64,000 bases of DNA. Source: Arthrobacter beigongshangensis. GTDB taxonomy: Bacteria; Bacillota; Bacilli; Bacillales_A; Planococcaceae. The stretch covers positions 62,001 through 126,000 of the forward strand of contig NZ_JADHDX010000009.1 of assembly GCF_016820585.1 (NCBI RefSeq), given 5' to 3'. Position numbers and translations under genes: made by a program. The notes beneath the pieces were generated by a model. It saw nothing but the letters and a program-made list of their open reading frames with translations. It ran no database searches and was not told where the DNA came from. Position 1 is the first letter of the stretch. Each line of letters opens with the position of its first letter. This document shows, piece by piece, positions 1 through 64,000 of this stretch.

Positions 1-108
1 AAGAAGTCCGTAGATTTTATTTGCATGGATGGAGAAACTGGTGTCCTGTAAAGCTTTAAACTGCCCATATGATTTTGTAAGCTGTTTAACTTCAATCACT
101 TTGTTCAT
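1..108 (-). CDS. ABC transporter ATP-binding protein, N-terminal fragment at window edge
   Basis: The minus strand reads from an ATG at 106-108 into a typical ABC ATPase N-terminus, with an aromatic A-loop region (KSYGQ) and the strand leading to the Walker A loop, and then leaves the window before Walker A. The start codon overlaps the stop of the upstream GntR gene in an ATGA arrangement, so the two are translationally coupled. GntR (YtrA-type) regulators are commonly encoded just before the ABC exporter they control. Only 36 codons are visible, so substrate and subfamily cannot be judged. Confidence 0.8.
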   Translation of the reverse strand, partial: MNKVIEVKQLTKSYGQFKALQDTSFSIHANKIYGLL

Positions 109-476
109 CGTTTGTTATCTCCTCTCCGGATCATATCCGTTAACTGGTCCGCTGTAATTCCAAGCTTCTCCGCTTCCTGAATCATCGTGACTACATACTG
201 TTCGAAAAATTGCTCTTTACGCTTTTCTTTTACTTTTGCACGCGCCCCTTCTGCCACAAACATTCCAATCCCTCGCTTCTTATATAAAATTCCTTCATCT
301 ACCAATAGATTTACACCTTTCGCAGCAGTAGCAGGATTGATTTTATAAAATGCAGCGAACTGATTGGTTGAGGGTACTTGCGATTCTTCCGGCAGGCTAT
401 TTTCAATAATGTCATCCTCAATCCGTTCTGCAATTTGAATGAAAATAGGTCGACCATCATCAATCAAGTTTTTCAC
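105..476 (-). CDS. GntR-family transcriptional regulator, YtrA subfamily
   Basis: A 123-residue protein with an N-terminal winged helix (about residues 8-75; motifs PIFIQIAERI and VPSTNQFAAFYKINPATA) and a short helical C-terminus instead of a large effector domain. This is the architecture of the YtrA subfamily, which represses adjacent ABC transporter operons. The start is GTG at 474-476, preceded by a GA-rich site. It overlaps the following ABC ATPase gene by 4 nt. A near-perfect inverted repeat lies just upstream at 494-517 and is the likely autoregulatory operator. The effector is unknown; cell-envelope stress is the usual theme in this family, by inference only. Confidence 0.88.
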   Translation of the reverse strand: MKNLIDDGRPIFIQIAERIEDDIIENSLPEESQVPSTNQFAAFYKINPATAAKGVNLLVDEGILYKKRGIGMFVAEGARAKVKEKRKEQFFEQYVVTMIQEAEKLGITADQLTDMIRRGDNKR

Positions 477-493
477 TTCTTCACCACCATGTT

Positions 494-517
494 GGTTAGT
501 TACTTATGTAATTAACC
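494..517 (-). promoter_or_regulatory. Candidate GntR operator (10-4-10 inverted repeat)
   Basis: GGTTAGTTAC at 494-503 and GTAATTAACC at 508-517 form an inverted repeat with one mismatch and a TTAT spacer. It ends 18 nt before the GntR start codon. Position and symmetry suit an autoregulatory operator for the YtrA-type repressor; binding is inferred. Confidence 0.55.
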
Positions 518-550
518 ATATAACTTAGAAAAAGAAATGTCAATGCTCAA

Positions 551-606
551 TTGAAAAATAAAAAATACCAGGCAATCGAATTATGTAGATTTCGATTGCC
601 TGGTAT
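551..606 (-). terminator. Intrinsic terminator of the CofE-like gene
   Basis: A perfect 16-bp stem (565-580 with 591-606) around a 10-nt loop. On the minus strand it is followed by a T-rich tract (551-564), just after the stop codon at 621. Confidence 0.9.
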
Positions 607-620
607 AGTTTTCATTTATT

Positions 621-1811
621 TTATTTCGTAAAGTTATCAAAATAACCTTGGATAAAGACAATCGGTGTACCTTTATCTCCACTACCTGACGTCAAGTCAG
701 AAAGAGAACCGATAAGATCTGTTAATTTACGTGGCGTTGTCCCTTGTGCTTCCATTGAACCCGTAAGGTCCTCATCTTTGTTGTTGATGAATGCGGAGAT
801 TGCTTTGTTTAACTCATCCCCACGTAAATCTGCAAAGTTGTTGTCTGCCAAATATTTTAATTTTACCTCGTTTGGCTTACCAGCAAGTCCAGGTGTATAA
901 GCAGGAGAAACGACTGGATCAGCTAGCTCCCAAATCTTGCCGACAGGGTCTTTGAATGCGCCGTCTCCATAGACCATTACTTCGACTACTTTACCTGTTT
1001 TCTCAAGTAGCATGCGTTGAATATTGTCGACAACTGGTTGGCAGTCACGTGGGAAAAGCTTCACGCCGTCATCCGTTGATTTGTTTGAACCAAGTAGACC
1101 GTATTCTTCGTTATAGCCGCTACCGTCCACAGATTCAGCTAAAATATCATCTAGCGTGTACACTTTTTCAGCACCGTTTTCTTCCAGAATACGCTTTGTA
1201 CGGAAACGTGTGTGAATGTCACATGTTAAAACGTTCTTCGTATATTGTAAAATTGTTTTTGGTTTTTGAGAGAAGATAATCTCACATTCAACACCGAATT
1301 CTGCAGCTAATGATTTGTAGTAGTCAATATAATCGACGCCTGTGAACGTGTGCTTTTGGTAGCCAAAATGTTGGCGGAATTCTTGCTCTGTGAGCACATC
1401 CGTCCATGGGTTAATGCCTTTTTCGTCGAGAAGATCCAGGCTGATTAGATGGTTACCGACTTCGTCAGAAGGATAGCTCAGCATGATGACAATTTTCTTG
1501 GCACCTTTGGCAATACCGCGAAGACAGTTTGCAAAACGATTGCGGCTTAGAATTGGGAAAATGACACCGATTGTGTCGTCTCCAAATTTAGCGTGAATAT
1601 CTTTGGCAATATGATCGATGGTTGCATAGTTCCCTTGTGCGCGGGCAACGATAGATTCTGTAATCGAAACGATATCTTTATCATTAATTTGAAAGCCTTC
1701 AACTTCCGAAGCTTTTAATACGCTCTCTACAACGATATCCTCGATATTATCCCCTTGATTGATAATCGGGCAACGGAGACCTCTCGCAACTGTTCCAACT
1801 ACTCTTCCCAA
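621..1811 (-). CDS. Coenzyme F420-0:L-glutamate ligase (CofE)-like protein
   Basis: A 396-residue soluble protein. It resembles the F420_ligase domain family, whose archaeal and actinobacterial members add glutamate to F420-0. Visible features include an early RCPIINQGDN segment, IVARAQGNYATI, and VMVYGDGAFKDPVG. At 396 residues it is longer than the roughly 250-residue archaeal CofE. The start is TTG at 1809-1811 with AGGAG about 9 nt upstream. It stands alone between a strong terminator and a divergent LysR regulator that may control it. Bacilli are not known to make F420, so the true substrate is open: amide-bond formation on another acidic cofactor or peptide is possible. Family call fairly sure, function not. 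Confidence 0.72.
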   Translation of the reverse strand: MGRVVGTVARGLRCPIINQGDNIEDIVVESVLKASEVEGFQINDKDIVSITESIVARAQGNYATIDHIAKDIHAKFGDDTIGVIFPILSRNRFANCLRGIAKGAKKIVIMLSYPSDEVGNHLISLDLLDEKGINPWTDVLTEQEFRQHFGYQKHTFTGVDYIDYYKSLAAEFGVECEIIFSQKPKTILQYTKNVLTCDIHTRFRTKRILEENGAEKVYTLDDILAESVDGSGYNEEYGLLGSNKSTDDGVKLFPRDCQPVVDNIQRMLLEKTGKVVEVMVYGDGAFKDPVGKIWELADPVVSPAYTPGLAGKPNEVKLKYLADNNFADLRGDELNKAISAFINNKDEDLTGSMEAQGTTPRKLTDLIGSLSDLTSGSGDKGTPIVFIQGYFDNFTK

Positions 1812-1890
1812 TAGAATCGCTCCTCATAATTATAAAGTCTATTTACCGAAGGCAAGCCCCGGCGGATATTATCATTATCTAACTATCTAC

Positions 1891-1920
1891 TTGTAATATA
1901 CATCACACTAATGGTATAAG
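1891..1920 (+). promoter_or_regulatory. Putative sigma-A promoter of the LysR gene
   Basis: TTGTAA (1891-1896) and TATAAG (1915-1920) are separated by 18 bp, in the divergent intergenic region between the CofE-like and LysR genes. Imperfect dyad TACTT/AAGTA sequences flank it at 1888 and 1918. Weak consensus, so tentative. Confidence 0.4.
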
Positions 1921-1961
1921 TAAAATTAATATATCGAATGATGGGTATAAGGGGTGCTTAT

Positions 1962-2852
1962 GTGGTAAGTAAACTAGATTTATATAAAGTTTTTTGTCAG
2001 GTCGCGGTCAATAAAAGCTTTTCCAAGGCGGCAAAAGAATTGTATATGACGCAACCAGCCGTCAGTCAGTCCATTATGCAGTTGGAAAAAGAATTGGATA
2101 CACGTCTTTTTAACCGGACGCCAAGAGGCGTATCTTTAACAAATGAAGGAAGCCTTTTATTTGAGTATGCCAATTCAGCCATTAATTTATTGCGTGTTGG
2201 TGAAGAAAAGATTTTGGAGTTTAAAAATTTAACGGCAGGCGAACTTAAAATCGGTGTAGGTGATACGATTTCAAGGTATTTTTTACTACCCTTTTTAGAG
2301 TTTTTTCATAATGGCTACCCGAACATTAAATTCAAAATTGTTAATGGAACAACGGCGGAGCTCTGTGCAAAGCTGAAATCAGGAGAAGTAGATATTGCCA
2401 TTTGCAACCTACCTATTGACGATCCGACGTTGGAAGTCAGACCTTGTTTTGACGTTCAAGATACGTTTGTTTATGGTGAGAAATTTAAAAAGATACTAGC
2501 AAAGCCACTGAGCTTGGATGAATTAGTAAAATTACCGTTAATATTTCTTGAACCACAATCCAATTCAAGAAAATATGTAGAGGACTTTATGACAGCACGT
2601 GGCATACAGTTTTCACCAGAATTTGAATTGGGTTCACATGACTTATTATTGGAGTTTGCCAAAATTAATTTGGGCATTGCTTGTGTGACAAAAGAGTTCT
2701 CCAAAGAGTACTTGGAGAGTGGTCTGTTATCTGAAGTTCAATTGCTCGAAGAAATTCCCAAGAGAAGTATTGGTGTCTGCTTTCTAAGAACGGTGCCTCT
2801 ATCACAAGCTTCTACGCGATTTGTGGAGATTTTAGAGAGCAAGCGATTTTGA
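1962..2852 (+). CDS. LysR-family transcriptional regulator
   Basis: Classic LTTR architecture. An N-terminal winged helix (about residues 3-62, with SFSKAAKELYMTQPAVSQSI and LFNRTPRGVSLT) is followed by a periplasmic-binding-protein-like effector domain of about 200 residues. I place the start at GTG 1962 because AAGGGG lies 7 nt upstream and the protein then begins 5-6 residues before the first helix, as is usual; ATG codons at 1938 and 1941 lack a good ribosome binding site. It is transcribed divergently from the CofE-like gene, the standard layout for an LTTR and its target. The inducer cannot be predicted from sequence. Confidence 0.9.
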   Translation: MVSKLDLYKVFCQVAVNKSFSKAAKELYMTQPAVSQSIMQLEKELDTRLFNRTPRGVSLTNEGSLLFEYANSAINLLRVGEEKILEFKNLTAGELKIGVGDTISRYFLLPFLEFFHNGYPNIKFKIVNGTTAELCAKLKSGEVDIAICNLPIDDPTLEVRPCFDVQDTFVYGEKFKKILAKPLSLDELVKLPLIFLEPQSNSRKYVEDFMTARGIQFSPEFELGSHDLLLEFAKINLGIACVTKEFSKEYLESGLLSEVQLLEEIPKRSIGVCFLRTVPLSQASTRFVEILESKRF

Positions 2853-2978
2853 CTTTTTATAGGCTGGAAGTGGCAAGGCGGTGACCATTACCACTTTTCT
2901 AATGAAAAAGGAAATTCATCACCTTTTCCGTAAATAAATGTTAGAATAATAACATAATTATAGAGGAGGGGTGAGTGT

Positions 2979-3779
2979 ATGGAGTCAGCTACTGAAAGGG
3001 TATTATCGCTTGAAAATGTGACGATGGATTATGGAGGGAAACGCGTATTAAATGGCATTAATTTGGAGGTTTTTAAAGGGCAAATCATTGGTTATATTGG
3101 CCCTAATGGTGCTGGGAAGAGTACGACGGTTAAAATTATGCTTGGGCTAATTGATACTTACCAAGGGAAAGTGGAGATTTTTGGACAGGATATTGCTTCG
3201 GGGGACCCTTCATATAAACGGAAAATTGGATACGTTCCAGAAAATGCAGAAGCGTACGATAATTTGACGGCAATTGAGTATTTAGTCTTTGTTGCGGAGC
3301 TGTACGGGATGAGTCGAGAACATGCGGAAGAAAAAGCGACAAGGCTTATGAAAGAATTTGACTTAAGCGATGTCAGAAACACGCGCCTATCCTCATTTTC
3401 AAAAGGGATGAAACAAAAAGTTTTAATCATTTCGAGCTTACTGCATGATCCGGACTTATTATTTTGGGATGAGCCGTTAAGTGGGCTAGATGCAAATAGT
3501 ATGATGGTGATTCAAGAGATTTTGGTGCAGCTTGCTGCAAAAGGAAAGACTATTTTTTACTCATCACATATTATGGATCTCGTCGAGAAAATTAGTAATC
3601 GCATCGTCCTACTTGTGGAAGGTGAAGTGGTTGCAGATGGTAGCTTTGAGGAGTTACAAGAAATGAGTGAAGAGGGAACGCTTGCTGAGATCTTCAATCA
3701 ATTGACGGGCTTTACTGATCATAAAAACAGGGCGGGGAAATTCGTATCGATTGTACAAGAGGAGCAGACATATGCGTGA
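2979..3779 (+). CDS. ABC-2 type transporter ATP-binding protein
   Basis: 266 residues with Walker A (GPNGAGKST, about residue 42), Q-loop region, signature LSSFSKGMKQK, Walker B (LLFWDEP) and switch His (YSSHIMD). The exporter-type single ATPase domain matches the CcmA/YhaQ-like branch. GAGGAGG precedes the ATG at 2979. The stop overlaps the start of the large permease gene by 8 nt, so the two form a translationally coupled two-gene operon. Substrate unknown. Confidence 0.9.
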   Translation: MESATERVLSLENVTMDYGGKRVLNGINLEVFKGQIIGYIGPNGAGKSTTVKIMLGLIDTYQGKVEIFGQDIASGDPSYKRKIGYVPENAEAYDNLTAIEYLVFVAELYGMSREHAEEKATRLMKEFDLSDVRNTRLSSFSKGMKQKVLIISSLLHDPDLLFWDEPLSGLDANSMMVIQEILVQLAAKGKTIFYSSHIMDLVEKISNRIVLLVEGEVVADGSFEELQEMSEEGTLAEIFNQLTGFTDHKNRAGKFVSIVQEEQTYA

Positions 3780-5409
3780 CTTTCAATCATTGAAATTTCT
3801 AGCGTTATTTAAATCTGTATGTAAGAGGCTAGGTATTGATTACGAAGCGATGGACAAAATCTTGCGCATCAAACTGACGATGGATGAGCGAAGGGTACCA
3901 ACGATTTTTAATGATGCTAGGAAAAAGAAGGATGGCAATCAATTTCTGAAATCACTGTGGATCTATGGCTTGTATGGGCTTATGCTTATTCCATTTATGG
4001 TGCTCGACGGGAATTACATTTTTCAAATGAGTATTGCTTTCGGTATCATTATGTTTTTTTTAGCAACGTCGATGATTTCCGATTTTTCGTCTGTCTTGCT
4101 AGATGTGAGAGATAAAAATATTTTACAAACAAAACCGATAAGTGGAAGAACAATTAGTGCGGCTAAAATTATACATATTATGATCTATATGGCGTTCATT
4201 ACGGGCTCATTTGTGACGATTCCACTCATCGTGGGTCTTTTCAAACATGGCATAGCTTTTACGCTTATTTTTTTAGTAGAGTTACTATTAACAATCCTGC
4301 TTGTCGTCGTCTTTACTTCATTACTATACTTGTTTATCCTTCGCTTTTTTGACGGTGAAAAACTGAAGGATATTATTAACTACGTGCAAATTATTTTAAC
4401 GGTTGGTGTCGTTATTGGCTACCAAATACTTATACGGTCATTTCAGTTTGTTGACTTGGATTTTACGTATCTATTTAGCTGGTGGCACTTTTTCATACCG
4501 CCGATTTGGTATGGCGCACTGTTCGAATTGCTGTTAGCCCATCATGTAAGCGATTATATGCTTGTTTTTGCGATTCTTGCCCTCTGTGTTCCATTGCTCG
4601 CCATGTACAGCTACGCTCGTTTGATGCCTTCTTTTGAACGGAATTTAGAGAAGTTAATGAATGATACGAAAAAAAGGAAGCGGAAAAGCAATTGGTGGGA
4701 TGAGGCGTGGGCAAAAATGGTCTGTTGGAATGCTGAAGAAAGAGTATTCTTCCGTTTTGCTGTGCTAATGATGAAGAAAGAGCGCGAGTTTAAGTTGAAG
4801 GTATATCCGGCGCTTGGGATGTCGCTTGTTTTTCCGTTCGTTTTTATTTTCAATGAATTGCGTGAGCGACCGCTGTCTGATATTGCGACGGGGAATATGT
4901 TTTTATTCATGTACTTTTGTAACCTGATGATCCCTAACATTGTTCACATGCTAAAGTTTTCGGGAAGCTATAAAGGAAGCTGGCTATTTAAGGCTGCGCC
5001 TATTCAACAACCATCTGCTGCCTACAGTGGAGCATTAAAAGCTTTTTTAGTGAAATTGTATGTGCCTATCTTTCTAGTACTTGGCTTTGTGTTTACTTGG
5101 ATTTTCACAGTAAGAATTTTGCCAGACCTATTCGTAATTTTCTTGGTTGGAATTGTACAAATGCTCATAACATATACGATTTTGAAGGCTGGGGAGTATC
5201 CTTTTTCCGAGTCATTTGAATTTGCCCAAGATGCAGGGACAGCAAAAATGCTGCTACTTGGTCTACTGGTCGGTATCTTTGTTGTCGGCCATCTAATTGC
5301 TAGCATCTTTGATTATGGAATTTACGTCTATATTGTAGTGCTTTGCGTAGCTATTTTACTAGGTTGGCGAAGAATGTTCCCACGGAATCATGGTTTAAAA
5401 GCGAAGTAG
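3772..5409 (+). CDS. ABC-2 type permease, large multi-pass membrane protein
   Basis: 545 residues with many hydrophobic segments, for example near residues 70-130, 150-200, 215-235, 260-290, 360-400 and 440-540. A soluble loop rich in Lys/Arg (KKRKRKSNWW) lies near residue 305. I start at ATG 3772 because AGAGGAG sits 8 nt upstream; the open frame begins earlier at 3751 without a better site. It is the membrane partner of the ATPase it overlaps, probably as a homodimer. An N-terminal soluble stretch of about 55 residues precedes the first helix. No substrate can be inferred. A shared bidirectional terminator follows. Confidence 0.82.
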   Translation: MRDFQSLKFLALFKSVCKRLGIDYEAMDKILRIKLTMDERRVPTIFNDARKKKDGNQFLKSLWIYGLYGLMLIPFMVLDGNYIFQMSIAFGIIMFFLATSMISDFSSVLLDVRDKNILQTKPISGRTISAAKIIHIMIYMAFITGSFVTIPLIVGLFKHGIAFTLIFLVELLLTILLVVVFTSLLYLFILRFFDGEKLKDIINYVQIILTVGVVIGYQILIRSFQFVDLDFTYLFSWWHFFIPPIWYGALFELLLAHHVSDYMLVFAILALCVPLLAMYSYARLMPSFERNLEKLMNDTKKRKRKSNWWDEAWAKMVCWNAEERVFFRFAVLMMKKEREFKLKVYPALGMSLVFPFVFIFNELRERPLSDIATGNMFLFMYFCNLMIPNIVHMLKFSGSYKGSWLFKAAPIQQPSAAYSGALKAFLVKLYVPIFLVLGFVFTWIFTVRILPDLFVIFLVGIVQMLITYTILKAGEYPFSESFEFAQDAGTAKMLLLGLLVGIFVVGHLIASIFDYGIYVYIVVLCVAILLGWRRMFPRNHGLKAK

Positions 5410-5421
5410 TAATGGATCATT

Positions 5422-5456
5422 AAAAAACATTTGCCTATGTAGCGGCAAATGTTTTT
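5422..5456. terminator. Bidirectional intrinsic terminator
   Basis: A perfect 13-bp stem (5423-5435 with 5444-5456) and 8-nt loop, with A-run on the left and T-run on the right. It serves both the permease gene (+) and the convergent deacetylase gene (-), whose stop codon it overlaps. Confidence 0.92.
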
Positions 5457-6705
5457 ATTGTAAGTTTACGATTTGTAAATCCTGGGATTGTAGGTAGTCG
5501 ATGATTTGTGGCAATGCGTCGACTACGGCTTGGGATTCATGGAGAAGAATGATGGATCCGGAAGTTTTAGATGTTCGTACAGCATTCATAATTTTATCGG
5601 CATTATGACTTTTCCAATCTTGTGTATCTGTATTCCAAAGAACCATTTTTGCTTGGTTGTTGTTCATGATCTGCAAAGTATCTTCGTTATTAGACCCGTA
5701 AGGAGGTCTAAAAAGTGTAACCTTTTCTTGAATAACATCCTCAATTAATTGATTGGTATGCAAAAGATCGAGTTCCTGTTTTTCGTAAGAAAGCCTTATT
5801 AAATCAGTATGGTTCATAGAATGACTGCCGATTTTATAGCCGTTAGCATGAACGTATTGAACATGATTAGGATATTTGAGGACATTTTTACCAATAAAGA
5901 AAAATGTTCCACCTACTTTATAGTTCTTTAGTATATCTGTAATTTCCTTTGTATATTTTGAGGGACCGTCATCGAAAGTAAGGGCGACGGTACCTGCTTG
6001 AATACTATAGGAAATTACTTCATCGAGCACACTTGTGGGGAGAATTGGTTCACTTACAGAAACAACAGGCTCAGGTTTAGAATCTTCAGGAGAGCTATTA
6101 GCCGTTTGCTGCTGGTCCACTAACGGACTTTTTTCTATAACTGTTAAATCTATAGGAATTTCGTTATTGGCCCCGTTAGCTTTTGCAGTAATATTATGAA
6201 TAACCTCTAATTTATTCATAGGAGAGTGACCATATGAAATAGTGGCTGTAATCAATATCGTTGCGACTGCTATCCAAGAAAATTTACGAAATAACCTATT
6301 TGGCATCGTTTTTTGTTGGACAGGTTTAATGGACTGTGAATGACTAGTTAAAAAGTGGAGCGCTTGAATATGGCTAATTTGCTCACTATATTTAATAGCG
6401 TTCAGTCCGTTTACATAGGCTTCTGAACATGGGAAATAAACTTTTTCGCTTTGGTCTCGATATGTTCTTGTTAAAAAGCTTACATATTGATGGTGGTTTG
6501 CATCCCAAAAACTAGAGAAGGATAATCTATATTTGTGAGATTGTCCAAGTGCCGTCACAGCCTTCAGGTGGTTAGCTGTGTCAGCGTCAATTTTCCAAAG
6601 TAATTCAATATCCTGTTCAAATGTTAGCCTAATTTGAAGAAATGGTTGACTTGCTTCAGTATCAATCGCTACTAGTTCAAGTAATTTTCCCTGATAGGCT
6701 TGCAT
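5455..6705 (-). CDS. Membrane-anchored polysaccharide deacetylase (CE4/NodB domain)
   Basis: 416 residues. From about residue 238 the protein has a full NodB/CE4 set: TFDDGPS (catalytic Asp and metal Asp), HSMNH (metal His pair), RPPYG, a conserved Trp region (DTQDW) and LLHES. These enzymes remove N-acetyl groups from peptidoglycan or chitin-like polymers outside the cell. A single membrane segment (about 140-158, WIAVATILITATISYG) separates the catalytic part from a 135-residue N-terminal region with no recognised domain, predicted cytosolic. Start ATG 6703-6705 is chosen for its strong AAAGGAG site; another ATG lies ten codons upstream. It forms an operon with the coiled-coil gene at 6750. 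Substrate inferred, not shown. Confidence 0.85.
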   Translation of the reverse strand: MQAYQGKLLELVAIDTEASQPFLQIRLTFEQDIELLWKIDADTANHLKAVTALGQSHKYRLSFSSFWDANHHQYVSFLTRTYRDQSEKVYFPCSEAYVNGLNAIKYSEQISHIQALHFLTSHSQSIKPVQQKTMPNRLFRKFSWIAVATILITATISYGHSPMNKLEVIHNITAKANGANNEIPIDLTVIEKSPLVDQQQTANSSPEDSKPEPVVSVSEPILPTSVLDEVISYSIQAGTVALTFDDGPSKYTKEITDILKNYKVGGTFFFIGKNVLKYPNHVQYVHANGYKIGSHSMNHTDLIRLSYEKQELDLLHTNQLIEDVIQEKVTLFRPPYGSNNEDTLQIMNNNQAKMVLWNTDTQDWKSHNADKIMNAVRTSKTSGSIILLHESQAVVDALPQIIDYLQSQDLQIVNLQ

Positions 6706-6749
6706 GAGCTGCTCCTTTCCAAAGTAGTGATTCATGCGCTACTCACCGT

Positions 6750-7478
6750 TTATTCATCTGATGGAGTTGCCTTTGCAGAAAAGGAAAATGACATTCTTTC
6801 TGTAAAGTCATTAATTGTTTGCATTAATTCATTTTTCTCACTAAGAATTTGGGCACATTGCTCTGCGTATTTTTGATTTTCTACTTCCAAAGTTCTGATT
6901 TTTTCCTCGAGCTCCCTAATTGTCAACATGCTTTGATATTGACTGTTTGTAGATTCTTCATTGAGCATATTATACTTATTTATTTCTTTTTCAAGCTGAT
7001 TTGATATTTTTTGGAAGTCGTTATTTGAGGTACTCTGATAATCCTTATAATCTTCAAGAAGCTGATCATAACCCATCTGTTTGTTTGTTAGATTACTTTC
7101 CAATAAACGAATTTCCTTATCCTTGTCATGCGCTAGCTGCTCTTTCTTCATAAGGTCATGTTTGAGGCGGCTAATTGTTTCATTGGCCGTATGTAATTGA
7201 TTTTCGAGACCTTCTTTTTTATACAAAATTAACTGTCGGTCATTGAGCATATTTTCTAGAGAAACAATCATATCCAAGGCGATTTTGTCCTGATTATCTT
7301 TAGAGAATAAGTCTTTATTGCTAGATGAATCCAAGTGATTAGGCTCTTCTTGCATCATGACGTCGTCCTCGACAATTTCAATGATATCTTCTTCAAAACT
7401 ATTTTGCTCGGATTGATTTTGAGTAGATAGAACACCTTTAAACCAACCTTTTGATTTGTTTTTGGTATCTTTGGACAT
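6750..7478 (-). CDS. Predicted cytosolic coiled-coil protein, first gene of the deacetylase operon
   Basis: 242 residues with no recognised catalytic domain. Residues about 60-215 are almost entirely heptad-like (leucine, glutamate, lysine, glutamine rich), predicting a long coiled coil. The N-terminus is basic (SKDTKNKSKGWFKG) and then acidic (EEDIIEIVEDD). No signal peptide or membrane segment is visible. The start at 7476-7478 has AGGAGAT 8 nt upstream; an in-frame ATG 15 codons earlier lacks one. It precedes the membrane deacetylase by 44 nt and probably shares its transcript, so a scaffold or localisation role for the enzyme is a reasonable guess. Confidence 0.72.
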   Translation of the reverse strand: MSKDTKNKSKGWFKGVLSTQNQSEQNSFEEDIIEIVEDDVMMQEEPNHLDSSSNKDLFSKDNQDKIALDMIVSLENMLNDRQLILYKKEGLENQLHTANETISRLKHDLMKKEQLAHDKDKEIRLLESNLTNKQMGYDQLLEDYKDYQSTSNNDFQKISNQLEKEINKYNMLNEESTNSQYQSMLTIRELEEKIRTLEVENQKYAEQCAQILSEKNELMQTINDFTERMSFSFSAKATPSDE

Positions 7479-7614
7479 TACTTCATCTCCTAAATAATAT
7501 GATTGGATTTTAATTTTATTCAAACGATAAAAAGGTTATATATACCTAAGACGAAGATTCGTTTTTCTCTAATGTAGGGAAAAACAATGAAAAATATTAT
7601 ACTACCTTAATCCT

Positions 7615-7642
7615 ATTGTATGACGCTGTAGAATAATGTCAA
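7615..7642 (-). promoter_or_regulatory. Sigma-A-like promoter for the coiled-coil/deacetylase operon
   Basis: On the minus strand TTGACA (7642-7637) and TACAAT (7620-7615) are spaced 16 bp apart, about 140 nt before the coiled-coil gene start. The 324-nt gap 7479-7802 otherwise holds only a TATAAT-like element at 7759-7764 for the plus-strand HAD gene. Confidence 0.55.
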
Positions 7643-7802
7643 CAGAATACTAGTTTGTTGTCGAACAAGGGCGGGAAGGTAGGGCGGGATATTTACCTAA
7701 TGACTTGACAAATTAACGAAAGAATTAAGGAATTTAAAACGTGTCTAGAGGATTAAGGTATAATGAATAGGGTGTAACTGATTAGAAGGGAGATTGATTG
7801 TT

Positions 7803-8663
7803 TTGAGGTTAATCGCGATTGATCTTGATGGTACATTATTATCGGAAAACGGCATCATTAGTGAGGCCAATAAAGAAGCTATTTTGGAAGTGCAAAAACA
7901 GGGAGATATCGTGGCGATATCCTCTGGACGTGCCTTGCCAGACGTGGAGAGAATTCTACAGCCGACGGGGATTGTCTGTCCGATTATGACAGGAAATGGT
8001 GCGGTTTCTTATTATAAAGGACAAGAGATTCAACGTTTTTCAATTCCAACTGGAGTTGTTGAGGAAGTCATTGAAGTACTTGAGCATAGTGGAGTTCACT
8101 ATGAGCTCTACACTGCAAATGGTATTTATAACGGACACGGCGGCAAGGAAGTTTTACAAGAAGAAATTCTCCATGCGACGAAACAGCAAGTAACGGGCTG
8201 GGCGGGAGAAATGCTTCGCCATTATTTAGAAAAACAATATGATTTGAATGGAACGCTATCAACAGCTACCAGCGGGATGCCAAATGTTGAACATTTGGAC
8301 GTTTATAAACTGTTGGTGCTGTCATTGAATGAAGCCAAGCTAGCTGAGCTGAGTAAGGTGTTGTCAGAAAGGATTGACCTGTCGCTTACTTCGTCAGGCA
8401 TCTTCAATTTAGAACTGGGTCATCCTGATGCAGGAAAAGGGAGTGCTTTACGATTCATGGCGAATCATTTAGATATTCCTTTGGAAAACACGGTTGCTAT
8501 TGGAGATAATTATAATGACGTATCGATGTTTGAAATTGCTGGAATGAGCATAGCAATGGGCAATGCGGAAGAGCAGCTGAAGGAAATGAGTACGTATGTA
8601 ACGAAGCATCATAATGAAGATGGGGTTGCTCATGCTTTACGGACATATATTTTACAACAGTAA
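7803..8663 (+). CDS. Cof-type HAD-superfamily hydrolase
   Basis: 286 residues. HAD motif I is IDLDGTLLS (nucleophile and acid/base Asp), motif II is the Ser in AISSGR, motif III is the Lys in DAGKGSALR, and motif IV is GDNYNDVSM. The type-IIB cap between motifs II and III places it with Cof/YidA-like sugar phosphate or flavin phosphate phosphatases. The start is TTG 7803 with AAGGGAG 10 nt upstream; an earlier TTG at 7794 sits on the ribosome binding site. Monocistronic with its own terminator. Exact substrate not predictable. Confidence 0.9.
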   Translation: MRLIAIDLDGTLLSENGIISEANKEAILEVQKQGDIVAISSGRALPDVERILQPTGIVCPIMTGNGAVSYYKGQEIQRFSIPTGVVEEVIEVLEHSGVHYELYTANGIYNGHGGKEVLQEEILHATKQQVTGWAGEMLRHYLEKQYDLNGTLSTATSGMPNVEHLDVYKLLVLSLNEAKLAELSKVLSERIDLSLTSSGIFNLELGHPDAGKGSALRFMANHLDIPLENTVAIGDNYNDVSMFEIAGMSIAMGNAEEQLKEMSTYVTKHHNEDGVAHALRTYILQQ

Positions 8664-8684
8664 GCTAGCTAGATGGATAGAAAG

Positions 8685-8718
8685 ATCCCCTCTGAGTTCT
8701 ATTTCGGAGGGGATTTTA
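8685..8718 (+). terminator. Intrinsic terminator after the HAD gene
   Basis: 8-bp stem ATCCCCTC/GAGGGGAT (8685-8692 and 8707-8714) followed by a short T-run. Confidence 0.8.
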
Positions 8719-8749
8719 GTTAGAGTTGTAATTGGAAAGGAAGGTATGC

Positions 8750-9364
8750 ATGGACGATAAAGACTATGATCGCTTGCTGCGTATTAAAACCAGTGGCACA
8801 CGGGAGTGGCAAAATCAGTCGTCACATTATAACCGTTACGAGGCGACGCCTTATGTAGCGCTGGATGAATTATTTCGTGACTATACACTAAAGAGAACAG
8901 ATGGGGTCGTCGATTTTGGATGCGGTAAAGGGCGGCTGGCATTTTACTTGCATCACCGTTTTCAGGTATCGGTGACAGGGATTGAAATGAGTGCACAATT
9001 GTATCAGGAGGCACTTGAAAACCAGCTAAGTTATCGAGGGAAGTCCAAGCAAATGGGAGGGACGATTTCCTTTGAATGCTGTTTGGCAGAGGACTATGAA
9101 GTGGCAGTAACGGACAATTATTTTTACTTTTTCAATCCGTTTTCTGTTCAAATTTTTATGAAAGTTATAGCCCGTATTTTACGTTCGGTTGAGCAACAGA
9201 AGCGGACAGTGGATATTATCCTATACTACCCAACAATCGAGTATAGTCAGTTTCTTGAAACGGTAACCCCTTTTGTATCGTTACTGGAAGTGAAGATCCC
9301 CGGTTTATATGAACAAAATGATAATGAACGTTTTTTAGTTTTTCGATTGGCTGTAGATGAATAA
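8750..9364 (+). CDS. Class I SAM-dependent methyltransferase
   Basis: 204 residues. SAM-binding motif I is VVDFGCGKGRLAFYL (about residues 53-67), with an acidic residue ending the next strand (GIEMSA). The FFNPFS sequence (about residue 125) occupies the motif IV position and resembles the NPP(Y/F)-like active site of some N-methyltransferases. ATG 8750 follows a GGAAAGGAAGG site. The target is unknown; small RNA, protein or metabolite are all possible. A terminator stem begins at its stop codon. Confidence 0.82.
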   Translation: MDDKDYDRLLRIKTSGTREWQNQSSHYNRYEATPYVALDELFRDYTLKRTDGVVDFGCGKGRLAFYLHHRFQVSVTGIEMSAQLYQEALENQLSYRGKSKQMGGTISFECCLAEDYEVAVTDNYFYFFNPFSVQIFMKVIARILRSVEQQKRTVDIILYYPTIEYSQFLETVTPFVSLLEVKIPGLYEQNDNERFLVFRLAVDE

Positions 9365-9400
9365 TAACAGGCACAGTCTGTGGGACTGTGCCTGTTATTA
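9362..9400. terminator. Bidirectional terminator beginning at a stop codon
   Basis: A perfect 17-bp stem (9362-9378 with 9384-9400) and 5-nt loop. Its first three bases are the methyltransferase stop codon, and it ends 2 nt before the convergent GGDEF-EAL gene stop. Confidence 0.85.
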
Positions 9401-9401
9401 T

Positions 9402-11831
9402 TTATGTCTGAAGCGTTTTGTATAGGAATTCGTTGGCTTGTTCGGCAGGAAGTGGCTTGGCATATAAATAGCCTTGCACTTCATCACATTGTAAGTCCTG
9501 TAACAAATGTAACTGTTCGACTGTTTCAACACCTTCTGCGATGACGATTAAATGTAAGCTTTTGGCTAAGGTGATGATCGTTTTGACAATCATTTGGTTA
9601 GTTGAATCTAGCTTTTGAATAATAGCTTGGTCAATTTTCAGATGAGTGATTGGAAACGTCGTTAAATTACCAAGAGAAAAATAACTGGTTCCAAAATCAT
9701 CGATGCTGACGCTAACGCCAAGGTCCCTGAGCTGGTGAAGAGTAGTTTGCCAATTCACTTTATCAGTTGTTGCGCTTTCCGTGATATCTAAGTTAAGGGA
9801 CGCAGGCGGTAGCTCGGTTTTTCGTAATATATCTGTTAACTGTGTGACAAACATGGTTTGCTTAAATTCTTTATGAGAAATATTGACGCTCATAGCTAAT
9901 TGCGGAAAACCTCCATTATGCCATTTCTTCAACTGTGCGCAAGCGGTTTCGAGTACCCATTGACCAATCGGTACCATTAACCCCGCCTCTTCGGCAATTG
10001 GAATAAAACGAGCGGGTGAGATGATACCCATTTTAGGATGCTGCCAGCGAATCAGTGCTTCCAGTCCAATCAGTTTGCCTGAACTAATGTTGAATCGCGG
10101 TTGGTAATACAATTCAAATTGGTTCTTTTTCAATGCTTGCCTTAATTCAAGCTCAATCGACGTTTTTTCTACCATTTCACGGTGTAATTCCTCAGTGAAA
10201 AATTGGAAGTTATTTTTACCATTATCCTTCACGACATACATAGCTGAATCAGCGTTGTTCATCAGTGTATCGTAATCACTACCGTCTTCCGGGAATAGGC
10301 TGATGCCTACACTTGAACTGACAAATATTTCATGACTTTGGATGTTAAAAGGATTGGACATTTCTTCGACAATTCTCGAAGCTACTGCCTCTGTTATAGT
10401 GGCTGGTGCTGAAGGTAATAAAATGACATACTCGTCACCACCAAGTCGTGCGACAACATCGTCTTTACGTACACATTGCCGTAGCCTTTCGCCCACTAGG
10501 ATGAGCAACTGATCCCCAATGGAGTGTCCCATGGAATCATTAATGTTTTTAAAATGATCTAGGTCAATGAACATAATGGCAAATGTTTCATTTTTTCTTT
10601 TCGAGTATTTGAGCACTTCGTTTACTTTCTTTTGGAAAACAAGTCGATTTGGTAAGCCGGTCAAATGGTCGTAATAGGCCAAACGCTCGGCGAGTTTCTC
10701 AGCTTCTTTGTGCTCTGTAATGTCTGTGACGGTACCGACAACTTCAATAATAGTATCGTCTTCAAAAATCGGCGATAAATAGACTAAAAATGTTTGGCTC
10801 AGAAAGTGTAGCTCGAATTGTGTCACTTGACCTTGTAAGGCCGCCTCTAAATAATGACGAAACCGTCCGATTTCATCTTTCGTATAAACGTGTTGAAGCT
10901 GGTTGGTCTGTAATTTTTTTATTGTAACTCCAAGTTTTTCGGCCGTTTTTCCTTCGAGCATTGTAAAGGTAATACCACCATCTGGAGCTGAAGTATACTT
11001 GAAAATCGCATTATGAAGATTTTTAACAGTTTGGCGAAAATCATTTTTTAAGGCTAGCTCTAAAGCGTGTTCGGCTTCTTTTCGAGCAGTAATATCTGTT
11101 CGGATTGCAATATATTGATAAGGTTTTCCGTCCTTGCCTAAGAAAGGAACAATCGTTGTATTGACCCAGTATTCTCTACCATTCTTTGCTCGATTTTTAA
11201 TTTCGCCCTTCCAAATGTCCCCGTTGCCGATAGTTTGCCACAAATCCTTGAAAAAGCTTTTTGGATGAAAGCCTGAATTGACAATTCGATGTGTTTGCCC
11301 GATGAGTTCTTCGGCTGTGTACTGGGATAGTTCGCAAAAGTTATCATTGGCGTATGTAATCACACCTTGTTGATTGGTGACAGCAACAACGGAAGACTGG
11401 TCAAGTGCATTTTCAATTGTTAGCAGTCTATCAAGGGTCTGTTTATGGGAATCATTGCCGATGACTTTCGCGGTGACGTCGATATCTAAAGAGACGTATT
11501 GAACAATGTCCCCGTCGTCGCCGTGTATCGGGATAATTGTGGCAGACACCCAATAAGGGGATCCGTCCTTTGCGAAGCTGTTATATTGTTGCTGCCATAC
11601 GTTAGTTTTTGTAAAGACTTCCTTCATTTCAATTGCAAATTTTTCAGCTGTATAGTCTGGATTCAACAGTCCATAATCTTTACCAATTAGTTCTTCTTCG
11701 CTGTATTGTGAAAGATCGCAAAATAGTTGATTTACGTATGTGATGGTTCCATTTGAATCTGTAATAGATAGACAGAATTTATCTCCAACTAGTCGAAGAA
11801 TAGATGCCATATCTTTAATTCCCGTCAACAT
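9402..11831 (-). CDS. PAS-PAS-PAS-GGDEF-EAL cyclic di-GMP signalling protein
   Basis: About 809 residues and no obvious membrane segment. Two clear PAS domains (about 15-130 and 140-260, each with a YSEEELIGKDY- or YTAEELIGQTH-like core and PAC-like end) and a more divergent third precede a diguanylate cyclase domain with RLGGDEYVILL, where the usual GGDEF Phe is Tyr. An EAL domain follows with GLEALIRW, SVNISHKEF, LDITES, DDFGTSY, VIAEGVET and EVQGYLYAKPL, so all main metal-binding and catalytic acids for c-di-GMP hydrolysis are present. The start is ambiguous: ATG 11829-11831 has GGAGAGG about 13 nt upstream, while ATG 11850-11852 lacks one. Likely a cytosolic phosphodiesterase or bifunctional enzyme tuned by the PAS sensors. 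Confidence 0.9.
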   Translation of the reverse strand: MLTGIKDMASILRLVGDKFCLSITDSNGTITYVNQLFCDLSQYSEEELIGKDYGLLNPDYTAEKFAIEMKEVFTKTNVWQQQYNSFAKDGSPYWVSATIIPIHGDDGDIVQYVSLDIDVTAKVIGNDSHKQTLDRLLTIENALDQSSVVAVTNQQGVITYANDNFCELSQYTAEELIGQTHRIVNSGFHPKSFFKDLWQTIGNGDIWKGEIKNRAKNGREYWVNTTIVPFLGKDGKPYQYIAIRTDITARKEAEHALELALKNDFRQTVKNLHNAIFKYTSAPDGGITFTMLEGKTAEKLGVTIKKLQTNQLQHVYTKDEIGRFRHYLEAALQGQVTQFELHFLSQTFLVYLSPIFEDDTIIEVVGTVTDITEHKEAEKLAERLAYYDHLTGLPNRLVFQKKVNEVLKYSKRKNETFAIMFIDLDHFKNINDSMGHSIGDQLLILVGERLRQCVRKDDVVARLGGDEYVILLPSAPATITEAVASRIVEEMSNPFNIQSHEIFVSSSVGISLFPEDGSDYDTLMNNADSAMYVVKDNGKNNFQFFTEELHREMVEKTSIELELRQALKKNQFELYYQPRFNISSGKLIGLEALIRWQHPKMGIISPARFIPIAEEAGLMVPIGQWVLETACAQLKKWHNGGFPQLAMSVNISHKEFKQTMFVTQLTDILRKTELPPASLNLDITESATTDKVNWQTTLHQLRDLGVSVSIDDFGTSYFSLGNLTTFPITHLKIDQAIIQKLDSTNQMIVKTIITLAKSLHLIVIAEGVETVEQLHLLQDLQCDEVQGYLYAKPLPAEQANEFLYKTLQT

Positions 11832-11879
11832 GATGAAACAATTCCTCTCCATGCTTTTATACTTACAAAAATCAATTAT

Positions 11880-11951
11880 GCCTCGGCGTAATTGTGTCCA
11901 GATTTTGAATCGAGTAGGCTTGATTCAAAATCTAGGACATCCACCGGAGGC
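11880..11951. repeat. Long imperfect inverted repeat, possible dispersed repeat unit
   Basis: A 12-bp perfect inner stem (AGATTTTGAATC at 11900-11911, GATTCAAAATCT at 11922-11933) is extended by TGTCC/GGACA with a one-base bulge. It is bracketed by GCCTCGG (11880) and CCGGAGGC (11944-11951). There is no T-run, so it is not an ordinary terminator. A degenerate copy of one arm occurs at 44026-44050 (19 of 25 bases by eye). The rest of the gene-free stretch 11832-12251 shows no other structure. Confidence 0.5.
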
Positions 11952-12251
11952 TTTATCTTCATTCAGCAGGCATTTGAACACTTGCTTAATAGTAAACAAA
12001 ACTATTCACCGCGCCATCAAGAACAAAGTCTTCTGTAACTGGCGCTTCACTTTCAATACAAACATATTTGCTGAAGGAAGAAAAAAGAGTTCTGTTGTAG
12101 TAAGTCAGTAAGGATAAACAATCAGTTTTCCCTAGGTATTCATCAATATTAACATTTAATATGCATCTTATCTACTAGTTAGAATGATAATAATAATTCT
12201 TTTGTAGTGGTTTTTAGGCAAATGTCATAGATTTGAGTAATTTATATAGTT

Positions 12252-14192
12252 CTATAGGCAATGCATGGCCGCCTCTGCTTCATTCCAAGGGATTGGATAG
12301 CCTTTCCCCTTGGCGCAAAAAATAGAGGTAGAAGTGTATTCAGCATCTGCATTTTTGTTGTAGCCAATCATTTCGATGACTTGCTCTTCGTTATGACAAC
12401 GATCATAGCCACCAAATTGCAGACTTAGCGTTCCTTTTCCATGAGTGAAGGAGGCAAACGTGGCACTGTAGTTCATGAAGGTTGCAACAGGCACCCTTCC
12501 TTTGACGAGTATCTTGTCTCCAATCGTTTCAGGGGGCTCAAAGCTGCCGTGTGCTTGTTGGATGTCCGATAGTACACGCCCAATATGATCTAATTCTACT
12601 TTGATTTTATAATCGTAGAAGGGTTCGAGCACTGTGTTTTTTGCTTGCTCTAATCCTTGGCGTAAAGCGCGGTAAGTGGCTTCTCTAAAATCGCCGCCAG
12701 AAGTATGCTCGTTATGTCCTCGTCCTGTCAGCAGCGTAATTTTGACGTCAGTGAGGGCAGAACCGGTTAATAGCCCGTGATGGTCGCGTTCAAATAAATG
12801 ATGGTGGACTAAGTTTTGATGGCCGATAGACAGGTCATTGGCGTGACAGACATTACTGAAAGAGATGCCGCTATTTCTTTCGGCAGGTTCAATTTTTAAA
12901 TGGACTTCTGCATAATGCCGTAGTGGTTCGAAATGACCGTAGCCATTAACGGTTGTGTCGATTGTTTCTTTGTAAAGAATCTTTGGCTCGCCGAAAGAGA
13001 TGGTAAATTGAAATCGTTCCTTGACAATTTCCTTCAAGACTTCGAGTTGGATAATGCCCATGACGTGCACGTGAATTTCTTGAAAATATTCATCCCAAAA
13101 AACGTGCAGGGAAGGATCTTCTGCGTCCAATATATTGAAGCAGCGCAGCACTTCTTTGACATGGACAGATGCATCAAAAATGATTTTCGATTTTAGGGTT
13201 GGAATGAGGTCAAATGTCACTTTTTCTTTCAGTGCACCTATGCCGTCGCCAATGGAGGCGTTGGTTAGGCCGGTAACTGCAAATAGCTCGCCAGCGTGGA
13301 CTTGGTCAACAGCCTTGAATTTACTGCCGTTATATATGCGGATTTGGGTAATTTTTTCGGTCAGCTCCCCGTAATGGACCTCTTCGCGAACGCGAAGTGT
13401 ACCACTCACTGATTTAAGGAATGTTACTTTGTTGCCGTTATCATCGTGACGAATTTTATACACTTGTGCAGCAAACTCACTGGAGTTATCGTAGAAGGTT
13501 TCCGTTAGGGCATCGAGTTTTGTGAAAAAGTCTATGATACCAATGTCTTTTAGTGCAGAACCACTAGCGCAGGCGAACACTTTATTGTCCCTGATCATCG
13601 TCTTGAATGTTTGGAACCATAGCGTCTCGTCATAACCATTGTCCATATAGGTTTCCAGCAGCGCTTCGTCACGCTCTGCGATAAATTCGATGAGCTCCTC
13701 TTGCATGATGCCTTCGTGGAAGGCGGTTGTAAGGTCGCAAACATCTTCTGATAAATTGATGCGAATCTCTTGTAAAATATTTTCTACATCGCTTCCTTCA
13801 CGATCGATTTTATTGATGAAGAAAAAGGTTGGGACTTGGTGTTTACGCAGTAGCTGCCAGACGGTTTCGGTATGACCTTCGACGCCGTCGCTTGCGCTAA
13901 TAATGATAATGGCATAGTCCATGACTTGAATGGCACGTTCCATCTCTGGCGAAAAGTCGACATGTCCAGGTGTATCGATAATCGTATAGGTGGAATTGTT
14001 GTATGAGATGACTGCTTGATCTGCGAAAACGGTAATGCCTCGCTCTCTTTCGATGGCATGACTATCCAGGAAGGCATCCTTATGATCGACGCGTCCTCGC
14101 TGCTTAATGCTATTTGTGTGATAGAGAAGTTGTTCAGAAAATGTTGTTTTTCCTGCATCTACGTGTGCAAGTATACCGATGGTTTTAAACAT
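12252..14192 (-). CDS. Tet(M)-like translational GTPase (ribosomal protection protein family)
   Basis: 646 residues, close to Tet(M) length. GTPase motifs are G1 AHVDAGKTT (about 9-17), a switch with RERGITV, G3 DTPGH and G4 NKID. EF-G-like domains II-V follow and no EF-G-specific insert is apparent. The family includes Tet(M)/Tet(O) proteins, which dislodge tetracycline from the ribosome, and uncharacterised chromosomal relatives. Only the N-terminal GTPase region looks strongly Tet(M)-like, so resistance is not assured. Start ATG 14190-14192 has GGAGTGA 6 nt upstream; 15 extra in-frame codons upstream are dismissed. No leader-attenuation peptide of the Tet(M) kind was recognised. Confidence 0.82.
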   Translation of the reverse strand: MFKTIGILAHVDAGKTTFSEQLLYHTNSIKQRGRVDHKDAFLDSHAIERERGITVFADQAVISYNNSTYTIIDTPGHVDFSPEMERAIQVMDYAIIIISASDGVEGHTETVWQLLRKHQVPTFFFINKIDREGSDVENILQEIRINLSEDVCDLTTAFHEGIMQEELIEFIAERDEALLETYMDNGYDETLWFQTFKTMIRDNKVFACASGSALKDIGIIDFFTKLDALTETFYDNSSEFAAQVYKIRHDDNGNKVTFLKSVSGTLRVREEVHYGELTEKITQIRIYNGSKFKAVDQVHAGELFAVTGLTNASIGDGIGALKEKVTFDLIPTLKSKIIFDASVHVKEVLRCFNILDAEDPSLHVFWDEYFQEIHVHVMGIIQLEVLKEIVKERFQFTISFGEPKILYKETIDTTVNGYGHFEPLRHYAEVHLKIEPAERNSGISFSNVCHANDLSIGHQNLVHHHLFERDHHGLLTGSALTDVKITLLTGRGHNEHTSGGDFREATYRALRQGLEQAKNTVLEPFYDYKIKVELDHIGRVLSDIQQAHGSFEPPETIGDKILVKGRVPVATFMNYSATFASFTHGKGTLSLQFGGYDRCHNEEQVIEMIGYNKNADAEYTSTSIFCAKGKGYPIPWNEAEAAMHCL

Positions 14193-14311
14193 GAAGTCAC
14201 TCCGCTCTATTTCCTGCTGATAAAAGTAGTATAGCAAATCTGAATCGGATGGATGAGCGTTAAGCAGTGGTATAATGAAGAAATAAAATGAATGTGAAGG
14301 AGGATTGAATT

Positions 14312-14488
14312 ATGCAATATTCAAAACCAAAGATGGAACAGCTTGTGAAGAACGATGCGGAGCTGACAAAAAGGTTAAGACAAGTGATGAAGGAACATGA
14401 CCTGGAAAAAAGTTTCGCTTTAAAGGCGTTGTATCACTCAGTAGTCAAAGACGGCGGGAAGTATCAGAAGGATTATCAGGAGCTGTAA
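14312..14488 (+). CDS. Small hypothetical protein, 58 residues
   Basis: An ATG at 14312 with a perfect AAGGAGG at 14297-14303 opens a 58-codon frame ending TAA at 14488. The product is charged and helical-looking (KRLRQVMKEHDLEKSF), with no membrane segment or Cys. A GC-rich hairpin follows within 11 nt, so it appears to be an independent transcription unit. Function unknown. Confidence 0.7.
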   Translation: MQYSKPKMEQLVKNDAELTKRLRQVMKEHDLEKSFALKALYHSVVKDGGKYQKDYQEL

Positions 14489-14498
14489 CTAGACGTGA

Positions 14499-14536
14499 AG
14501 CGTGGAGAATCCGAGTGGGATCTCCGCGCTTTCTTC
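14499..14536 (+). terminator. Probable terminator of the 58-residue gene
   Basis: 10-bp stem AGCGTGGAGA/TCTCCGCGCT (14499-14508, 14521-14530, one T-G pair), followed by TTCTTC. Confidence 0.55.
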
Positions 14537-14563
14537 AATCTACGAGGGAGGGATATAGGCTTG

Positions 14564-15304
14564 ATGCAAATACTTCGTGCAGGAAATCATTATCAACCCT
14601 TTAGAGGACCATTCACCATTACACGGATCCAGCCAAGTGACATTTTGGATGTGGAGACGAATGATACGGCTTTTGGACCTCTTAGTACGATCGACCACGC
14701 TATTATGAAAAAAGGTTTAACGATTAAAATGCATGAGCATGTGAACGATGAAATTTTTAGCTATGTCTGGGAAGGTACTTCTTATCACAAGGATTCGGCG
14801 GGCTTCGAGGCACCAATCGCGCCTGGCAAGTTAATGATGATGAATGCCGGAAAGAGCTTTTGGCACGAAGAAAAGGTAAAAGAGGAGTATGTTGAAATGC
14901 TACAAATCTTTTTCCGTCCTCATACTGCCGATTTGCCCTCAAACATTCAATTTCATGACAAACCTACGGACAATCGTGATTGGTATGAGATGGTCGGCCC
15001 TGAAGGAAGTGACGCACCATTAGTCGTTAGACAGAGCGGCTATGTGTTGGATGCGCATCCAAAAGCGGGCGACGTCCTTCAAGTTCCGCAATACGAGGGG
15101 ATGAAACCTTTTCTGTACGTATTGGATGGTTCGATTCAAATTGGCGATAACACAGTTCATAAACAAGAAGCTGTGACCGATCTGGAAGATGATTTACCAC
15201 CAATCACTGCAATCGAAGATACAACCGTCGTCTTGTTCGTTGTCGATATGAACGCAGCTGCCTCTAACAGCGGAACAATTAGTGGAATGAGTAAACGAAG
15301 GTAA
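14564..15304 (+). CDS. Pirin family protein (bicupin)
   Basis: 246 residues. The N-terminal cupin has the pirin metal-ligand pattern: MHEHVNDEIFSYV supplies two His and later His/Glu residues come from the NAGKSFWHEEK segment. A shorter C-terminal cupin follows. Members include quercetinase-like YhhW and redox or transcription cofactors; the role here cannot be fixed. ATG 14564 is preceded by GGGAGGG about 11 nt away; TTG 14561 is an alternative. It lies alone between two terminators. Confidence 0.85.
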   Translation: MQILRAGNHYQPFRGPFTITRIQPSDILDVETNDTAFGPLSTIDHAIMKKGLTIKMHEHVNDEIFSYVWEGTSYHKDSAGFEAPIAPGKLMMMNAGKSFWHEEKVKEEYVEMLQIFFRPHTADLPSNIQFHDKPTDNRDWYEMVGPEGSDAPLVVRQSGYVLDAHPKAGDVLQVPQYEGMKPFLYVLDGSIQIGDNTVHKQEAVTDLEDDLPPITAIEDTTVVLFVVDMNAAASNSGTISGMSKRR

Positions 15305-15314
15305 GGAACAAATG

Positions 15315-15360
15315 GGTCTGCAAGCGGTATCGAATACATATCGCTTGCAGACCGTTTTTT
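15315..15360 (+). terminator. Intrinsic terminator after pirin gene
   Basis: 12-bp stem GGTCTGCAAGCG/CGCTTGCAGACC with further imperfect pairing, followed by a T6 run. Confidence 0.92.
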
Positions 15361-15484
15361 AATAAATGAAGTTTCATGTGAACCATTGTTATTTAAAAAT
15401 GAAATATACAGACACTTCATTATCGCAAATATGGACAAGAAACTGGCTGTCTATCTCCTTATAATCAATCTAAGGGGGAGTGAA

Positions 15485-16717
15485 ATGACCAGATTACTAA
15501 CAAAAGATCCATATCGAGTCTATATTTATACTTGTTTTTTATCGCAATTATTTTTCACGTTTATCTTTACAGTAAACTTGTTATATCATGTGAAGGTTGT
15601 CGGGCTTAGTCCGCTACAGCTTGTGTTAGTCGGAACTGTATTAGAACTTTCCGTTTTTCTTTTTGAAATTCCAACGGGGGTCGTTTCGGATTTGAAAAGT
15701 CGGAAGCTTTCGATCATCATTGGTTACTTTTTAATAGGAATTGGCTTTTTAATCGAGGGGTTGTTCCCGTTCTTTATCACTGTTCTACTGGCCCAGGTGG
15801 CGTGGGGGATCGGTTATACGTTTACAAGTGGATCCCGGCAAGCGTGGATTGCGGATGAAATAGGAGAAGAACGTGCTTCGCTAGCCTTTATAAGAGGTGC
15901 AAAGGTGGGGAATCTTGGGCAAGTTATCGCAATTCCATTAAGTATTTTAACGGGTTACTTTATGATTAATTTACCAATCATCGTTGGTGGACTATGTATG
16001 GTGGGGTTAGCCGTCTATTTGATTATTTTTATGACAGAAGAAAACTTCAAACCATTGGATAAAGCAGAAGGAACGTCTACCTGGGGAAGTACGAAGGGGA
16101 ACATAGGCAAAATTATTTCCCATTCTAAAGCGAGTTTCATCATGAGAATACTATTCCTTATTGCTTTGTTTGTTGGATTTTACAGTGAGGGTTTTGATCG
16201 TTTATGGGTATCTCACTTTTTAGAGGTCTCCAATATTTCGAACTTAGGGGATGAACAATTAGTTGTGTTAATGGGGGGAATTCAATTTATTGTCGTGCTC
16301 GTTTCCTTTGCGGCGCTTCGTTGGATGAATCAAAGTGTTATCCACCAAAATCTTAGACATATATATATCGCCCTTTTTATCGGAAGCTTACTAATTATCA
16401 TTTCATTGATAGGCTTTGCGTTGTCATCGTATCTCATTGGTTTACTAGCTTTCTATGTAATTATCCAAGTAACAAGGCAAGTAATGTATCCATTGGAAGA
16501 CATTTGGCTCAATAAAATTATTCCCGATTCCTCTACACGCGCAACCTTCTTTTCGGTGAAAGGCCAAGTGGATGCTATTGGGCAAATTGGCGGAGGGCCG
16601 GTAATTGGCTTTGTCGCATCAGGCTTTACAATAAAAATTGCAATCATTGTGAGTGCAGTGTTATTAGCACCAGTATTATTTTTATATAAGATGATCTTGA
16701 GACAATCCAAGGAATGA
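15485..16717 (+). CDS. MFS transporter
   Basis: 410 residues with about 12 hydrophobic segments. A loop 2-3 region (FEIPTGVVSDLKSRK) matches the MFS signature between helices 2 and 3, and IADEIGEERASLAFIRGAK lies after helix 4. The sequence fits bacterial drug/H+ antiporter-like proteins. ATG 15485 is selected because GGGGGAGTGA lies 5-8 nt upstream; the open frame extends 33 codons further without such a site. Its terminator overlaps the stop codon and it converges with the AraC-type regulator, which could regulate a neighbour. Substrate unknown. Confidence 0.85.
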   Translation: MTRLLTKDPYRVYIYTCFLSQLFFTFIFTVNLLYHVKVVGLSPLQLVLVGTVLELSVFLFEIPTGVVSDLKSRKLSIIIGYFLIGIGFLIEGLFPFFITVLLAQVAWGIGYTFTSGSRQAWIADEIGEERASLAFIRGAKVGNLGQVIAIPLSILTGYFMINLPIIVGGLCMVGLAVYLIIFMTEENFKPLDKAEGTSTWGSTKGNIGKIISHSKASFIMRILFLIALFVGFYSEGFDRLWVSHFLEVSNISNLGDEQLVVLMGGIQFIVVLVSFAALRWMNQSVIHQNLRHIYIALFIGSLLIIISLIGFALSSYLIGLLAFYVIIQVTRQVMYPLEDIWLNKIIPDSSTRATFFSVKGQVDAIGQIGGGPVIGFVASGFTIKIAIIVSAVLLAPVLFLYKMILRQSKE

Positions 16718-16735
16718 ATCACTCCTTGGATTTTT
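16704..16735 (+). terminator. Terminator overlapping the MFS gene end
   Basis: 10-bp stem AATCCAAGGA/TCCTTGGATT (16704-16713, 16723-16732) and T-run; the 5' arm lies inside the last codons of the MFS gene. Confidence 0.85.
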
Positions 16736-17633
16736 CTTTAATCGGTAGATAAATTTCCATATAGATTTTCTTGTATTCCCAGTCATGGCAGTGTTCGTCA
16801 TAGTATTCAAAGTCATAACTGGTTTCATCGACTTCATAAAGGGAATTGGGCAGCCAATCTTCTAAAATGTATTGCCATGTCCCTTTGATGGATGAGACAA
16901 ATTGTTCTACTGCAATGAGTGGGGTTCTAAAAACTGCATAGGTTGTCTCTGGAATTTGTAGATTTGTCAGTCCAGTAGGTAACTGGACGTTTTGATCGTA
17001 ATTTACTGCAAATAAATACGTAAATCTATCTCCTTGGTCTTCGCTGTTTAGGTTGATACAATACTCTCCATGTTTTTCGGGAGACAACGCTTCATACAAT
17101 GTGCTTTCGATTGCTTCATCTGAAGAAATTCGTTGATCCCAAAAGGCGGGTGCGTCTCTTGTGTAGGAAATATTTTCGATAGTGCTCTCAAATGTTTTGC
17201 CGGCAATACGGAAAGCGGGCTTCCGCACAATTTTCGGTTGCATGACAATGCCACCTACCCTTTTTTCTTGTAGGCTTACTAGATTAAGTTTTTGTGGTAA
17301 TGAAATGGGACAGTGAAGTCGATATAGGTTTGGCGGGCTACCGAAACATTTCTTAAAAGCCTTTGTAAAGCCAGAATGTGTCTCAAAGCCATAGTCCAGG
17401 GCAATTTGAATGATTTTTTTATCCTGCGCTAAATCATATAATGCGTATTGCAGCTTTCTCTTTAAGACATAATCCATAATGGTATACCCAATATTTTTAT
17501 CGAAAATTCGATAAAAATGATAAGGAGAATAGCCAACTAGTTTAGCTAGTTCCTCAGGTTTGATTTCCTCTTTAATATGGTTCTCAATATAATCGATGAC
17601 TTGTTGCAGTAGTGGTAACTGTTGGATAGCTAT
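16719..17633 (-). CDS. AraC-family regulator with GyrI-like domain; non-standard start codon
   Basis: The DNA-binding domain comes first. Helix-turn-helix 1 (EELAKLVGYSPYHFYRIF) and helix-turn-helix 2 (IIQIALDYGFETHSGFTKAF) are followed by a GyrI-like effector-binding domain (about residues 125-300). The first ATG in frame is at 17475-17477, which would cut off the whole first HTH. The reading frame is open upstream to a TGA near 17646 with no ATG, GTG or TTG. The homologous start position is held by ATA (17631-17633, then Ala-Ile-Gln-Gln) with AGAGG close upstream; CTG 17607-17609 and ATC 17625-17627 are alternatives. Either a rare initiation codon or a damaged start. Confidence 0.75.
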   Translation of the reverse strand: MAIQQLPLLQQVIDYIENHIKEEIKPEELAKLVGYSPYHFYRIFDKNIGYTIMDYVLKRKLQYALYDLAQDKKIIQIALDYGFETHSGFTKAFKKCFGSPPNLYRLHCPISLPQKLNLVSLQEKRVGGIVMQPKIVRKPAFRIAGKTFESTIENISYTRDAPAFWDQRISSDEAIESTLYEALSPEKHGEYCINLNSEDQGDRFTYLFAVNYDQNVQLPTGLTNLQIPETTYAVFRTPLIAVEQFVSSIKGTWQYILEDWLPNSLYEVDETSYDFEYYDEHCHDWEYKKIYMEIYLPIKEKSKE

Positions 17634-17746
17634 CGCCTCTTTACTTCAAATAATACTATTGGATTATTTTGTTGCAATCCAATAAAGGGTTTTGAATAAA
17701 CATTATCATGGGAAGGGCAAACTGAAAACTAAATCATATTGAAATT

Positions 17747-17764
17747 AATCGATTATAATCGATT
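17747..17764. promoter_or_regulatory. Tandem AATCGATT palindromes upstream of the Schlafen-type gene
   Basis: Two copies of the palindrome AATCGATT (17747-17754 and 17757-17764), 10 bp apart start to start, form a larger near-palindrome. They end 29 nt before the AlbA_2 gene start. About one helical turn between copies suits a dimeric or tandem regulator; the C-terminal winged helix of the adjacent protein is a candidate binder. Confidence 0.5.
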
Positions 17765-17793
17765 TAATGGATAATTTATAAGGAGGGCTAGAC

Positions 17794-19080
17794 ATGTATG
17801 AGGAGAGTTCGACAATTGAGTTGAAGCGCCAAGTAACGGATGGGTTGAAAAAAGAAGTAATCGCCTTTATGAATACAAATGGTGGAACGATTGTTATCGG
17901 TGTAGAGGATGACGGCTCCGTGATAGGGCTTCCGCATGCACGGCAGGATCTTGAGTCGATCAGTAGCATGTTACGTGATAGCATCAAACCCGATGTGCTT
18001 GTGTATACAAAGGCTGAAATCATATCGATAGAAGGGAAGGATGTTATTGAAATTGAGATTGCCAGAGGAACAAGGAGACCCTATCATCTAGCTAGTAAAG
18101 GGATTAAGCCATCCAGGGTTTTTGTGCGTCATGGGACGACTGTAAATCCAGCATCAAACGAGGCAATTCGTAAGATGATTATGGAGTCGGATGGCACAAG
18201 TTTTGAAAATATACGTTGTATGAATCAAACGTTGGCATTTGATTATGCAAAAAAGTTGTTTGCGGAAGAGAAATTGTCTTTTGGGCAAACGCAGCAAAGA
18301 ACGCTTGGAATTGTGAATGAGGAAGGGTATTATACGAATCTTGGTTTACTGTTATCGGAGCAGTGTGAGCATACCGTCAAATGCGCGCGTTATCAAGGAA
18401 CTACGAAATTGGAGTTTCGGGATCGTAAGGAATTCGGTGGTTCCCTTTTGAAGCAAGTGAACGATGTATATGACTATTTACAAATGCACAATGCAAGTGT
18501 GGCTGAATTTAATGGGCTACAGCGAATCGAAACGTCAGAATATCCAAGCGATGCGCTACGCGAAGCGTTAATCAACGCTGTGGTACATCGTGATTATGGA
18601 TTTAGTGGCAGTATTTTAATCCATATTTTCGATGATCGGATCGAGATTGTTTCGGTAGGCGGTTTGGTTCAAGGCCTATCAGTAGAGGATATTGAATTAG
18701 GGATTTCACAAAGCCGCAACTCCAAATTGGCGAACTGTTTTTATAGATTGAAATGGATTGAAAGTTATGGAACGGGGTTACAACGGATAAGAGAAAGTTA
18801 TGCGGGCGTGGAACAAGAACCATTTTGGGAGATAGGACCAAATGCTTTCGTTGTTACATTGCCGAAAAAGGATTTAGTGTCGTTGAAAAAGAATCAAGGT
18901 GTTTCGTTAAATTTGATGAGTTGGATTAAGCAGCATGAGACTTTCACTAGTAAAGAATTGGAAAACCATCTTGATAGAAGTAAATCATCCGTTCGTCAGT
19001 TGATAACAGAACTCGTTGCTTCCAATGTAATTGAACGCGTCGGGCGTGGGCGTGCGACAAAGTATCGTGCGAAACTATGA
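17794..19080 (+). CDS. AlbA_2/Schlafen-domain ATP-binding regulator with winged helix
   Basis: 428 residues. The N-terminus is an AlbA_2 (Schlafen-like) domain: ESSTIELKRQ, FMNTNGGTIVIGVEDDG and FVRHGTTVNPA. The middle resembles a GHKL-type ATPase C-terminal module (ALREALINAVVHRDY, IHIFDDRIEIVSVGG, SYGTGLQRI). Residues about 370-428 form a winged helix (FTSKELENHLDRSKSSVRQL). Start ATG 17794 has AAGGAGG upstream. Family members are transcription regulators or RNA/DNA-binding proteins, sometimes tied to phage defence or resistance; function is unassigned. The gene is divergent from the AraC regulator. Confidence 0.85.
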   Translation: MYEESSTIELKRQVTDGLKKEVIAFMNTNGGTIVIGVEDDGSVIGLPHARQDLESISSMLRDSIKPDVLVYTKAEIISIEGKDVIEIEIARGTRRPYHLASKGIKPSRVFVRHGTTVNPASNEAIRKMIMESDGTSFENIRCMNQTLAFDYAKKLFAEEKLSFGQTQQRTLGIVNEEGYYTNLGLLLSEQCEHTVKCARYQGTTKLEFRDRKEFGGSLLKQVNDVYDYLQMHNASVAEFNGLQRIETSEYPSDALREALINAVVHRDYGFSGSILIHIFDDRIEIVSVGGLVQGLSVEDIELGISQSRNSKLANCFYRLKWIESYGTGLQRIRESYAGVEQEPFWEIGPNAFVVTLPKKDLVSLKKNQGVSLNLMSWIKQHETFTSKELENHLDRSKSSVRQLITELVASNVIERVGRGRATKYRAKL

Positions 19081-19210
19081 CTAGCTAAATAGAGGAAAAG
19101 TACTCGGTCTAATCGAAGTGTACTTTAAGAAAGTAAATGACGGGGAATTCGGGGTGCGTATATGATTGAAATCATCGTTGCGTTTGTATCGTCTGAGAAG
19201 GGGGCTTACT

Positions 19211-20512
19211 ATGACGCGTTTAACAGATCATTTACTTGTACTTTCATTTGATTGTTTATCGTCGCTGGATCTTCCGATGTTAGAAACGCTACCGCATTTT
19301 CAGGAGCTGTTGGACAAGGCAGCGATTTGTAGACAGGTCGAGACGATTTATCCTTCGGTGACGTACCCGTGTCATACGAGTATTGTGACGGGGAATTTTC
19401 CGAATCGGCATGGCGTTGTGACGAATACGTTGCTGCAGCCGAATCGACCGTCACCAGATTGGTATTGGCATCGTCGTCATATTAAAGGGACGACGTTATA
19501 TGATGAAGCGAAGCAAGCCGGCTTGTCGACTGCGGCATTGCTATGGCCTGTGACGGCAAAGGCGAAGATTGATTATCATATGCCGGAGATTTTTGCGAAT
19601 CGTCCGTGGCATCATCAAATTGCTGTTTCTTTTATGAATGGCAGCAAGCGCTATCAGCTTGAGATGAATCGTAAGTTTGGTCATCAGCGGAAGGGGATTG
19701 CTCAGCCAGAACTGGATGATTTCGTGACGGCGTCAACTGTACATACGATTCAAACGAAAAAGCCGAATTTGATGCTAGTTCACTTGGTAGACCTTGATAC
19801 GCAACGTCACCATCACGGATTTTCTTCGGAGGAAGCGCATGCGGCTATTCAACGCCATGATCGACGGCTGGGTGAGATTTTGTCGGCTTTGAAAGAGAGT
19901 GGGATATACGAACAGACGACAATTGTCGCGCTGGGGGATCATAGTTCACTGGATCATTCGAGGGCTGTTAAGTTGAATGTGTTATTGAAGGAAAGCGGTT
20001 TGATCCAGTTGAATGGGCGGGGTATGGTGAAAGATTGGCAGGCATATTGTAAAAGTAATGACGGTTCGGCTTATATTTATGTGAAGGATGAGCAAGCAAA
20101 GGATAGAGTGCGTGCACTGCTGCACTCCCTTGTAGTTAATGAAGACAATGGCATTGAATTTGTCTTGGAAGGCCCTGAGGCAGGACTAAGGGGTGCGGAC
20201 GAGCAGGCTGCTTTTATGGTGGAGGCACGTCGTGGTTTTTACTTCACAGAGCATGTAGATGGAGAGCCGATTGATGTCATTATAGCGGAGGATGTGGCGG
20301 CGGGTAAGTATACACATGCTTCTCATGGCTATTCACCTGGAAAAGAGGAGTACTCGACGGTTTTTATGGCGACAGGGAAAGGGATTCGACAGAATGTGGA
20401 AATCGAGCATATGCGGTTGGTTGATGAAGGACCGACGTTTGCAAGATTGCTAGGGCTGGATTTGGGGAAGACGGATGGTAAGGTAGTTGAGGGGATTTTG
20501 AAATCTAAGTAG
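19211..20512 (+). CDS. Type I phosphodiesterase / nucleotide pyrophosphatase family protein
   Basis: 433 residues of the alkaline phosphatase superfamily. Metal ligands and nucleophile are visible: Asp in LSFDCLSS, catalytic Thr in YPSVTYPCHTS, Asp/His in LVDLDTQRHHHG, Asp-His in ALGDHSS and a final His in THASHGY. No signal peptide is seen, so it is probably cytosolic. Start ATG 19211 follows GAGAAGGGGG by 7 nt. Eukaryotic relatives (NPP/ENPP) cleave nucleotide pyrophosphates or phosphodiesters; bacterial substrates are mostly undefined. Confidence 0.87.
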   Translation: MTRLTDHLLVLSFDCLSSLDLPMLETLPHFQELLDKAAICRQVETIYPSVTYPCHTSIVTGNFPNRHGVVTNTLLQPNRPSPDWYWHRRHIKGTTLYDEAKQAGLSTAALLWPVTAKAKIDYHMPEIFANRPWHHQIAVSFMNGSKRYQLEMNRKFGHQRKGIAQPELDDFVTASTVHTIQTKKPNLMLVHLVDLDTQRHHHGFSSEEAHAAIQRHDRRLGEILSALKESGIYEQTTIVALGDHSSLDHSRAVKLNVLLKESGLIQLNGRGMVKDWQAYCKSNDGSAYIYVKDEQAKDRVRALLHSLVVNEDNGIEFVLEGPEAGLRGADEQAAFMVEARRGFYFTEHVDGEPIDVIIAEDVAAGKYTHASHGYSPGKEEYSTVFMATGKGIRQNVEIEHMRLVDEGPTFARLLGLDLGKTDGKVVEGILKSK

Positions 20513-20581
20513 ATTGAAATTTTACAACTTTTACATTTACTTTCGTGTAAACTATTCATAGAGAATGGAAGGGGTGTGGGC

Positions 20582-21844
20582 ATGAAGAAGTATACGAAAC
20601 AAGAGAATAGTTGGATTTTCTATGATTGGGCAAACTCGGCGTACTCCATCATTATTACGACGGCGGTTTTCCCATTGTATTATAAGGCGGTTGCGACAGA
20701 TGCTGGCGTGAGTTTGTCGAATTCGACGGCGTATTTGGGCTACTCAGTTGCCATTGCGACATTCATATTGGCAATGATTGGGCCGATTTTAGGGGCAATT
20801 GCAGATTACGAAGGATTAAAGAAGAAGTTTTTCTTGTTTTTTTTCCTCATGGGGACAGTCTCGACAGTTTCATTGGCATTTGTTCCGGGGGATAATTGGT
20901 TGTGGTTATTAATTATCTACGTTATTACAGCAGTGGGTTTTCATGGTGCAAATATATTTTATGATGCATTTCTCATTGACGTTACGCCGGAAAAGCAGAT
21001 GAACCATATATCTGCACGTGGTTTTGGTTTAGGGTATATCGGGAGCACAATTCCATTTATTATTAGTATTGCTATTATTCTATTGGCCCAAAAAGAACTG
21101 ATTCCGCTTGCTGTGCCTACGGCGAGTAAGCTTGCTTTTGTCATTACGGCAATTTGGTGGTTTGTCTTTACAATTCCGATGCTGAAAAATGTGCATCAGC
21201 TTCATGGCGTGAAACGTGAGCCGAATATACTCGGTGGTAGTTTCAGACGTCTTGGTGGGACATTTAAAGAAATCCGTAAATATCGGACAGTGTTTTTATT
21301 CTTACTGGCTTATTTCTTTTATATCGATGGTGTTGGAACGATTATTAATATGTCAACGGCTTACGGAACTGATTTAGGGATTGACTCGACAAGTCTTCTT
21401 ATTATTTTGTTTGTCACGCAAGTAGTGGCTGCGCCATTTTCGATTCTTTACGGTAAGTTAGCACAGAAGTTTACGGGGAAAAAGATGCTGTATGTTGGCA
21501 TTTGTGTTTATATTATCGTTTGTATTTATGCGTATTTCATGAAAACAACGATGGATTTTTGGATATTGGCGATGCTTGTTGCAACGTCACAGGGCGGCAT
21601 CCAGGCGCTTAGTCGTTCCTATTTTGCTAGAATTGTCCCGAAAGAAAAAGCAAATGAGTTTTTCGGCTTTTATAACATTTTCGGGAAATTTGCATCCGTC
21701 ATGGGTCCTTTATTGGTAGCATTAACAACGCAGCTGACAGGAAGCTCCGCAAATGGTGTATTCAGCCTCGTTGTATTGTTCGTTATCGGGCTAGCTATAC
21801 TTGCGAAGGTTCCAGAACCAGATGATAGAGTGAACGCTGCATAA
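20582..21844 (+). CDS. MFS transporter, UMF1 (Atg22-like) family
   Basis: 420 residues and about 12 hydrophobic segments. The family hallmark N-terminus (SWIFYDWANSAYS) and the conserved RGFGLGYIGS region after helix 4 are present, as is QGGIQALSRSYFARIVP in the C-terminal half. Relatives include fungal Atg22 vacuolar amino-acid effluxers; bacterial members are uncharacterised exporters. The start is ATG 20582 with GGAAGGGG 7-8 nt upstream; a GTG two codons earlier is less likely. Own terminator follows. Confidence 0.9.
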   Translation: MKKYTKQENSWIFYDWANSAYSIIITTAVFPLYYKAVATDAGVSLSNSTAYLGYSVAIATFILAMIGPILGAIADYEGLKKKFFLFFFLMGTVSTVSLAFVPGDNWLWLLIIYVITAVGFHGANIFYDAFLIDVTPEKQMNHISARGFGLGYIGSTIPFIISIAIILLAQKELIPLAVPTASKLAFVITAIWWFVFTIPMLKNVHQLHGVKREPNILGGSFRRLGGTFKEIRKYRTVFLFLLAYFFYIDGVGTIINMSTAYGTDLGIDSTSLLIILFVTQVVAAPFSILYGKLAQKFTGKKMLYVGICVYIIVCIYAYFMKTTMDFWILAMLVATSQGGIQALSRSYFARIVPKEKANEFFGFYNIFGKFASVMGPLLVALTTQLTGSSANGVFSLVVLFVIGLAILAKVPEPDDRVNAA

Positions 21845-21848
21845 CGAG

Positions 21849-21886
21849 AAAAGCGAGGTGCACCGTGAGAGGTGTCCTCGCTTTTT
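21849..21886 (+). terminator. Intrinsic terminator after UMF1 gene
   Basis: 10-bp stem AAAAGCGAGG/CCTCGCTTTT (21849-21858, 21876-21885) with additional inner pairing and a terminal T-run. Confidence 0.9.
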
Positions 21887-21916
21887 GGTATGTGTTGAAT
21901 AGGGAGGATGAATGAC

Positions 21917-22366
21917 ATGGTTAAAGAAATAGATATTACAGATCCAAAACTTGCTGAAGAGGTGTTAAGTGTTCAACTCCTTTCGTATCGGGTAGAGGCA
22001 GAATTGATTGATTTCTATGATATTCCACCGTTAAAGGATACGGTTAGTACATTGCAACGATGTGGAGAAACGTTCTATGGCTGTTATGTAGATGGAGAGT
22101 TGGGCGGAGTTACTTCAATAAAAGTAGAAGAGGGACTCATTGATATTCATCGGTTAATGGTGCATCCGAAACACTTTAGGAAAGGGATCGCTGGGAGGCT
22201 ATTAGACTTTGTTGAAAACTGCGGAGAAGGTGATGAAACGCTGATTGTTTCAACAGGTTCTAAAAATGCACCAGCCATCTACTTCTATGAAAAACGGGGA
22301 TTCATAAAAACTGGAGACACAAAAGTAATGGAAGGTTTATCAATCACTTCATTTGAAAAAAAATGA
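21917..22366 (+). CDS. GNAT-family N-acetyltransferase
   Basis: 149 residues. The acetyl-CoA binding region appears as IHRLMVHPKHFRKGIAGRLL (about residues 77-96; R/QxxGxA-type pyrophosphate loop), followed by a C-terminal YEKRGF strand typical of GNAT folds. Start ATG 21917 is placed 9 nt after GGAGG; an ATG at 21908 lies inside the ribosome binding site. Substrate unknown; small amines or protein N-termini are usual. Confidence 0.87.
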   Translation: MVKEIDITDPKLAEEVLSVQLLSYRVEAELIDFYDIPPLKDTVSTLQRCGETFYGCYVDGELGGVTSIKVEEGLIDIHRLMVHPKHFRKGIAGRLLDFVENCGEGDETLIVSTGSKNAPAIYFYEKRGFIKTGDTKVMEGLSITSFEKK

Positions 22367-22428
22367 AATGACGTTATGCTGTGTAACTATTTAGAATTAT
22401 TCACGTCTATTAATAGAGGTGGGATAAT

Positions 22429-23019
22429 ATGAGAAAAATTATACGTTTTACTTTGCTATTTGTTTTTGTGATGGTGTTAGCAGCGTGTTCTCAAACAGTG
22501 GACCCTTTAGAAGGAAAAGTGAGTCAACTTGAAGCGGATAAAGTAGTGTTATCGGAAAACCTAGATAATCAAGAAAACAAGATAGAAAAACTAACCCAAA
22601 ATATTGCGGAGCTAGAAAAACAGATAGACGCCACTAAAAAGGAAAAAGATATTTTTCCGGGTATTAGTAATCTATCACGGGAATTTGTTCGTGCGCATAC
22701 GTCGGGGGATAAAGAGAAACTACAGGAACTTTTGTCGGAGGACATCATTCTTGTGGATAGAGATAATGAGCTATTTGCAAAACATGGTGAGGATGAATAT
22801 GAGTGGCTCTTATTTTCTCGTGAAAGAAAGGTTCAATTAGATGATTGGGTTATACAAGGGTATCAATATGATAGCGAAAATGACACATTTCATATTCATA
22901 TAAGAGAGTTTTATGTAGATATAAATGGGGAGCCTGATAGCCCACCAACATTCTTAGGTTTATCTTTTAAAATGTTTAACAATGAATGGAAAATAATTAG
23001 TTTGGCATTTGACGTCTAA
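22429..23019 (+). CDS. Lipoprotein with coiled coil and NTF2-like C-terminal region
   Basis: 196 residues. A lipoprotein signal peptide ends in the lipobox LAAC (Cys about residue 20). Residues about 28-72 form a charged coiled coil. The rest resembles a SnoaL/NTF2-like cone fold by spacing and pattern (EFVRAHTSGDKEKLQELL, where a short helix precedes a strand-rich tail). Extracytoplasmic and membrane-tethered. Two small membrane-protein genes follow in the same direction and may be co-transcribed. Function unknown. Confidence 0.78.
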   Translation: MRKIIRFTLLFVFVMVLAACSQTVDPLEGKVSQLEADKVVLSENLDNQENKIEKLTQNIAELEKQIDATKKEKDIFPGISNLSREFVRAHTSGDKEKLQELLSEDIILVDRDNELFAKHGEDEYEWLLFSRERKVQLDDWVIQGYQYDSENDTFHIHIREFYVDINGEPDSPPTFLGLSFKMFNNEWKIISLAFDV

Positions 23020-23062
23020 AAGCTCTTGAGTGGAAAAACTAGGTTTTAAGAACGAGGTGCAT

Positions 23063-23356
23063 ATGAGAAATAATATTAATGTATGGTCTTTTATACTTTC
23101 TCTATGTTGCATCCCTTTATTTTTTATTGCGGCAACGTCTACAAGTATTTTAAGCTTTTTTACCAAGGTCATAGGTATTCATCCTTTAGATATGGTCTTG
23201 GGTGTGACGGTGATAACATTTTTTCTTGGATTGATCGGTTTAAAGAATGTAAGGGAATGGAAGGCGATGGCTAGAAGTATATTTACTATTATTTTTACAA
23301 TAGGTTTTTTAATAGTACTAATTTACATTATATTTACTGGTAGATTGCTTAGGTAG
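23063..23356 (+). CDS. Small integral membrane protein, 97 residues
   Basis: Three hydrophobic segments (about residues 6-30, 40-60 and 68-93) and little else. ATG 23063 follows ACGAGGTG; the open frame runs 11 codons further upstream with no ribosome binding site. It begins 43 nt after the lipoprotein gene. Unrecognised family. Confidence 0.65.
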   Translation: MRNNINVWSFILSLCCIPLFFIAATSTSILSFFTKVIGIHPLDMVLGVTVITFFLGLIGLKNVREWKAMARSIFTIIFTIGFLIVLIYIIFTGRLLR

Positions 23357-23388
23357 TTTTGTACAATTCAAATAGGGTGGGATAAATC

Positions 23389-23586
23389 GTGTCGAAGTAT
23401 ATTAGTATATTTTTCTTGGTTTTATTAGCGAGTGCATTTGTCTTTTTTCCGTTGGCTTTTATATTTGATGGAGGAAATTACGCCGAAACTGCCATTTATA
23501 TATTCGGAACACTAATTGTTATATTGCTCTCATTTTTGATTTCACAGATGTATTATTTAATAAATTTAATCAAGAGTAAACGTTAG
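23389..23586 (+). CDS. Small integral membrane protein, 65 residues
   Basis: GTG start at 23389 with AGGGTGGGA upstream. Two hydrophobic helices (about residues 4-27 and 34-60) with a positively charged C-terminus (IKSKR). It follows the 97-residue membrane protein by 32 nt and a terminator lies 125 nt downstream. Unrecognised family. Confidence 0.6.
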   Translation: MSKYISIFFLVLLASAFVFFPLAFIFDGGNYAETAIYIFGTLIVILLSFLISQMYYLINLIKSKR

Positions 23587-23710
23587 TTCAATTTTTTGTC
23601 ATAATGGATGTTCCTCTCGGACAGTGTATAAACTGAGCGTAGGCTACCTTAGCGCCGAAGTGGGTTTGAAGAAAATGTTGATTTGGGCTTTTAAACGTTA
23701 TTTAGAGTAC

Positions 23711-23756
23711 AAAAAGGATAGATAAAGCGAAGCGCTTCGCCTTATCTATCCTTTTT
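23711..23756. terminator. Long bidirectional terminator hairpin
   Basis: AAAAAGGATAGATAA pairs with TTATCTATCCTTTTT. An inner GCGAAGC/GCTTCGC palindrome and one A-C mismatch complete an almost uninterrupted 23-bp stem serving genes on both strands. Confidence 0.93.
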
Positions 23757-23765
23757 CTTTTTCAA

Positions 23766-24395
23766 TTACTTTTTTTCAATATGATCGATATGCAAAATTC
23801 TAAAACCATTCTTCTCCAGTTTGTCGCTTAGTTTCTCAATGTCCTCTTCTGTCTTTCCATCCTCAAGCGTAATCACAACTCTTCGTGCCAATACGGAACC
23901 ATTATCCAATGTAAACATACCTTCGATATTTTCGCCACGTAGCGTTTTTGTTAATTTTTCAATCATGCCTTTTGCCTCGGTTGAAGAAATCGTAATATTA
24001 ATACCACCTGTTTTCAGACCAAATGCATCCTCCAATACGCTTTCAACTTTGTTATGCGTTAGAATACCAATTAGTTTTCCATTTTCAACAACGCTTAGAA
24101 ACGGTAAAGACTTAATATCAATCAACGCGTTTAAGAAAGAAGATCGTTCGGATATAAAAGCATCCTGGTGCATCAATAAATGCTCAACCGTCTTATTTTT
24201 ATCACCGCTGTCTTCATAAATATATTCAATCAAATGTACTTTATAGATCATTCCTTTGTAATTCTCATTACTGTCCACAACGGGAATACATCGGTAGCCA
24301 CTTTCTTTGATTTTCGTTAACACTTCCATAACGGTTTGCTTGTTATTCGCAACGACTACATCTTGTTTTGGTAAATATAAATCTCTGACTAGCAT
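23766..24395 (-). CDS. cbpA: CBS-CBS-ACT protein, CbpA-like candidate c-di-AMP binding protein
   Basis: 209 residues: a CBS pair (about 1-125; GYRCIPVVDSNENYKGMIYK and FLSVVENGKLIGILTHNKV) followed by an ACT-like domain (about 130-205; GGINITISSTEAKG start, RRVVITLEDGK). This CBS-CBS-ACT order and length match the Listeria/Bacillus CbpA group, which binds cyclic di-AMP, and also resemble AcuB. Start 24393-24395 has AGGGGGAAG 6 nt upstream. The gene symbol is by architecture only. Probably cytosolic, controlling stress or osmolyte responses. Confidence 0.72.
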   Translation of the reverse strand: MLVRDLYLPKQDVVVANNKQTVMEVLTKIKESGYRCIPVVDSNENYKGMIYKVHLIEYIYEDSGDKNKTVEHLLMHQDAFISERSSFLNALIDIKSLPFLSVVENGKLIGILTHNKVESVLEDAFGLKTGGINITISSTEAKGMIEKLTKTLRGENIEGMFTLDNGSVLARRVVITLEDGKTEEDIEKLSDKLEKNGFRILHIDHIEKK

Positions 24396-24464
24396 GTGAC
24401 TTCCCCCTTTAAATTAACGAAATTTTTTGGATGTTATTATATACTATTATAGTAGAATGATTGA

Positions 24465-24763
24465 CGGGTAGACAAGCTATTTCGGTATCCTCATCGACAA
24501 TCGCTTATAAAGGCACTTCATCAACGGCAAAAAGTCTCGGAATTCATCAATCGGGATGTGTTTGGTGTTTTTTATCATGGGATGGTAGATGGCTTTTCGT
24601 GCACCCATAAAAAACTCGTTGCAGAATTTTGAGTTTTTATTACCGCGGGCTGCTACCGAAATGGAAGTGGATAGTCTTGCATTGGTTCTATTACCAATTT
24701 GATGGCATACGAATTTAGCATAGAATGGCCGTAATGCGAGATTACATTGCGGAGTTAGTTTAA
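24465..24763 (+). pseudogene. Decayed 3' remnant of an unidentified gene, split over three frames
   Basis: Plus-strand reading gives protein-like sequence that changes frame. 24465-24629 encodes FINRDVFGVFYHGMVDGF-type sequence, 24631-24699 continues with RAATEMEVDSLALVLLP, 24702-24724 gives MAYEFSI, and 24725-24763 ends with MAVMRDYIAELV and TAA. A good terminator follows at 24779. The stitched product would be about 97 residues of a C-terminus; no start or 5' half remains. The opposite strand is also open here (about 96 codons) but without a suitable start. I cannot name the family. The rest of 24396-24820 holds nothing else. Confidence 0.55.
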
Positions 24764-24778
24764 GTGACTAAATAAGAG

Positions 24779-24816
24779 GGAGCTGGAACGAATTATCATC
24801 GTCCTGGCTCCTTTTT
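24779..24816 (+). terminator. Terminator of the decayed gene
   Basis: GGAGC...GCTCC stem (24779-24783, 24807-24811) with wobble-extended pairing and T5 on the plus strand. It is the only orientation clue for the remnant upstream. Confidence 0.65.
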
Positions 24817-24820
24817 CATC

Positions 24821-25012
24821 TTAGAATAAGCTAGGTTCATATGCAATGAAGTAATAGATCACATAAAACCAGCTCAAGCAACCGTGAAGTATCGCCCATC
24901 CGATAGACTGATAGGCAGTGTACGAGATAATCATGGCAAGGCAAGATCCAAAACTAATACCTTTTTTAATCACGCTTATGGTTCTTTGGCTTTGATGCTC
25001 TTTTTTCTGCAT
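24821..25012 (-). CDS. Small membrane protein, 63 residues
   Basis: ATG at 25010-25012 with GGAAGGATG upstream. A basic N-terminus (QKKEHQSQRT) precedes two hydrophobic helices (about 20-36 and 40-58). No recognised family. The gene faces the terminator of the decayed plus-strand gene and lies 260 nt from the chemoreceptor gene. Confidence 0.6.
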   Translation of the reverse strand: MQKKEHQSQRTISVIKKGISFGSCLAMIISYTAYQSIGWAILHGCLSWFYVIYYFIAYEPSLF

Positions 25013-25273
25013 TAAGGTTTCATCCTTCCCTAAAAATCGTACATTCTATAAAGTTTGATTACGAGCTAAAGTCATGGTTGAAAAAAGAATAATACATAGG
25101 TGTTTTACACTGTTGAAATCAATTCTGACATACTTGGCTAGCTTGTTAAAGATATATACATAATGCGGTTTTTCATTGAAATAAAATAAAAATCACTAAG
25201 AATTTAGGTAGGTTTGAGCAAGGATCAATCATGGGTAATGTCAAGTAAGATTCGAAAAGAAGGGGGAATAGAA

Positions 25274-26983
25274 ATGGGCTTACGAAACGCAAAAATAGGT
25301 AAAAAGTTATTTATTTTAATATCTTTATCAGTCGTTATTTTTTTCTTAATCGGTGGGACTGGGTTTTATTATATGCAACAAATGAAGGGAAACTCAGAAC
25401 AAATGTACCGGGATGCGCTACTTCCTATTAAATGGCAGTCTCAAATTCGTACAAATAGTCGGGCTGTCGATGGTTATACGTTGGAGATGCTGTTATCAAT
25501 GGATATAAAGATGAAACAGGAATTGGAGACGTTGATTTCTGAACGAATCGAAGAGAGTAAGGAATTAGAAATTAATTTAGAAGAAAGTCTGTTATCTGCT
25601 ACGGAAAAAGAAAAAATGGATCAATTTAGAGATGAATATGAACGCTATAAAGTTGAATTACAAAAAGTTATAGACCTAGCTTTGGAAGGGGAAAATGAAG
25701 TTGGTTATACAAAATACGAGAAAGAGCTTAAGGAATCATTAGAAGTTGCAAATACACTGATGCAAGATATTGAAGTCTATTTAGAAACATATGCAGATGA
25801 GTTGGATAGAAGTATTACAGCAAGTGTAAAAAGAAGTAACATGATCGTTATCATCGTTATTTTTATAGCACTTGTGTTAAAAGTTACATTAGGAATTGTC
25901 ATTGCGCGTATGATTATTCATCCGCTGAAAGAGATTGAAACATTGATGGTCGAGGCTGAACATGGTGATTTAACGGTAGAAGGGAAGTACCGCTCAAAAG
26001 ATGAGATTGGGGTTTTAATGACATCCTTTAATAGTATGGTGTCTAGGCTAAGGGAATTAATGATGCGAGTCAATAATACGTCAGAACAAGTGGCAGCCTC
26101 GTCCGAGCAATTGACCGCTAGTGCTGAAGAATCTACAAAGGCGAGTGAAGAGGTTGCCCAGACGATTCAAGGTGTAGCGCATGGTGCAGAGCGCCAGGTG
26201 GAAGAGACGAAGGAGAGTAAGAGAATCGTTGAAGAGATGACTGAAAGTATTCATTTAATTGCATCGAATACGCAGGAGATTTCTGCGAATGCGATTGAGA
26301 CATCACAAAAAGCATTGGAAGGAAACGAAGCGATTCAATCGACTATTAAACAAATGGGATCTATTAATATGACAGTTTCTCAACTATCGAGTGTAGTAGA
26401 AGGATTAGGCGAACGGTCTCGAGAAATTGGCAATATTATCGAAGAAATTACGAATATCGCCACGCAGACCAATTTGTTAGCGTTAAATGCAGCGATTGAA
26501 TCGGCGAGAGCAGGAGAGCACGGCAAAGGCTTTGCGGTTGTAGCAGATGAGGTTCGTAAATTAGCTGAACAATCGGCAGGCTCGGCTCAAACAATTGCCC
26601 AAATGATTGCTTTGATTCAAGAAGAAACGCAAGTTGCTGTACAATCGATGCAACAAGCAACAAATGAGGTTACGGGCGGTATAGAGGTTGTCAACAAAGC
26701 GGGCGAATCATTTGCACAAATCCGTACGTCTGTCGATGATGTAGCGAGTCAGTTGAAGAGTGTCTCAGCTACTGCTCAACAAATATCGGTTGGAGTTGAT
26801 CGAGTACTTCAATCAGAGGAAACATTGGCGGGAATTGCTGAAGACGCAGCATCTAGCACACAAAATGTCGCAGCCTCTACTGAAGAACAGTTAGCCTCAA
26901 TGGAAGAAATTGCAGCATCTGCGGAGTCACTGTCCCATCTGGCTGTCGATTTGCAGGAGCAAATTGAATTCTTTAAAGTGTAA
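25274..26983 (+). CDS. Methyl-accepting chemotaxis protein
   Basis: 569 residues: TM1 (about 11-33), an extracellular four-helix-bundle sensor (about 34-188), TM2 (about 190-212), HAMP (about 213-266) and the cytoplasmic signalling domain (about 285-569). The hairpin tip has the invariant [17 protein letters not shown] and [17 protein letters not shown]. Start ATG 25274 follows AAGGGGGA; the upstream 20 in-frame codons are dismissed. The 4HB sensor type often binds small polar ligands, identity unknown. No chemotaxis signalling genes are nearby, as is usual for orphan receptors. Confidence 0.94.
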
Positions 26984-27097
26984 AAGGATTGGAATCACAA
27001 GGAGTTGGGGCGATGTTATTATCGTTTCAACTCTTTTTTGTGGTTGGGGCTGGTGCTAATTCGGGCAGACTAAGTGAATACACAAGGAATGAACGGG

Positions 27098-28621
27098 GTG
27101 AATGTACTGAAGCAGAACCACTTTGGATACTTTGCACTTATTTTCAGCATAGCACTTACGCTATTGTGGTTTGACCAACGGAAAACGGAGGAGCTAGTTA
27201 CCGTGTCGAACGAGATAATGCAGCCTAGCAGTAAAATCCACGACCTTAACCAATTTAGCGAACTTCACGACATTTTAAAGGATCCGAGACTACAAGGAGC
27301 GACGACCGCAATCAGTGTCCGCAATGCAGCAAGTGGAGAGTTGATTTACGAGCAATTTGGCGATACGCGGGTCCATCCGGCATCTGTTATGAAATTATTG
27401 ACGGGGTCGGCGGCATTTGAAACACTTGGACAAGACCATATGTTCAAAACGGAATTGTACATGGATGGGGAAATCCGAGACGGTGTACTTCATGGCGATC
27501 TCTATTTACGGGGTCAAGGTGACCCAACGCTGACGAAAACAGATTTGATTGCGTTCGTATCTGAATTAAAAAAGAAAGGTGTGCGGGTCATCAACGGCAA
27601 TGTATATGGGGACGACACATGGTATGACGATGTTAGGCTTTCACAAGATTTGAACTGGTCGGATGAGCTGGTTCATACAGGTGCACAAGTGTCGGCACTG
27701 ACATTGTCTCCGAACAACGATTATGACGCGGGAACCGTCATTGTTGAAGTGAATCCGGCTAAAAAGTCAGGACAGGCGGGGAGGGTTAGTATGGCCCCTA
27801 CGAATCGCTACATGACAATCGTTAATCATACGAAAACGGTAGCGAAGGATGAAAAGAAACACTTGACAGTTGAACGCGCGCATGGCTCGAATACAGTTAT
27901 TGTTTCAGGAACGATTCCCGTTGGAGCGAAAAAAACACGCTCTTGGACTTCCGTTTGGGAGCCGACGAATTATACGGTCAGCCTCTTCAAGCAGACAATC
28001 GAAGAACGAGGCATCACATTTACCGCAACGCCAAAAATTGAACGCGGAACAATTCCTGAAGGGGCGACTTTATTGGCAGCGAAACAATCGATATCACTCA
28101 GTGAGCTGTTCATTCCATTCATGAAGTTGAGCAATAATGGACATGCCGAGGTGCTCGTCAAAGAGATGGGGCGAGTGGTTGGCGGCAAAGGCAGTTGGGG
28201 TAAAGGGCTTGCCGTCATGGACGCTACGCTTGCTGACATGGGGATTGATACGCCAACGCTACTACTGCGTGATGGATCAGGCATGTCGCATAAAAACCTT
28301 GTCACGGCGAATGAAGTGACCCATTTACTGTATGCAATCCAATCGAAATCGTGGTATCCTGCATTCCTGCATTCACTCCCGGTTGCCGGCAATGAGGAAC
28401 GGTTTGTCGGCGGAACATTACGCAGTCGGATGAAAGGTACCGCGGCAGAAGGGAATGTCCGAGCTAAGACAGGTTCACTAAATGGTGTGGCAGCTTTGTC
28501 GGGGTATGTCGAAACGAAGAGTGGAGAAACGCTTATTTTTTCGATAATGGTTAATAATTATTTGAGTGACAGCATAAATGAGGTTTTGGATAAAATCGCC
28601 ATTACGCTTGCGAATTATTAA
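27098..28621 (+). CDS. D-alanyl-D-alanine carboxypeptidase/endopeptidase, PBP4 type (S13)
   Basis: 507 residues with an N-terminal membrane anchor (about 8-25). Penicillin-binding motifs are SVMK (nucleophile Ser near residue 96), SNN (about 345) and KTG (about 457), spaced as in S13/DacB-type enzymes with a large insert after the first motif. It acts outside the membrane trimming or cleaving peptidoglycan peptides. GTG 27098 is preceded by AAGGA at 9 nt; GTG 27074 and ATG 27089 are alternatives. Symbol dacB/dacC not assigned because paralogues cannot be separated here. Confidence 0.9.
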   Translation: MNVLKQNHFGYFALIFSIALTLLWFDQRKTEELVTVSNEIMQPSSKIHDLNQFSELHDILKDPRLQGATTAISVRNAASGELIYEQFGDTRVHPASVMKLLTGSAAFETLGQDHMFKTELYMDGEIRDGVLHGDLYLRGQGDPTLTKTDLIAFVSELKKKGVRVINGNVYGDDTWYDDVRLSQDLNWSDELVHTGAQVSALTLSPNNDYDAGTVIVEVNPAKKSGQAGRVSMAPTNRYMTIVNHTKTVAKDEKKHLTVERAHGSNTVIVSGTIPVGAKKTRSWTSVWEPTNYTVSLFKQTIEERGITFTATPKIERGTIPEGATLLAAKQSISLSELFIPFMKLSNNGHAEVLVKEMGRVVGGKGSWGKGLAVMDATLADMGIDTPTLLLRDGSGMSHKNLVTANEVTHLLYAIQSKSWYPAFLHSLPVAGNEERFVGGTLRSRMKGTAAEGNVRAKTGSLNGVAALSGYVETKSGETLIFSIMVNNYLSDSINEVLDKIAITLANY

Positions 28622-28629
28622 GTAAACAC

Positions 28630-28677
28630 AATAGAACAGCACCACACCGCAGATTTTAGGTGTAGTGCTGTTCTATT
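28630..28677. terminator. Convergent hairpin between dac and rluF genes
   Basis: 13-bp stem (28630-28642 with 28665-28677) plus an inner ACACC/GGTGT pair. It has no strong T-run on either side, so it may act by blocking read-through on both strands. Confidence 0.6.
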
Positions 28678-29380
28678 ACCGTTTCGGCTTATAGTTCATC
28701 ATGCTAAACATTTCTGCGAGTTCCTCTTGCGTCAAATCACGCCATTGTCCATTTGGCAAATTACCCAAATGGATATTAAGTATGCGTGTGCGCCGTAAGT
28801 TTTGAACATTGTAGCCGAGTGCAGAGCACATGCGGCGAATTTGGCGGTTCAGACCTTGGGTTAAGGTGATATTGAATTTGCGTGGGCCAAGTTGTTTTAC
28901 TTTGCATGGTTTTGTTGTTGTGCCGAGTATGTTGACACCTGACTCCATTTTATCGATAAATGCTTTTGTGATGGGATGGTCGACGGTGACGATATATTCT
29001 TTTTCATGACCGTGTTCCTCGCGCAGTATTTCATTGACGATATCGCCATCGTTTGTTAGAAGAAGTAATCCATCCGAGTCTTTGTCGAGTCGTCCGATAT
29101 GGAAAATGCGGAGGGGATGGTTGATGAAGTCTACGACATTTCCTTCGATATGGCGTTCCGTTGTACTGGTGATGCCAACCGGCTTATTAAGCGCGATATA
29201 GACGAGCTGTTGTTCCGTTTTAACGGGTTTCCCGTCGGCACGGACGTCGTCACCTTCCTGGACTTTACTGCCGAGCTCTGCTAGTTGCCCATTGATCGTA
29301 ATACGTCCATCTTCAATCCATTTATCTGCACCGCGGCGGGAAACGATTCCCGCTTCGCTTAAATATTTATTAATTCTCAT
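28676..29380 (-). CDS. rluF: 23S rRNA pseudouridine(2604) synthase RluF-like
   Basis: 234 residues: S4 RNA-binding domain (about 1-60; MRINKYLSEAGIVSRRGADK) then an RsuA/RluB-type catalytic domain with GRLDKDSDGLLLLTNDG, whose Asp is the catalytic nucleophile, and LNRQIRRMCSALGY near the end. Length and the RRMC motif fit RluF better than RsuA. The start 29378-29380 (MRINKY) has ATAGGGTGA upstream; 21 extra in-frame codons are dismissed. Confidence 0.88.
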   Translation of the reverse strand: MRINKYLSEAGIVSRRGADKWIEDGRITINGQLAELGSKVQEGDDVRADGKPVKTEQQLVYIALNKPVGITSTTERHIEGNVVDFINHPLRIFHIGRLDKDSDGLLLLTNDGDIVNEILREEHGHEKEYIVTVDHPITKAFIDKMESGVNILGTTTKPCKVKQLGPRKFNITLTQGLNRQIRRMCSALGYNVQNLRRTRILNIHLGNLPNGQWRDLTQEELAEMFSMMNYKPKR

Positions 29381-29573
29381 TGCTGTCACCCTATCCAGGA
29401 AAATTCTTTTCTCTATTGTAGCGCGTTGGCGGGGAATGTTCAAAATTAGGTGTGTGGGGATGAGAATTGGGTAGTAGTAAGATCCTGTTAAGCCAATATC
29501 ATTTTGATACTAAACAAAACTTTTGAAGTGGTGGACCTAATTTCTTTCGGATACATAATTAATTCTGAAAAGG

Positions 29574-29602
29574 TTGACAACTAATCAATCGCGTACTAAG
29601 AT
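29574..29602 (+). promoter_or_regulatory. Sigma-A promoter of the trp operon
   Basis: TTGACA (29574-29579), exactly 17 bp, TAAGAT (29597-29602). Transcription should begin near 29609, giving a leader of about 400 nt before trpE. The stretch 29381-29573 shows no other feature. Confidence 0.82.
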
Positions 29603-29627
29603 AAGAATAACTTTTTTGTTCAAAGAC

Positions 29628-29657
29628 GGGCAGGAGGTACCGAGAGCGGTGCCGCCC
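29628..29657 (+). promoter_or_regulatory. 5' stem-loop of the trp leader
   Basis: GGGC (29628-29631) pairs with GCCC (29654-29657) and GGTACC (29636-29641) with GGTGCC (29648-29653). An AGGA bulge lies on the 5' side. It ends 5 nt before the triplet array, the same relative place as the 5' stem-loop that aids TRAP binding in the B. subtilis trp leader. Role inferred by analogy. Confidence 0.65.
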
Positions 29658-29662
29658 ACGGA

Positions 29663-29695
29663 TAGATGAGTCGAGATGAGAAGAGCATAGCTGAG
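29663..29695 (+). promoter_or_regulatory. Candidate TRAP-binding triplet array in the trp leader
   Basis: Seven (G/U)AG triplets begin at 29663, 29668, 29673, 29678, 29683, 29688 and 29693. All are in register with 2-nt spacers: UAG, GAG, GAG, GAG, GAG, UAG, GAG. AAG and GAG resume at 29708 and 29713. This is the recognition pattern of the tryptophan-activated RNA-binding attenuation protein. It lies just ahead of T-box stem I. The pattern is seen directly; TRAP binding is inferred, and no mtrB gene lies in this window. Confidence 0.72.
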
Positions 29696-29707
29696 AAATT
29701 GTTGAAT

Positions 29708-29962
29708 AAGAAGAGTAGCATCGGTGCGCGATTTTAAGAGAGTCAGTGGGTGGTGTGAACTGATTCGCAGTCGATGTGAATGGACTTATGAGAGTTCCCT
29801 TGAATATGTTCAAGGGAGACGTATATCCCGCGTTAGGGGATGTGCCTTAGAGTTTAAGGCACGCTAAGTGGAGGCAGTTATGCTTCAATTAGAGGTGGCA
29901 ACGCGGTTTATTCCGTCCTCTGCAATCGGACTTTTATGTCCTTTTGCAGAGGACTTTTTTTA
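29708..29962 (+). ncRNA. T-box riboswitch (tRNA-Trp) of the trp operon
   Basis: The signature AGGTGGCAACGCGG (29893-29906) is the T-box sequence that pairs with the tRNA acceptor end. Upstream, stem I contains a GTGAA...GAATGGAC-type specifier loop; the codon UGG (29781-29783, followed by AC) specifies tryptophan. The terminator stem 29915-29954 follows. Uncharged tRNA-Trp should stabilise the antiterminator and permit trpEDCFBA transcription. Confidence 0.93.
29915..29961 (+). terminator. T-box-controlled leader terminator
   Basis: GTCCTCTGCA (29915-29924) pairs with TGCAGAGGAC (29945-29954), with an inner GGAC/GTCC pair and a following T7 run. The T-box sequence overlaps its competitor stem region just upstream. 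Confidence 0.92.
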
Positions 29963-29982
29963 TTTCATAAAGAATTTAGAAA

Positions 29983-30025
29983 CAGTTAAGGAGAGATGAG
30001 TTGAGATGAGTACAGGGCAGAAGAG
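29983..30025 (+). promoter_or_regulatory. Second NAG triplet array across the trpE ribosome binding site
   Basis: Triplets start every 5 nt at 29983 (CAG), 29988 (AAG), 29993, 29998, 30003, 30008 (all GAG), 30013, 30018 (CAG) and 30023 (GAG). The array covers the Shine-Dalgarno AAGGAG, the ATG at 30006 and the first trpE codons. TRAP bound here would block ribosomes, as it does at other B. subtilis genes. Inferred from pattern. Confidence 0.65.
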
Positions 30026-31379
30026 TTTACGGACGACGATGAAGAAGTTGAATGGTGATTCGCTTACACCGATTTTGATTTTTAGAAAAATGCAGGGTAA
30101 GCGTAAGTTTTTACTGGAGAGCTCCTCGAAGCATGAAGGATCTGGGCGTTATTCGTTTCTAGGTATGGATCCGTTGAAGTGCTATAGCGGACGGGACGGC
30201 AGGATTGAAGAGCATGTCTACGCGACGGGTAAGAAATATAGCCATGAGGGCGATTTGTTTGTGCTGTTGAAACGCTTGATGCCGCAGATTACGGATGATA
30301 TCGACTTTCCGTTTACGGGTGGAGCGGTTGGCTATGTCGGTTATGGGGCAGCGCGGGAAGGTGGCCGTCGTATAGAAGAGGATTTGGGATTCCCAGATGT
30401 CAACTTTAATGTCTACGAAACAATCATTGTGTTTGACCATGTGTTGAGCGAGGTGACGCTGTTGCATACGGAAATTAATGAGGTACAAAGCGTGCCCGAT
30501 TTGGATGCGTTAGCAGAAAGTATGTTGGTGGGTCCGGAAAAGGAGGATTCTACTTTTGAAATCTCTGACTATACCAGTTCTGTAACGCAACAGCAGTTTG
30601 AAGATTTAGTTCGCGGGGCAAAAGGCTATATCGAAGACGGTGAAGTCGAGCAAGTTGTGTTGTCGAGAAGAATGGTAGCGGATTTCAAAGGAGATCCATT
30701 TTCACTGTATCGCAAGCTACGAAAGCGCAATCCATCTCCGTATATGTACTATATGGAATTCGATGATCATGTCGTGGTGGGGACATCGCCAGAAAGCCTG
30801 GTCCGTGTGTCGAATGGCAAAGTGATGACGAACCCGATTGCGGGGACACGGCGACGAGGTCAAGACAAGGCTGAAGATGTGGTACTTGAAAAAGAATTGC
30901 TGGCAGATCCAAAGGAGGTTTCGGAACACGATATGCTGGTGGAGCTGGGACGCCATGATTTGGAGAAAATATGTGTGGCAGACTCGGTTGCCGTTACGAG
31001 CTACATGGAAGTGGTGCGTTATGAGCATGTCATGCATTTAGTGTCTGAAGTAGAAGGAACCTTATCGCCAGTGCTTCATTCTTTAGATGCATTAAGTACA
31101 TGTTTACCGGCGGGCACAGTAACAGGAACGCCGAAAACACGCGCGATGGAATTGATTGATGAATTAGAGCAAATGGATAGAGGCATTTATGGGGGGGCTA
31201 TTGGTTATATCGGTTTTAATGGCAACATGGATTTTGCGTTAACGATTCGTACGATGATTGTACGGGATGGCAAAGCATATGTGCAGGCAGGTGCAGGCAT
31301 TGTTGCAGCGTCAAATCCGACGGCAGAATACATGGAGACGGTCAATAAAGCCCGTTCGTTGTTAGAAGTTGTAAATTGA
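30006..31379 (+). CDS. trpE: Anthranilate synthase component I
   Basis: 457 residues. It converts chorismate with ammonia from the glutaminase partner into anthranilate, the first step of tryptophan synthesis. The N-terminal tryptophan feedback site LLESS and GRYSFLG are present. The catalytic chorismate-binding domain shows VVGTSPE, NPIAGTRRRG, LPAGTVTGTPKTRAMELID and GGAIGYIGF. No trpG glutaminase gene follows, so the subunit is probably shared with PabA elsewhere, as in Bacillus. ATG 30006 lies 10 nt after GGAGAG, within the NAG array. Confidence 0.96.
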   Translation: MSTGQKSLRTTMKKLNGDSLTPILIFRKMQGKRKFLLESSSKHEGSGRYSFLGMDPLKCYSGRDGRIEEHVYATGKKYSHEGDLFVLLKRLMPQITDDIDFPFTGGAVGYVGYGAAREGGRRIEEDLGFPDVNFNVYETIIVFDHVLSEVTLLHTEINEVQSVPDLDALAESMLVGPEKEDSTFEISDYTSSVTQQQFEDLVRGAKGYIEDGEVEQVVLSRRMVADFKGDPFSLYRKLRKRNPSPYMYYMEFDDHVVVGTSPESLVRVSNGKVMTNPIAGTRRRGQDKAEDVVLEKELLADPKEVSEHDMLVELGRHDLEKICVADSVAVTSYMEVVRYEHVMHLVSEVEGTLSPVLHSLDALSTCLPAGTVTGTPKTRAMELIDELEQMDRGIYGGAIGYIGFNGNMDFALTIRTMIVRDGKAYVQAGAGIVAASNPTAEYMETVNKARSLLEVVN

Positions 31380-31389
31380 ACTAGTCACC

Positions 31390-31427
31390 GAGTTTAGCTG
31401 AGTAGAGGAGAGATTGAGATGAGAGAG
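31390..31427 (+). promoter_or_regulatory. Third (G/U)AG array across the trpD ribosome binding site
   Basis: Triplets at 31390 GAG, 31395 UAG, 31400, 31405 and 31410 GAG are in 5-nt register. GAG follows at 31416 (3-nt spacer) and 31421, and GAG at 31425. The set spans the trpE-trpD gap, the SD GAGGAGAG and the trpD ATG at 31419. It suggests direct translational control of trpD by TRAP. Confidence 0.62.
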
Positions 31428-32450
31428 ATTGTAAGCAAAGTTGAGTTGGGGAACCATTTGATGTATGAAGAAATGTTGGATGCTGCCAACCTAATTTTTG
31501 ATGAACAGACGGATTCAAAGGATATTGTTGACTTCCTCGTAGCGTTGTCACGTAAAGGAGAGACAGCCCATGAGGTGGCGGCTCTTGCATTTGTGATGAA
31601 ATCACACGCTGTTCAACTGTCCGTTCCTGAAGGTGTCTACATGGATAACTGTGGAACAGGTGGAGACGGTTTGAACAGCTTTAATATTAGTACAGCATCA
31701 GCCTTTGTATTAGCGGGCGCAGGTGCATTGGTTGCCAAGCACGGCAATCGAAAAATTTCCAGTGCGGCGGGCAGTTCTGATGTGCTAGAAGAACTCGGAA
31801 TTCGTTCTGATTTCAGTAAGGAAGAAACGGCTGAATTGCTTCGCCAAGAAGGTATCACTTTCCTTCATGCGCCACAAGTTCATCCGAAAATGAAACGAAT
31901 TGGCGCCATTCGACAACAAATTGGTAAGCCAACTATTTTCAATTTGGTCGGTCCTTTGACCAATCCGATTCCGTTGAAAACACAATTTACAGGCATTAAT
32001 CGTCCAGATTTCACGATGGATTATGCAACGGTTTTACGAATGCTTGGTAGGGAACGCGCGATTGTCGTATCGGGTGCAGGTGGTATGGATGAGGCGTCGC
32101 TCGCAGGACAAAATATTTTCGTGCTACTGGATAAGGGAGATCTGATTCCGTTTTCATTAACTGCAGAGGATGTTGGATTGACATCCGCTCCTGCGTCAGC
32201 TATTCGTGGGGGAGATGCTAAAGAAAATGCAGCCATTATCCGTACTGTTTTTCAAGGGCAACGCGGTCCACATTTCGATACGATTGTCTTCAATGCCGGC
32301 ATCGGTTTGTTTGCGAATGGGCAAGTAGGAACGATACAAGAAGGCGTTAAACTGGCGACGGATAGCATTATATCGGGCAGGGCGCTAGAAAAATTACAAG
32401 CAGTCGTAGCATTTAGCGAAAAAATTGGGGAAAGGACGATGGCGAAATGA
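31419..32450 (+). CDS. trpD: Anthranilate phosphoribosyltransferase
   Basis: 343 residues. It transfers the phosphoribosyl group of PRPP to anthranilate. Visible PRPP/Mg motifs are DNCGTGGDG, NISTASAFV, KHGNRKISS and the DE pair in the GGMDEASL segment. The length is typical. ATG 31419 has GAGGAGAG upstream. It ends in an ATGA overlap with trpC. Confidence 0.96.
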   Translation: MREIVSKVELGNHLMYEEMLDAANLIFDEQTDSKDIVDFLVALSRKGETAHEVAALAFVMKSHAVQLSVPEGVYMDNCGTGGDGLNSFNISTASAFVLAGAGALVAKHGNRKISSAAGSSDVLEELGIRSDFSKEETAELLRQEGITFLHAPQVHPKMKRIGAIRQQIGKPTIFNLVGPLTNPIPLKTQFTGINRPDFTMDYATVLRMLGRERAIVVSGAGGMDEASLAGQNIFVLLDKGDLIPFSLTAEDVGLTSAPASAIRGGDAKENAAIIRTVFQGQRGPHFDTIVFNAGIGLFANGQVGTIQEGVKLATDSIISGRALEKLQAVVAFSEKIGERTMAK

Positions 32451-33235
32451 CTATTTTAGATAAAATTCTACAACAAAAGCAGCATGAAGTGCAGCAGTTG
32501 CTGACACAACAAACTATCCAACAAGTAAGCCGTCCATCACGTCCATCTTTATTCGACAAGTTATATCACTCAAAGCATTTGCAGGTCATTGCGGAAATGA
32601 AGCGTGCCTCTCCTTCGAAAGGGTTAATTGCTGAGGGTGCTGATCCTGTGGCACAAGCAATTATTTACGAAAAATCCGATGCAGCATGTATTTCAGTTCT
32701 AACAGATGCTCACTTCTTCCAGGGTTCATTTGAAGACTTGGCGGCCGTTGCGGATGCTGTTTCAATTCCGCTGCTTTGTAAGGACTTCATGATCCACACT
32801 GTACAGATTGATCAGGCGAAAAATGCGGGTGCCTCAGTAATTTTGCTTATTGTTGCGGCACTTACTGACGAAAAATTGTCCGAACTATATTCCTATGCTG
32901 TGGCAGCTGATCTCGAAGTGCTCGTAGAAGTGCATGACGAGATGGAATTGAAACGTGCGCTTGCACTAGATGCCAAGCTAATTGGTGTCAATAATCGTGA
33001 TTTGCGTACATTTGAGGTGGATTTGCAGCGGACAGAAGAAATTGCAGCGCTGTTTCCATTCCATGAAAAGCGTGTCCTCATTAGTGAAAGCGGTATTTGG
33101 CAGGCAGAAGACGCATTACGCGTCTCGAAAGCTGGTGCCAACGCAGTGCTTGTTGGTGAATCATTGATGCGTAGTGACTCGGTCGCGGAGGCTATTCAGT
33201 CCTTACAAGTGGCTACGCAAGGGGTGGTTCGATGA
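32447..33235 (+). CDS. trpC: Indole-3-glycerol-phosphate synthase
   Basis: 262-residue TIM barrel that decarboxylates and cyclises CdRP. Conserved catalytic features include EMKRASPSKG (Glu and Lys near residues 50-55), LCKDFMIH (Lys), VEVHDE, GVNNRDLRTF and SESGI. The ATG overlaps the trpD stop by 4 nt and the gene overlaps trpF by 4 nt, so translation is coupled through the operon. Confidence 0.96.
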   Translation: MTILDKILQQKQHEVQQLLTQQTIQQVSRPSRPSLFDKLYHSKHLQVIAEMKRASPSKGLIAEGADPVAQAIIYEKSDAACISVLTDAHFFQGSFEDLAAVADAVSIPLLCKDFMIHTVQIDQAKNAGASVILLIVAALTDEKLSELYSYAVAADLEVLVEVHDEMELKRALALDAKLIGVNNRDLRTFEVDLQRTEEIAALFPFHEKRVLISESGIWQAEDALRVSKAGANAVLVGESLMRSDSVAEAIQSLQVATQGVVR

Positions 33236-33849
33236 CGAAAGTAAAAATTTGCGGATTGATGGAGCAGGAGCATGTCAAAGTAGCTGTTGATGCAGGAACA
33301 GATGCGATTGGTTTCGTATTCGCTCCGAGTCGTCGACGCGTGACGATTGAGGAAGCGCAAAAGTTGGCGCATGATATCCCACCTGGGGTTCTAAAAATTG
33401 GCGTATTCGTCAATGCATCGGTTGAAGAAATCAAGGAAACGCATCGTCAAGTACCGCTCGATATTATCCAATTTCATGGAGATGAAAGCGCAGAATTCAT
33501 CAAAAAAATCGGACTTCCTTCTATTAAAGTACTATCAGTTCACAGTGATGAAGATGTGAGGCGGGCGACACAATATGAAGCGGATTATTTTTTGTTTGAT
33601 ACACCTGGAACGGATTATAAGGGTGGCAGCGGCATGACCTTCGATTGGGCGCTCATGAACAATGTCGGCATACAGGCAGATCGGGTTATTCTAGCAGGCG
33701 GATTGAATGTGGAAAATGTAGGAGAAGCAATTCGAAAAGTACAGCCGTATATGGTGGACGTGTCGAGTGGCGTCGAAATTATGAAGCGAAAAGATAGCAA
33801 CTTGATTCGTGCATTTATTCAAGCGGTTAGGGATGAGGGGCGATTGTGA
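33232..33849 (+). CDS. trpF: Phosphoribosylanthranilate isomerase
   Basis: 205-residue TIM barrel carrying out the Amadori rearrangement of PRA to CdRP. The catalytic Cys (KICGLM) and Asp ([14 protein letters not shown]) and the phosphate-binding ILAGGL and VSSGVE loops are present. ATGA overlap with trpC; 1-nt stop/start overlap (TGATG) with trpB. Confidence 0.95.
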
Positions 33850-35042
33850 TGGTAAAGGAATTGAAGGCAGGACGGTACGGCAAATTTGGTGGGCAGTTTG
33901 TGCCGGAAACATTAATGACGGCGTTGCTGGAATTGGAGCAGGCGTATGACGAGGCAATCGCAGATCCAGCTTTCATGGATGAAGTGAATCATTATTTAAC
34001 GGATTTTGTAGGACGGGAGACACCACTATATTTCGCGGAGAGACTGACGAAGCAGGCAGGTGGCGCCAAGATTTACTTGAAACGGGAAGACTTGAATCAT
34101 ACAGGTGCCCATAAAATTAATAATACCATCGGGCAGGCGTTGCTTGCCGTACGTATGGGCAAAAAGAAGATTGTGGCGGAAACGGGAGCTGGACAGCACG
34201 GAGTAGCGACAGCGACGGTTTGTGCATTGTTTGACCTCGAGTGTGTCATTTTCATGGGGGCAGAGGATATTCGCAGGCAGGAATTGAACGTTTTCCGAAT
34301 GGAATTGCTCGGCGCGAAGGTCGTTTCGGTTGATAAAGGCAGCGGAACACTTAAGGATGCGGTCAATGACGCATTGCGTTACTGGGTGGCGAATGTGGAG
34401 GATACGCATTATATTTTGGGTTCAGCTTTAGGGCCACATCCTTTCCCGAAAATTGTCCGTGATTTCCAGCGTGTGATTGGTGTGGAAACGAGAAGACAAA
34501 TTATAGAGAAAGCAGGTCGTCTGCCAGATGCAGTTGTAGCGTGTATTGGCGGGGGGAGCAATGCGATTGGTATGTTCCATCCATTTTTGGACGATGAAAA
34601 AGTAGCGTTGTATGGAGTGGAAGCGGCAGGCAGTGGACTGGAAACAGGGCTTCATGCGGCAGCGATTGCGGATGGCAAAGAAGGGGTTTTGCATGGAGCG
34701 TATATGTATATTCTGCAGGATGAGGATGGATTTATACAGGAAGCGCATTCGATTTCCGCGGGGCTCGATTATCCAGCTGTGGGTCCTGAGCATTGTCATT
34801 TGCATGATATTGGACGCGTGAAGTATACCGCGGTCACGGATGCAGGTGCATTGGAAGGCTTACAGCTGCTGTCAAAGTTGGAGGGAATTATTCCTGCCTT
34901 GGAAAGTGCACATGCTGTGCAATATGCGGTTGAGCTAGCAGGACAAATGAGTGAGGAAGAAATACTCGTCATTTGTCTATCGGGACGTGGTGACAAAGAC
35001 GTTCAAACAGTGCGCGATGCTTTGGGAGGTGGAGCGAAATGA
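33849..35042 (+). CDS. trpB: Tryptophan synthase beta chain
   Basis: 397 residues; a PLP enzyme joining indole and serine. The PLP Lys lies in [10 protein letters not shown]-type sequence (here [10 protein letters not shown]), the phosphate cup is GGGSNAIG, the COMM-domain and Glu in [10 protein letters not shown] are intact, and CLSGRGDKD is near the end. I choose ATG 33849; GTG 33846 is immediately upstream and could also serve with GAGGGG. Pairs with TrpA encoded next. Confidence 0.96.
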
Positions 35043-35827
35043 CGAAAACGATTCTATCGGATGCCATCAATGCTTGTGTCGAGCGTGGAAATAAAGCGTT
35101 TGTTCCGTATATTATGGCGGGAGACGGTGGACTTACGGCTTTGAAGGAGCAGATTTTATTCCTCCAGGAAGCAGGCGTGACGGCGATTGAGCTTGGTATT
35201 CCGTTTTCTGATCCAGTGGCGGATGGGCCAGTCATTCAAGAGGCGGGAGAACGGGCACTCAGCTCTGGAGTAACGCTCCGCAAGGTGTTGAAAGAACTTA
35301 CTTTGTTTATCGATGAAGTGACAGTTCCGTTAGTCATCATGAGCTATTTGAATCCAATTTTAAGCTATGGAATTCCTGAATTCGTCAAGGATTGTAGCAA
35401 CAGCGGTGTTCGTGGACTTATCATTCCGGATTTACCACTCGAGGAAAGTGATTTGCTACAGGATGCACTGGAAAACTCCGACATTGCGCTTATTCAACTT
35501 GTATCGTTGACGAGTCCACCGGAGAGGATACAGAAAATTACAGCCGTGGGCGAAGGTTTTATTTATGCAGTGACGGTCAATGGCATTACGGGTGTTAGAG
35601 ACGGCTTCAGTGATGATCTTCAAGCTCATTTAGAAAAATTAAAAGCAGTAAGTCCGGTCCCGGTGCTGGCTGGGTTTGGTATTTCGACACCTGAACAGGT
35701 TCAGTCGATTGGTGCTTTTGCCGACGGCGTTATTGTAGGAAGTGCCATTGTAGATGCTTTTCACCGTGGTGATTTACCAACTGTAGCAGCTTTGGTGAAG
35801 GCGGCAGAAAAAGAAATTTATAGTTGA
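35039..35827 (+). CDS. trpA: Tryptophan synthase alpha chain
   Basis: 262-residue TIM barrel releasing indole from indole-3-glycerol phosphate. The catalytic Glu is in [11 protein letters not shown] and the Asp in [10 protein letters not shown]. Phosphate-binding GFGIST and VGSAIV loops are present. ATGA overlap with trpB; last gene of the operon, followed by a terminator. Confidence 0.96.
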
Positions 35828-35832
35828 TAGTG

Positions 35833-35863
35833 CGCCTCTCCGTATATGGAGAGGCGTTTCTTA
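35833..35863 (+). terminator. trp operon terminator
   Basis: 9-bp stem CGCCTCTCC/GGAGAGGCG (35833-35841, 35848-35856), 6-nt loop, then TTTCTTATT. Confidence 0.88.
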
Positions 35864-35916
35864 TTGGGAATAATTTGAGCGTAGCTGTGTTTTCGTTCGA
35901 TGTAGCCCAGTTTGTC

Positions 35917-35966
35917 AAAAAGGTAGTCGAGTTCACTCCCTGTGTAACTCACAGTTCCCACTCGAC
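35917..35966 (-). terminator. Terminator of the AAC(3)-family gene
   Basis: GTCGAGT (35926-35932) pairs with ACTCGAC (35960-35966), with an inner CTGTG/CACAG pair. On the minus strand a T5 run follows (35917-35921). Confidence 0.78.
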
Positions 35967-35967
35967 T

Positions 35968-36801
35968 TTAACCTTCAACTGCAGCATCTGCCATTCTTTT
36001 CTTCGCAATCCAATCCGTTCCGAATTCAATCAGTGGTGTCATCGGCATAATTTTGCAGGTGGCAAGTCCTAGTAAACCCTCGATACCTACTTCAGGATTT
36101 ACCTCCGTGAACGCCTCGACAAGATTTGGGAAAAAGTCTGAGTCCAAATGCGCCATGTCGTAGGTAGCCCAGACCCGTTCGCCATTTAGCAACACAGCCG
36201 CGCCATCAGGGGAAGTCGTTAGCCCGGGTGCACGATATTCGGCTAGATGAAGGGCGGTACAAGTATCGTAATCGACACCAATCATCACAATTTTTACATC
36301 CGTGCCAAACATCTTCCCGAGTGGAGAAGTCATCCCGAACGAGTCATGTAAGAAATGCCCGTTCATCCAGTCTTTTGCGTGTTGGCCCCACGCCATAAAG
36401 GAGTGGGTAGGGTGAGCACTTCGAATGGTTGCGGGATGACGGTGGAAGCACTCTGCGATTTTTCCCATACCGCGTAAAGATGAAAGATGTGGATCATAGG
36501 CTGGAAGAGATTGGCGGATGTGCTCATACCACTCTTCTGGAACAGGAGGGTTTTTCCAATTAGACGGCTCTGAATTATCAGCGGATTGCGCGGGCATAAT
36601 GATTGTTCCGTCGGAAGTGACTGTTTCCATCAATGCTTCAACGACAGTCTGCGCGCCTCCGGCAATCCAGCCCATCGACTGGAGTGAAGCGTGAACGATG
36701 ATGTTATCACCTGCCTGAATCCCAAGTGTTTGAAGCTGTTGTTGTAACATCGCTTTCGATTGGAAAGAATGTGTACGTTGAATTGTTTTGAGCTCGCTCA
36801 T
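35968..36801 (-). CDS. AAC(3)-family N-acetyltransferase
   Basis: 277 residues of the aminoglycoside 3-N-acetyltransferase (antibiotic_NAT) fold. The region IIVHASLQSMGWIAGGA starts the acetyl-CoA site, TIIMPAQS follows, and the conserved His appears in SAHPTHSFMAWG (about residue 160-170), with GVDYDTCTALHLAE beyond it. Chromosomal Bacillus relatives (YokD, BA2930 group) do not always acetylate aminoglycosides. Start at 36799-36801 with AGGATGATG upstream; it stands alone downstream of trp on the opposite strand. Resistance is possible, not established. Confidence 0.87.
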   Translation of the reverse strand: MSELKTIQRTHSFQSKAMLQQQLQTLGIQAGDNIIVHASLQSMGWIAGGAQTVVEALMETVTSDGTIIMPAQSADNSEPSNWKNPPVPEEWYEHIRQSLPAYDPHLSSLRGMGKIAECFHRHPATIRSAHPTHSFMAWGQHAKDWMNGHFLHDSFGMTSPLGKMFGTDVKIVMIGVDYDTCTALHLAEYRAPGLTTSPDGAAVLLNGERVWATYDMAHLDSDFFPNLVEAFTEVNPEVGIEGLLGLATCKIMPMTPLIEFGTDWIAKKRMADAAVEG

Positions 36802-36942
36802 TCTAACATCATCCTATTCATTTAAAGTATCGTTAGCATAGCAATTATCACTGCATTCGCCAAGAGAAATTTGAATATCCAAGGATTCTAGTTGAAACTT
36901 TTTTCTCTGTGAGCCGTACATATATAAAAGGAGTTGGTCCGA

Positions 36943-37917
36943 TTGGATGCGTATGTGATTAGGCAGGATGTCGAAACGACATATGACAAAGTGAAATCAT
37001 TGGCAGGTTGGTCGGTAGATAAGGCTGTTGTACTGACAATTACATCGTATTACGTCACGTCCGAGCGCGAATTCGATGCGGTTAGCTTAAACCGAACGAT
37101 GGATGCACTGAAAAGTAGGACGGGCTGGCTTTCTCCGTTACGTGGCAATCTTCTTCCTATGATGGCCGCATTTCTCAATCAACCCGGAACCGTGATAGAC
37201 GAAGAGGTAGATCGTTTATTTGCGAAGCAGCAAGTATTAAAGGGTGTCGGTTTTCGCAACACCATCCATTCGTATTTGGCAGCACTTCTGATGACAAACG
37301 ACCAAGACCTCTATGACACTGAAGCAAGGCAAGCTAAGAAGCTATACGATGCTATGAAAAAGCAACATTTCTTTCTGACGTCTGACGATGATTATGCTTA
37401 TGCAGTATTGCTCGGCAAAAGAGGTGCTAATCCGGTTGAACATGCCAGGTCGATGCGAACCTATTACGATGCTTTGCGTACGGAAGGATTCCGTTCAGGC
37501 AATGAACTACAATGGTTATCGCAGGTTATGACGTATGTACACAATGAATTTAATCCAATGCTTGTATCCCGTGCGGTAGAGGTACTTGCTTTTTTCAAGC
37601 AAGAAACTAAGGTACGCCCTGTTCATTATCCGATGATTGGTTTTCTGACTGTATTTGAAGTTGCGGATACTGAACTAAAAAATATCGTTGAATTGACGAA
37701 GGCGTTGGAAGAATCTAAGTTATTTAGATGGAATCGTGAGATGGCCTTGTCGATTGGAATTGGCTACAGCATGCATGAATTAACGGAAAATGTAGATGAG
37801 GCAATGGTTAGCCTTGCAACATCTGTGGAATTGATTTTACAGGCGCAACAAGCTGTGATGGCTGCGACAATGGCGGCTATGGCAGCATCATCTGCAACTA
37901 ACTCAACAAATGGATAG
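36943..37917 (+). CDS. DUF4003-like protein
   Basis: 324 residues, mostly helical, no signal peptide or membrane segment, no catalytic motif I recognise. It resembles the DUF4003 family of Firmicutes. The C-terminus is a low-complexity Ala/Met-rich run (MAATMAAMAASSA), possibly disordered or helical. TTG 36943 has AAAGGAG 9 nt upstream; TTG 36934 is too close to it. Own terminator follows. Confidence 0.75.
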   Translation: MDAYVIRQDVETTYDKVKSLAGWSVDKAVVLTITSYYVTSEREFDAVSLNRTMDALKSRTGWLSPLRGNLLPMMAAFLNQPGTVIDEEVDRLFAKQQVLKGVGFRNTIHSYLAALLMTNDQDLYDTEARQAKKLYDAMKKQHFFLTSDDDYAYAVLLGKRGANPVEHARSMRTYYDALRTEGFRSGNELQWLSQVMTYVHNEFNPMLVSRAVEVLAFFKQETKVRPVHYPMIGFLTVFEVADTELKNIVELTKALEESKLFRWNREMALSIGIGYSMHELTENVDEAMVSLATSVELILQAQQAVMAATMAAMAASSATNSTNG

Positions 37918-37943
37918 ATGTTATATCCCAAAACAGGCGAGTG

Positions 37944-37977
37944 GATTCCTTTTCAAATCGAAAAGGAGTCTTTTTTT
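37944..37977 (+). terminator. Terminator of the DUF4003-like gene
   Basis: Stem GATTCCTTTT/AAAAGGAGTC with one wobble pair and a T7 run (37971-37977). Confidence 0.9.
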
Positions 37978-38119
37978 GTGCCTCAAAATAAAAAATTAAT
38001 TTATTTTCCGAAGTATTATTTGAATTATTACGGTTTGTGAAACGCTTTCATGGCAAGGTTTGTAACCGGTTTGTCATATATGAAATATTTTATGAATTTG
38101 GTATTCTACAAAAACAGTG

Positions 38120-38148
38120 TTGTCATACAAGAATTTGTATAGTATATT
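38120..38148 (+). promoter_or_regulatory. Promoter of the oligopeptide transport operon
   Basis: TTGTCA (38120-38125), 17 bp, TATATT (38143-38148). The spacer contains an inverted repeat ATACAA/TTGTAT (38125-38140) that could be an operator. A TGAAACGCTTTCA near-palindrome at 38038-38050 resembles a catabolite-response element but lacks one base of the usual spacing. Confidence 0.65.
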
Positions 38149-38159
38149 GGGGCAAATGA

Positions 38160-38174
38160 TTTAATCAGAAAATT
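38160..38174 (+). promoter_or_regulatory. CodY-box-like site in the opp leader
   Basis: TTTAATCAGAAAATT matches 11 of 15 positions of the CodY consensus AATTTTCWGAAAATT, with the right half perfect. It lies a few bases after the expected transcription start, where CodY would block elongation or initiation. Peptide transporters are classic CodY targets. Confidence 0.5.
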
Positions 38175-38220
38175 TGCTATTAACAGTTTGTGGTTAACGT
38201 AATGCAAGGAGGAAGTCATC

Positions 38221-39237
38221 TTGGGAAACCCAGTATTGGAAATTGAAAATCTCCGCACATCATTTCGGATTAAAGATGACTATTATGCGGCGGTTGACGG
38301 CGTATCGTTAACGGTTGAAAAAAATGAGCTATTGGCAATCGTTGGAGAATCAGGTTGTGGGAAAAGTGCATTGGCTTTCTCGATAATGGGTCTGCATAAC
38401 AAGGCGAAAGTCGAAGGGAATATCCATTTCAAAAATCATAACATTGCGAATATCTCACCCGCTAAATTGAATAAATTGCGTGGTAAGGAAATGGGCATGA
38501 TTTTTCAAGATTCACTTTCCGCATTGAACCCATTAATGATTATCGGTGAGCAGATTGGTGAAATTATTTATATTCACAATCCGAAGCTTTCGAAAAAGGA
38601 TCGGAAAGAGCGAGTCATCAGCTTGTTACAAAAGGTTGGAATTGTCCGTCCGGAATTTACGTATGACCAATTTCCCCATGAACTATCAGGTGGAATGAGG
38701 CAGCGGGTTGTCATTGCAATGGCGATTGCCAATGAGCCAGAGTTGCTCATTGCAGATGAGCCGACGACTGCATTGGATGTCACGATTCAATCGCAAATTC
38801 TTGATTTGTTGAAGGAGTTAAAAGAGGACAGTCAGGCGGGAATTATTCTGATTACACATGACTTAGCAGTTGTTGCTGAAATGGCAGACCGTGTAGCGGT
38901 AATGTACGCAGGACAGATTGTTGAACTGGCAGATGTTTATACATTATTCGAAAATCCTCTACATCCCTATACAAGGTCATTGTTGAACTCTGTTCCACAT
39001 GCGAATGAAATACAATCTGAACTCCATGTCATTGAGGGGATTGTTCCTTCCTTGCAGAAGCTGGAACGTGAAGGTTGTCGATTTAGTCCGAGAATTCCAT
39101 GGATTGATAGCTCAGCTCATGAAAAAAATCCGGTTTTACATGAAGTCAGTCCAGGTCATTTTGTACGTTGTACTTGTTATCAGCATTTTAGCTTCCCTGA
39201 AAACAGCAAGGAGGATCATCACCATGTCGTTTCTTGA
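38221..39237 (+). CDS. Oligopeptide/dipeptide ABC transporter ATP-binding protein (OppD/DppD)
   Basis: 338 residues. Walker A GESGCGKSA (about residue 43), signature ELSGGMRQR, Walker B LLIADEP, switch His ITHDLAV and the C-terminal oligo_HPY extension are present. In that extension the usual Cys-rich pattern is reduced: GCRF and RCTC remain, but the CP Cys is Ile (RIPW). TTG start with AAGGAGG 7 nt upstream. First gene of a D-F-B-C-A operon, overlapping oppF by 14 nt. Pairs with the next ATPase to energise peptide uptake. Confidence 0.9.
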   Translation: MGNPVLEIENLRTSFRIKDDYYAAVDGVSLTVEKNELLAIVGESGCGKSALAFSIMGLHNKAKVEGNIHFKNHNIANISPAKLNKLRGKEMGMIFQDSLSALNPLMIIGEQIGEIIYIHNPKLSKKDRKERVISLLQKVGIVRPEFTYDQFPHELSGGMRQRVVIAMAIANEPELLIADEPTTALDVTIQSQILDLLKELKEDSQAGIILITHDLAVVAEMADRVAVMYAGQIVELADVYTLFENPLHPYTRSLLNSVPHANEIQSELHVIEGIVPSLQKLEREGCRFSPRIPWIDSSAHEKNPVLHEVSPGHFVRCTCYQHFSFPENSKEDHHHVVS

Positions 39238-40156
39238 AGTCAAAGATTTAAAAGTCCACTTCCCTATTCATGGTGGCATACTTGGCAGGACTGTCGACCA
39301 CGTTCGGGCAGTTGACGGTGTGTCGTTCTCGATTGAAAAGGGGAAAACCTATGGGCTTGTTGGTGAATCGGGATCTGGAAAAACAACGACTGGACGGGCA
39401 ATCATCGGGTTGAATAAAATAACTTCGGGCAAGGTACTTTTTGAAGGACAGGATATTACAGATTTACGTCGTTCAAAAATGGATGCACGCCGTGATATCC
39501 AGATGATATTCCAGGATCCTTATTCTACGTTGAATCCTAAAAAACGTGTATTTGATATTGTTTCCGAGCCACTTCGAAACTATGAAAACCTATCAAAAGG
39601 TGAAGAAAAGAAGCGAGTCCAAGAGTTGTTGGAACTGGTTGGGTTAAGTCCCGAAAGTATACATAAATATCCGCATGAATTTTCGGGCGGGCAACGCCAA
39701 CGGATTGGAATTGCTCGGGCAGTTGCTTTAAAACCAAAACTAATTATTGCGGATGAGCCTGTTTCAGCTCTCGATGTATCTGTTCAAGCGCAGGTTTTGA
39801 ATTTTATGCAGGAGATTCAGAAGGAATTAGGTCTAACATATCTTTTCATCAGTCACGACCTTGGAATTATTAGGCATATGTGTGACCGCATCGGCATTAT
39901 GTATAAGGGACGCTATGTTGAGGAAGGCACACCAGATGATATCTTCAACGATCCACAGCATATTTACTCAAAACGGCTTGTTGCGGCGATTCCCGATATT
40001 GACCCTCGGAAACGTGCGCAACAATCACAGTTCCGCCAACAAGTAAAACAAGAGTATGAGCAGTCCTATAACGATTATTTCGATGACTTGGGCTTGGCCT
40101 ATAACTTACAGCCGGTATCGGACACACATTTAGTGGCTTTGCCTGGGAGAGGGTGA
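39224..40156 (+). CDS. Oligopeptide/dipeptide ABC transporter ATP-binding protein (OppF/DppF)
   Basis: 310 residues. Walker A GESGSGKTT, signature EFSGGQRQR, Walker B LIIADEP, and ISHDLGI with OppF-like MYKGRYVEEG. Start ATG 39224 follows a perfect AAGGAGG; 75 in-frame codons upstream are inside the previous gene's reading area and ignored. Partner of the preceding ATPase. Confidence 0.92.
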   Translation: MSFLEVKDLKVHFPIHGGILGRTVDHVRAVDGVSFSIEKGKTYGLVGESGSGKTTTGRAIIGLNKITSGKVLFEGQDITDLRRSKMDARRDIQMIFQDPYSTLNPKKRVFDIVSEPLRNYENLSKGEEKKRVQELLELVGLSPESIHKYPHEFSGGQRQRIGIARAVALKPKLIIADEPVSALDVSVQAQVLNFMQEIQKELGLTYLFISHDLGIIRHMCDRIGIMYKGRYVEEGTPDDIFNDPQHIYSKRLVAAIPDIDPRKRAQQSQFRQQVKQEYEQSYNDYFDDLGLAYNLQPVSDTHLVALPGRG

Positions 40157-40161
40157 ATAGT

Positions 40162-41127
40162 ATGTGGAAATTCACTGTACGTCGAATTGGAATTATGATT
40201 CCACAAATAGCGTTGCTAAGTATTTTGGTCTTTATAATGGCAAAAATGATGCCTGGGGATGCGTTAAGTGGTTTGATTGATCCGAGTATTGATCCAGCTG
40301 CGATGGAAGCTCAGCGCGTAAGGCTGGGGTTGGATAATCCTTGGTATGTCCAATATATGGATTGGATTAAAGGAATCGTGCTAGACGGAAGTTTTGGACA
40401 ATCGTTTCGTTTTAAAATGCCAGTTACTGAATTAATTGCTCAACGAATGACCAATACATTTTGGTTGTCACTTATGACATTATTCTTGACGTATTTGATC
40501 GCAATTCCTCTTGGGATTACGAGTGGTCGTTTTAATGATACATGGGGTGACCGTTTAATAACGGGTTATACGTACTTAGGATTTGCTGCTCCATTATTCA
40601 TATTTGCATTAGTGATGCTTTGGATATTTGGTTTTAATCTTGGTTGGTTCCCTACTGGAGGGAGTGTAAAGCCTGGTCTTACACCAGGGACATTCGAATA
40701 TGTTGTAAGTAAACTTCAGCACTTAATGCTGCCTTCCTTGTCAATGGCACTGATTGCAACGGTTTCGACCGTTCAGTATTTACGCAGTGAAATTATTGAT
40801 ACAAAACAGAAGGAATTTGTTGTCACTGCGAGGGCAAAGGGTGCATCTGAATCTCGTGTTTATAACCGCCATATTTTACGGAATTCCTTGTTGCCAATTG
40901 CTGCATTCTTTGGCTATGAAATTACGGGTTTAATTGGCGGGACGGTCTTTATTGAAAGTATCTTTGGATATCCAGGGATGGGCCGGCTATTTTTGGAATC
41001 TATTACATTACGCGATTTTAGCGTAGTGACCGCCGTGGTTATCATATTTGGGGTTGCTGCGATTTTAGGTGCATTGCTCTCGGATATTATCTTAAGTATT
41101 GTGGACCCACGTATTCGCATAAAATAA
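40162..41127 (+). CDS. Oligopeptide/dipeptide ABC transporter permease (OppB/DppB)
   Basis: 321 residues with six predicted membrane helices. The binding-protein-dependent EAA loop is visible as VTARAKGASESRVYNRHILRN. ATG 40162 follows GAGAGGGTG; GTG 40153 overlaps the previous stop and is less likely. Forms the channel with the next gene product. Confidence 0.92.
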   Translation: MWKFTVRRIGIMIPQIALLSILVFIMAKMMPGDALSGLIDPSIDPAAMEAQRVRLGLDNPWYVQYMDWIKGIVLDGSFGQSFRFKMPVTELIAQRMTNTFWLSLMTLFLTYLIAIPLGITSGRFNDTWGDRLITGYTYLGFAAPLFIFALVMLWIFGFNLGWFPTGGSVKPGLTPGTFEYVVSKLQHLMLPSLSMALIATVSTVQYLRSEIIDTKQKEFVVTARAKGASESRVYNRHILRNSLLPIAAFFGYEITGLIGGTVFIESIFGYPGMGRLFLESITLRDFSVVTAVVIIFGVAAILGALLSDIILSIVDPRIRIK

Positions 41128-41156
41128 GAACTCGATAGACTTTGAGGTGATTAAGG

Positions 41157-42065
41157 TTGGAAATGAAAATTGCTCAATTACCTGATAATACCCATAGTGA
41201 TGATAGAAGTCCATCTGGTTGGCATATAATTTGGCGTGAAATTGTCCGCGATAAATTAGCCTTTGTGTCATTGGTTTTTCTTATACTGATTATGGCGTTC
41301 GTTTATGGTATATCGCTATTTTTAGATCAAAGTGAAATTGTTAAAGTTGATTTGTTCTCTATTCACAAGCCTCCATCCGAGCAGTTTTGGCTGGGGACGG
41401 ATCATGGTGGGCGCGATGTTTTCGGACAATTGATTATAGGGACGCGGAATTCACTGACGATTGGGATTCTCGTGACAGTCATGACAGGCGTCATCGGGAT
41501 TTTGGTTGGTTTGATCTCGGGGTATTATGGCGGGAAGGTCGATAATGTTTTAATGCGAACAGTAGACTTTTTCATGATTTTACCGTTCTTGATGATTGTT
41601 ATTGTATTTGTATCTGTTATGCCAAAATATTCGATTTTGTCATTCTCCTTGATCATGACGGCCTTTTTGTGGATGGGAAAAGCAAGGTTAATAAGATCGA
41701 AAGCATTGCAGGAAAGAGAGCTGGACTATGTTCAAGCTTCCAAGACACTTGGTTCCTCGAATTTTAAAATTATGTTTTCGCAAGTGCTGCCTAATTTAAG
41801 CTCCATTATTATTGTTTCTATGACTTTGAATTTAGCAGCAAATATTGGATTGGAATCAGGCCTATCGTTTTTAGGATTTGGTTTTCCTGAAAGCACACCG
41901 AGTCTCGGGACACTCGTTAGTTATGCAAGAAACCCGCAAACGTTGGAATTTAGATGGTGGATTTGGTTGCCTGCATCTTTACTAATTTTAGTACTGATGT
42001 TGAGTATAAATAATGTCGGTCAAGCGTTAAAACGTGCGACTGACGCAAGGCAAAGAAGAGGATAA
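41157..42065 (+). CDS. Oligopeptide/dipeptide ABC transporter permease (OppC/DppC)
   Basis: 302 residues with N-terminal OppC_N (membrane helix about 28-50) followed by the permease domain; LGTDHGGRDVFGQLIIGTRN and an EAA loop (YVQASKTLGSSNFKIMFSQ) are diagnostic. TTG 41157 or ATG 41163 could start it; GAGGTG and AAGG sites support each, so the N-terminus is uncertain by two residues. Confidence 0.92.
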   Translation: MEMKIAQLPDNTHSDDRSPSGWHIIWREIVRDKLAFVSLVFLILIMAFVYGISLFLDQSEIVKVDLFSIHKPPSEQFWLGTDHGGRDVFGQLIIGTRNSLTIGILVTVMTGVIGILVGLISGYYGGKVDNVLMRTVDFFMILPFLMIVIVFVSVMPKYSILSFSLIMTAFLWMGKARLIRSKALQERELDYVQASKTLGSSNFKIMFSQVLPNLSSIIIVSMTLNLAANIGLESGLSFLGFGFPESTPSLGTLVSYARNPQTLEFRWWIWLPASLLILVLMLSINNVGQALKRATDARQRRG

Positions 42066-42083
42066 GAAAGGGGAGAGATTGAT

Positions 42084-43934
42084 ATGGTAGGGAAGAAAAG
42101 TGCAAGTAAAATTTTGTTCGCAATGCTACTTGTTTTGCTGCTCGCTTTAGCTGCGTGCAATAAGACTGATGATGCAAAGCCAGCAGATTCAGGTGACAAG
42201 CCGGCAGATACGCCGAAAGAAGAGGAGAAAGAAAAAGAAGAGGATAGCGGCGAAAAACTCTATTCAATTGATGATTTCAGTAACATTAAAACAAATGAGG
42301 GAACAGCAATCGAAGGTGGTTCATTTACATTTGGACTCGTTTCCGATACTGCATTTGAAGGAACGTTGAACTTTAACTTCTATTCAGGTAATCCTGATGC
42401 ACAAGTTCTTCAGTGGTTTGACGAAGGATTCTTAACATGGGATGAAAACTACGTGTACACAAATGATGGTGCTGCAACGTATGAAACATCCGAAGACAAC
42501 AGAACATTCACATTCACGATTAAAGACAATGTTAACTGGCATGATGGTCAGCCGGTTACAGCTGAAGACTGGTTATTTGCGCACCAAGTTATAGCACATC
42601 CTGAATATGATGGTCCGCGTGCTGGAGATGTAACGAACATTGAAGGTATGGATGAATATATTGCTGGTACAGCAGATACGATTTCTGGTATTGAAGTTGT
42701 GAGTGATAAAATATTGAAAATTACGTATAAAGAAGCAACGCCGTCGTTGATCACAGGTGGAATTTGGACGTATCCACTTGCGAAGCATATCTTTGGAGAT
42801 ATGGCGGTAAAAGACATTTCTTCTTCTCCAGAAGTACGTCAAAATCCAATTGGTTTTGGTCCGTTTAAAGTAGACACAATTACTCCTGGTGAATCTGTTA
42901 CATTTACGAAGAACGAAGACTACTGGCGTGGTGCTCCAAAGCTTGACACAGTTACATTAAAAGTTATCAATCCGAACGTTGTTGTGCAAGCGTTGAAAAA
43001 AGGTGAAGTAGACACAGTGAGTGACTTCCCAGTTACTCAATACCCAGACAATGCTGACATGTCAAACGTCGAATTCCTTGGTGCAATTGACCGTGCGTAT
43101 TCGTATGTTGGATTTAAACTAGGTACTTGGGATGCTGAAAATAAAGTTGTAAAATATGATCCGACGAAGAAAATGGCAGATAAAAATCTTCGTAAAGCAA
43201 TGTGGCACGCTGTAGATAATAATGCAGTAGGTGATAGATTCTATCACGGGCTACGTTGGGCAGCAACAACTCTAATCCCACCGTCCCACCCAGAGTTCCA
43301 CGATGCAACAAACCCAGGCGCTGCGTATGATCCTGAGTTAGCAAAACAAATTCTAGAAGATGCTGGATACAAAGATGTTGATGGTGATGGTATCCGTGAA
43401 GATAAAGATGGTAACCCATTAGTAATGTCTTATGCTTCTATGTCAGGTGATGATATTGCTGAGCCATTGGCGCAGTATTATATCCAAGCATGGGAAGCTG
43501 TAGGCTTGAAAGTAGAACTATTAGATGGCCGTTTACATGAGTTCAATAGCTTCTATGATCGCGTAGGTAACAAAGGTAATGACGATCCAGCTGTTGATAT
43601 TTATGCAGGTGCTTGGGGTGTAGGTATTGACGTAGATCCAAACGGATTGTACGCTAACAATGCTTTGTATAACTTCTCACGTTGGGAAAACGAGGAAAAT
43701 GCTAGTTTACTAGCGGCAGGTATTTCTGAAGAAGCATTTGACGTAGAAAAGCGTAAAGCAATCTACAATGAGTGGCAACAACTGATGGTTGAAGAAGTTC
43801 CCGTGTTCCCGACGCTATACCGTTCACTAGTTGTACCGGTTAATAATCGCGTACAAAACTATGCGATTGGTGATGGAACAGGTCTATATTTAAATGATAT
43901 TCAAGTAACTGCTGATGCACCGATTGCTGAATAA
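42084..43934 (+). CDS. Peptide-binding lipoprotein (OppA/DppA family)
   Basis: 616 residues. Signal peptide with lipobox LAAC (Cys about residue 25), then an acidic low-complexity linker (Asp/Glu/Lys) to about residue 57 and a solute-binding family 5 domain. It captures peptides outside the membrane and delivers them to the OppBC channel. The neighbouring muropeptide-cleaving enzymes suggest cell-wall peptides among its ligands, which is inference. Strong GGGGAGAG site; last gene of the operon. Confidence 0.93.
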   Translation: MVGKKSASKILFAMLLVLLLALAACNKTDDAKPADSGDKPADTPKEEEKEKEEDSGEKLYSIDDFSNIKTNEGTAIEGGSFTFGLVSDTAFEGTLNFNFYSGNPDAQVLQWFDEGFLTWDENYVYTNDGAATYETSEDNRTFTFTIKDNVNWHDGQPVTAEDWLFAHQVIAHPEYDGPRAGDVTNIEGMDEYIAGTADTISGIEVVSDKILKITYKEATPSLITGGIWTYPLAKHIFGDMAVKDISSSPEVRQNPIGFGPFKVDTITPGESVTFTKNEDYWRGAPKLDTVTLKVINPNVVVQALKKGEVDTVSDFPVTQYPDNADMSNVEFLGAIDRAYSYVGFKLGTWDAENKVVKYDPTKKMADKNLRKAMWHAVDNNAVGDRFYHGLRWAATTLIPPSHPEFHDATNPGAAYDPELAKQILEDAGYKDVDGDGIREDKDGNPLVMSYASMSGDDIAEPLAQYYIQAWEAVGLKVELLDGRLHEFNSFYDRVGNKGNDDPAVDIYAGAWGVGIDVDPNGLYANNALYNFSRWENEENASLLAAGISEEAFDVEKRKAIYNEWQQLMVEEVPVFPTLYRSLVVPVNNRVQNYAIGDGTGLYLNDIQVTADAPIAE

Positions 43935-43945
43935 TAAGTTTTTAT

Positions 43946-43988
43946 AAAATCTGTGGGGGGAGTATTTCCCTCACAGATTTTTATTTTT
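43946..43988 (+). terminator. Terminator of the opp-like operon
   Basis: Stem AAAATCTGTG with CACAGATTTT plus inner GGG/CCC pairing, followed by TTATTTTTATTT. Confidence 0.9.
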
Positions 43989-44025
43989 ATTTAGCAAATT
44001 CGATTGAATGGAAAGCGAAGCGTCA

Positions 44026-44050
44026 GCCTCCAGCGGACGTAACAGATTTT
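44026..44050. repeat. Degenerate copy of one arm of the 11880-11951 inverted repeat
   Basis: GCCTCCAGCGG through AGATTTT matches the reverse complement of the 11927-11951 arm at 19 of 25 positions by eye. There is no second arm here. Similarity is modest and could be chance; listed because both lie in intergenic DNA. Confidence 0.3.
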
Positions 44051-44151
44051 AGTGTTGGCATAATGATGTGTGCATGTTGCGTATGATAAACTTAAGATGG
44101 CTAAGTTATCATAAGAAATACGATTTGTCATATAGAGGGGAAGAGAAGATA

Positions 44152-45075
44152 GTGAAAATACGACCACAGCGTTTACAACAAGGGGATACGATTGGTATTA
44201 TTGCGCCGGCAGGTCCGCCGAATCAAGAAAGATTAAATCGTTCGTTGGCATTTTTGGAGAGTTTAGGGTTGCAATGGCGATTTGGCAACAGCGTGAAAAA
44301 TGTGAACGGTTATCTAGCTGGAACGGATGAGGAACGTTTGAATGATTTGCAAGATATGTTCGCCGATCCAACGATTAAAGGGATTTTTTGTGCAAGAGGA
44401 GGTTACGGTTCAGCGCGCTTTGCCGATAAAATTGATTATCAACTGATGCGGGAAAATCCGAAAGTATTTTGGGGATTTAGTGATATTATATTTTTGCATA
44501 CTGCGATGGGATTGTATTCTAATCTTGTGACGTTCCATGGCCCAATGCTGGCGACGAATGTTGCGAAAGACTCGTTCCATGAATTGTCTGCGAAAATGTT
44601 TCAACAGTTATTTGAGCCAATTGAACTTCATTACACAGAAGCGATTGGACCCCTTGAGACAGTATCTGGTGGTATAGCACAAGGTGAAGTAGTTGGTGGA
44701 AATTTGTCTTTATTGGCAAGTGGCATTGGTACGAAATTTGAAGTGGATACGAAAGGTAAATTGCTGCTGGTGGAGGATGTGGGTGTGGAGCCCTATGAAG
44801 TTGACCGTTTGTTCAATCAGCTGCGATTGGCGGGTAAATTAGAGGCTGCAGCAGGATTTATGATTGGTGATTTTGCGGATGCCGCACCACAAGATCAGGA
44901 CGAATCACTAACACTTGATGACGTCATTGACCATTATTTGCGAGACCTTGGTAAGCCGGTTGTGAAAGGGTTCAAAATCGGTCATTGCGAGCCGCATTTT
45001 GCGATACCACTTGGTGTGGAGGCAAGGCTCGACGCGGATAATCGGACGTTGACCATTTTGCCAGGCGTAGAGTGA
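44152..45075 (+). CDS. Muramoyltetrapeptide LD-carboxypeptidase (S66, LdcA/YkfA-like)
   Basis: 307 residues. The S66 catalytic Ser is in CARGGYGSARF (about residue 88), the Glu in EDVGVEPYEVDR and the His in HCEPHFAIPLG. It removes the terminal D-Ala from murein tetrapeptides in the cytosol. GTG 44152 is the start with GAGGGGAAGAG upstream; the open frame runs 28 codons further without a site. It lies between a peptide transporter and an NlpC/P60 gene, like ykfA beside dpp in B. subtilis. Confidence 0.9.
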   Translation: MKIRPQRLQQGDTIGIIAPAGPPNQERLNRSLAFLESLGLQWRFGNSVKNVNGYLAGTDEERLNDLQDMFADPTIKGIFCARGGYGSARFADKIDYQLMRENPKVFWGFSDIIFLHTAMGLYSNLVTFHGPMLATNVAKDSFHELSAKMFQQLFEPIELHYTEAIGPLETVSGGIAQGEVVGGNLSLLASGIGTKFEVDTKGKLLLVEDVGVEPYEVDRLFNQLRLAGKLEAAAGFMIGDFADAAPQDQDESLTLDDVIDHYLRDLGKPVVKGFKIGHCEPHFAIPLGVEARLDADNRTLTILPGVE

Positions 45076-45185
45076 TAAGTAATAGGCGGAGTGAATTTTA
45101 TCGATTACTGATTAGCTTTTGACAGCTGATTGAAACTGGCTTTACGGCACTGGTATGAGGGTTCATTGAGAGGAGAGCGGAGAAA

Positions 45186-46094
45186 GTGAACACGTGGTAT
45201 TGTGCGGTCCCGGTAGCGACAGTGTGGACGTCACCTGAATCATCGCGAACGATTGACCAGGCAGGGACAGGGAATCCAGTTCAATTAACAAAATGGCTGG
45301 AGCAGCTGACATTTGAAGTACGGCTAGACCTGTTTGAAGGAAATCGTGTACAGACACAGCTGTTATATGGCGAGCCGGTTATTGTCGAAGGTATTCACGG
45401 AGATTGGGCGAAAATCATTGCTGTTTGGCAGCCGTCGAAAAAGGATGTACGTGGTTATCCGGGATGGGTGCCACTTGTGCAATTGAAGGAAGCGAAACCC
45501 ATTCATGCGCAAGGATTTGCCAAAGTGATAGCTGGGAAAGCGCAGCTCTGGCATACAGATGGCTCACCAACTAGCGTGATTGCATTCAATACAGTGTTGC
45601 CTTATAAGGATGAAGCAGGTGAGTATGTGTGTGTAAGTACACCAGACGGCGATGCGTTGTTGTCGAAGCATGATGTGGAGATAGCACCGTCCATTCACCG
45701 ATTTCCTAAAAGGTCCGCGGCCGAAGCGGTACATAAGGGTTTTGCTTTCCTCGATCTACCCTATTTTTGGGGCGGGACATCTTCATACGGCTATGACTGC
45801 TCCGGTTTCACCTACAATATGTTGAGGGCTTGTGGCTATATAATTGCGCGAGATGCTAGTGATCAAGTGTGTGGAGGCAAGGGAATTCCGATGGATAATC
45901 CAGCATGTTGGGTAAAGGGAGATCTTCTTTTTTTCGCTGATGAAGGACAAGGAGATGTTCGACACGTCGGGTTTTACGCGGGAAATGGCCTATTGCTGCA
46001 TTCACATTGCACGGGGAAATCAGTGGAAGTGATTAAGCTAAAAGGATCGAGCCTAGAGAGTAATCTTTGTGCAGTTCGCCGTTATGAAATATGA
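45186..46094 (+). CDS. NlpC/P60 endopeptidase, YkfC-like gamma-D-Glu-diamino acid endopeptidase
   Basis: 302 residues without a signal peptide. Two SH3b-like domains (about 1-90 and 95-165) precede a C-terminal NlpC/P60 domain with catalytic Cys in YDCSGFTYNM, His in VRHVGFYAGNG and a third polar residue in LLHSHCTG. The layout matches YkfC, which cleaves L-Ala-gamma-D-Glu|meso-Dap in the cytosol. GTG 45186 follows GAGAGGAGAGCGGAG. Works naturally downstream of LdcA in peptidoglycan recycling; the epimerase YkfB is not encoded nearby. Confidence 0.9.
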   Translation: MNTWYCAVPVATVWTSPESSRTIDQAGTGNPVQLTKWLEQLTFEVRLDLFEGNRVQTQLLYGEPVIVEGIHGDWAKIIAVWQPSKKDVRGYPGWVPLVQLKEAKPIHAQGFAKVIAGKAQLWHTDGSPTSVIAFNTVLPYKDEAGEYVCVSTPDGDALLSKHDVEIAPSIHRFPKRSAAEAVHKGFAFLDLPYFWGGTSSYGYDCSGFTYNMLRACGYIIARDASDQVCGGKGIPMDNPACWVKGDLLFFADEGQGDVRHVGFYAGNGLLLHSHCTGKSVEVIKLKGSSLESNLCAVRRYEI

Positions 46095-46101
46095 TTTTTT
46101 G

Positions 46102-46136
46102 AAGCCATTTCCAGCATATAGAGATGGCTTTTTTTG
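46102..46136 (+). terminator. Terminator after the NlpC/P60 gene
   Basis: Imperfect stem AAGCCATTTC/GAGATGGCTT (46102-46111, 46121-46130) and T-run. Confidence 0.82.
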
Positions 46137-46310
46137 TTTGAAAAATTTCGCTTATGGGTAGATTAATAAAGTATGAATCCATAAAATTAGTGTCTTTATT
46201 TATTTGTAACTTCGCCTCGAATTGTTGGAATGTTGAAGAAACAAATGAAATACTTTATAATTAGATAGTCAACGACAACCTCCGACATCATTCGACAAAA
46301 AACTTCTTCC

Positions 46311-46350
46311 GCCCACTGTAAATGGGCCCCAACCGATGGGACGCTCGTCC
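46311..46350. other. Two GC-rich short hairpins in the AT-rich region before urease
   Basis: GCCCA/TGGGC (46311-46327) and the interrupted palindrome GGACG-CT-CGTCC (46339-46350) stand out in the gap 46095-46473. I see no intrinsic T-run for either. No coding sequence or strong promoter was recognised in the rest of the gap. A structured RNA, operator or repeat remnant is possible. Confidence 0.35.
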
Positions 46351-46473
46351 TACGCTGTATGTTCTTGCAGTAATTATAAAACACAAAGAGAGTTAGGAAT
46401 ACGCAATAAGGAAGCCTGTCTAATTTGAATTAGTTTGGTTTATTTATCACACAAAAAAATGAGGTGCTTTGAA

Positions 46474-46776
46474 TTGAAACTATCACCAGTTGAACAGGAG
46501 AAATTGCTTCTTCACGTGGCGGGAGAACTCGCGCTTAAGCGGAAGGAACGAGGGGTTAAGTTAAATTACCCAGAATCGATGGCATTACTTAGCCATTTCA
46601 TCATGGAAGGCGCGCGCGATGGTAAGACGGTTGCACAGCTGATGAGTGAAGGCAAACAGGTGTTGACGGTTGACGATGTTATGGAAGGCGTTGGCGATAT
46701 GATTAGCGACGTGCAGATTGAGTGTACATTCCCAGATGGGACGAAGCTTGTGACGGTCCATCGCCCAATTCAATAA
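46474..46776 (+). CDS. ureA: Urease subunit gamma
   Basis: 100 residues, the standard gamma-subunit length. It is part of the (alpha-beta-gamma)3 nickel enzyme that hydrolyses urea to ammonia and carbamate. The start is TTG 46474 with GAGGTG 7 nt upstream, giving the canonical MKLSP-type N-terminus; an ATG 18 nt earlier extends it unnaturally. First gene of ureABCEFGD. Confidence 0.95.
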
Positions 46777-46791
46777 AAGGAGGATTCATCC

Positions 46792-47160
46792 ATGATTCCA
46801 GGAGAAATTAGGCCAGCAGAAGGCGTGATTGAAATTAATGTTGGGCGTCCAGTAAAAACGGTTCGCGTCGCAAATACAGGCGATCGCCCAATTCAGGTGG
46901 GTTCCCACTTTCACTTTGTTGAGGTCAATAAATACCTGACGTTTGATCGTGAGGAATCGGTTGGGATGCACTTGAACATTCCGTCTGGTACAGCCGTGCG
47001 TTTTGAACCAGGTGAAGAGAAGGAAGTTGAGCTGACGGAGTTCGGCGGAAAACGCCATGTGTTTGGGTTGAATAAGTTGACGGAAGGCTCGACGCATAAT
47101 AAGGATGAAATTTTGGACAAGGCAATAGAGGGCGGTTTTAAAGGAGCGGAGGACAAATGA
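46792..47160 (+). CDS. ureB: Urease subunit beta
   Basis: 122 residues; hallmark [17 protein letters not shown] and [13 protein letters not shown] motifs. Structural subunit without catalytic residues. Strong AAAGGAGG site; overlaps ureC by 4 nt (ATGA). Confidence 0.96.
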
Positions 47161-48872
47161 AGGTTACACATGAGCAATATGCAAAAATGTTCGGTCCGAC
47201 AGTCGGTGACAAAATCCGTCTTGCAGATACAGACTTGTGGATTGAAATTGAAAAAGATTATACGACTTACGGTGATGAAGGTGTTTTTGGCGGTGGAAAA
47301 TCTCTGCGTGTATCGATGGGGCAGAATGGTAAAAACACACGTGATGAAGGTGTGCTAGACACGGTCATTACGAACGTCATGATTATTGATTACACAGGGA
47401 TTGTCAAAGCAGATATTGGAATTAAAGATGGTCGTATCATTGGGGTCGGTAAGGCTGGTAATCCGAATTCGATGGATGGCGTTGATCAGGATATGATTAT
47501 TGGCGTGGGAACGGAAGTGTATGCGGGTGAAGGCTTAATCGCGACAGCGGGTGCCATTGATACACATATTCACTTCATTAGTCCTCAACAGGTTGAAACA
47601 GCACTGAATGCTGGAACGACGACATTTATCGGTGGTGGGACGGGCCCGGCAGCGGGATCGAAGGCTACGAGTGTCACGCCGGGTGTATGGCATCTTCACC
47701 GGATGTTGCAAGCGGTTGAAGATTTACCAGTTAACGTCGGTCTTCTTGGTAAAGGAAGTGCATCTGTTCCTGAGCCGATTATTGAACAAATTCAGGCTGG
47801 TGCAATCGGCATGAAGATACATGAAGACTGGGGTGCGACTCCCGCTGCACTCGATCAGAGTCTAACGGTGGCGGATGAATATGATATTCAGGTCGCGCTT
47901 CACTCTGATACGCTCAACGAGGCAGGTTTTGTGGAAGATACGATTGCGGCGATTGACGGCCGTGTCATTCATATTTTCCATACAGAAGGAGCAGGGGGCG
48001 GACATGCACCGGATCAGCTGAAATTGGCGGGATATTCGAACATTTTACCCGCATCGACGAATCCAACAAAACCGTTTACGACAAATACGATAGACGAGCA
48101 TTTAGACATGCTGATGGTCTGTCACCATTTGAAACACGATGTAACAGAAGATGTGGCATTTGCTGACTCGCGTATCCGTCCTGAAACAATTGCGGCGGAA
48201 GACATCATGCAGGATATGGGGATTCTCAGTATTATGTCCTCAGATTCACAAGCGATGGGCCGTGTCGGTGAAGTGACGATTCGTACGTTCCAAACGGCTG
48301 ATAAAATGAAAAAACAGCGTGGTCCTCTTCCACAAGACGAAGGAAAAGATCATGATAATTATCGTGTGAAACGTTATATTGCAAAATTAAACATTAACCC
48401 AGCGATTGCTCACGGCATTAGTCATGAGGTTGGTTCTATTGAAGAAGGAAAACTTGCGGATATTATTTTATGGGATCCGGCATTCTTTGGCGTCAAAGCA
48501 GAAGTTGTGATTAAAGGCGGAATCGCAGTGTACGCTATGACAGGTGATCCGAATGCTTCAATTCCGACACCGCAACCGATGATGGGTCGTCGTATGTATG
48601 GTTTTCATGGTAAAGGGCCACAAAATGCAGCAATGACATTTTTACCGAAAATTGCAGTGGAAGAAGGTCTTCCAGAAAAACTCGGTTTACAGCGAATGAT
48701 TGGTACGGTGAAAAACTGCCGTAACATAGGAAAAGCAGACATGAAGCATAATAGTGAAACACCTGAAATCGACGTCAATCCAGAGACATATGAAGTGAAA
48801 ATTGACGGTGTCTTGGCGACTTGCGAACCGGTAAGTGTACTTCCGATGGCGCAGCGATACTTCTTATTTTAA
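47157..48872 (+). CDS. ureC: Urease subunit alpha (catalytic)
   Basis: 571 residues of the amidohydrolase superfamily. Ni ligands: His pair in DTHIHFISP, carbamylated Lys 220 in [11 protein letters not shown], His in [10 protein letters not shown] and [14 protein letters not shown], and Asp in [10 protein letters not shown]. The mobile flap [10 protein letters not shown] carries the active-site Cys and His. All needed residues are intact, so the enzyme should be active when loaded with nickel. Confidence 0.98.
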
Positions 48873-48890
48873 GTAAAAGGAGATTAACAA

Positions 48891-49337
48891 ATGCTTATTG
48901 AAAAAATAATTGGTAATGTGGGACATCACGAAGAAATTGAAGGAAAAAAGACGGAGTGGATTGAGCTTGACTGGGAGGAATTGAGCAAGCGCATTCTGCG
49001 TACTGAAACGGATCAAGGGACAGATATCGCACTGAGAATTGACCAGGAAGAGCCACTTCAATATGGTGATATCTTATTTGAAGACGACGACCGTCGTATC
49101 GCACTTCGCACAAAAATGGAGCCAGTCATCGTTATTAGCCCGAAAGATATGACGGAGATGGGGAAAACGGCTTTCGAACTTGGAAATCGCCATACTCCAG
49201 CATTAATTGAAGAAAACGAAGTCATTGTGCGGGCAGACCACACATTGAATAAATTGTTAGATGAAGTGGGTGTTGCATATGAAACAACGGAAAGACGCTT
49301 CAAACAACCATTCAAATATCGCGGACATTCCCACTGA
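48891..49337 (+). CDS. ureE: Urease accessory protein UreE (nickel chaperone)
   Basis: 148 residues: N-terminal peptide-binding domain and C-terminal metal-binding domain. The C-terminus ends in a short GHSH tail rather than a long poly-His tract, so nickel storage capacity is probably low. AAAGGAG site; 3' end overlaps the likely start of ureF. Confidence 0.94.
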   Translation: MLIEKIIGNVGHHEEIEGKKTEWIELDWEELSKRILRTETDQGTDIALRIDQEEPLQYGDILFEDDDRRIALRTKMEPVIVISPKDMTEMGKTAFELGNRHTPALIEENEVIVRADHTLNKLLDEVGVAYETTERRFKQPFKYRGHSH

Positions 49338-50019
49338 TCTTGCCCTTTTACGGTTAATGCAGATTCACGATTCTGCATTTCCAATTGGGTCTTTTACACA
49401 GACGTATGGAATGGAGACGTACATCCAAGAAGATATCATCCGAACAAAAGAGGATTTGATTGCTTATTGTACCTCGTTTCTCTTTCATAATTTGGTGCGT
49501 GGGGATGCGATTTTAATACAGGAAGCATATGCGGCAGCTCAGAAAAAAGATGTTGAGCAGCTTCTCTATTTGGAGCAATTATGCGGAGCCATGAAGCTGG
49601 CGAAGGAATCACGCGAAGCGAGTGTCAATCTTGGCAGACAGTTCATTAAAACTGTGTCTCCACTTGGCACGGATGTGTTTCTTGCTGAGTGGCAAGCTCG
49701 GATTGAAAGGAAAGAGATTAAAGGACATTACGCTATTCTCTATGGGATTTATAGCGCGACAACTGGCGTCAGTATGCATCAGGCAGTGATGATGTATTTG
49801 TTTGCCACACTTAATGGACTTGTTCAAAATGCAGTCCGCGCGGTGCCATTCGGGCAAACGACGGGCGTGGAAGTGACATATGCTTTGATTGAACAGGTGA
49901 CGAAGGCGGCGGAATTAGTGTCAACGTTGAAGTTAGCCGATATTAGCAATAATGCACTTGGCATTGAGCTCGCTTCAATGCGGCATGAATATTTGTTTTC
50001 GAGGTTGTTTATTTCTTGA
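49279..50019 (+). CDS. ureF: Urease accessory protein UreF
   Basis: 246 residues, all-helical. QIHDSAFPIGSFTQTYGMET is the family signature; it acts in the UreDFG activation complex as the gatekeeper for UreG. ATG 49279 is used; ATG 49261 is an alternative six codons upstream. Both lie within the ureE coding region, overlapping it by about 60 nt in another frame. Confidence 0.93.
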   Translation: MKQRKDASNNHSNIADIPTDLALLRLMQIHDSAFPIGSFTQTYGMETYIQEDIIRTKEDLIAYCTSFLFHNLVRGDAILIQEAYAAAQKKDVEQLLYLEQLCGAMKLAKESREASVNLGRQFIKTVSPLGTDVFLAEWQARIERKEIKGHYAILYGIYSATTGVSMHQAVMMYLFATLNGLVQNAVRAVPFGQTTGVEVTYALIEQVTKAAELVSTLKLADISNNALGIELASMRHEYLFSRLFIS

Positions 50020-50037
50020 TTTGGAAGGAGTTATTTT

Positions 50038-50652
50038 ATGAAACCAGTACGTATTGGCATCGGTGGACCAGTTGGATCGGGCAAAACTTCGCTCGTCGAC
50101 CAACTTACACGTGTGATGCATAAAGACTATAATGTGGCGGTCATTACGAATGATATTTACACACGTGAAGACGCTCAATTTTTAATAAATAGTGGTGTGT
50201 TGGAAGAGAACCGCATTTTAGGTGTTGAAACGGGAGGTTGCCCGCATACAGCCATTCGTGAAGATGCTTCGATGAACTTTGCAGCAATAGATGAACTGAA
50301 AAACCGTTTTGCCGACTTGGATATTATCTTTGTGGAAAGTGGCGGCGATAATTTGTCTGCGACGTTTAGCCCTGAGCTTGTTGACGGTTATATCTATGTC
50401 ATTGATGTTGCAGAAGGTCAGGATATTCCGCGTAAAGGCGGTCCAGCATTAACGCGCTCAGATTTATTATTAATTAATAAAACTGATTTAGCTCCGTATG
50501 TTGGCGTGGATCTTGAATTGATGGATAGTGATGCAAAAAAAATGCGTAATGGTCGTCCATATATTTTCACGGATGTACGAACGCAGAAAAATGTTGATAA
50601 AGTAGTCGATTGGATCAAGCACAGTATGCTGTTGGAAGGTGCAGGTGCTTAA
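50038..50652 (+). CDS. ureG: Urease accessory GTPase UreG
   Basis: 204 residues. P-loop [27 protein letters not shown] with the Cys-Pro-His nickel/zinc site, [11 protein letters not shown] and NKTDLAP. Couples GTP hydrolysis to nickel insertion into UreC. GGAAGGAG site; overlaps ureD by several nucleotides. Confidence 0.97.
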
Positions 50653-51451
50653 ACCAACCCGCGCCATCCATCACGGGAAACTGGATATGGCATTCGAATT
50701 AAGGAGAGGCTTTACACGGATGCCGCATGTTTACCAACAGCCTCCGTTGAAGGCGAGTCGGGAATTGTACGAAGGACAAGATCCGACTGCGACCGTCTAT
50801 ATTATGGAGTCGTCTGGCGGGATGGTATCGGGGGATCGCAATGATATTACAGTGAAGCTTGGACCAGATAGTCGAGTACGGTTGACGCAGCAATCGGCGT
50901 TGAAAATCTATCCGTCGCATACGGGTGATATATGCCTGTTTACAATCGAGGTCGACCTTGCGGAACGTTCGCGTTTGGAGTGGATGCCTGAGGTGCTTAT
51001 TCCATTTGTTGACGCGAAATTTCAAGTGGACACAACGCTACGAGTTGCGGATGATGCGACGATATTATGGGGCGAGATTGTCGCGCCTGGACGTGAAAAA
51101 CGTGGTGAGGTATTTGATTATCAATCATTTCGGTCGAATTTTAAGATTTTCGTTGAGGATGAGTTGATCGCTTTTGACTCGCTACATTTTGCACCGCAGG
51201 ATGTTGACCTTGGTAGCATAGGTGTCCTTGAGGGAGCGATGTATGTCGGTTCCATTTGGCTTGTTTCGCCGAATGCCAAGGATGTTGATGTGCGCGCATT
51301 GCAGGAAACGTTGCGGATTGAAGAGGGATTGAAGGCCGGTATAACGAGGCTTGAAGGCAATGCAATTCACTGCAGATGGCTGGCGGTCGACCAGTGGAAG
51401 ATGCAAGAAGAAATGAAGCGCGTGTATGCGTTGCTGGCGGATATGGTTTAA
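50645..51451 (+). CDS. ureD: Urease accessory protein UreD
   Basis: About 268 residues. [12 protein letters not shown] and [12 protein letters not shown] are UreD/UreH hallmarks; it binds apo-urease and recruits UreF and UreG. The start is GTG 50645 (GGAAGG 5 nt upstream) or GTG 50639, both inside the 3' end of ureG. Final gene of the operon; no nickel permease gene follows. Confidence 0.94.
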
Positions 51452-51481
51452 AAGGACACCCTTGCGAAGGGTGTCCTTTTT
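51450..51481 (+). terminator. Urease operon terminator
   Basis: Perfect 14-bp stem AAAAGGACACCCTT/AAGGGTGTCCTTTT with a 3-nt loop and T5 (51477-51481). Confidence 0.95.
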
Positions 51482-51614
51482 GGCGGTGGAAGGCATGTTG
51501 ATTTATCTTGACAGTTACTAAAAGCTCCCTAATCGATTTTCAGTTTTCAGTTCGTGGAAAATGCCTGATTAGGTGTATACTGTATTCAAGTAATGTTACT
51601 AGGGAGAGAATTCG

Positions 51615-52091
51615 ATGATAGAAAATAGACCTATGGGCCAATCGCGCACAATCCAGACGAAACTAGTTTTACCGCCAGATACCAATCACCTTCAGACGAT
51701 TTTTGGGGGACAGGTCCTCGCCTATATAGATGAAATTGCTGCAATTACGGCAATGAAACACTCAAATACGGCAGTTGTTACTGCCTCAATTGATTCAGTT
51801 GATTTCATGTCATCTGCACGTGTCGGTGATGTGCTAGAGCTTGAAGCAATTGTCACATCAACGGGAAGAACGTCGATGGAGGTTTTCGTATCTGTCCATT
51901 CAATGAATCTATTAACGGGTGTAACGAAATTGACAACAGAATCCTTTTTGACGATGGTTGCTATGGATGAAAACAATAAACCTACGCCAGTGCCGGGTAT
52001 TTATCCGGAAACGGAAGTTGAAAAGAGCTTGTTCGACACGGCACCAGCACGTCGTGAACATCGGAAATTGCGGAGTGAGATGAAGCATTAA
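51615..52091 (+). CDS. Acyl-CoA thioesterase, hotdog fold (YciA/BACH-like)
   Basis: 158 residues, single hotdog domain. The conserved turn TIFGGQVLAYIDEIAAITAM (about 29-48) holds the family Asp/Glu-type catalytic region, and VTASIDSVDFMSSARVGD the substrate groove. Hydrolyses acyl-CoA in the cytosol; chain preference unknown. AGGGAGAG site at proper spacing. Confidence 0.9.
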   Translation: MIENRPMGQSRTIQTKLVLPPDTNHLQTIFGGQVLAYIDEIAAITAMKHSNTAVVTASIDSVDFMSSARVGDVLELEAIVTSTGRTSMEVFVSVHSMNLLTGVTKLTTESFLTMVAMDENNKPTPVPGIYPETEVEKSLFDTAPARREHRKLRSEMKH

Positions 52092-52137
52092 TCTGAACGA
52101 ATAGTATGTCAATTTAAAATAGTTTTCACTTTACCTG

Positions 52138-52166
52138 TTGACATTCTATTTAGGGGCATGTAAAGT
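52138..52166 (+). promoter_or_regulatory. Promoter for the SAM-I leader
   Basis: TTGACA (52138-52143), 17 bp, TAAAGT (52161-52166); predicted start about 20 nt before the riboswitch. Confidence 0.8.
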
Positions 52167-52192
52167 ATGAGCTACCAACTGAATACGTAACT

Positions 52193-52306
52193 TTCTTATC
52201 CAGAGAGGTGGAGGGACTGGCCCTTTGATACCTCAGCAACAGACTTTTTTAGTACTGTGCTAATTCCAGAAGCCGAAGCATTTTGCTTGTAGCTTGAAGA
52301 TAAGAA
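52193..52306 (+). ncRNA. SAM-I riboswitch (S-box leader)
   Basis: P1 closes with TTCTTATC (52193-52200) and GATAAGAA (52299-52306). Inside are the conserved AGAGAGGTGGAGGGACTGG, TTTGATACCTCAGCAAC and GTGCTAATTCCAG blocks. High S-adenosylmethionine should favour the terminator at 52327. Controls the MetE-like gene downstream. Confidence 0.96.
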
Positions 52307-52326
52307 GAGCAAAAAGCGAAATTGCC

Positions 52327-52362
52327 AAAACCTCTTCTTGAATTGTAGAAGAGGTTTTTTTG
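52327..52362 (+). terminator. SAM-I controlled terminator
   Basis: 12-bp stem AAAACCTCTTCT/AGAAGAGGTTTT (52327-52338, 52347-52358) and T-run. Confidence 0.93.
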
Positions 52363-52407
52363 TTCTATCTGGAGACTGTTACCTTCAAGGAAATAGGGAG
52401 GGAATTT

Positions 52408-52470
52408 ATGTCGAATGGATTAATCAAACAGTACGCTCATTCGCGATACTGCCCCAAGATAAGCAAGTAG
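52408..52470 (+). CDS. Possible 20-residue leader peptide or orphan small ORF
   Basis: ATG 52408 is preceded by GGGAGGGAATTT and opens a 20-codon frame ending TAG at 52468-52470. It is placed between the SAM-I terminator and the methyltransferase start at 52539. The peptide is basic with one Cys and no repeated Met. Either a translated leader or a remnant; translation is unproven. Confidence 0.4.
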   Translation: MSNGLIKQYAHSRYCPKISK

Positions 52471-52538
52471 CAGCACTCATTTGTGCTCTTACTATAAGAT
52501 CATCATTTACTACTAAAAATAGAAAGAAGGAATTTACC

Positions 52539-53651
52539 ATGACAAATACATCAACTACTGTAACGAAAGCGCCATTCAGAGCAGATCACGTAGGAAGTTT
52601 ACTACGTCCAGATAATTTGCACCAAGCTCGAAAAGAATTCAAAGAAGGTACGCTTACAGCACAACAATTACGTGAAGTTGAAACGCAGGAAATTAAGCGT
52701 GTTGTCGATAAGCAAATTGAAGTCGGCTTGGAGCTTGTGACGGATGGTGAATTTAGACGTACATGGTGGCATTTGGACTTCTTGGAGCATCTAAATGGCA
52801 TCGAAGGTTATGTGCCAGAAACGGGCTATGAGTTTGATGGTGTAGAAACTGAACGCTACAACATTCGTACAACGGGAAAAATCTCATTTAATTCAGATCA
52901 TCCTTTCATTAAGGACTTTGTCGAATTCAATAAAATTGTCGATGGTCGTGCGGTTGCCAAACAAACGATTCCGAGCCCGAACCAATTATTCCATCCTGAT
53001 ATTTTCAACGCAGCGGTATATCCCGACTACGAAGCATATGCGGTGGATATCATCAAAGCTTATCAAGATGCGTTAAAAGCCTTTTACGATGCGGGCGTTC
53101 GTTATTTACAATTGGATGATGTTTACATTGCGGCACTTTCTTCGCCTGATCTTCAGTTCGGCGATCAAGGCTATACAAGAGAACAATTTATAGATCTAGC
53201 CTTACGTGTCATCAACGGTGTGTTGGAAGGAAAGCCGGAAGATTTAATCGTCACAACGCACTTATGCCGTGGAAATTACCAATCGACGTGGGCATTCCAA
53301 GGTAGCTATGGACTGATTGCACCAACATTATTCGCGAAGGAAAAAGTAGATGGCTTCTTCTTGGAATATGACGATGAGCGTTCAGGAGACTTTCAACCAT
53401 TGGACCATATACCAAACGGAGGTGCAAATGTCGTCCTTGGTGTTGTCACATCGAAAGACGGTAAACTAGAAGACAAAGAAACGATTAAAGCGCGTATTCA
53501 GGAGGCGGCAAAGTATGTGCCACTTGAACAACTGTGCCTTAGCCCACAATGTGGCTTCGCTTCTACACATCATGGCAACAAGCTGACAGAAGATGAGCAA
53601 TGGGAGAAATTAAAGTTTATCGTAGATGTTGCAAAGGAAGTTTGGAAGTAA
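52539..53651 (+). CDS. MetE-like methionine synthase-family protein (YxjG/YxjH group)
   Basis: 370 residues, a single cobalamin-independent methionine synthase C-terminal (TIM-barrel) domain. Zn ligands: TTHLCRGN (His, Cys), a Glu in LEYDDERSGDF and the Cys in SPQCGFAS. It lacks the N-terminal MetE half, as in B. subtilis YxjG and YxjH, which are also under S-box control. It probably transfers a methyl group to homocysteine from an uncertain donor. ATG 52539 has AAGAAGGAA upstream; a 67-codon upstream open extension is rejected. Confidence 0.92.
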   Translation: MTNTSTTVTKAPFRADHVGSLLRPDNLHQARKEFKEGTLTAQQLREVETQEIKRVVDKQIEVGLELVTDGEFRRTWWHLDFLEHLNGIEGYVPETGYEFDGVETERYNIRTTGKISFNSDHPFIKDFVEFNKIVDGRAVAKQTIPSPNQLFHPDIFNAAVYPDYEAYAVDIIKAYQDALKAFYDAGVRYLQLDDVYIAALSSPDLQFGDQGYTREQFIDLALRVINGVLEGKPEDLIVTTHLCRGNYQSTWAFQGSYGLIAPTLFAKEKVDGFFLEYDDERSGDFQPLDHIPNGGANVVLGVVTSKDGKLEDKETIKARIQEAAKYVPLEQLCLSPQCGFASTHHGNKLTEDEQWEKLKFIVDVAKEVWK

Positions 53652-53703
53652 AATAAATAATCCTGAACAAAGCCCATTCGCTTTGCTCAGGGTTATTTAT
53701 TTT
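53650..53703 (+). terminator. Terminator after the MetE-like gene
   Basis: Long imperfect stem: AAAATAAATAA, CCTGA and CAAAGC on the left pair with GCTTTG, TCAGG and TTATTTATTTT on the right. The T-rich right arm serves as the U-tract. Confidence 0.85.
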
Positions 53704-53800
53704 GCAATAAAAGGGACAGTGAAGATTGTTTGTGCATCGGTTTACCGATTGCGAGAGATGTTTTCATAAGGTGACAGTACCTCTACTATACACGCCTTTA

Positions 53801-53991
53801 TGTGGATAAGCCTTGGAATGTACGAATAGAAATAGTTTTCGCCCACTGACTTACTAACAGATTCAGTCATATTTGCTAGTAATCAACATATGAATGTGGA
53901 CAAGCTGTTGTTTAGTGAGAATTGGTTGATTATCCACATGTGGGTAACTAATTTACTTCGCTTTGGTTGTTTGAAGAGAAATTTGTCCACA
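53801..53991. promoter_or_regulatory. Cluster of five DnaA-box-like 9-mers
   Basis: TGTGGATAA (53801-53809, exact box, minus) and TTATCCACA (53930-53938, exact, plus) are joined by TGTGGACAA (53895-53903), TGTGGGTAA (53939-53947) and TTGTCCACA (53983-53991), each one base from consensus. The central two abut as an inverted pair. They fill the 368-nt gene-free gap before 54072. Resembles the non-oriC DnaA-binding clusters of Bacillus; no dnaA/dnaN or AT-rich unwinding element is present. Confidence 0.68.
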
Positions 53992-54071
53992 CATGTTCGA
54001 CAAAGAATCTTTATGAATAGAGTGAAACTTCGTCCATTCATTTCCGTATATAGGTAAAAGGGGTGTGGGCG

Positions 54072-55022
54072 ATGAGGCAGGATATACATGAACGGCAAAT
54101 GGATCTAACGATGAGGCGGACTGCGTATAATCGTATTAAAAGGCGACTTGATGGGGCAGAGGTTCAGTTAAAGGAGGCCATTGTGCTACGTGATGAGCTT
54201 CATAGACAATTGACGAAAGAGCAACAAGATGTTGTGAAGCTTGGGAAATTTTCTTTTGCGAATAAAATCAAAGAGTGGACAGGTAAATGGGATGAACAGA
54301 TGGAGAAGGAAATTGCTGAGGCGGCTGAAGCGGAATTGAAATTTAATGACGCGGAGAAAACGGTGACGGATATGGAGGCGGAAGCTTGGCGTCTGCATGA
54401 GGAGATGAAGAATCCAGATTTCGCATATATTGAGGAGGATTGGGCAGATTTTCTAAAGGAAAAGGAGGCATGGATTCGGCGGAATGATTCAGTTGCCAAT
54501 GCAACATTACAAAAGATTGCGGATGACAGGGTCAGGCTCCATTCAATCATGCGTGAAATGAATGAAGCCAGCGATGCGGGAAATAAAGCAATTCGTGCAC
54601 TTGATGCGGCACTCGATAGTCTTAGTTCAGCAGAAGGGTTATCGATGTGGGACACATTTTTAGGCGGGGGATTGATTGTATCAGCATTGAAGTATTCCGA
54701 AATCAATAGCTCGGATGACCATGTTCATCGTGCGCAACGGGCACTTCGTCATTTTGAAACAGAGCTGATGGATGTCCAAAACGTTGCAACCGAATCATTC
54801 ATCGTCAATAACAATGATATTTTCACGTTCACAGATGTGTTTTTTGATAATATCTTTTCGGACTGGGCGGTTCATTCGCGGATTACGGACGCCAAAAGCA
54901 AGCTTCATGCAGTGCTTCAGGATGTCCGGCGGGTACAAGATCATCTTACTAGAAAACGTGCCGAACTGACGCATGAACTGGAACGACTTGATGTGCAGGA
55001 GAGGGAAATTATTGAGGCTTAA
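54072..55022 (+). CDS. Coiled-coil protein of unknown function
   Basis: 316 residues, almost wholly helical and rich in Glu/Lys/Arg/Ala. Long heptad segments span about 1-100 and 125-185, a short glycine-rich break (MWDTFLGGGLIVSALKY) lies near 195, and a second helical part covers 215-316. No signal peptide or catalytic motif. ATG 54072 has AAAGGGG upstream; the GTG 54063 extension is unlikely. It lies just downstream of the DnaA-box cluster, so DnaA-dependent expression is an idea, not evidence. Confidence 0.72.
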   Translation: MRQDIHERQMDLTMRRTAYNRIKRRLDGAEVQLKEAIVLRDELHRQLTKEQQDVVKLGKFSFANKIKEWTGKWDEQMEKEIAEAAEAELKFNDAEKTVTDMEAEAWRLHEEMKNPDFAYIEEDWADFLKEKEAWIRRNDSVANATLQKIADDRVRLHSIMREMNEASDAGNKAIRALDAALDSLSSAEGLSMWDTFLGGGLIVSALKYSEINSSDDHVHRAQRALRHFETELMDVQNVATESFIVNNNDIFTFTDVFFDNIFSDWAVHSRITDAKSKLHAVLQDVRRVQDHLTRKRAELTHELERLDVQEREIIEA

Positions 55023-55026
55023 AATG

Positions 55027-55061
55027 AAAAAACGCCAAGTGCTTCTAAACTTGGCGTTTTT
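55027..55061. terminator. Bidirectional terminator
   Basis: Perfect 13-bp stem AAAAACGCCAAGT/ACTTGGCGTTTTT (55028-55040, 55049-55061) between convergent genes, with A-run and T-run on the two sides. Confidence 0.94.
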
Positions 55062-55077
55062 GAATGGGAGCTCCTGA

Positions 55078-56541
55078 TTAATCTTTTTTCATTCTCTTCA
55101 ACGTATAAATAAAATACTCCCAGTTATTAATGGTCGAAGGGATACTAACATGTTCGTCAGGCGTGTGTACATGAAACATATCGGGTCCAAGTGAAACGGC
55201 ATCGAGTCCAGGAATCTTTTCGATAAAGACCCCACATTCAATACCGGCATGCACGGCAATCACCTCAATGTCTTTGCCATATTTTTCTCTATACGTCACT
55301 TCGAATAATTTCCTCACCTGTGAGTCAGGGTTGTAGGGCCACTCTGGATAATCCGCGTCAATTAAGACTTCGCAACCAAGCATGTCCGCTAGTGATGTGG
55401 CTTGCGCCACCATATGGGCTTTTGCGCTTTTGATAGAACTTCTAATTTCATTTTCAAATTGTATCGTTGTATCAGTTGTCGTAACGACGCCTAAATTTGT
55501 TGAGCTTTCAACGAGTCCTTCGATGCCCATGCTCATCGCTTGGACACCATGTGGAATGAGCAATAAAGCAGTAATTACTTTATGCTTTGTTTCTGCTGAA
55601 AAAACAGCGGTCGAGTGGCTATCACTTTGTTCAATGCTAATGGATACGTCAGGATCTGCTAGCTGAAGCTCATTTTTGAAAATTTGCTCCCACTGCACGA
55701 TTTTTTCGTTAACCTTATTGATATCATTTGGTGAAATGAAAATAATGGCTTGTGCTTCACGAGGAATCGCATTTGATTGTAAGCCACCTGCAATTTGTTG
55801 AATGTCGAAAGGTACTTCATTAGCTAAATCATGTAATAATCTTCCTAATAATTTAGTAGAATTCCCTCTGCCTTTATCAATCAAGATACCAGAGTGACCG
55901 CCCTTTAACCCTTTGATTTGAAGGCGATAGGCAACCTGTTCCTGTGATGCGTTATCCCATTCAATCGGCAATACTTGCGTAACATGCACGCCTCCTGCAC
56001 TACTAACGAGTAGCTTGCCATCTTCTTCAGAATCTAGATTGATGAAGATCTTTCCTGTGAAGTGACTAGCATCTACAGCAATCGCGCCGTTCATCGTCGT
56101 TTCCTCTTCCGTCGTAATGACGACTTCGAGAGCAGGGTGTGGAATATCGGTTGCGTCTAATAATGCTAATGCGTAAGCAACGGCAATGCCGTTATCTGCA
56201 CCTAATGTTGTGTCTGTCGCGTATAGCATGTCCCCAATAATTCGTAGTTGGAGAGGGTCTTTGGTAAAGTCGTGGACCGTACTCTCATTTTTTTCACAAA
56301 CCATATCCATATGCCCTTGAATAATAACCGTTGGGGCATTTTCATAGCCAGCTGTTGCCGCTTTTTTGATGATGACATTAAATGCCTCGTCTTGAATGAC
56401 CTCTAAGTTACGTTCCTTTGCAAAGCGCACCAAATAATCACTAATCGCTTGCTCGTTGCCAGAACCCCTTGGAATAGCCGATATTTCTGCGAAGTAATGA
56501 AAGACGATATGTTGCGTTAGCTCTTGTAAGTTAGTGTACAT
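55078..56541 (-). CDS. pepD: Aminoacyl-histidine dipeptidase (Xaa-His, PepD-type, M20)
   Basis: 487 residues. Dinuclear-zinc M20 motifs: GHMDMVCE, TLGADNGIAV, catalytic Glu in TTEEETTMNGA, Asp/Glu in NLDSEED, HAGIECG and the final His in VHTPDEHVS. Cytosolic peptidase for Xaa-His dipeptides such as carnosine. The start at 56539-56541 has GAAAGGATG at about 8 nt; ATG three codons upstream overlaps it. Symbol by family, not orthology proof. Confidence 0.88.
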   Translation of the reverse strand: MYTNLQELTQHIVFHYFAEISAIPRGSGNEQAISDYLVRFAKERNLEVIQDEAFNVIIKKAATAGYENAPTVIIQGHMDMVCEKNESTVHDFTKDPLQLRIIGDMLYATDTTLGADNGIAVAYALALLDATDIPHPALEVVITTEEETTMNGAIAVDASHFTGKIFINLDSEEDGKLLVSSAGGVHVTQVLPIEWDNASQEQVAYRLQIKGLKGGHSGILIDKGRGNSTKLLGRLLHDLANEVPFDIQQIAGGLQSNAIPREAQAIIFISPNDINKVNEKIVQWEQIFKNELQLADPDVSISIEQSDSHSTAVFSAETKHKVITALLLIPHGVQAMSMGIEGLVESSTNLGVVTTTDTTIQFENEIRSSIKSAKAHMVAQATSLADMLGCEVLIDADYPEWPYNPDSQVRKLFEVTYREKYGKDIEVIAVHAGIECGVFIEKIPGLDAVSLGPDMFHVHTPDEHVSIPSTINNWEYFIYTLKRMKKD

Positions 56542-56577
56542 AGGATACATCCTTTCATTTAATCAATTACGGGACCT

Positions 56578-56955
56578 TCATTGCTCCTTGTCAAACTCTA
56601 AAAATTCAACCTTGTTACCGAACGGATCATGCGTGAAGAAGCGAGATCGCCCAGCGATGGGGAGGTCGTCGTTCACTAAATAATCCGCCTGTTGCAAGCG
56701 TGATTTTAATTGTTCAAGTGCATTGACGGTAAATGCTGGATGTGCTTTTTTCGCTGGAATGAAGTCGTTTTGAATACCAATATGGACCTCTTGAGAGCCA
56801 CAAATGAACCAACAGCCACCGAGTGCTTGCAAAATTTCAGGCTTCGGAATTTCTTCCATACCGAGCAACTCACCGTAAAACTGTCTTGCGGTCTCTTCGG
56901 AACCTGGGGGTGCTGCAATTTGGATGTGATCAATACCTGTCAGGAATTTGCTCAT
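56578..56955 (-). CDS. VOC-fold glyoxalase/bleomycin-resistance-like protein
   Basis: 125 residues with two VOC beta-alpha-beta-beta-beta modules. It begins with IDHIQIAAPPGSEE (metal His) and ends with FFTHDPFGNKVEFLEF (metal Glu). Small metal-dependent enzymes or antibiotic-sequestering proteins share this fold; specificity unknown. GGAGAGATC site at 6-8 nt. Confidence 0.85.
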   Translation of the reverse strand: MSKFLTGIDHIQIAAPPGSEETARQFYGELLGMEEIPKPEILQALGGCWFICGSQEVHIGIQNDFIPAKKAHPAFTVNALEQLKSRLQQADYLVNDDLPIAGRSRFFTHDPFGNKVEFLEFDKEQ

Positions 56956-57049
56956 TGTCGATCTCTCCTTTGAACGTTGTATCTTTAGTATAGTCTTCCA
57001 TGTATCGGAACACTATGACCGTTTTTGGATACTGAAGGATAAGATAGGC

Positions 57050-57364
57050 TTATTCGCTAGGTTTTAGAAGTTGGATGTAGTTTCGTGCACCATGCAAAAT
57101 CCGATAGATGTAAACAGTTTCATCGACAACTTTGCAAAAAGCAATATAAGGTTCGATGACAATCATTCGGAAATGGTAATGGGCTAGTGAACGATGTGAA
57201 ATTCTAACACCTGAATTAGGGAAGAATTCTAATCGTTCTAATGAGGAAATAATTGTATCTAACAGCCGTTCAGCTGCGGAGGGATTTTCTAACATAATAT
57301 AATCGAAAATATTTTCAAGATCAGTCGTTGCAGCAGGTAAAAGTTCAATATGGTATTCAGCCAT
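57050..57364 (-). CDS. ParE/RelE-type toxin
   Basis: 104 residues of the plasmid stabilisation/ParE-RelE toxin fold, with LLPAATTDLENIFDYI, FPNSGVRI and the C-terminal VYIYRILHGARNY motif that supplies the basic groove. RelE members cleave mRNA at the ribosome, ParE members inhibit gyrase; the sequence looks nearer ParE. Overlaps the antitoxin gene by 8 nt. Confidence 0.87.
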   Translation of the reverse strand: MAEYHIELLPAATTDLENIFDYIMLENPSAAERLLDTIISSLERLEFFPNSGVRISHRSLAHYHFRMIVIEPYIAFCKVVDETVYIYRILHGARNYIQLLKPSE

Positions 57365-57620
57365 TGATTTTGCCTTTTAATCGCTTGTGAATGTCGTCAA
57401 GGGAAGTTGTTGCTTGACCGGATAATCTTTGTTCTTCTGCAAAAAGGAGTTTTTCTTTCAAATCAAGGATAGCTTCTCTCTTATGAAAAGCATCGATGCT
57501 CATCACAACTAAATCGCCCTCGCCATTTTTGGTAATGTAAACAGGTTCGCCCTTTTCATGAACCAATTGTGAAATTGAATTGTAGTCATTGCGTAATGTT
57601 GTAGAAGATTTGATAATCAT
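57357..57620 (-). CDS. Phd/YefM-type antitoxin
   Basis: 87 residues. The N-terminal SSTTLRNDYNSISQLV and EPVYITKNGEGDLVVMSID segments match the Phd/YefM DNA-binding domain; the C-terminal helix would wrap the toxin. Start 57618-57620 has GGAGGG 6 nt upstream. It precedes and overlaps the toxin, the usual order, and likely autoregulates with it. Confidence 0.87.
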   Translation of the reverse strand: MIIKSSTTLRNDYNSISQLVHEKGEPVYITKNGEGDLVVMSIDAFHKREAILDLKEKLLFAEEQRLSGQATTSLDDIHKRLKGKING

Positions 57621-57696
57621 CTTATACCCTCCAATCATCTTATAGTACCTTTATTATACACGAATTATGCTAGAAAGTTTCATCTCAACAAATCCC

Positions 57697-57739
57697 TTTA
57701 CAATTTTTGTGTATATAGTGTACTATGTAACTAATACAC
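57697..57739 (+). promoter_or_regulatory. Promoter with overlapping GntR operator
   Basis: TTTACA (57697-57702), 18 bp, TACTAT (57721-57726) form a promoter. An 8-6-8 inverted repeat GTGTACTA/TAATACAC (57718-57725, 57732-57739; one mismatch) overlaps the -10 element. It resembles YtrA-type operators and probably binds the GntR protein encoded third in the operon. Confidence 0.68.
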
Positions 57740-57762
57740 CGATATGAACAGGAGGTATGCTT

Positions 57763-58545
57763 ATGCAGCAGTTGAATGGCTTGTTGAGGAAAGAGTGGGT
57801 GGTGATGAAGAGACCGCTGATTGTGAGTGGGCTATTTGCAGTTGCTACGATGTTGTTTCTTCCAATACTTATAACTCGATTTTTGGGAACGGGAACGCAG
57901 GTTTTTGAGGTGGCATTGGTCATTTGTTTTTTGTGGGCGGTCGCAAGTGTAGCTTCGCCAGTTGTTAGTTTTTTTATTATGTTAGAAAGAGATATGAAGC
58001 GGCCGGATGTGTGGCTTCATTCGAATGCATCTATTGTCAAATTGATTGGATCCAAAGTGGTGTTTGCATTGTTGATAGGTGTTGGTGGCTTACTGATTGC
58101 TACGGTTGTTCTCGCGCTACATTATGCATTTTCAGCACAATCTATTCTAACGTTCAATGCCTTGTTGTTTTACGGAGTCATTTTTCTCATGGTATCCTTT
58201 ATCGCTTCGATTTCACTCCTGTGCATAGGATTCTTTTTCTGGGTGCTGTATCGCCTGATGGAGCCATCCATTAAAGGGTTTTCAATTGTTGTTACGATTA
58301 TTTTGTTTTTCATTTTATCGTGGGCAGTTGAACGAATAAGGAGTTCGGATTTATACGATAAGGTGGTTAAAGTTGGACCGATTGACTTATTAGGATTAAA
58401 AAATCCTAAACTAGATGTTGGAAACGGTTATTTTGAAGTAACCGGTACGGCTTTTTATACGGGGCAAATTGTATTTGATACATTCTTCATCTTCTTGGCA
58501 TTCGTCGTTGCAATCGTCTTGTTTGACAAGAAAGTGAGGTTGTAA
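57763..58545 (+). CDS. ABC exporter membrane protein, first of two paralogous permeases
   Basis: 260 residues with about six hydrophobic segments. N-terminal LRKEWVVMKR and C-terminal LFDKKVRL motifs are shared with the next gene product (RKEWSLVKW, LFEKKVRL), so the two are duplicates and probably form a heterodimeric channel. ATG 57763 follows GGAGGT by 6 nt. First gene of a GntR-controlled ABC operon. Confidence 0.82.
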   Translation: MQQLNGLLRKEWVVMKRPLIVSGLFAVATMLFLPILITRFLGTGTQVFEVALVICFLWAVASVASPVVSFFIMLERDMKRPDVWLHSNASIVKLIGSKVVFALLIGVGGLLIATVVLALHYAFSAQSILTFNALLFYGVIFLMVSFIASISLLCIGFFFWVLYRLMEPSIKGFSIVVTIILFFILSWAVERIRSSDLYDKVVKVGPIDLLGLKNPKLDVGNGYFEVTGTAFYTGQIVFDTFFIFLAFVVAIVLFDKKVRL

Positions 58546-58550
58546 AGCGC

Positions 58551-59348
58551 ATGAAAAGATGGGGAGGGTTAGTTCGCAAAGAGTGGTCGCTTGTGAAGTG
58601 GTTTGCGATTGCACTGATTATCGTCAATATAGGCATTGCGGTGATAGATAATAGTCATATTTTTGCAGGGGTAGCAGATGACGCAACTTCTTATGCCTTT
58701 ATGACGAGTGGATTATGGTTTCAGCTTCATATGTATATGGGGATTGTTCTGGTTGCGGTAAGCTACAGTCGTGAAAAGCCAAGGGTAGATATTTGGCTAC
58801 ATTCGCCAGCGCCTTATGTACAACTGGTTGGAGCGAAAGTAGTGGTAGCGACTAGTGCTGTAGCCTGTTCGCTGTTGTTAACCGGAATTGTCATTGCAGT
58901 TTTTAATTATGTGGGTGGCTATTGGGATGGCTTATCGGTTTTGGGTGAACTGCTTTTGGTGCTGTCGATGATCATTACAGTCACATTAAATAGCTTGTTG
59001 TTTATCGTGATTACATTGTTTTTCATGCAAGTTTATCTAGTGTTGAAGTCATGGATAGGTAAAATATCTATCATTGTTACGGTTGCTTTGTTCCCGCTGA
59101 GTACTTTGATTTGGGCAGTGATTTGGAGTATGGATTGGCTTCAAGTGTTGAGAGAAACCGGGCCGATTTATGGTGTGCGGACAGCAGCAGGCACTGTCCC
59201 AAACCTGTATGAGCCCGACTTTGTTTTGGCTAGTCTAGTACCCGAGAGTGCTATTTTGACGGTGGGTAGTGTATTGCTTTATGGGGCTTTCACATCGATT
59301 TTCTTCTTCGGTGGGGCTGTTCTGTTCGAAAAGAAAGTGAGGTTGTAA
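58551..59348 (+). CDS. ABC exporter membrane protein, second paralogous permease
   Basis: 265 residues, about six hydrophobic segments, with the same framing motifs as the upstream permease and 5-nt spacing from it. Both lack ATPase motifs. ATG 58551 follows a weak GTAAAGCGC region, so translational coupling to the upstream gene is likely. Confidence 0.8.
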   Translation: MKRWGGLVRKEWSLVKWFAIALIIVNIGIAVIDNSHIFAGVADDATSYAFMTSGLWFQLHMYMGIVLVAVSYSREKPRVDIWLHSPAPYVQLVGAKVVVATSAVACSLLLTGIVIAVFNYVGGYWDGLSVLGELLLVLSMIITVTLNSLLFIVITLFFMQVYLVLKSWIGKISIIVTVALFPLSTLIWAVIWSMDWLQVLRETGPIYGVRTAAGTVPNLYEPDFVLASLVPESAILTVGSVLLYGAFTSIFFFGGAVLFEKKVRL

Positions 59349-59351
59349 GCG

Positions 59352-59720
59352 ATGGGCATAGATTTTCTTCCAGACAAGCCAATATATCAGCAGCTCATCG
59401 ACCGAATTACGGGCGATATTATTCGAGGAACGTTGAAGCCTGGTGAGAAGTTGCTGTCCGTTCGTGAGTATGCAATGGAAGCCGGTGTCAATGCCAATAC
59501 GATGCAGCGCGTCTATAAGGAGCTGGAGCAGATGGAAATCACGGAAACGAAGAGGGGGCAGGGATCCTTTGTAACGGAGGATGAAGTGAAGATTGCCAGG
59601 CTCCGGGACGACATGAAAGAACAGCTGGTGACGTCTTTTATTCAAAGTGTGGAGGCGCTTGGTTTTACGACGTTTGAAATCGTGGAGCACTTACAGGAAC
59701 GGGGTGGAAAAAATGATTGA
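59352..59720 (+). CDS. GntR-family regulator, YtrA subfamily
   Basis: 122 residues: winged helix (about 8-77; PIYQQLIDRITGDIIRG, SVREYAMEAGVNANTMQRVY, GQGSFV) and a short C-terminal helical dimerisation arm. Encoded mid-operon between permeases and ATPase, whose start it overlaps by 8 nt. Likely represses this operon through the inverted repeat at 57718-57739 and is relieved by envelope-active compounds, by analogy with YtrA. Confidence 0.9.
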   Translation: MGIDFLPDKPIYQQLIDRITGDIIRGTLKPGEKLLSVREYAMEAGVNANTMQRVYKELEQMEITETKRGQGSFVTEDEVKIARLRDDMKEQLVTSFIQSVEALGFTTFEIVEHLQERGGKND

Positions 59721-60411
59721 GTTGAACAATGTTTATAAGAAGTATGGTGGGCGCAAGGCGCTTGAGAATATCACACTGGCAGTGCCGCAGGGAAAAATCA
59801 TCGGTCTTGTCGGGGAGAATGGCAGTGGCAAGACGACGCTTTTGAAACTGATGGCGGGCTTGTTGACACCTAATTCGGGAACTGCGATGTTTAGCGGAAG
59901 TCGTATTACGCGTAAGGTGGCTACGAATATTGCATATATGCCGGATGCGGATTTGTTTTATCCGTATTTTACGGTGCAACAGCTATTTGCATTTTACGAG
60001 TCACAGTTTGCTGATTTTAATCCTACGAAGGCGAAGGAAATAGCGGCGTTTCTCAATCTATCCCTTGATTCGAAAATAAAAAATTTGTCGAAGGGGAACC
60101 GTGGTCGAGTGAAAATCGCGGTGACACTTGGACGGGAAGCGGATTATTATTTATTGGATGAACCGTTCTCTGGCCTCGATCCGATGGTACGAGATGACAT
60201 CGCGAAAGGGCTGATTCGCTTTACAGACACAGAGCGGCAAACGGTCATTATGTCGACACATGAATTAAAAGAAGTGGAACCATTGCTCGATGAAATCGTA
60301 GTATTAAAGGGGAGTCGGAAGATCGCGCATGAGTCGGTGGATACGATCCGTGATACCTATGGGAAAGATGCCACCTCATGGATGGTGTCATTGTTTCGGG
60401 AGGGAAGTTGA
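59713..60411 (+). CDS. ABC transporter ATP-binding protein
   Basis: 232 residues. Walker A GENGSGKTT, signature NLSKGNRGRV, Walker B YLLDEPFSGLDP and switch His MSTHELKE. Shorter than usual, with the YtrB-like absence of a long C-terminal tail. ATG 59713 (GGGGTGG upstream) overlaps the GntR stop. Probably powers the paralogous permeases. Confidence 0.9.
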   Translation: MIELNNVYKKYGGRKALENITLAVPQGKIIGLVGENGSGKTTLLKLMAGLLTPNSGTAMFSGSRITRKVATNIAYMPDADLFYPYFTVQQLFAFYESQFADFNPTKAKEIAAFLNLSLDSKIKNLSKGNRGRVKIAVTLGREADYYLLDEPFSGLDPMVRDDIAKGLIRFTDTERQTVIMSTHELKEVEPLLDEIVVLKGSRKIAHESVDTIRDTYGKDATSWMVSLFREGS

Positions 60412-60412
60412 T

Positions 60413-61336
60413 GTGGAAATGAAACCAGTAGTAGAATTGAAGAATTTATCGAAAACGATTGGGAAGAAAAAGATTATTGATAACTTGAATTTGGCGTTAT
60501 ATCCAGGGCAAATTACAGGATTTCTCGGTCCGAATGGGGCGGGTAAAACGACGACGATTCGGATGATGGTTGGTTTGATGGAGCCGTCTGGTGGAGATGT
60601 TGTCATTGACGGGATTTCGCTCGCTGATGACTTTGAAGGAGGGCTTTCCAAAGTCGGGGTCATTGTTGAAAATCCGGAAATGTATAAGTTCATGTCTGGT
60701 TATAAAAATCTCGTGCACTTTGCGCGCATGCACAAGGATGTGACGAAAGCGCGGATTGATGAGGTTGTCAATCAAGTCGGTATGCAAAACCGAATTCATG
60801 AAAAAGTATCGACGTATTCACTTGGCATGCGACAGCGTCTTGGCCTTGCGCAGGCATTGTTGCATCGACCGAAGTTTTTGATTTTGGATGAACCGACGAA
60901 CGGGCTAGATCCAGCGGGGATTCGTGAGTTCCGAACGTATCTGAAGAGCATAGCAGAAAAAGAGGATGTTTCTGTCTTTGTATCGAGCCATATGTTGTCG
61001 GAGATTGAACTGATGTGTGATCGGATTGCGGTTATTCAGAATGGGAAGTTGATTGACATCCGGGAAATGTCGGGGATGCAGGATTCTTTTTATTACATCG
61101 AAGCACAGCCGCGTGAGTCGACTGAGGCTCTGTTAAAAGAAGAAGGATTCTCCGTTGAATCACATGAAGATGGATTTATTATCAATGCAGAAAAAGAACA
61201 AATTCCTGCACTGATTCAGCAGTTTACGGTACAGAATCAGCAAGTTTTTGCGATTCAACCATACCGTAAAACGCTTGAGGATGAGTTTTTAGAAATGACG
61301 GGAGGTGGCCAGATTGCTGAAGCTCATACAAAATGA
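60413..61336 (+). CDS. BcrA-type ABC transporter ATP-binding protein
   Basis: 307 residues. Walker A GPNGAGKTT, signature YSLGMRQRLG, Walker B LILDEPTNGLDPAG and switch His SSHMLSE, followed by a C-terminal extension seen in bacitracin-type BcrA/antibiotic exporters. GTG 60413 is supported by GGGAGGGAAG; ATG 60419 is an alternative. It overlaps the next permease gene by 23 nt. Confidence 0.9.
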   Translation: MEMKPVVELKNLSKTIGKKKIIDNLNLALYPGQITGFLGPNGAGKTTTIRMMVGLMEPSGGDVVIDGISLADDFEGGLSKVGVIVENPEMYKFMSGYKNLVHFARMHKDVTKARIDEVVNQVGMQNRIHEKVSTYSLGMRQRLGLAQALLHRPKFLILDEPTNGLDPAGIREFRTYLKSIAEKEDVSVFVSSHMLSEIELMCDRIAVIQNGKLIDIREMSGMQDSFYYIEAQPRESTEALLKEEGFSVESHEDGFIINAEKEQIPALIQQFTVQNQQVFAIQPYRKTLEDEFLEMTGGGQIAEAHTK

Positions 61337-62246
61337 ATGGATGAAGTTATGGAGTAAAAAAGCGACGTGGGTGATGGTTATACTCATCGCGGCAATGATT
61401 GTTGGACTGTCTGGGCTGTCGAAGTTATTGCACGGATTAAATGATTATTCGAGTTGGAATGAGTCGTTGCAGCAGGAACTTGTGCAGGTGGAGGAAGAAC
61501 TTAAGGCATCTGATGTGACGGAAGAGAAAAAAGCGGAGTTACTTCAAAGGCAAGAAGAAATCGAATACAATATTGAATCTAATATTGAAATGAGTAAACC
61601 GAAAAGTAGTGAGGAAGTCATTTTAGAGACACCTGGTATGATGTCGCTCGTGATGCTGTTTATGATTATTGCTGCGGCAGGAATAGTAGCATCTGAATTT
61701 TCGCAAGGGACGATTAAGATGTTGCTGTCCCGTCCGGTAAAACGATGGAAAATCCTTACGTCTAAATATGTGACTGTATTGTTATTTGGTTTGACACTTA
61801 CTGTTATTACATATGTAGCGAGTGTGGTGAGTGCGTATATTTTCTATTCACCCACAGAAGGAAATTCGGTTTTATTTTACGACTCGGAAATTGCGGCTAC
61901 TGCTGTATTTGGAGAATCTATTTATTTAGTACTTCTCGCATTTGTTTTTGTTGCTGTTATGTCGACATTAGCCTTCATGATAGGCTCTGTGTTTCGGTCA
62001 ACGGCACTGTCAATTGGTATATCCTTGTTCTTATATTTCACGGGTTCGATGATTGTGATGTTTCTTGAAAGATTTGAAATCGCGAAGTTTATTCTTTTCG
62101 CACATGATTTATCACAATACGAAACAGGCTACAAAATATTGGCAAGTAATACGATGCCGTTCTCGATTGCGGTGCTGTTCGCCTACGTAGTTGTATTCCT
62201 TGTCATTAGTTATACAACGTTTATGAAACGAGATATAACTGCGTAA
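61314..62246 (+). CDS. ABC-2 family permease (BcrB-like)
   Basis: 310 residues. A first helix (about 16-33) is followed by a charged extracellular loop with coiled-coil character (about 50-95) and then five C-terminal helices, as in NatB/BcrB-type ABC-2 permeases. TTG 61314 is selected because GGAGG ends 8 nt upstream; GTG 61305 lies on that site. Partner of the preceding ATPase and last gene of the locus. Confidence 0.87.
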   Translation: MLKLIQNEWMKLWSKKATWVMVILIAAMIVGLSGLSKLLHGLNDYSSWNESLQQELVQVEEELKASDVTEEKKAELLQRQEEIEYNIESNIEMSKPKSSEEVILETPGMMSLVMLFMIIAAAGIVASEFSQGTIKMLLSRPVKRWKILTSKYVTVLLFGLTLTVITYVASVVSAYIFYSPTEGNSVLFYDSEIAATAVFGESIYLVLLAFVFVAVMSTLAFMIGSVFRSTALSIGISLFLYFTGSMIVMFLERFEIAKFILFAHDLSQYETGYKILASNTMPFSIAVLFAYVVVFLVISYTTFMKRDITA

Positions 62247-62253
62247 GATGTGA

Positions 62254-62282
62254 AAAGCCCTCCGGCGTTGGAGGGCTTTTTG
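62254..62282. terminator. Shared terminator of the ABC operon and the 30-residue gene
   Basis: 11-bp stem AAAAGCCCTCC/GGAGGGCTTTT (62254-62264, 62271-62281), flanked by A and T runs, so it works on both strands. Confidence 0.93.
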
Positions 62283-62289
62283 AATGAAA

Positions 62290-62382
62290 TTATTTATTGT
62301 TGCTGTATGTCATAACGAGACCTGCAACGTTACCAATGATGACGAATGCGAATAGTGCGAACATGATAGATAGGAACCACAT
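62290..62382 (-). CDS. 30-residue single-pass membrane peptide
   Basis: ATG at 62380-62382 is preceded on the minus strand by AAAGGAGTG about 7 nt away; the frame ends TAA at 62290. The product is one hydrophobic helix (FLSIMFALFAFVIIGNVAGL) with a short polar tail ending SNNK. It has its own intrinsic terminator (62254-62282). Too short for routine gene calling. Function unknown; may act as a small regulator of a membrane protein. Confidence 0.68.
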   Translation of the reverse strand: MWFLSIMFALFAFVIIGNVAGLVMTYSNNK

Positions 62383-62631
62383 GAGACAATCACTCCTTTG
62401 ATAGTAAATCCTGCTTCCATTATACCACCAGTCAGAGGGGCAAGCAATGGAGGCTGATTTGTATCTACAGTGGAGTTGAAAGTTTTGATTTGCTGATAAA
62501 CTAGGTAAATTTGAATTATGAAAGGGCGAAGCGAGGAGCTAAATCTTGATGTGGTTAGATTTGTGGTTTATTAAAGAAAATAAAACAAGGATTTAGGTGC
62601 GAAAAAGGGCTCAAACTTCCATTTTGGCGAT

Positions 62632-62661
62632 TTGACATAATTGTCTTGTAAATTCTAAGAT
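62632..62661 (+). promoter_or_regulatory. Promoter of the Rpn-family gene
   Basis: TTGACA (62632-62637), 18 bp, TAAGAT (62656-62661), ending 23 nt before the ATG, so a very short leader. The rest of the 302-nt gap 62383-62684 shows nothing notable. Confidence 0.68.
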
Positions 62662-62684
62662 GTAGCTAAATGGGAGGGATTCCA

Positions 62685-63581
62685 ATGATTATTGTGAGGG
62701 AAGAACGGGAAAAGTATAGTGAAGACATGCTTGACCCGAGGAATGATTTTGTTTTCAAAATGTTGTTTGGACAAAAAAAGAATATGGATTTGTTGCTGAT
62801 GTTTTTGAATGCGATATTGTTGGGAACAGTGGAAAAAGTACTTTTTGTCAATCCGAATCTTGAGAAGGAAAATGTGACTGATAAATCATCGGTGATGGAT
62901 ATCAGGGTTGAAACCATAACAGGTGAGCAGATAAATCTTGAAATACAGATGCAGTATCATAAAGCTTTTCCTGAACGCATGCTGATGTATTGGGCACGCA
63001 TGCATGTGAGTCAAGATGAAACGAGGAAAAAGTTCATCAAACTGAAGAAATCCATTCAAATTGTTGTGACGAACTTCTCGTACTTGCCATCGGACGAATT
63101 TCATAGTACGTTTCATATAATAGAGAAAGATCAACTGTACATCTATACGGATCACTTGGAAATGCATGTATTAGAATTACCGAAAATGACGAAGCAAATG
63201 AACGAAGACCCAAGTCAGTTGGAAAAGTGGTTATTGTTTCTCAAGGGAAATAAAAAAACGAAGGAGGAGCTAGCGATGCAAGAATCGACGTTTCAAAAGG
63301 CTTATGATGAACTTGACCGAATTAGCCAGGATAAAGAAATGCGTGCCCGTGCGTTATCACGTGATATGTTTTTGCTAGATCAAGCAATGTATCGGCAGGA
63401 TGCTAGGGAGGAAGGGTTGGCTGAAGGGAGAGAGGAAGGAAGAGAACAAGGAAAAAAAGAAGGGAAAATAGAATTCGTGAAAAAGTTATATGAGAAAGGT
63501 TCTTCACCTAGCGAAATTGCAACTCTTCTCGACCTTCCAGTTTTAACAATTGAACAGTATTTGTCCTCAGGGGAAAACTAG
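62685..63581 (+). CDS. Rpn-family recombination-promoting nuclease / PD-(D/E)XK nuclease family protein
   Basis: 298 residues. N-terminus DPRNDFVFKMLFG matches the Rpn/PDDEXK_2 family, and SSVMDIRVET with NLEIQMQ supplies the Asp and Glu-x-Gln of the PD-(D/E)XK core. The C-terminal tail is a charged repeat (EEGLAEGREEGREQGKKEGK) followed by a short helix-turn-helix-like SPSEIATLLDLPVLTIEQYL. Known Rpn proteins are DNA endonucleases promoting recA-independent recombination. ATG 62685 has GGGAGGGA upstream. Often mobile and multicopy. Confidence 0.88.
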   Translation: MIIVREEREKYSEDMLDPRNDFVFKMLFGQKKNMDLLLMFLNAILLGTVEKVLFVNPNLEKENVTDKSSVMDIRVETITGEQINLEIQMQYHKAFPERMLMYWARMHVSQDETRKKFIKLKKSIQIVVTNFSYLPSDEFHSTFHIIEKDQLYIYTDHLEMHVLELPKMTKQMNEDPSQLEKWLLFLKGNKKTKEELAMQESTFQKAYDELDRISQDKEMRARALSRDMFLLDQAMYRQDAREEGLAEGREEGREQGKKEGKIEFVKKLYEKGSSPSEIATLLDLPVLTIEQYLSSGEN

Positions 63582-63593
63582 TACATGCATATT

Positions 63594-63625
63594 AAAAAGG
63601 GACTACCCGCATTCGCGGTAGTCCC
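63594..63625 (-). terminator. Terminator of the edge gene on the minus strand
   Basis: 11-bp GGGACTACC(C)GC/GCGGTAGTCCC stem (63599-63610, 63615-63625). On the minus strand it is followed by a T5 run. Confidence 0.85.
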
Positions 63626-63632
63626 GACTACT

Positions 63633-64000
63633 CTACTTCACCAATTCAATCACAATGTCATCCAAGACAAATTCAACTCGCTGGTTGCCCGAATTCGTTT
63701 CGTCATAAACACTTGCATGAGGAGTGATAATCAGTTTTGTTGCACTTGGGTCTAACTTTTTGAATGTGTTACCCCAGGTCATCGTATAATCAGGTCGACC
63801 ATATCCGCCGTTGCTATCTCCGTAGTATTTGTTCCCCAGGTCATCTTTGATTTCCAACTCGATATGAGGTTGCTGCCATTTTTCCAATACTTGCTCACTT
63901 GCCCGTTGGGTGTAATGAACGACAAAGGACATCGGGATGAATGTTATTTTATCAATAGTGACGACGATCCCATGTTGGTCAACACTCCGATTTGTTAGTT
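63633..64000 (-). CDS. DUF5643/DUF4179-like protein, C-terminal part running off the window
   Basis: The frame stays open from the stop at 63633 to the window edge (122 codons), so the ATG at 63930-63932 is internal. The strand-rich sequence (VTIDKITFIPMSFVVHYTQR, ending EFVLDDIVIELVK) resembles the C-terminal beta domain of DUF4179/DUF5643 proteins, many of which are anti-sigma factors with a membrane helix upstream. N-terminal part not visible. Confidence 0.7.
   Translation of the reverse strand, partial: LTNRSVDQHGIVVTIDKITFIPMSFVVHYTQRASEQVLEKWQQPHIELEIKDDLGNKYYGDSNGGYGRPDYTMTWGNTFKKLDPSATKLIITPHASVYDETNSGNQRVEFVLDDIVIELVK

Follow-up and report, generated by a model that had tools for sequence, protein, structure and literature searches.

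A trp operon leader that joins a TRAP-type triplet array to a tryptophan T-box

The trp operon of Bacillus is the textbook example of an operon governed by two separate sensors, TRAP and a T-box that acts via anti-TRAP. In B. subtilis the trp leader contains 11 triplets separated by spacers of 2-3 nt (PMC3913778), and stable binding by TRAP needs at least seven triplets (PMC4027176). TRAP also controls the translation of trpE and trpG in this organism (PMC7430163). Translational control of B. subtilis trpP and ycbK by TRAP is likewise known. Uncharged tRNA favors the T-box antiterminator (PMC7430163), and the T-box of B. subtilis rtpA/yczA, which drives a separate TRAP-sequestering gene, feeds the uncharged tRNA-Trp signal into TRAP-controlled trp expression (PMC11255114). 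Other Bacillota place single or tandem T-boxes before trpE, with no TRAP site mentioned in the relevant sections of PMC12452182 and PMC4342826; the word TRAP is absent from the main text of PMC12452182, and TRAP presence is marked in Figure 5 of PMC2494555.

The locus described here lies in a window of 64,000 nt, by which we mean the whole stretch of DNA analyzed, and contains a trpEDCFBA operon (30006-35827, + strand) whose trpE has Sporosarcina records as its closest named relatives. From 5' to 3' its leader consists of a promoter-like site, a stem-loop, triplets, a Trp T-box, a terminator and an array at the trpE start (Table 1). The likeness to the B. subtilis trp leader extends to TRAP, to (G/U)AG triplets with 2-nt spacers and to the gene order; unlike that leader, this one has seven triplets rather than 11, places a T-box and terminator between the array and trpE, and is followed by trpE and trpD ribosome binding sites that carry arrays of their own. 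The T-box precedes trpE, as in the T-box trp operons of other Bacillota, and would serve the same signal as that of rtpA/yczA, but it sits in the trp leader itself. TRAP represses translation in B. subtilis; here the arrays lie directly over the starts of trpE, trpD and trpP. A gene with an Antibiotic_NAT domain follows trpA on the opposite strand (35968-36801, -) and falls below the cut-off of all five NCBIfam aminoglycoside-acetyltransferase models that it matched.

Table 1. Positions of the trp leader elements and genes within the window.
Feature	Position	Strand	Basis or comment
Likely trp promoter: TTGACA, 17 nt, TAAGAT	29574..29602	+	Consensus scan only, 10/12 matches
5' stem-loop, 11 base pairs	29628..29657	+	RNAalifold, 34 leaders; pair counts, 30 leaders
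Leader TRAP-type array: seven (G/U)AG, exact 5-nt period	29663..29695	+	Kept in relatives
Trp T-box, extent of the Rfam match	29693..29923	+	RF00230, 119.1 bits
Specifier codon UGG (Trp)	29781..29783	+	Rfam alignment position after GAA
T-box sequence GGTGGCAACGCGG, antiterminator side	29894..29906	+	Invariant in 34 aligned leaders
Intrinsic terminator hairpin and U-tract	29915..29961	+	
TRAP-type array, nine NAG, over trpE ribosome binding site and start codon	29983..30025	+	
trpE, anthranilate synthase component I	30006..31379	+	NCBIfam TIGR00564 above cut-off; Pfam
TRAP-type array over trpD ribosome binding site	31390..31427 (best chain 31382-31445)	+	
trpD	31419..32450	+	Pfam glycosyl transferase family 3 domains, operon position
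trpC	32447..33235	+	Pfam IGPS
trpF	33232..33849	+	Pfam PRAI
trpB	33846..35042	+	Pfam PALP and position
trpA	35039..35827	+	Pfam Trp_syntA

The RF00230 match (119.1 bits) exceeds the gathering score of 93 and so meets the T-box threshold. In the Rfam alignment GAA-UGG occupies the specifier position, and trpE follows, meeting the criterion that the specifier name the amino acid of the pathway, and GAATGG is invariant across 34 aligned leaders. The occurrence of GGTGGCAACGCGG with a hairpin and U-tract satisfies the further criterion of a T-box sequence and competing terminator. That this T-box reads uncharged tRNA-Trp is nevertheless inferred from sequence alone, without tRNA-binding data. The elements of the leader are closely packed at its 5' end, the triplets beginning 5 nt after the stem-loop and T-box stem I starting about 9 nt after the array, which itself lies about 220 nt upstream of the terminator. 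Pairing of the stem-loop was kept in 97.3% of 330 cells (30 leaders) as against 38-50% in slid controls, and double-sided changes numbered 36 versus 11.3 in shuffles; two of the five covariation measures were not clearly above shuffles (111 and 38 of 500 reached the observed value), and the shuffles were not corrected for relatedness.

The leader array fits the description of a TRAP site as a series of (G/U)AG triplets separated by 2-3 nt, with seven triplets at an exact 5-nt period. The array at trpE keeps exact 5-nt spacing across the ATG at 30006, and (G/T)AG makes up five of its nine NAG triplets, four of the five in a row. That at trpD has five KAG triplets at exact 5-nt spacing from 31390, within a best chain (31382-31445) of 12 NAG triplets at spacings of 4-8 nt. 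Chain scores were 21.1 at the trpD start, 17.3 at the trpE start and 16.0 in the leader; no other chain in the whole 64-kb window, on either strand, scored above 8.6, about half of these. The longest exact 5-nt run in 1000 dinucleotide-preserving shuffles of 29501-30100 was four KAG or five NAG, and the best chain score in the shuffles averaged 6.3 with a maximum of 14.7, compared with the 17.3 and 16.0 observed in that segment. The genome has 23 T-box matches (17 over the Rfam cut-off), and upstream of the 22 others the best chain scored 3.7. Among 64 ORF starts (mechanical starts of window ORFs of at least 120 aa), only those of trpD and trpE scored above 7.2. Windows inside trpE coding sequences (n = 667, loci partly redundant) had a 99th percentile of 7.7 and a maximum of 10.2, and the array cut-off of 9 used below lies between these values. 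A scan of the whole genome for five exact triplets had hits in just three places, the trp leader, the beginning of trpD and that of the trpP transporter gene, where five exact triplets occur; the reversed pattern had no match anywhere in the genome. We consider it very likely, in the absence of binding data, that the arrays are more than ordinary purine-rich sequence, an origin rejected on the strength of the shuffles, the other T-boxes, the ORF starts and the coding windows.

In the consensus structure the leader array is unpaired save for its last triplet and the next two A residues, which pair with the U-tract, and in the minimum-energy fold of the window's own leader part of the array is paired. 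The only link between the array and the terminator region found by RNAalifold consists of five A-U or G-U pairs joining GAGAA to the U-tract, a pairing that in our judgment is spurious. An attenuator of the B. subtilis type was ruled out, since the 34-leader consensus fold builds no antiterminator from the array.

A single mtrB gene, encoding TRAP, was found in the genome (E 6e-40, NCBIfam MtrB equivalog), placed behind folE. The protein aligns with solved TRAP structures over nearly its whole length, and its residues E33, K34, K53 and R55 correspond to E36, K37, K56 and R58 of B. subtilis TRAP (equivalence read from the 1wap row with an offset of 3), which are named as RNA contacts in PMC4027176. 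mtrB is present in all 250 family genomes drawn and in 60 of 61 genomes of the genus, the one without it being 75% complete. No anti-TRAP gene (rtpA) was found over the cut-off in this genome (six weaker matches, the best at 20.3 bits versus 32), nor in any of 23 genomes at E 1e-5, a search in which the B. subtilis control was positive. The criterion for an anti-TRAP system, presence of an rtpA gene, is thus not met, and the lack of a match fits a leader that would read tRNA-Trp charging itself.

Within the genus (61 genomes, one deposited as Filibacter), pattern matching placed a T-box motif upstream of trpE in every genome, and the leader array scored at least 9 in all except one, which has four triplets; two leaders carry inserts. 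The number of triplets varies, with seven or more NAG in the leader chain of 45 of the 61 genomes and seven or more (G/U)AG in only 26, down to a minimum of four. The many relatives with fewer than seven (G/U)AG, set against the published requirement for at least seven, count against the TRAP reading. An array of at least 9 covers the trpE ribosome binding site in 26/61 genomes, that of trpD in 45/61 and either one in 48/61, and this patchiness counts against a two-input leader with added translational control. The distance from the stem-loop to the conserved triplets, obtained from the 42 of 61 loci that parsed, was 22-24 nt in four loci, 27-29 in 11, 33-34 in 25, and 36 and 38 in one each; since these lengths are clustered, the arrays vary in length by close to whole multiples of the 5-nt unit. 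The spacing between the conserved TAG and stem I was 14-15 nt in 46 of 56 loci, 12 in eight, 11 in one and 9 in one, five of the 61 loci remaining unparsed.

These results bear on a preliminary description of the stretch. Its claims of a leader with a stem-loop, seven exactly spaced (G/U)AG triplets, a UGG T-box and a terminator, and of a nine-member NAG array over the trpE ribosome binding site, held; its trpD array held in part, being longer (to 31445) and less regular than claimed. It had proposed searches for mtrB and rtpA, which returned a TRAP gene and no match over the cut-off, respectively. It had also proposed comparing triplet spacing among relatives, where the periodicity proved to be kept, and the arrays at the trpE and trpD ribosome binding sites, which hold here, proved less universal than that of the leader. 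The two refuting conditions examined, a missing mtrB and a periodicity lost in relatives, thus did not apply.

A group of loci in the genus (L032, L033, L137-L140, L142, L143, L145, L147-L149 and L160) has the T-box motif 250 to 471 nt before trpE, versus about 90 to 200 nt in the other loci. The extra sequence that separates the terminator from trpE in such loci resembles palindromic or tandem repeats, and inspection of ten loci by eye showed no common ORF, for anti-TRAP or another gene.

Beyond the genus, a model of the stem-loop plus array (R1) matched 37 of 398 class-wide genomes, all of them in the window's family; the negatives include at least two family genomes. A trpE search of the family (35 genomes, 18 genera, 62 matches) provided 30 loci for scoring, one per genome. 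Fourteen of these (L183-L196) matched R1, with the T-box pattern present in 12 and a variant seen by eye in the other two (L187, L190), of which Rfam confirms that of L187. Ten of the 14 have an array of at least 8.5 at the trpE start or close to it, and at L185 the array chain scored below 8.5 despite the R1 match. The Solibacillus locus L129 also has both an R1 match and a T-box. Eleven of the 37 R1 loci, besides the window, were run through Rfam (L237-L247), and nine, all but L242 and L246, reached the T-box threshold; the genomes of those two show the T-box pattern (L189 and L186, respectively). T-box status therefore covers only part of the 37. The T-box pattern missed variants such as GGTGGCACCACGG, which were read by eye, and Rfam confirmed the variant T-boxes of L187, L197, L199 and L200. 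It is thus shown that the pairing of array and T-box recurs in many members of the family; its function is inferred.

None of the 16 other family trpE loci (L197-L212) had an R1 match under E 0.005. R1 matched elsewhere in at least six genomes of this set (G103, G109, G113, G117, G127 and G131), in G113 and G131 immediately upstream of a further trpE-like gene. Loci L203 and L204 of genus g43 combine a T-box motif with a start array, and no leader array was found in them. In genus g48, L200 is an additional trpE-trpG pair that has a Trp T-box and a start triplet array but no leader array, on a different contig from the leader-array operon of that genome. L206 and L207, from genus g40, appear by eye to have two successive T-box-like elements and no triplet array before trpE, and the g40 genomes searched encode TRAP.

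Outside the family we compared nine trpE loci (L161-L169). Arrays of 9 to 15 triplets without a T-box motif were found in six, none of which showed by eye a stem-loop of the type seen in the window's family; one of the nine had a T-box motif without an array and two had neither. The T-box locus, L161, comes from a genome with a TRAP gene (G094), and TRAP and a trpE T-box can therefore coexist without an array, a point against the two-input reading.

The arrays, stem-loop, T-box, terminator, TRAP gene, lack of anti-TRAP over the cut-off and conservation are all shown by sequence. Taken with known TRAP and T-box biology, they suggest that the leader is likely a two-input attenuator, in which TRAP would report free tryptophan and the T-box tRNA-Trp charging, with TRAP also acting on translation; TRAP binding and repression are inferred, and there are no binding or expression data. 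In this reading, tryptophan-activated TRAP would bind the leader array downstream of the 5' stem-loop, and uncharged tRNA-Trp would bind the T-box and stabilize the antiterminator, so that RNA polymerase reads through. TRAP-tryptophan beside the base of stem I would oppose readthrough by leaving no room for stem I or for docking of the tRNA, and full expression would require low free tryptophan together with uncharged tRNA-Trp. On finished transcripts TRAP would cover the trpE and trpD ribosome binding sites and block translation, the trpP transporter mRNA would be subject to the same block, and the cis-acting T-box would substitute for anti-TRAP. The preliminary description had predicted dual sensing of free tryptophan and tRNA-Trp charging, as well as TRAP action on the translation of two genes. 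Both predictions are supported, the second by the arrays at trpE and trpD, but only by inference, since data on TRAP binding and on the regulatory outcome are lacking.

How the two sensors would meet is less certain. The array sits at near-fixed distances between the stem-loop and the base of stem I, and for this reason we lean, by a narrow margin, toward direct antagonism between TRAP and the T-box, an inference that rests on geometry only. Whether to take the bolder view of a composite protein-tRNA attenuator, with TRAP-tryptophan physically blocking stem I or tRNA docking, is a question on which the case for and the case against seem to us evenly balanced. When the array was held single-stranded, the mean probability of the stem I base helix was 0.25 versus 0.22 when free (34 leaders); folding thus gives no support for TRAP-driven unfolding, and the thermodynamic model predicts stem I poorly.

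The principal rival to direct antagonism is independent action, which remains possible: the T-box alone would set transcription, and TRAP bound to the leader would affect only translation, mRNA stability or TRAP loading, leaving antitermination alone. In its favor, the array stops some 9 nt short of stem I, the triplets form no conserved antiterminator, holding the array single-stranded had no systematic effect on stem I, and the two ribosome binding sites already have arrays of their own. Against it, the leader array is more widely kept (60/61) than the ribosome-binding-site arrays (26/61 and 45/61), and its 3' edge lies at a near-constant distance from stem I, which a free-standing site would not need. 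It is unlikely that TRAP instead acts on RNA polymerase itself to bring about termination, bypassing the T-box RNA. Such a mode has precedent in TRAP-induced termination independent of the attenuator in the B. subtilis leader (PMC3913778) and in forward translocation of RNA polymerase (PMC7430163); however, the array here is about 220 nt upstream of the terminator, and K57 occupies the equivalent of E60 (1wap offset), in a region that PMC7430163 ties to this activity.

Least probable, and in our view very unlikely, is that the arrays are chance or purine-rich, Shine-Dalgarno-like sequence unbound by TRAP, leaving a plain T-box operon. No binding data exist to exclude this, and ribosome binding sites are naturally rich in purines. 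Nevertheless, the exact runs and chain scores exceed those of all 1000 shuffles, the scores exceed those at the 22 other T-boxes of the genome and at 62 other ORF starts, the periodicity survives length changes of about one unit, and a TRAP gene is found in 250/250 family genomes.

No description of a leader combining TRAP and T-box sites was found in the open-access literature searched, which did not cover older comparative papers (PubMed 17555843, 18374625 and 19258532). The statement in the preliminary description that no leader with both was known therefore met nothing to the contrary, and the combination is only provisionally new. The two sensors appear fused in one leader in many members of the family, with no anti-TRAP found, which bears on the question raised in PMC11255114 of why anti-TRAP is made by only some bacilli, and the leader offers a defined RNA for studying direct interaction between a protein sensor and a tRNA sensor. 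If the composite attenuator is real, it would compute "low free tryptophan AND uncharged tRNA-Trp" within one leader, acting in cis as the equivalent of the TRAP/anti-TRAP circuit of B. subtilis and conserved in much of the family.

Several minor observations concern other parts of the genome. Its five GATase (PF00117) matches are CarA, PyrG, PurQ, GMP synthase and a PuuD-like protein (L251-L255), the last below its model cut-off. None of them is a stand-alone TrpG/PabA, and a TrpG query taken from L200 was also without a match. In the GMP synthase frame (L254, 453 aa) the match to the model begins only at position 174, suggesting that the glutaminase domain may be reduced. Use of free ammonia, there being a urease in the window, could lie behind these findings, as could gaps in the assembly; both explanations are tentative. 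The urease structural genes (gamma, beta and alpha, by Pfam) lie at 46435-48872 (+), and an Rfam 5_ureB_sRNA match at 47304-47601 (-) is antisense and inside the alpha subunit gene. Finally, the gene that follows a SAM riboswitch at 52193-52306 (+) has a domain of cobalamin-independent methionine synthase.
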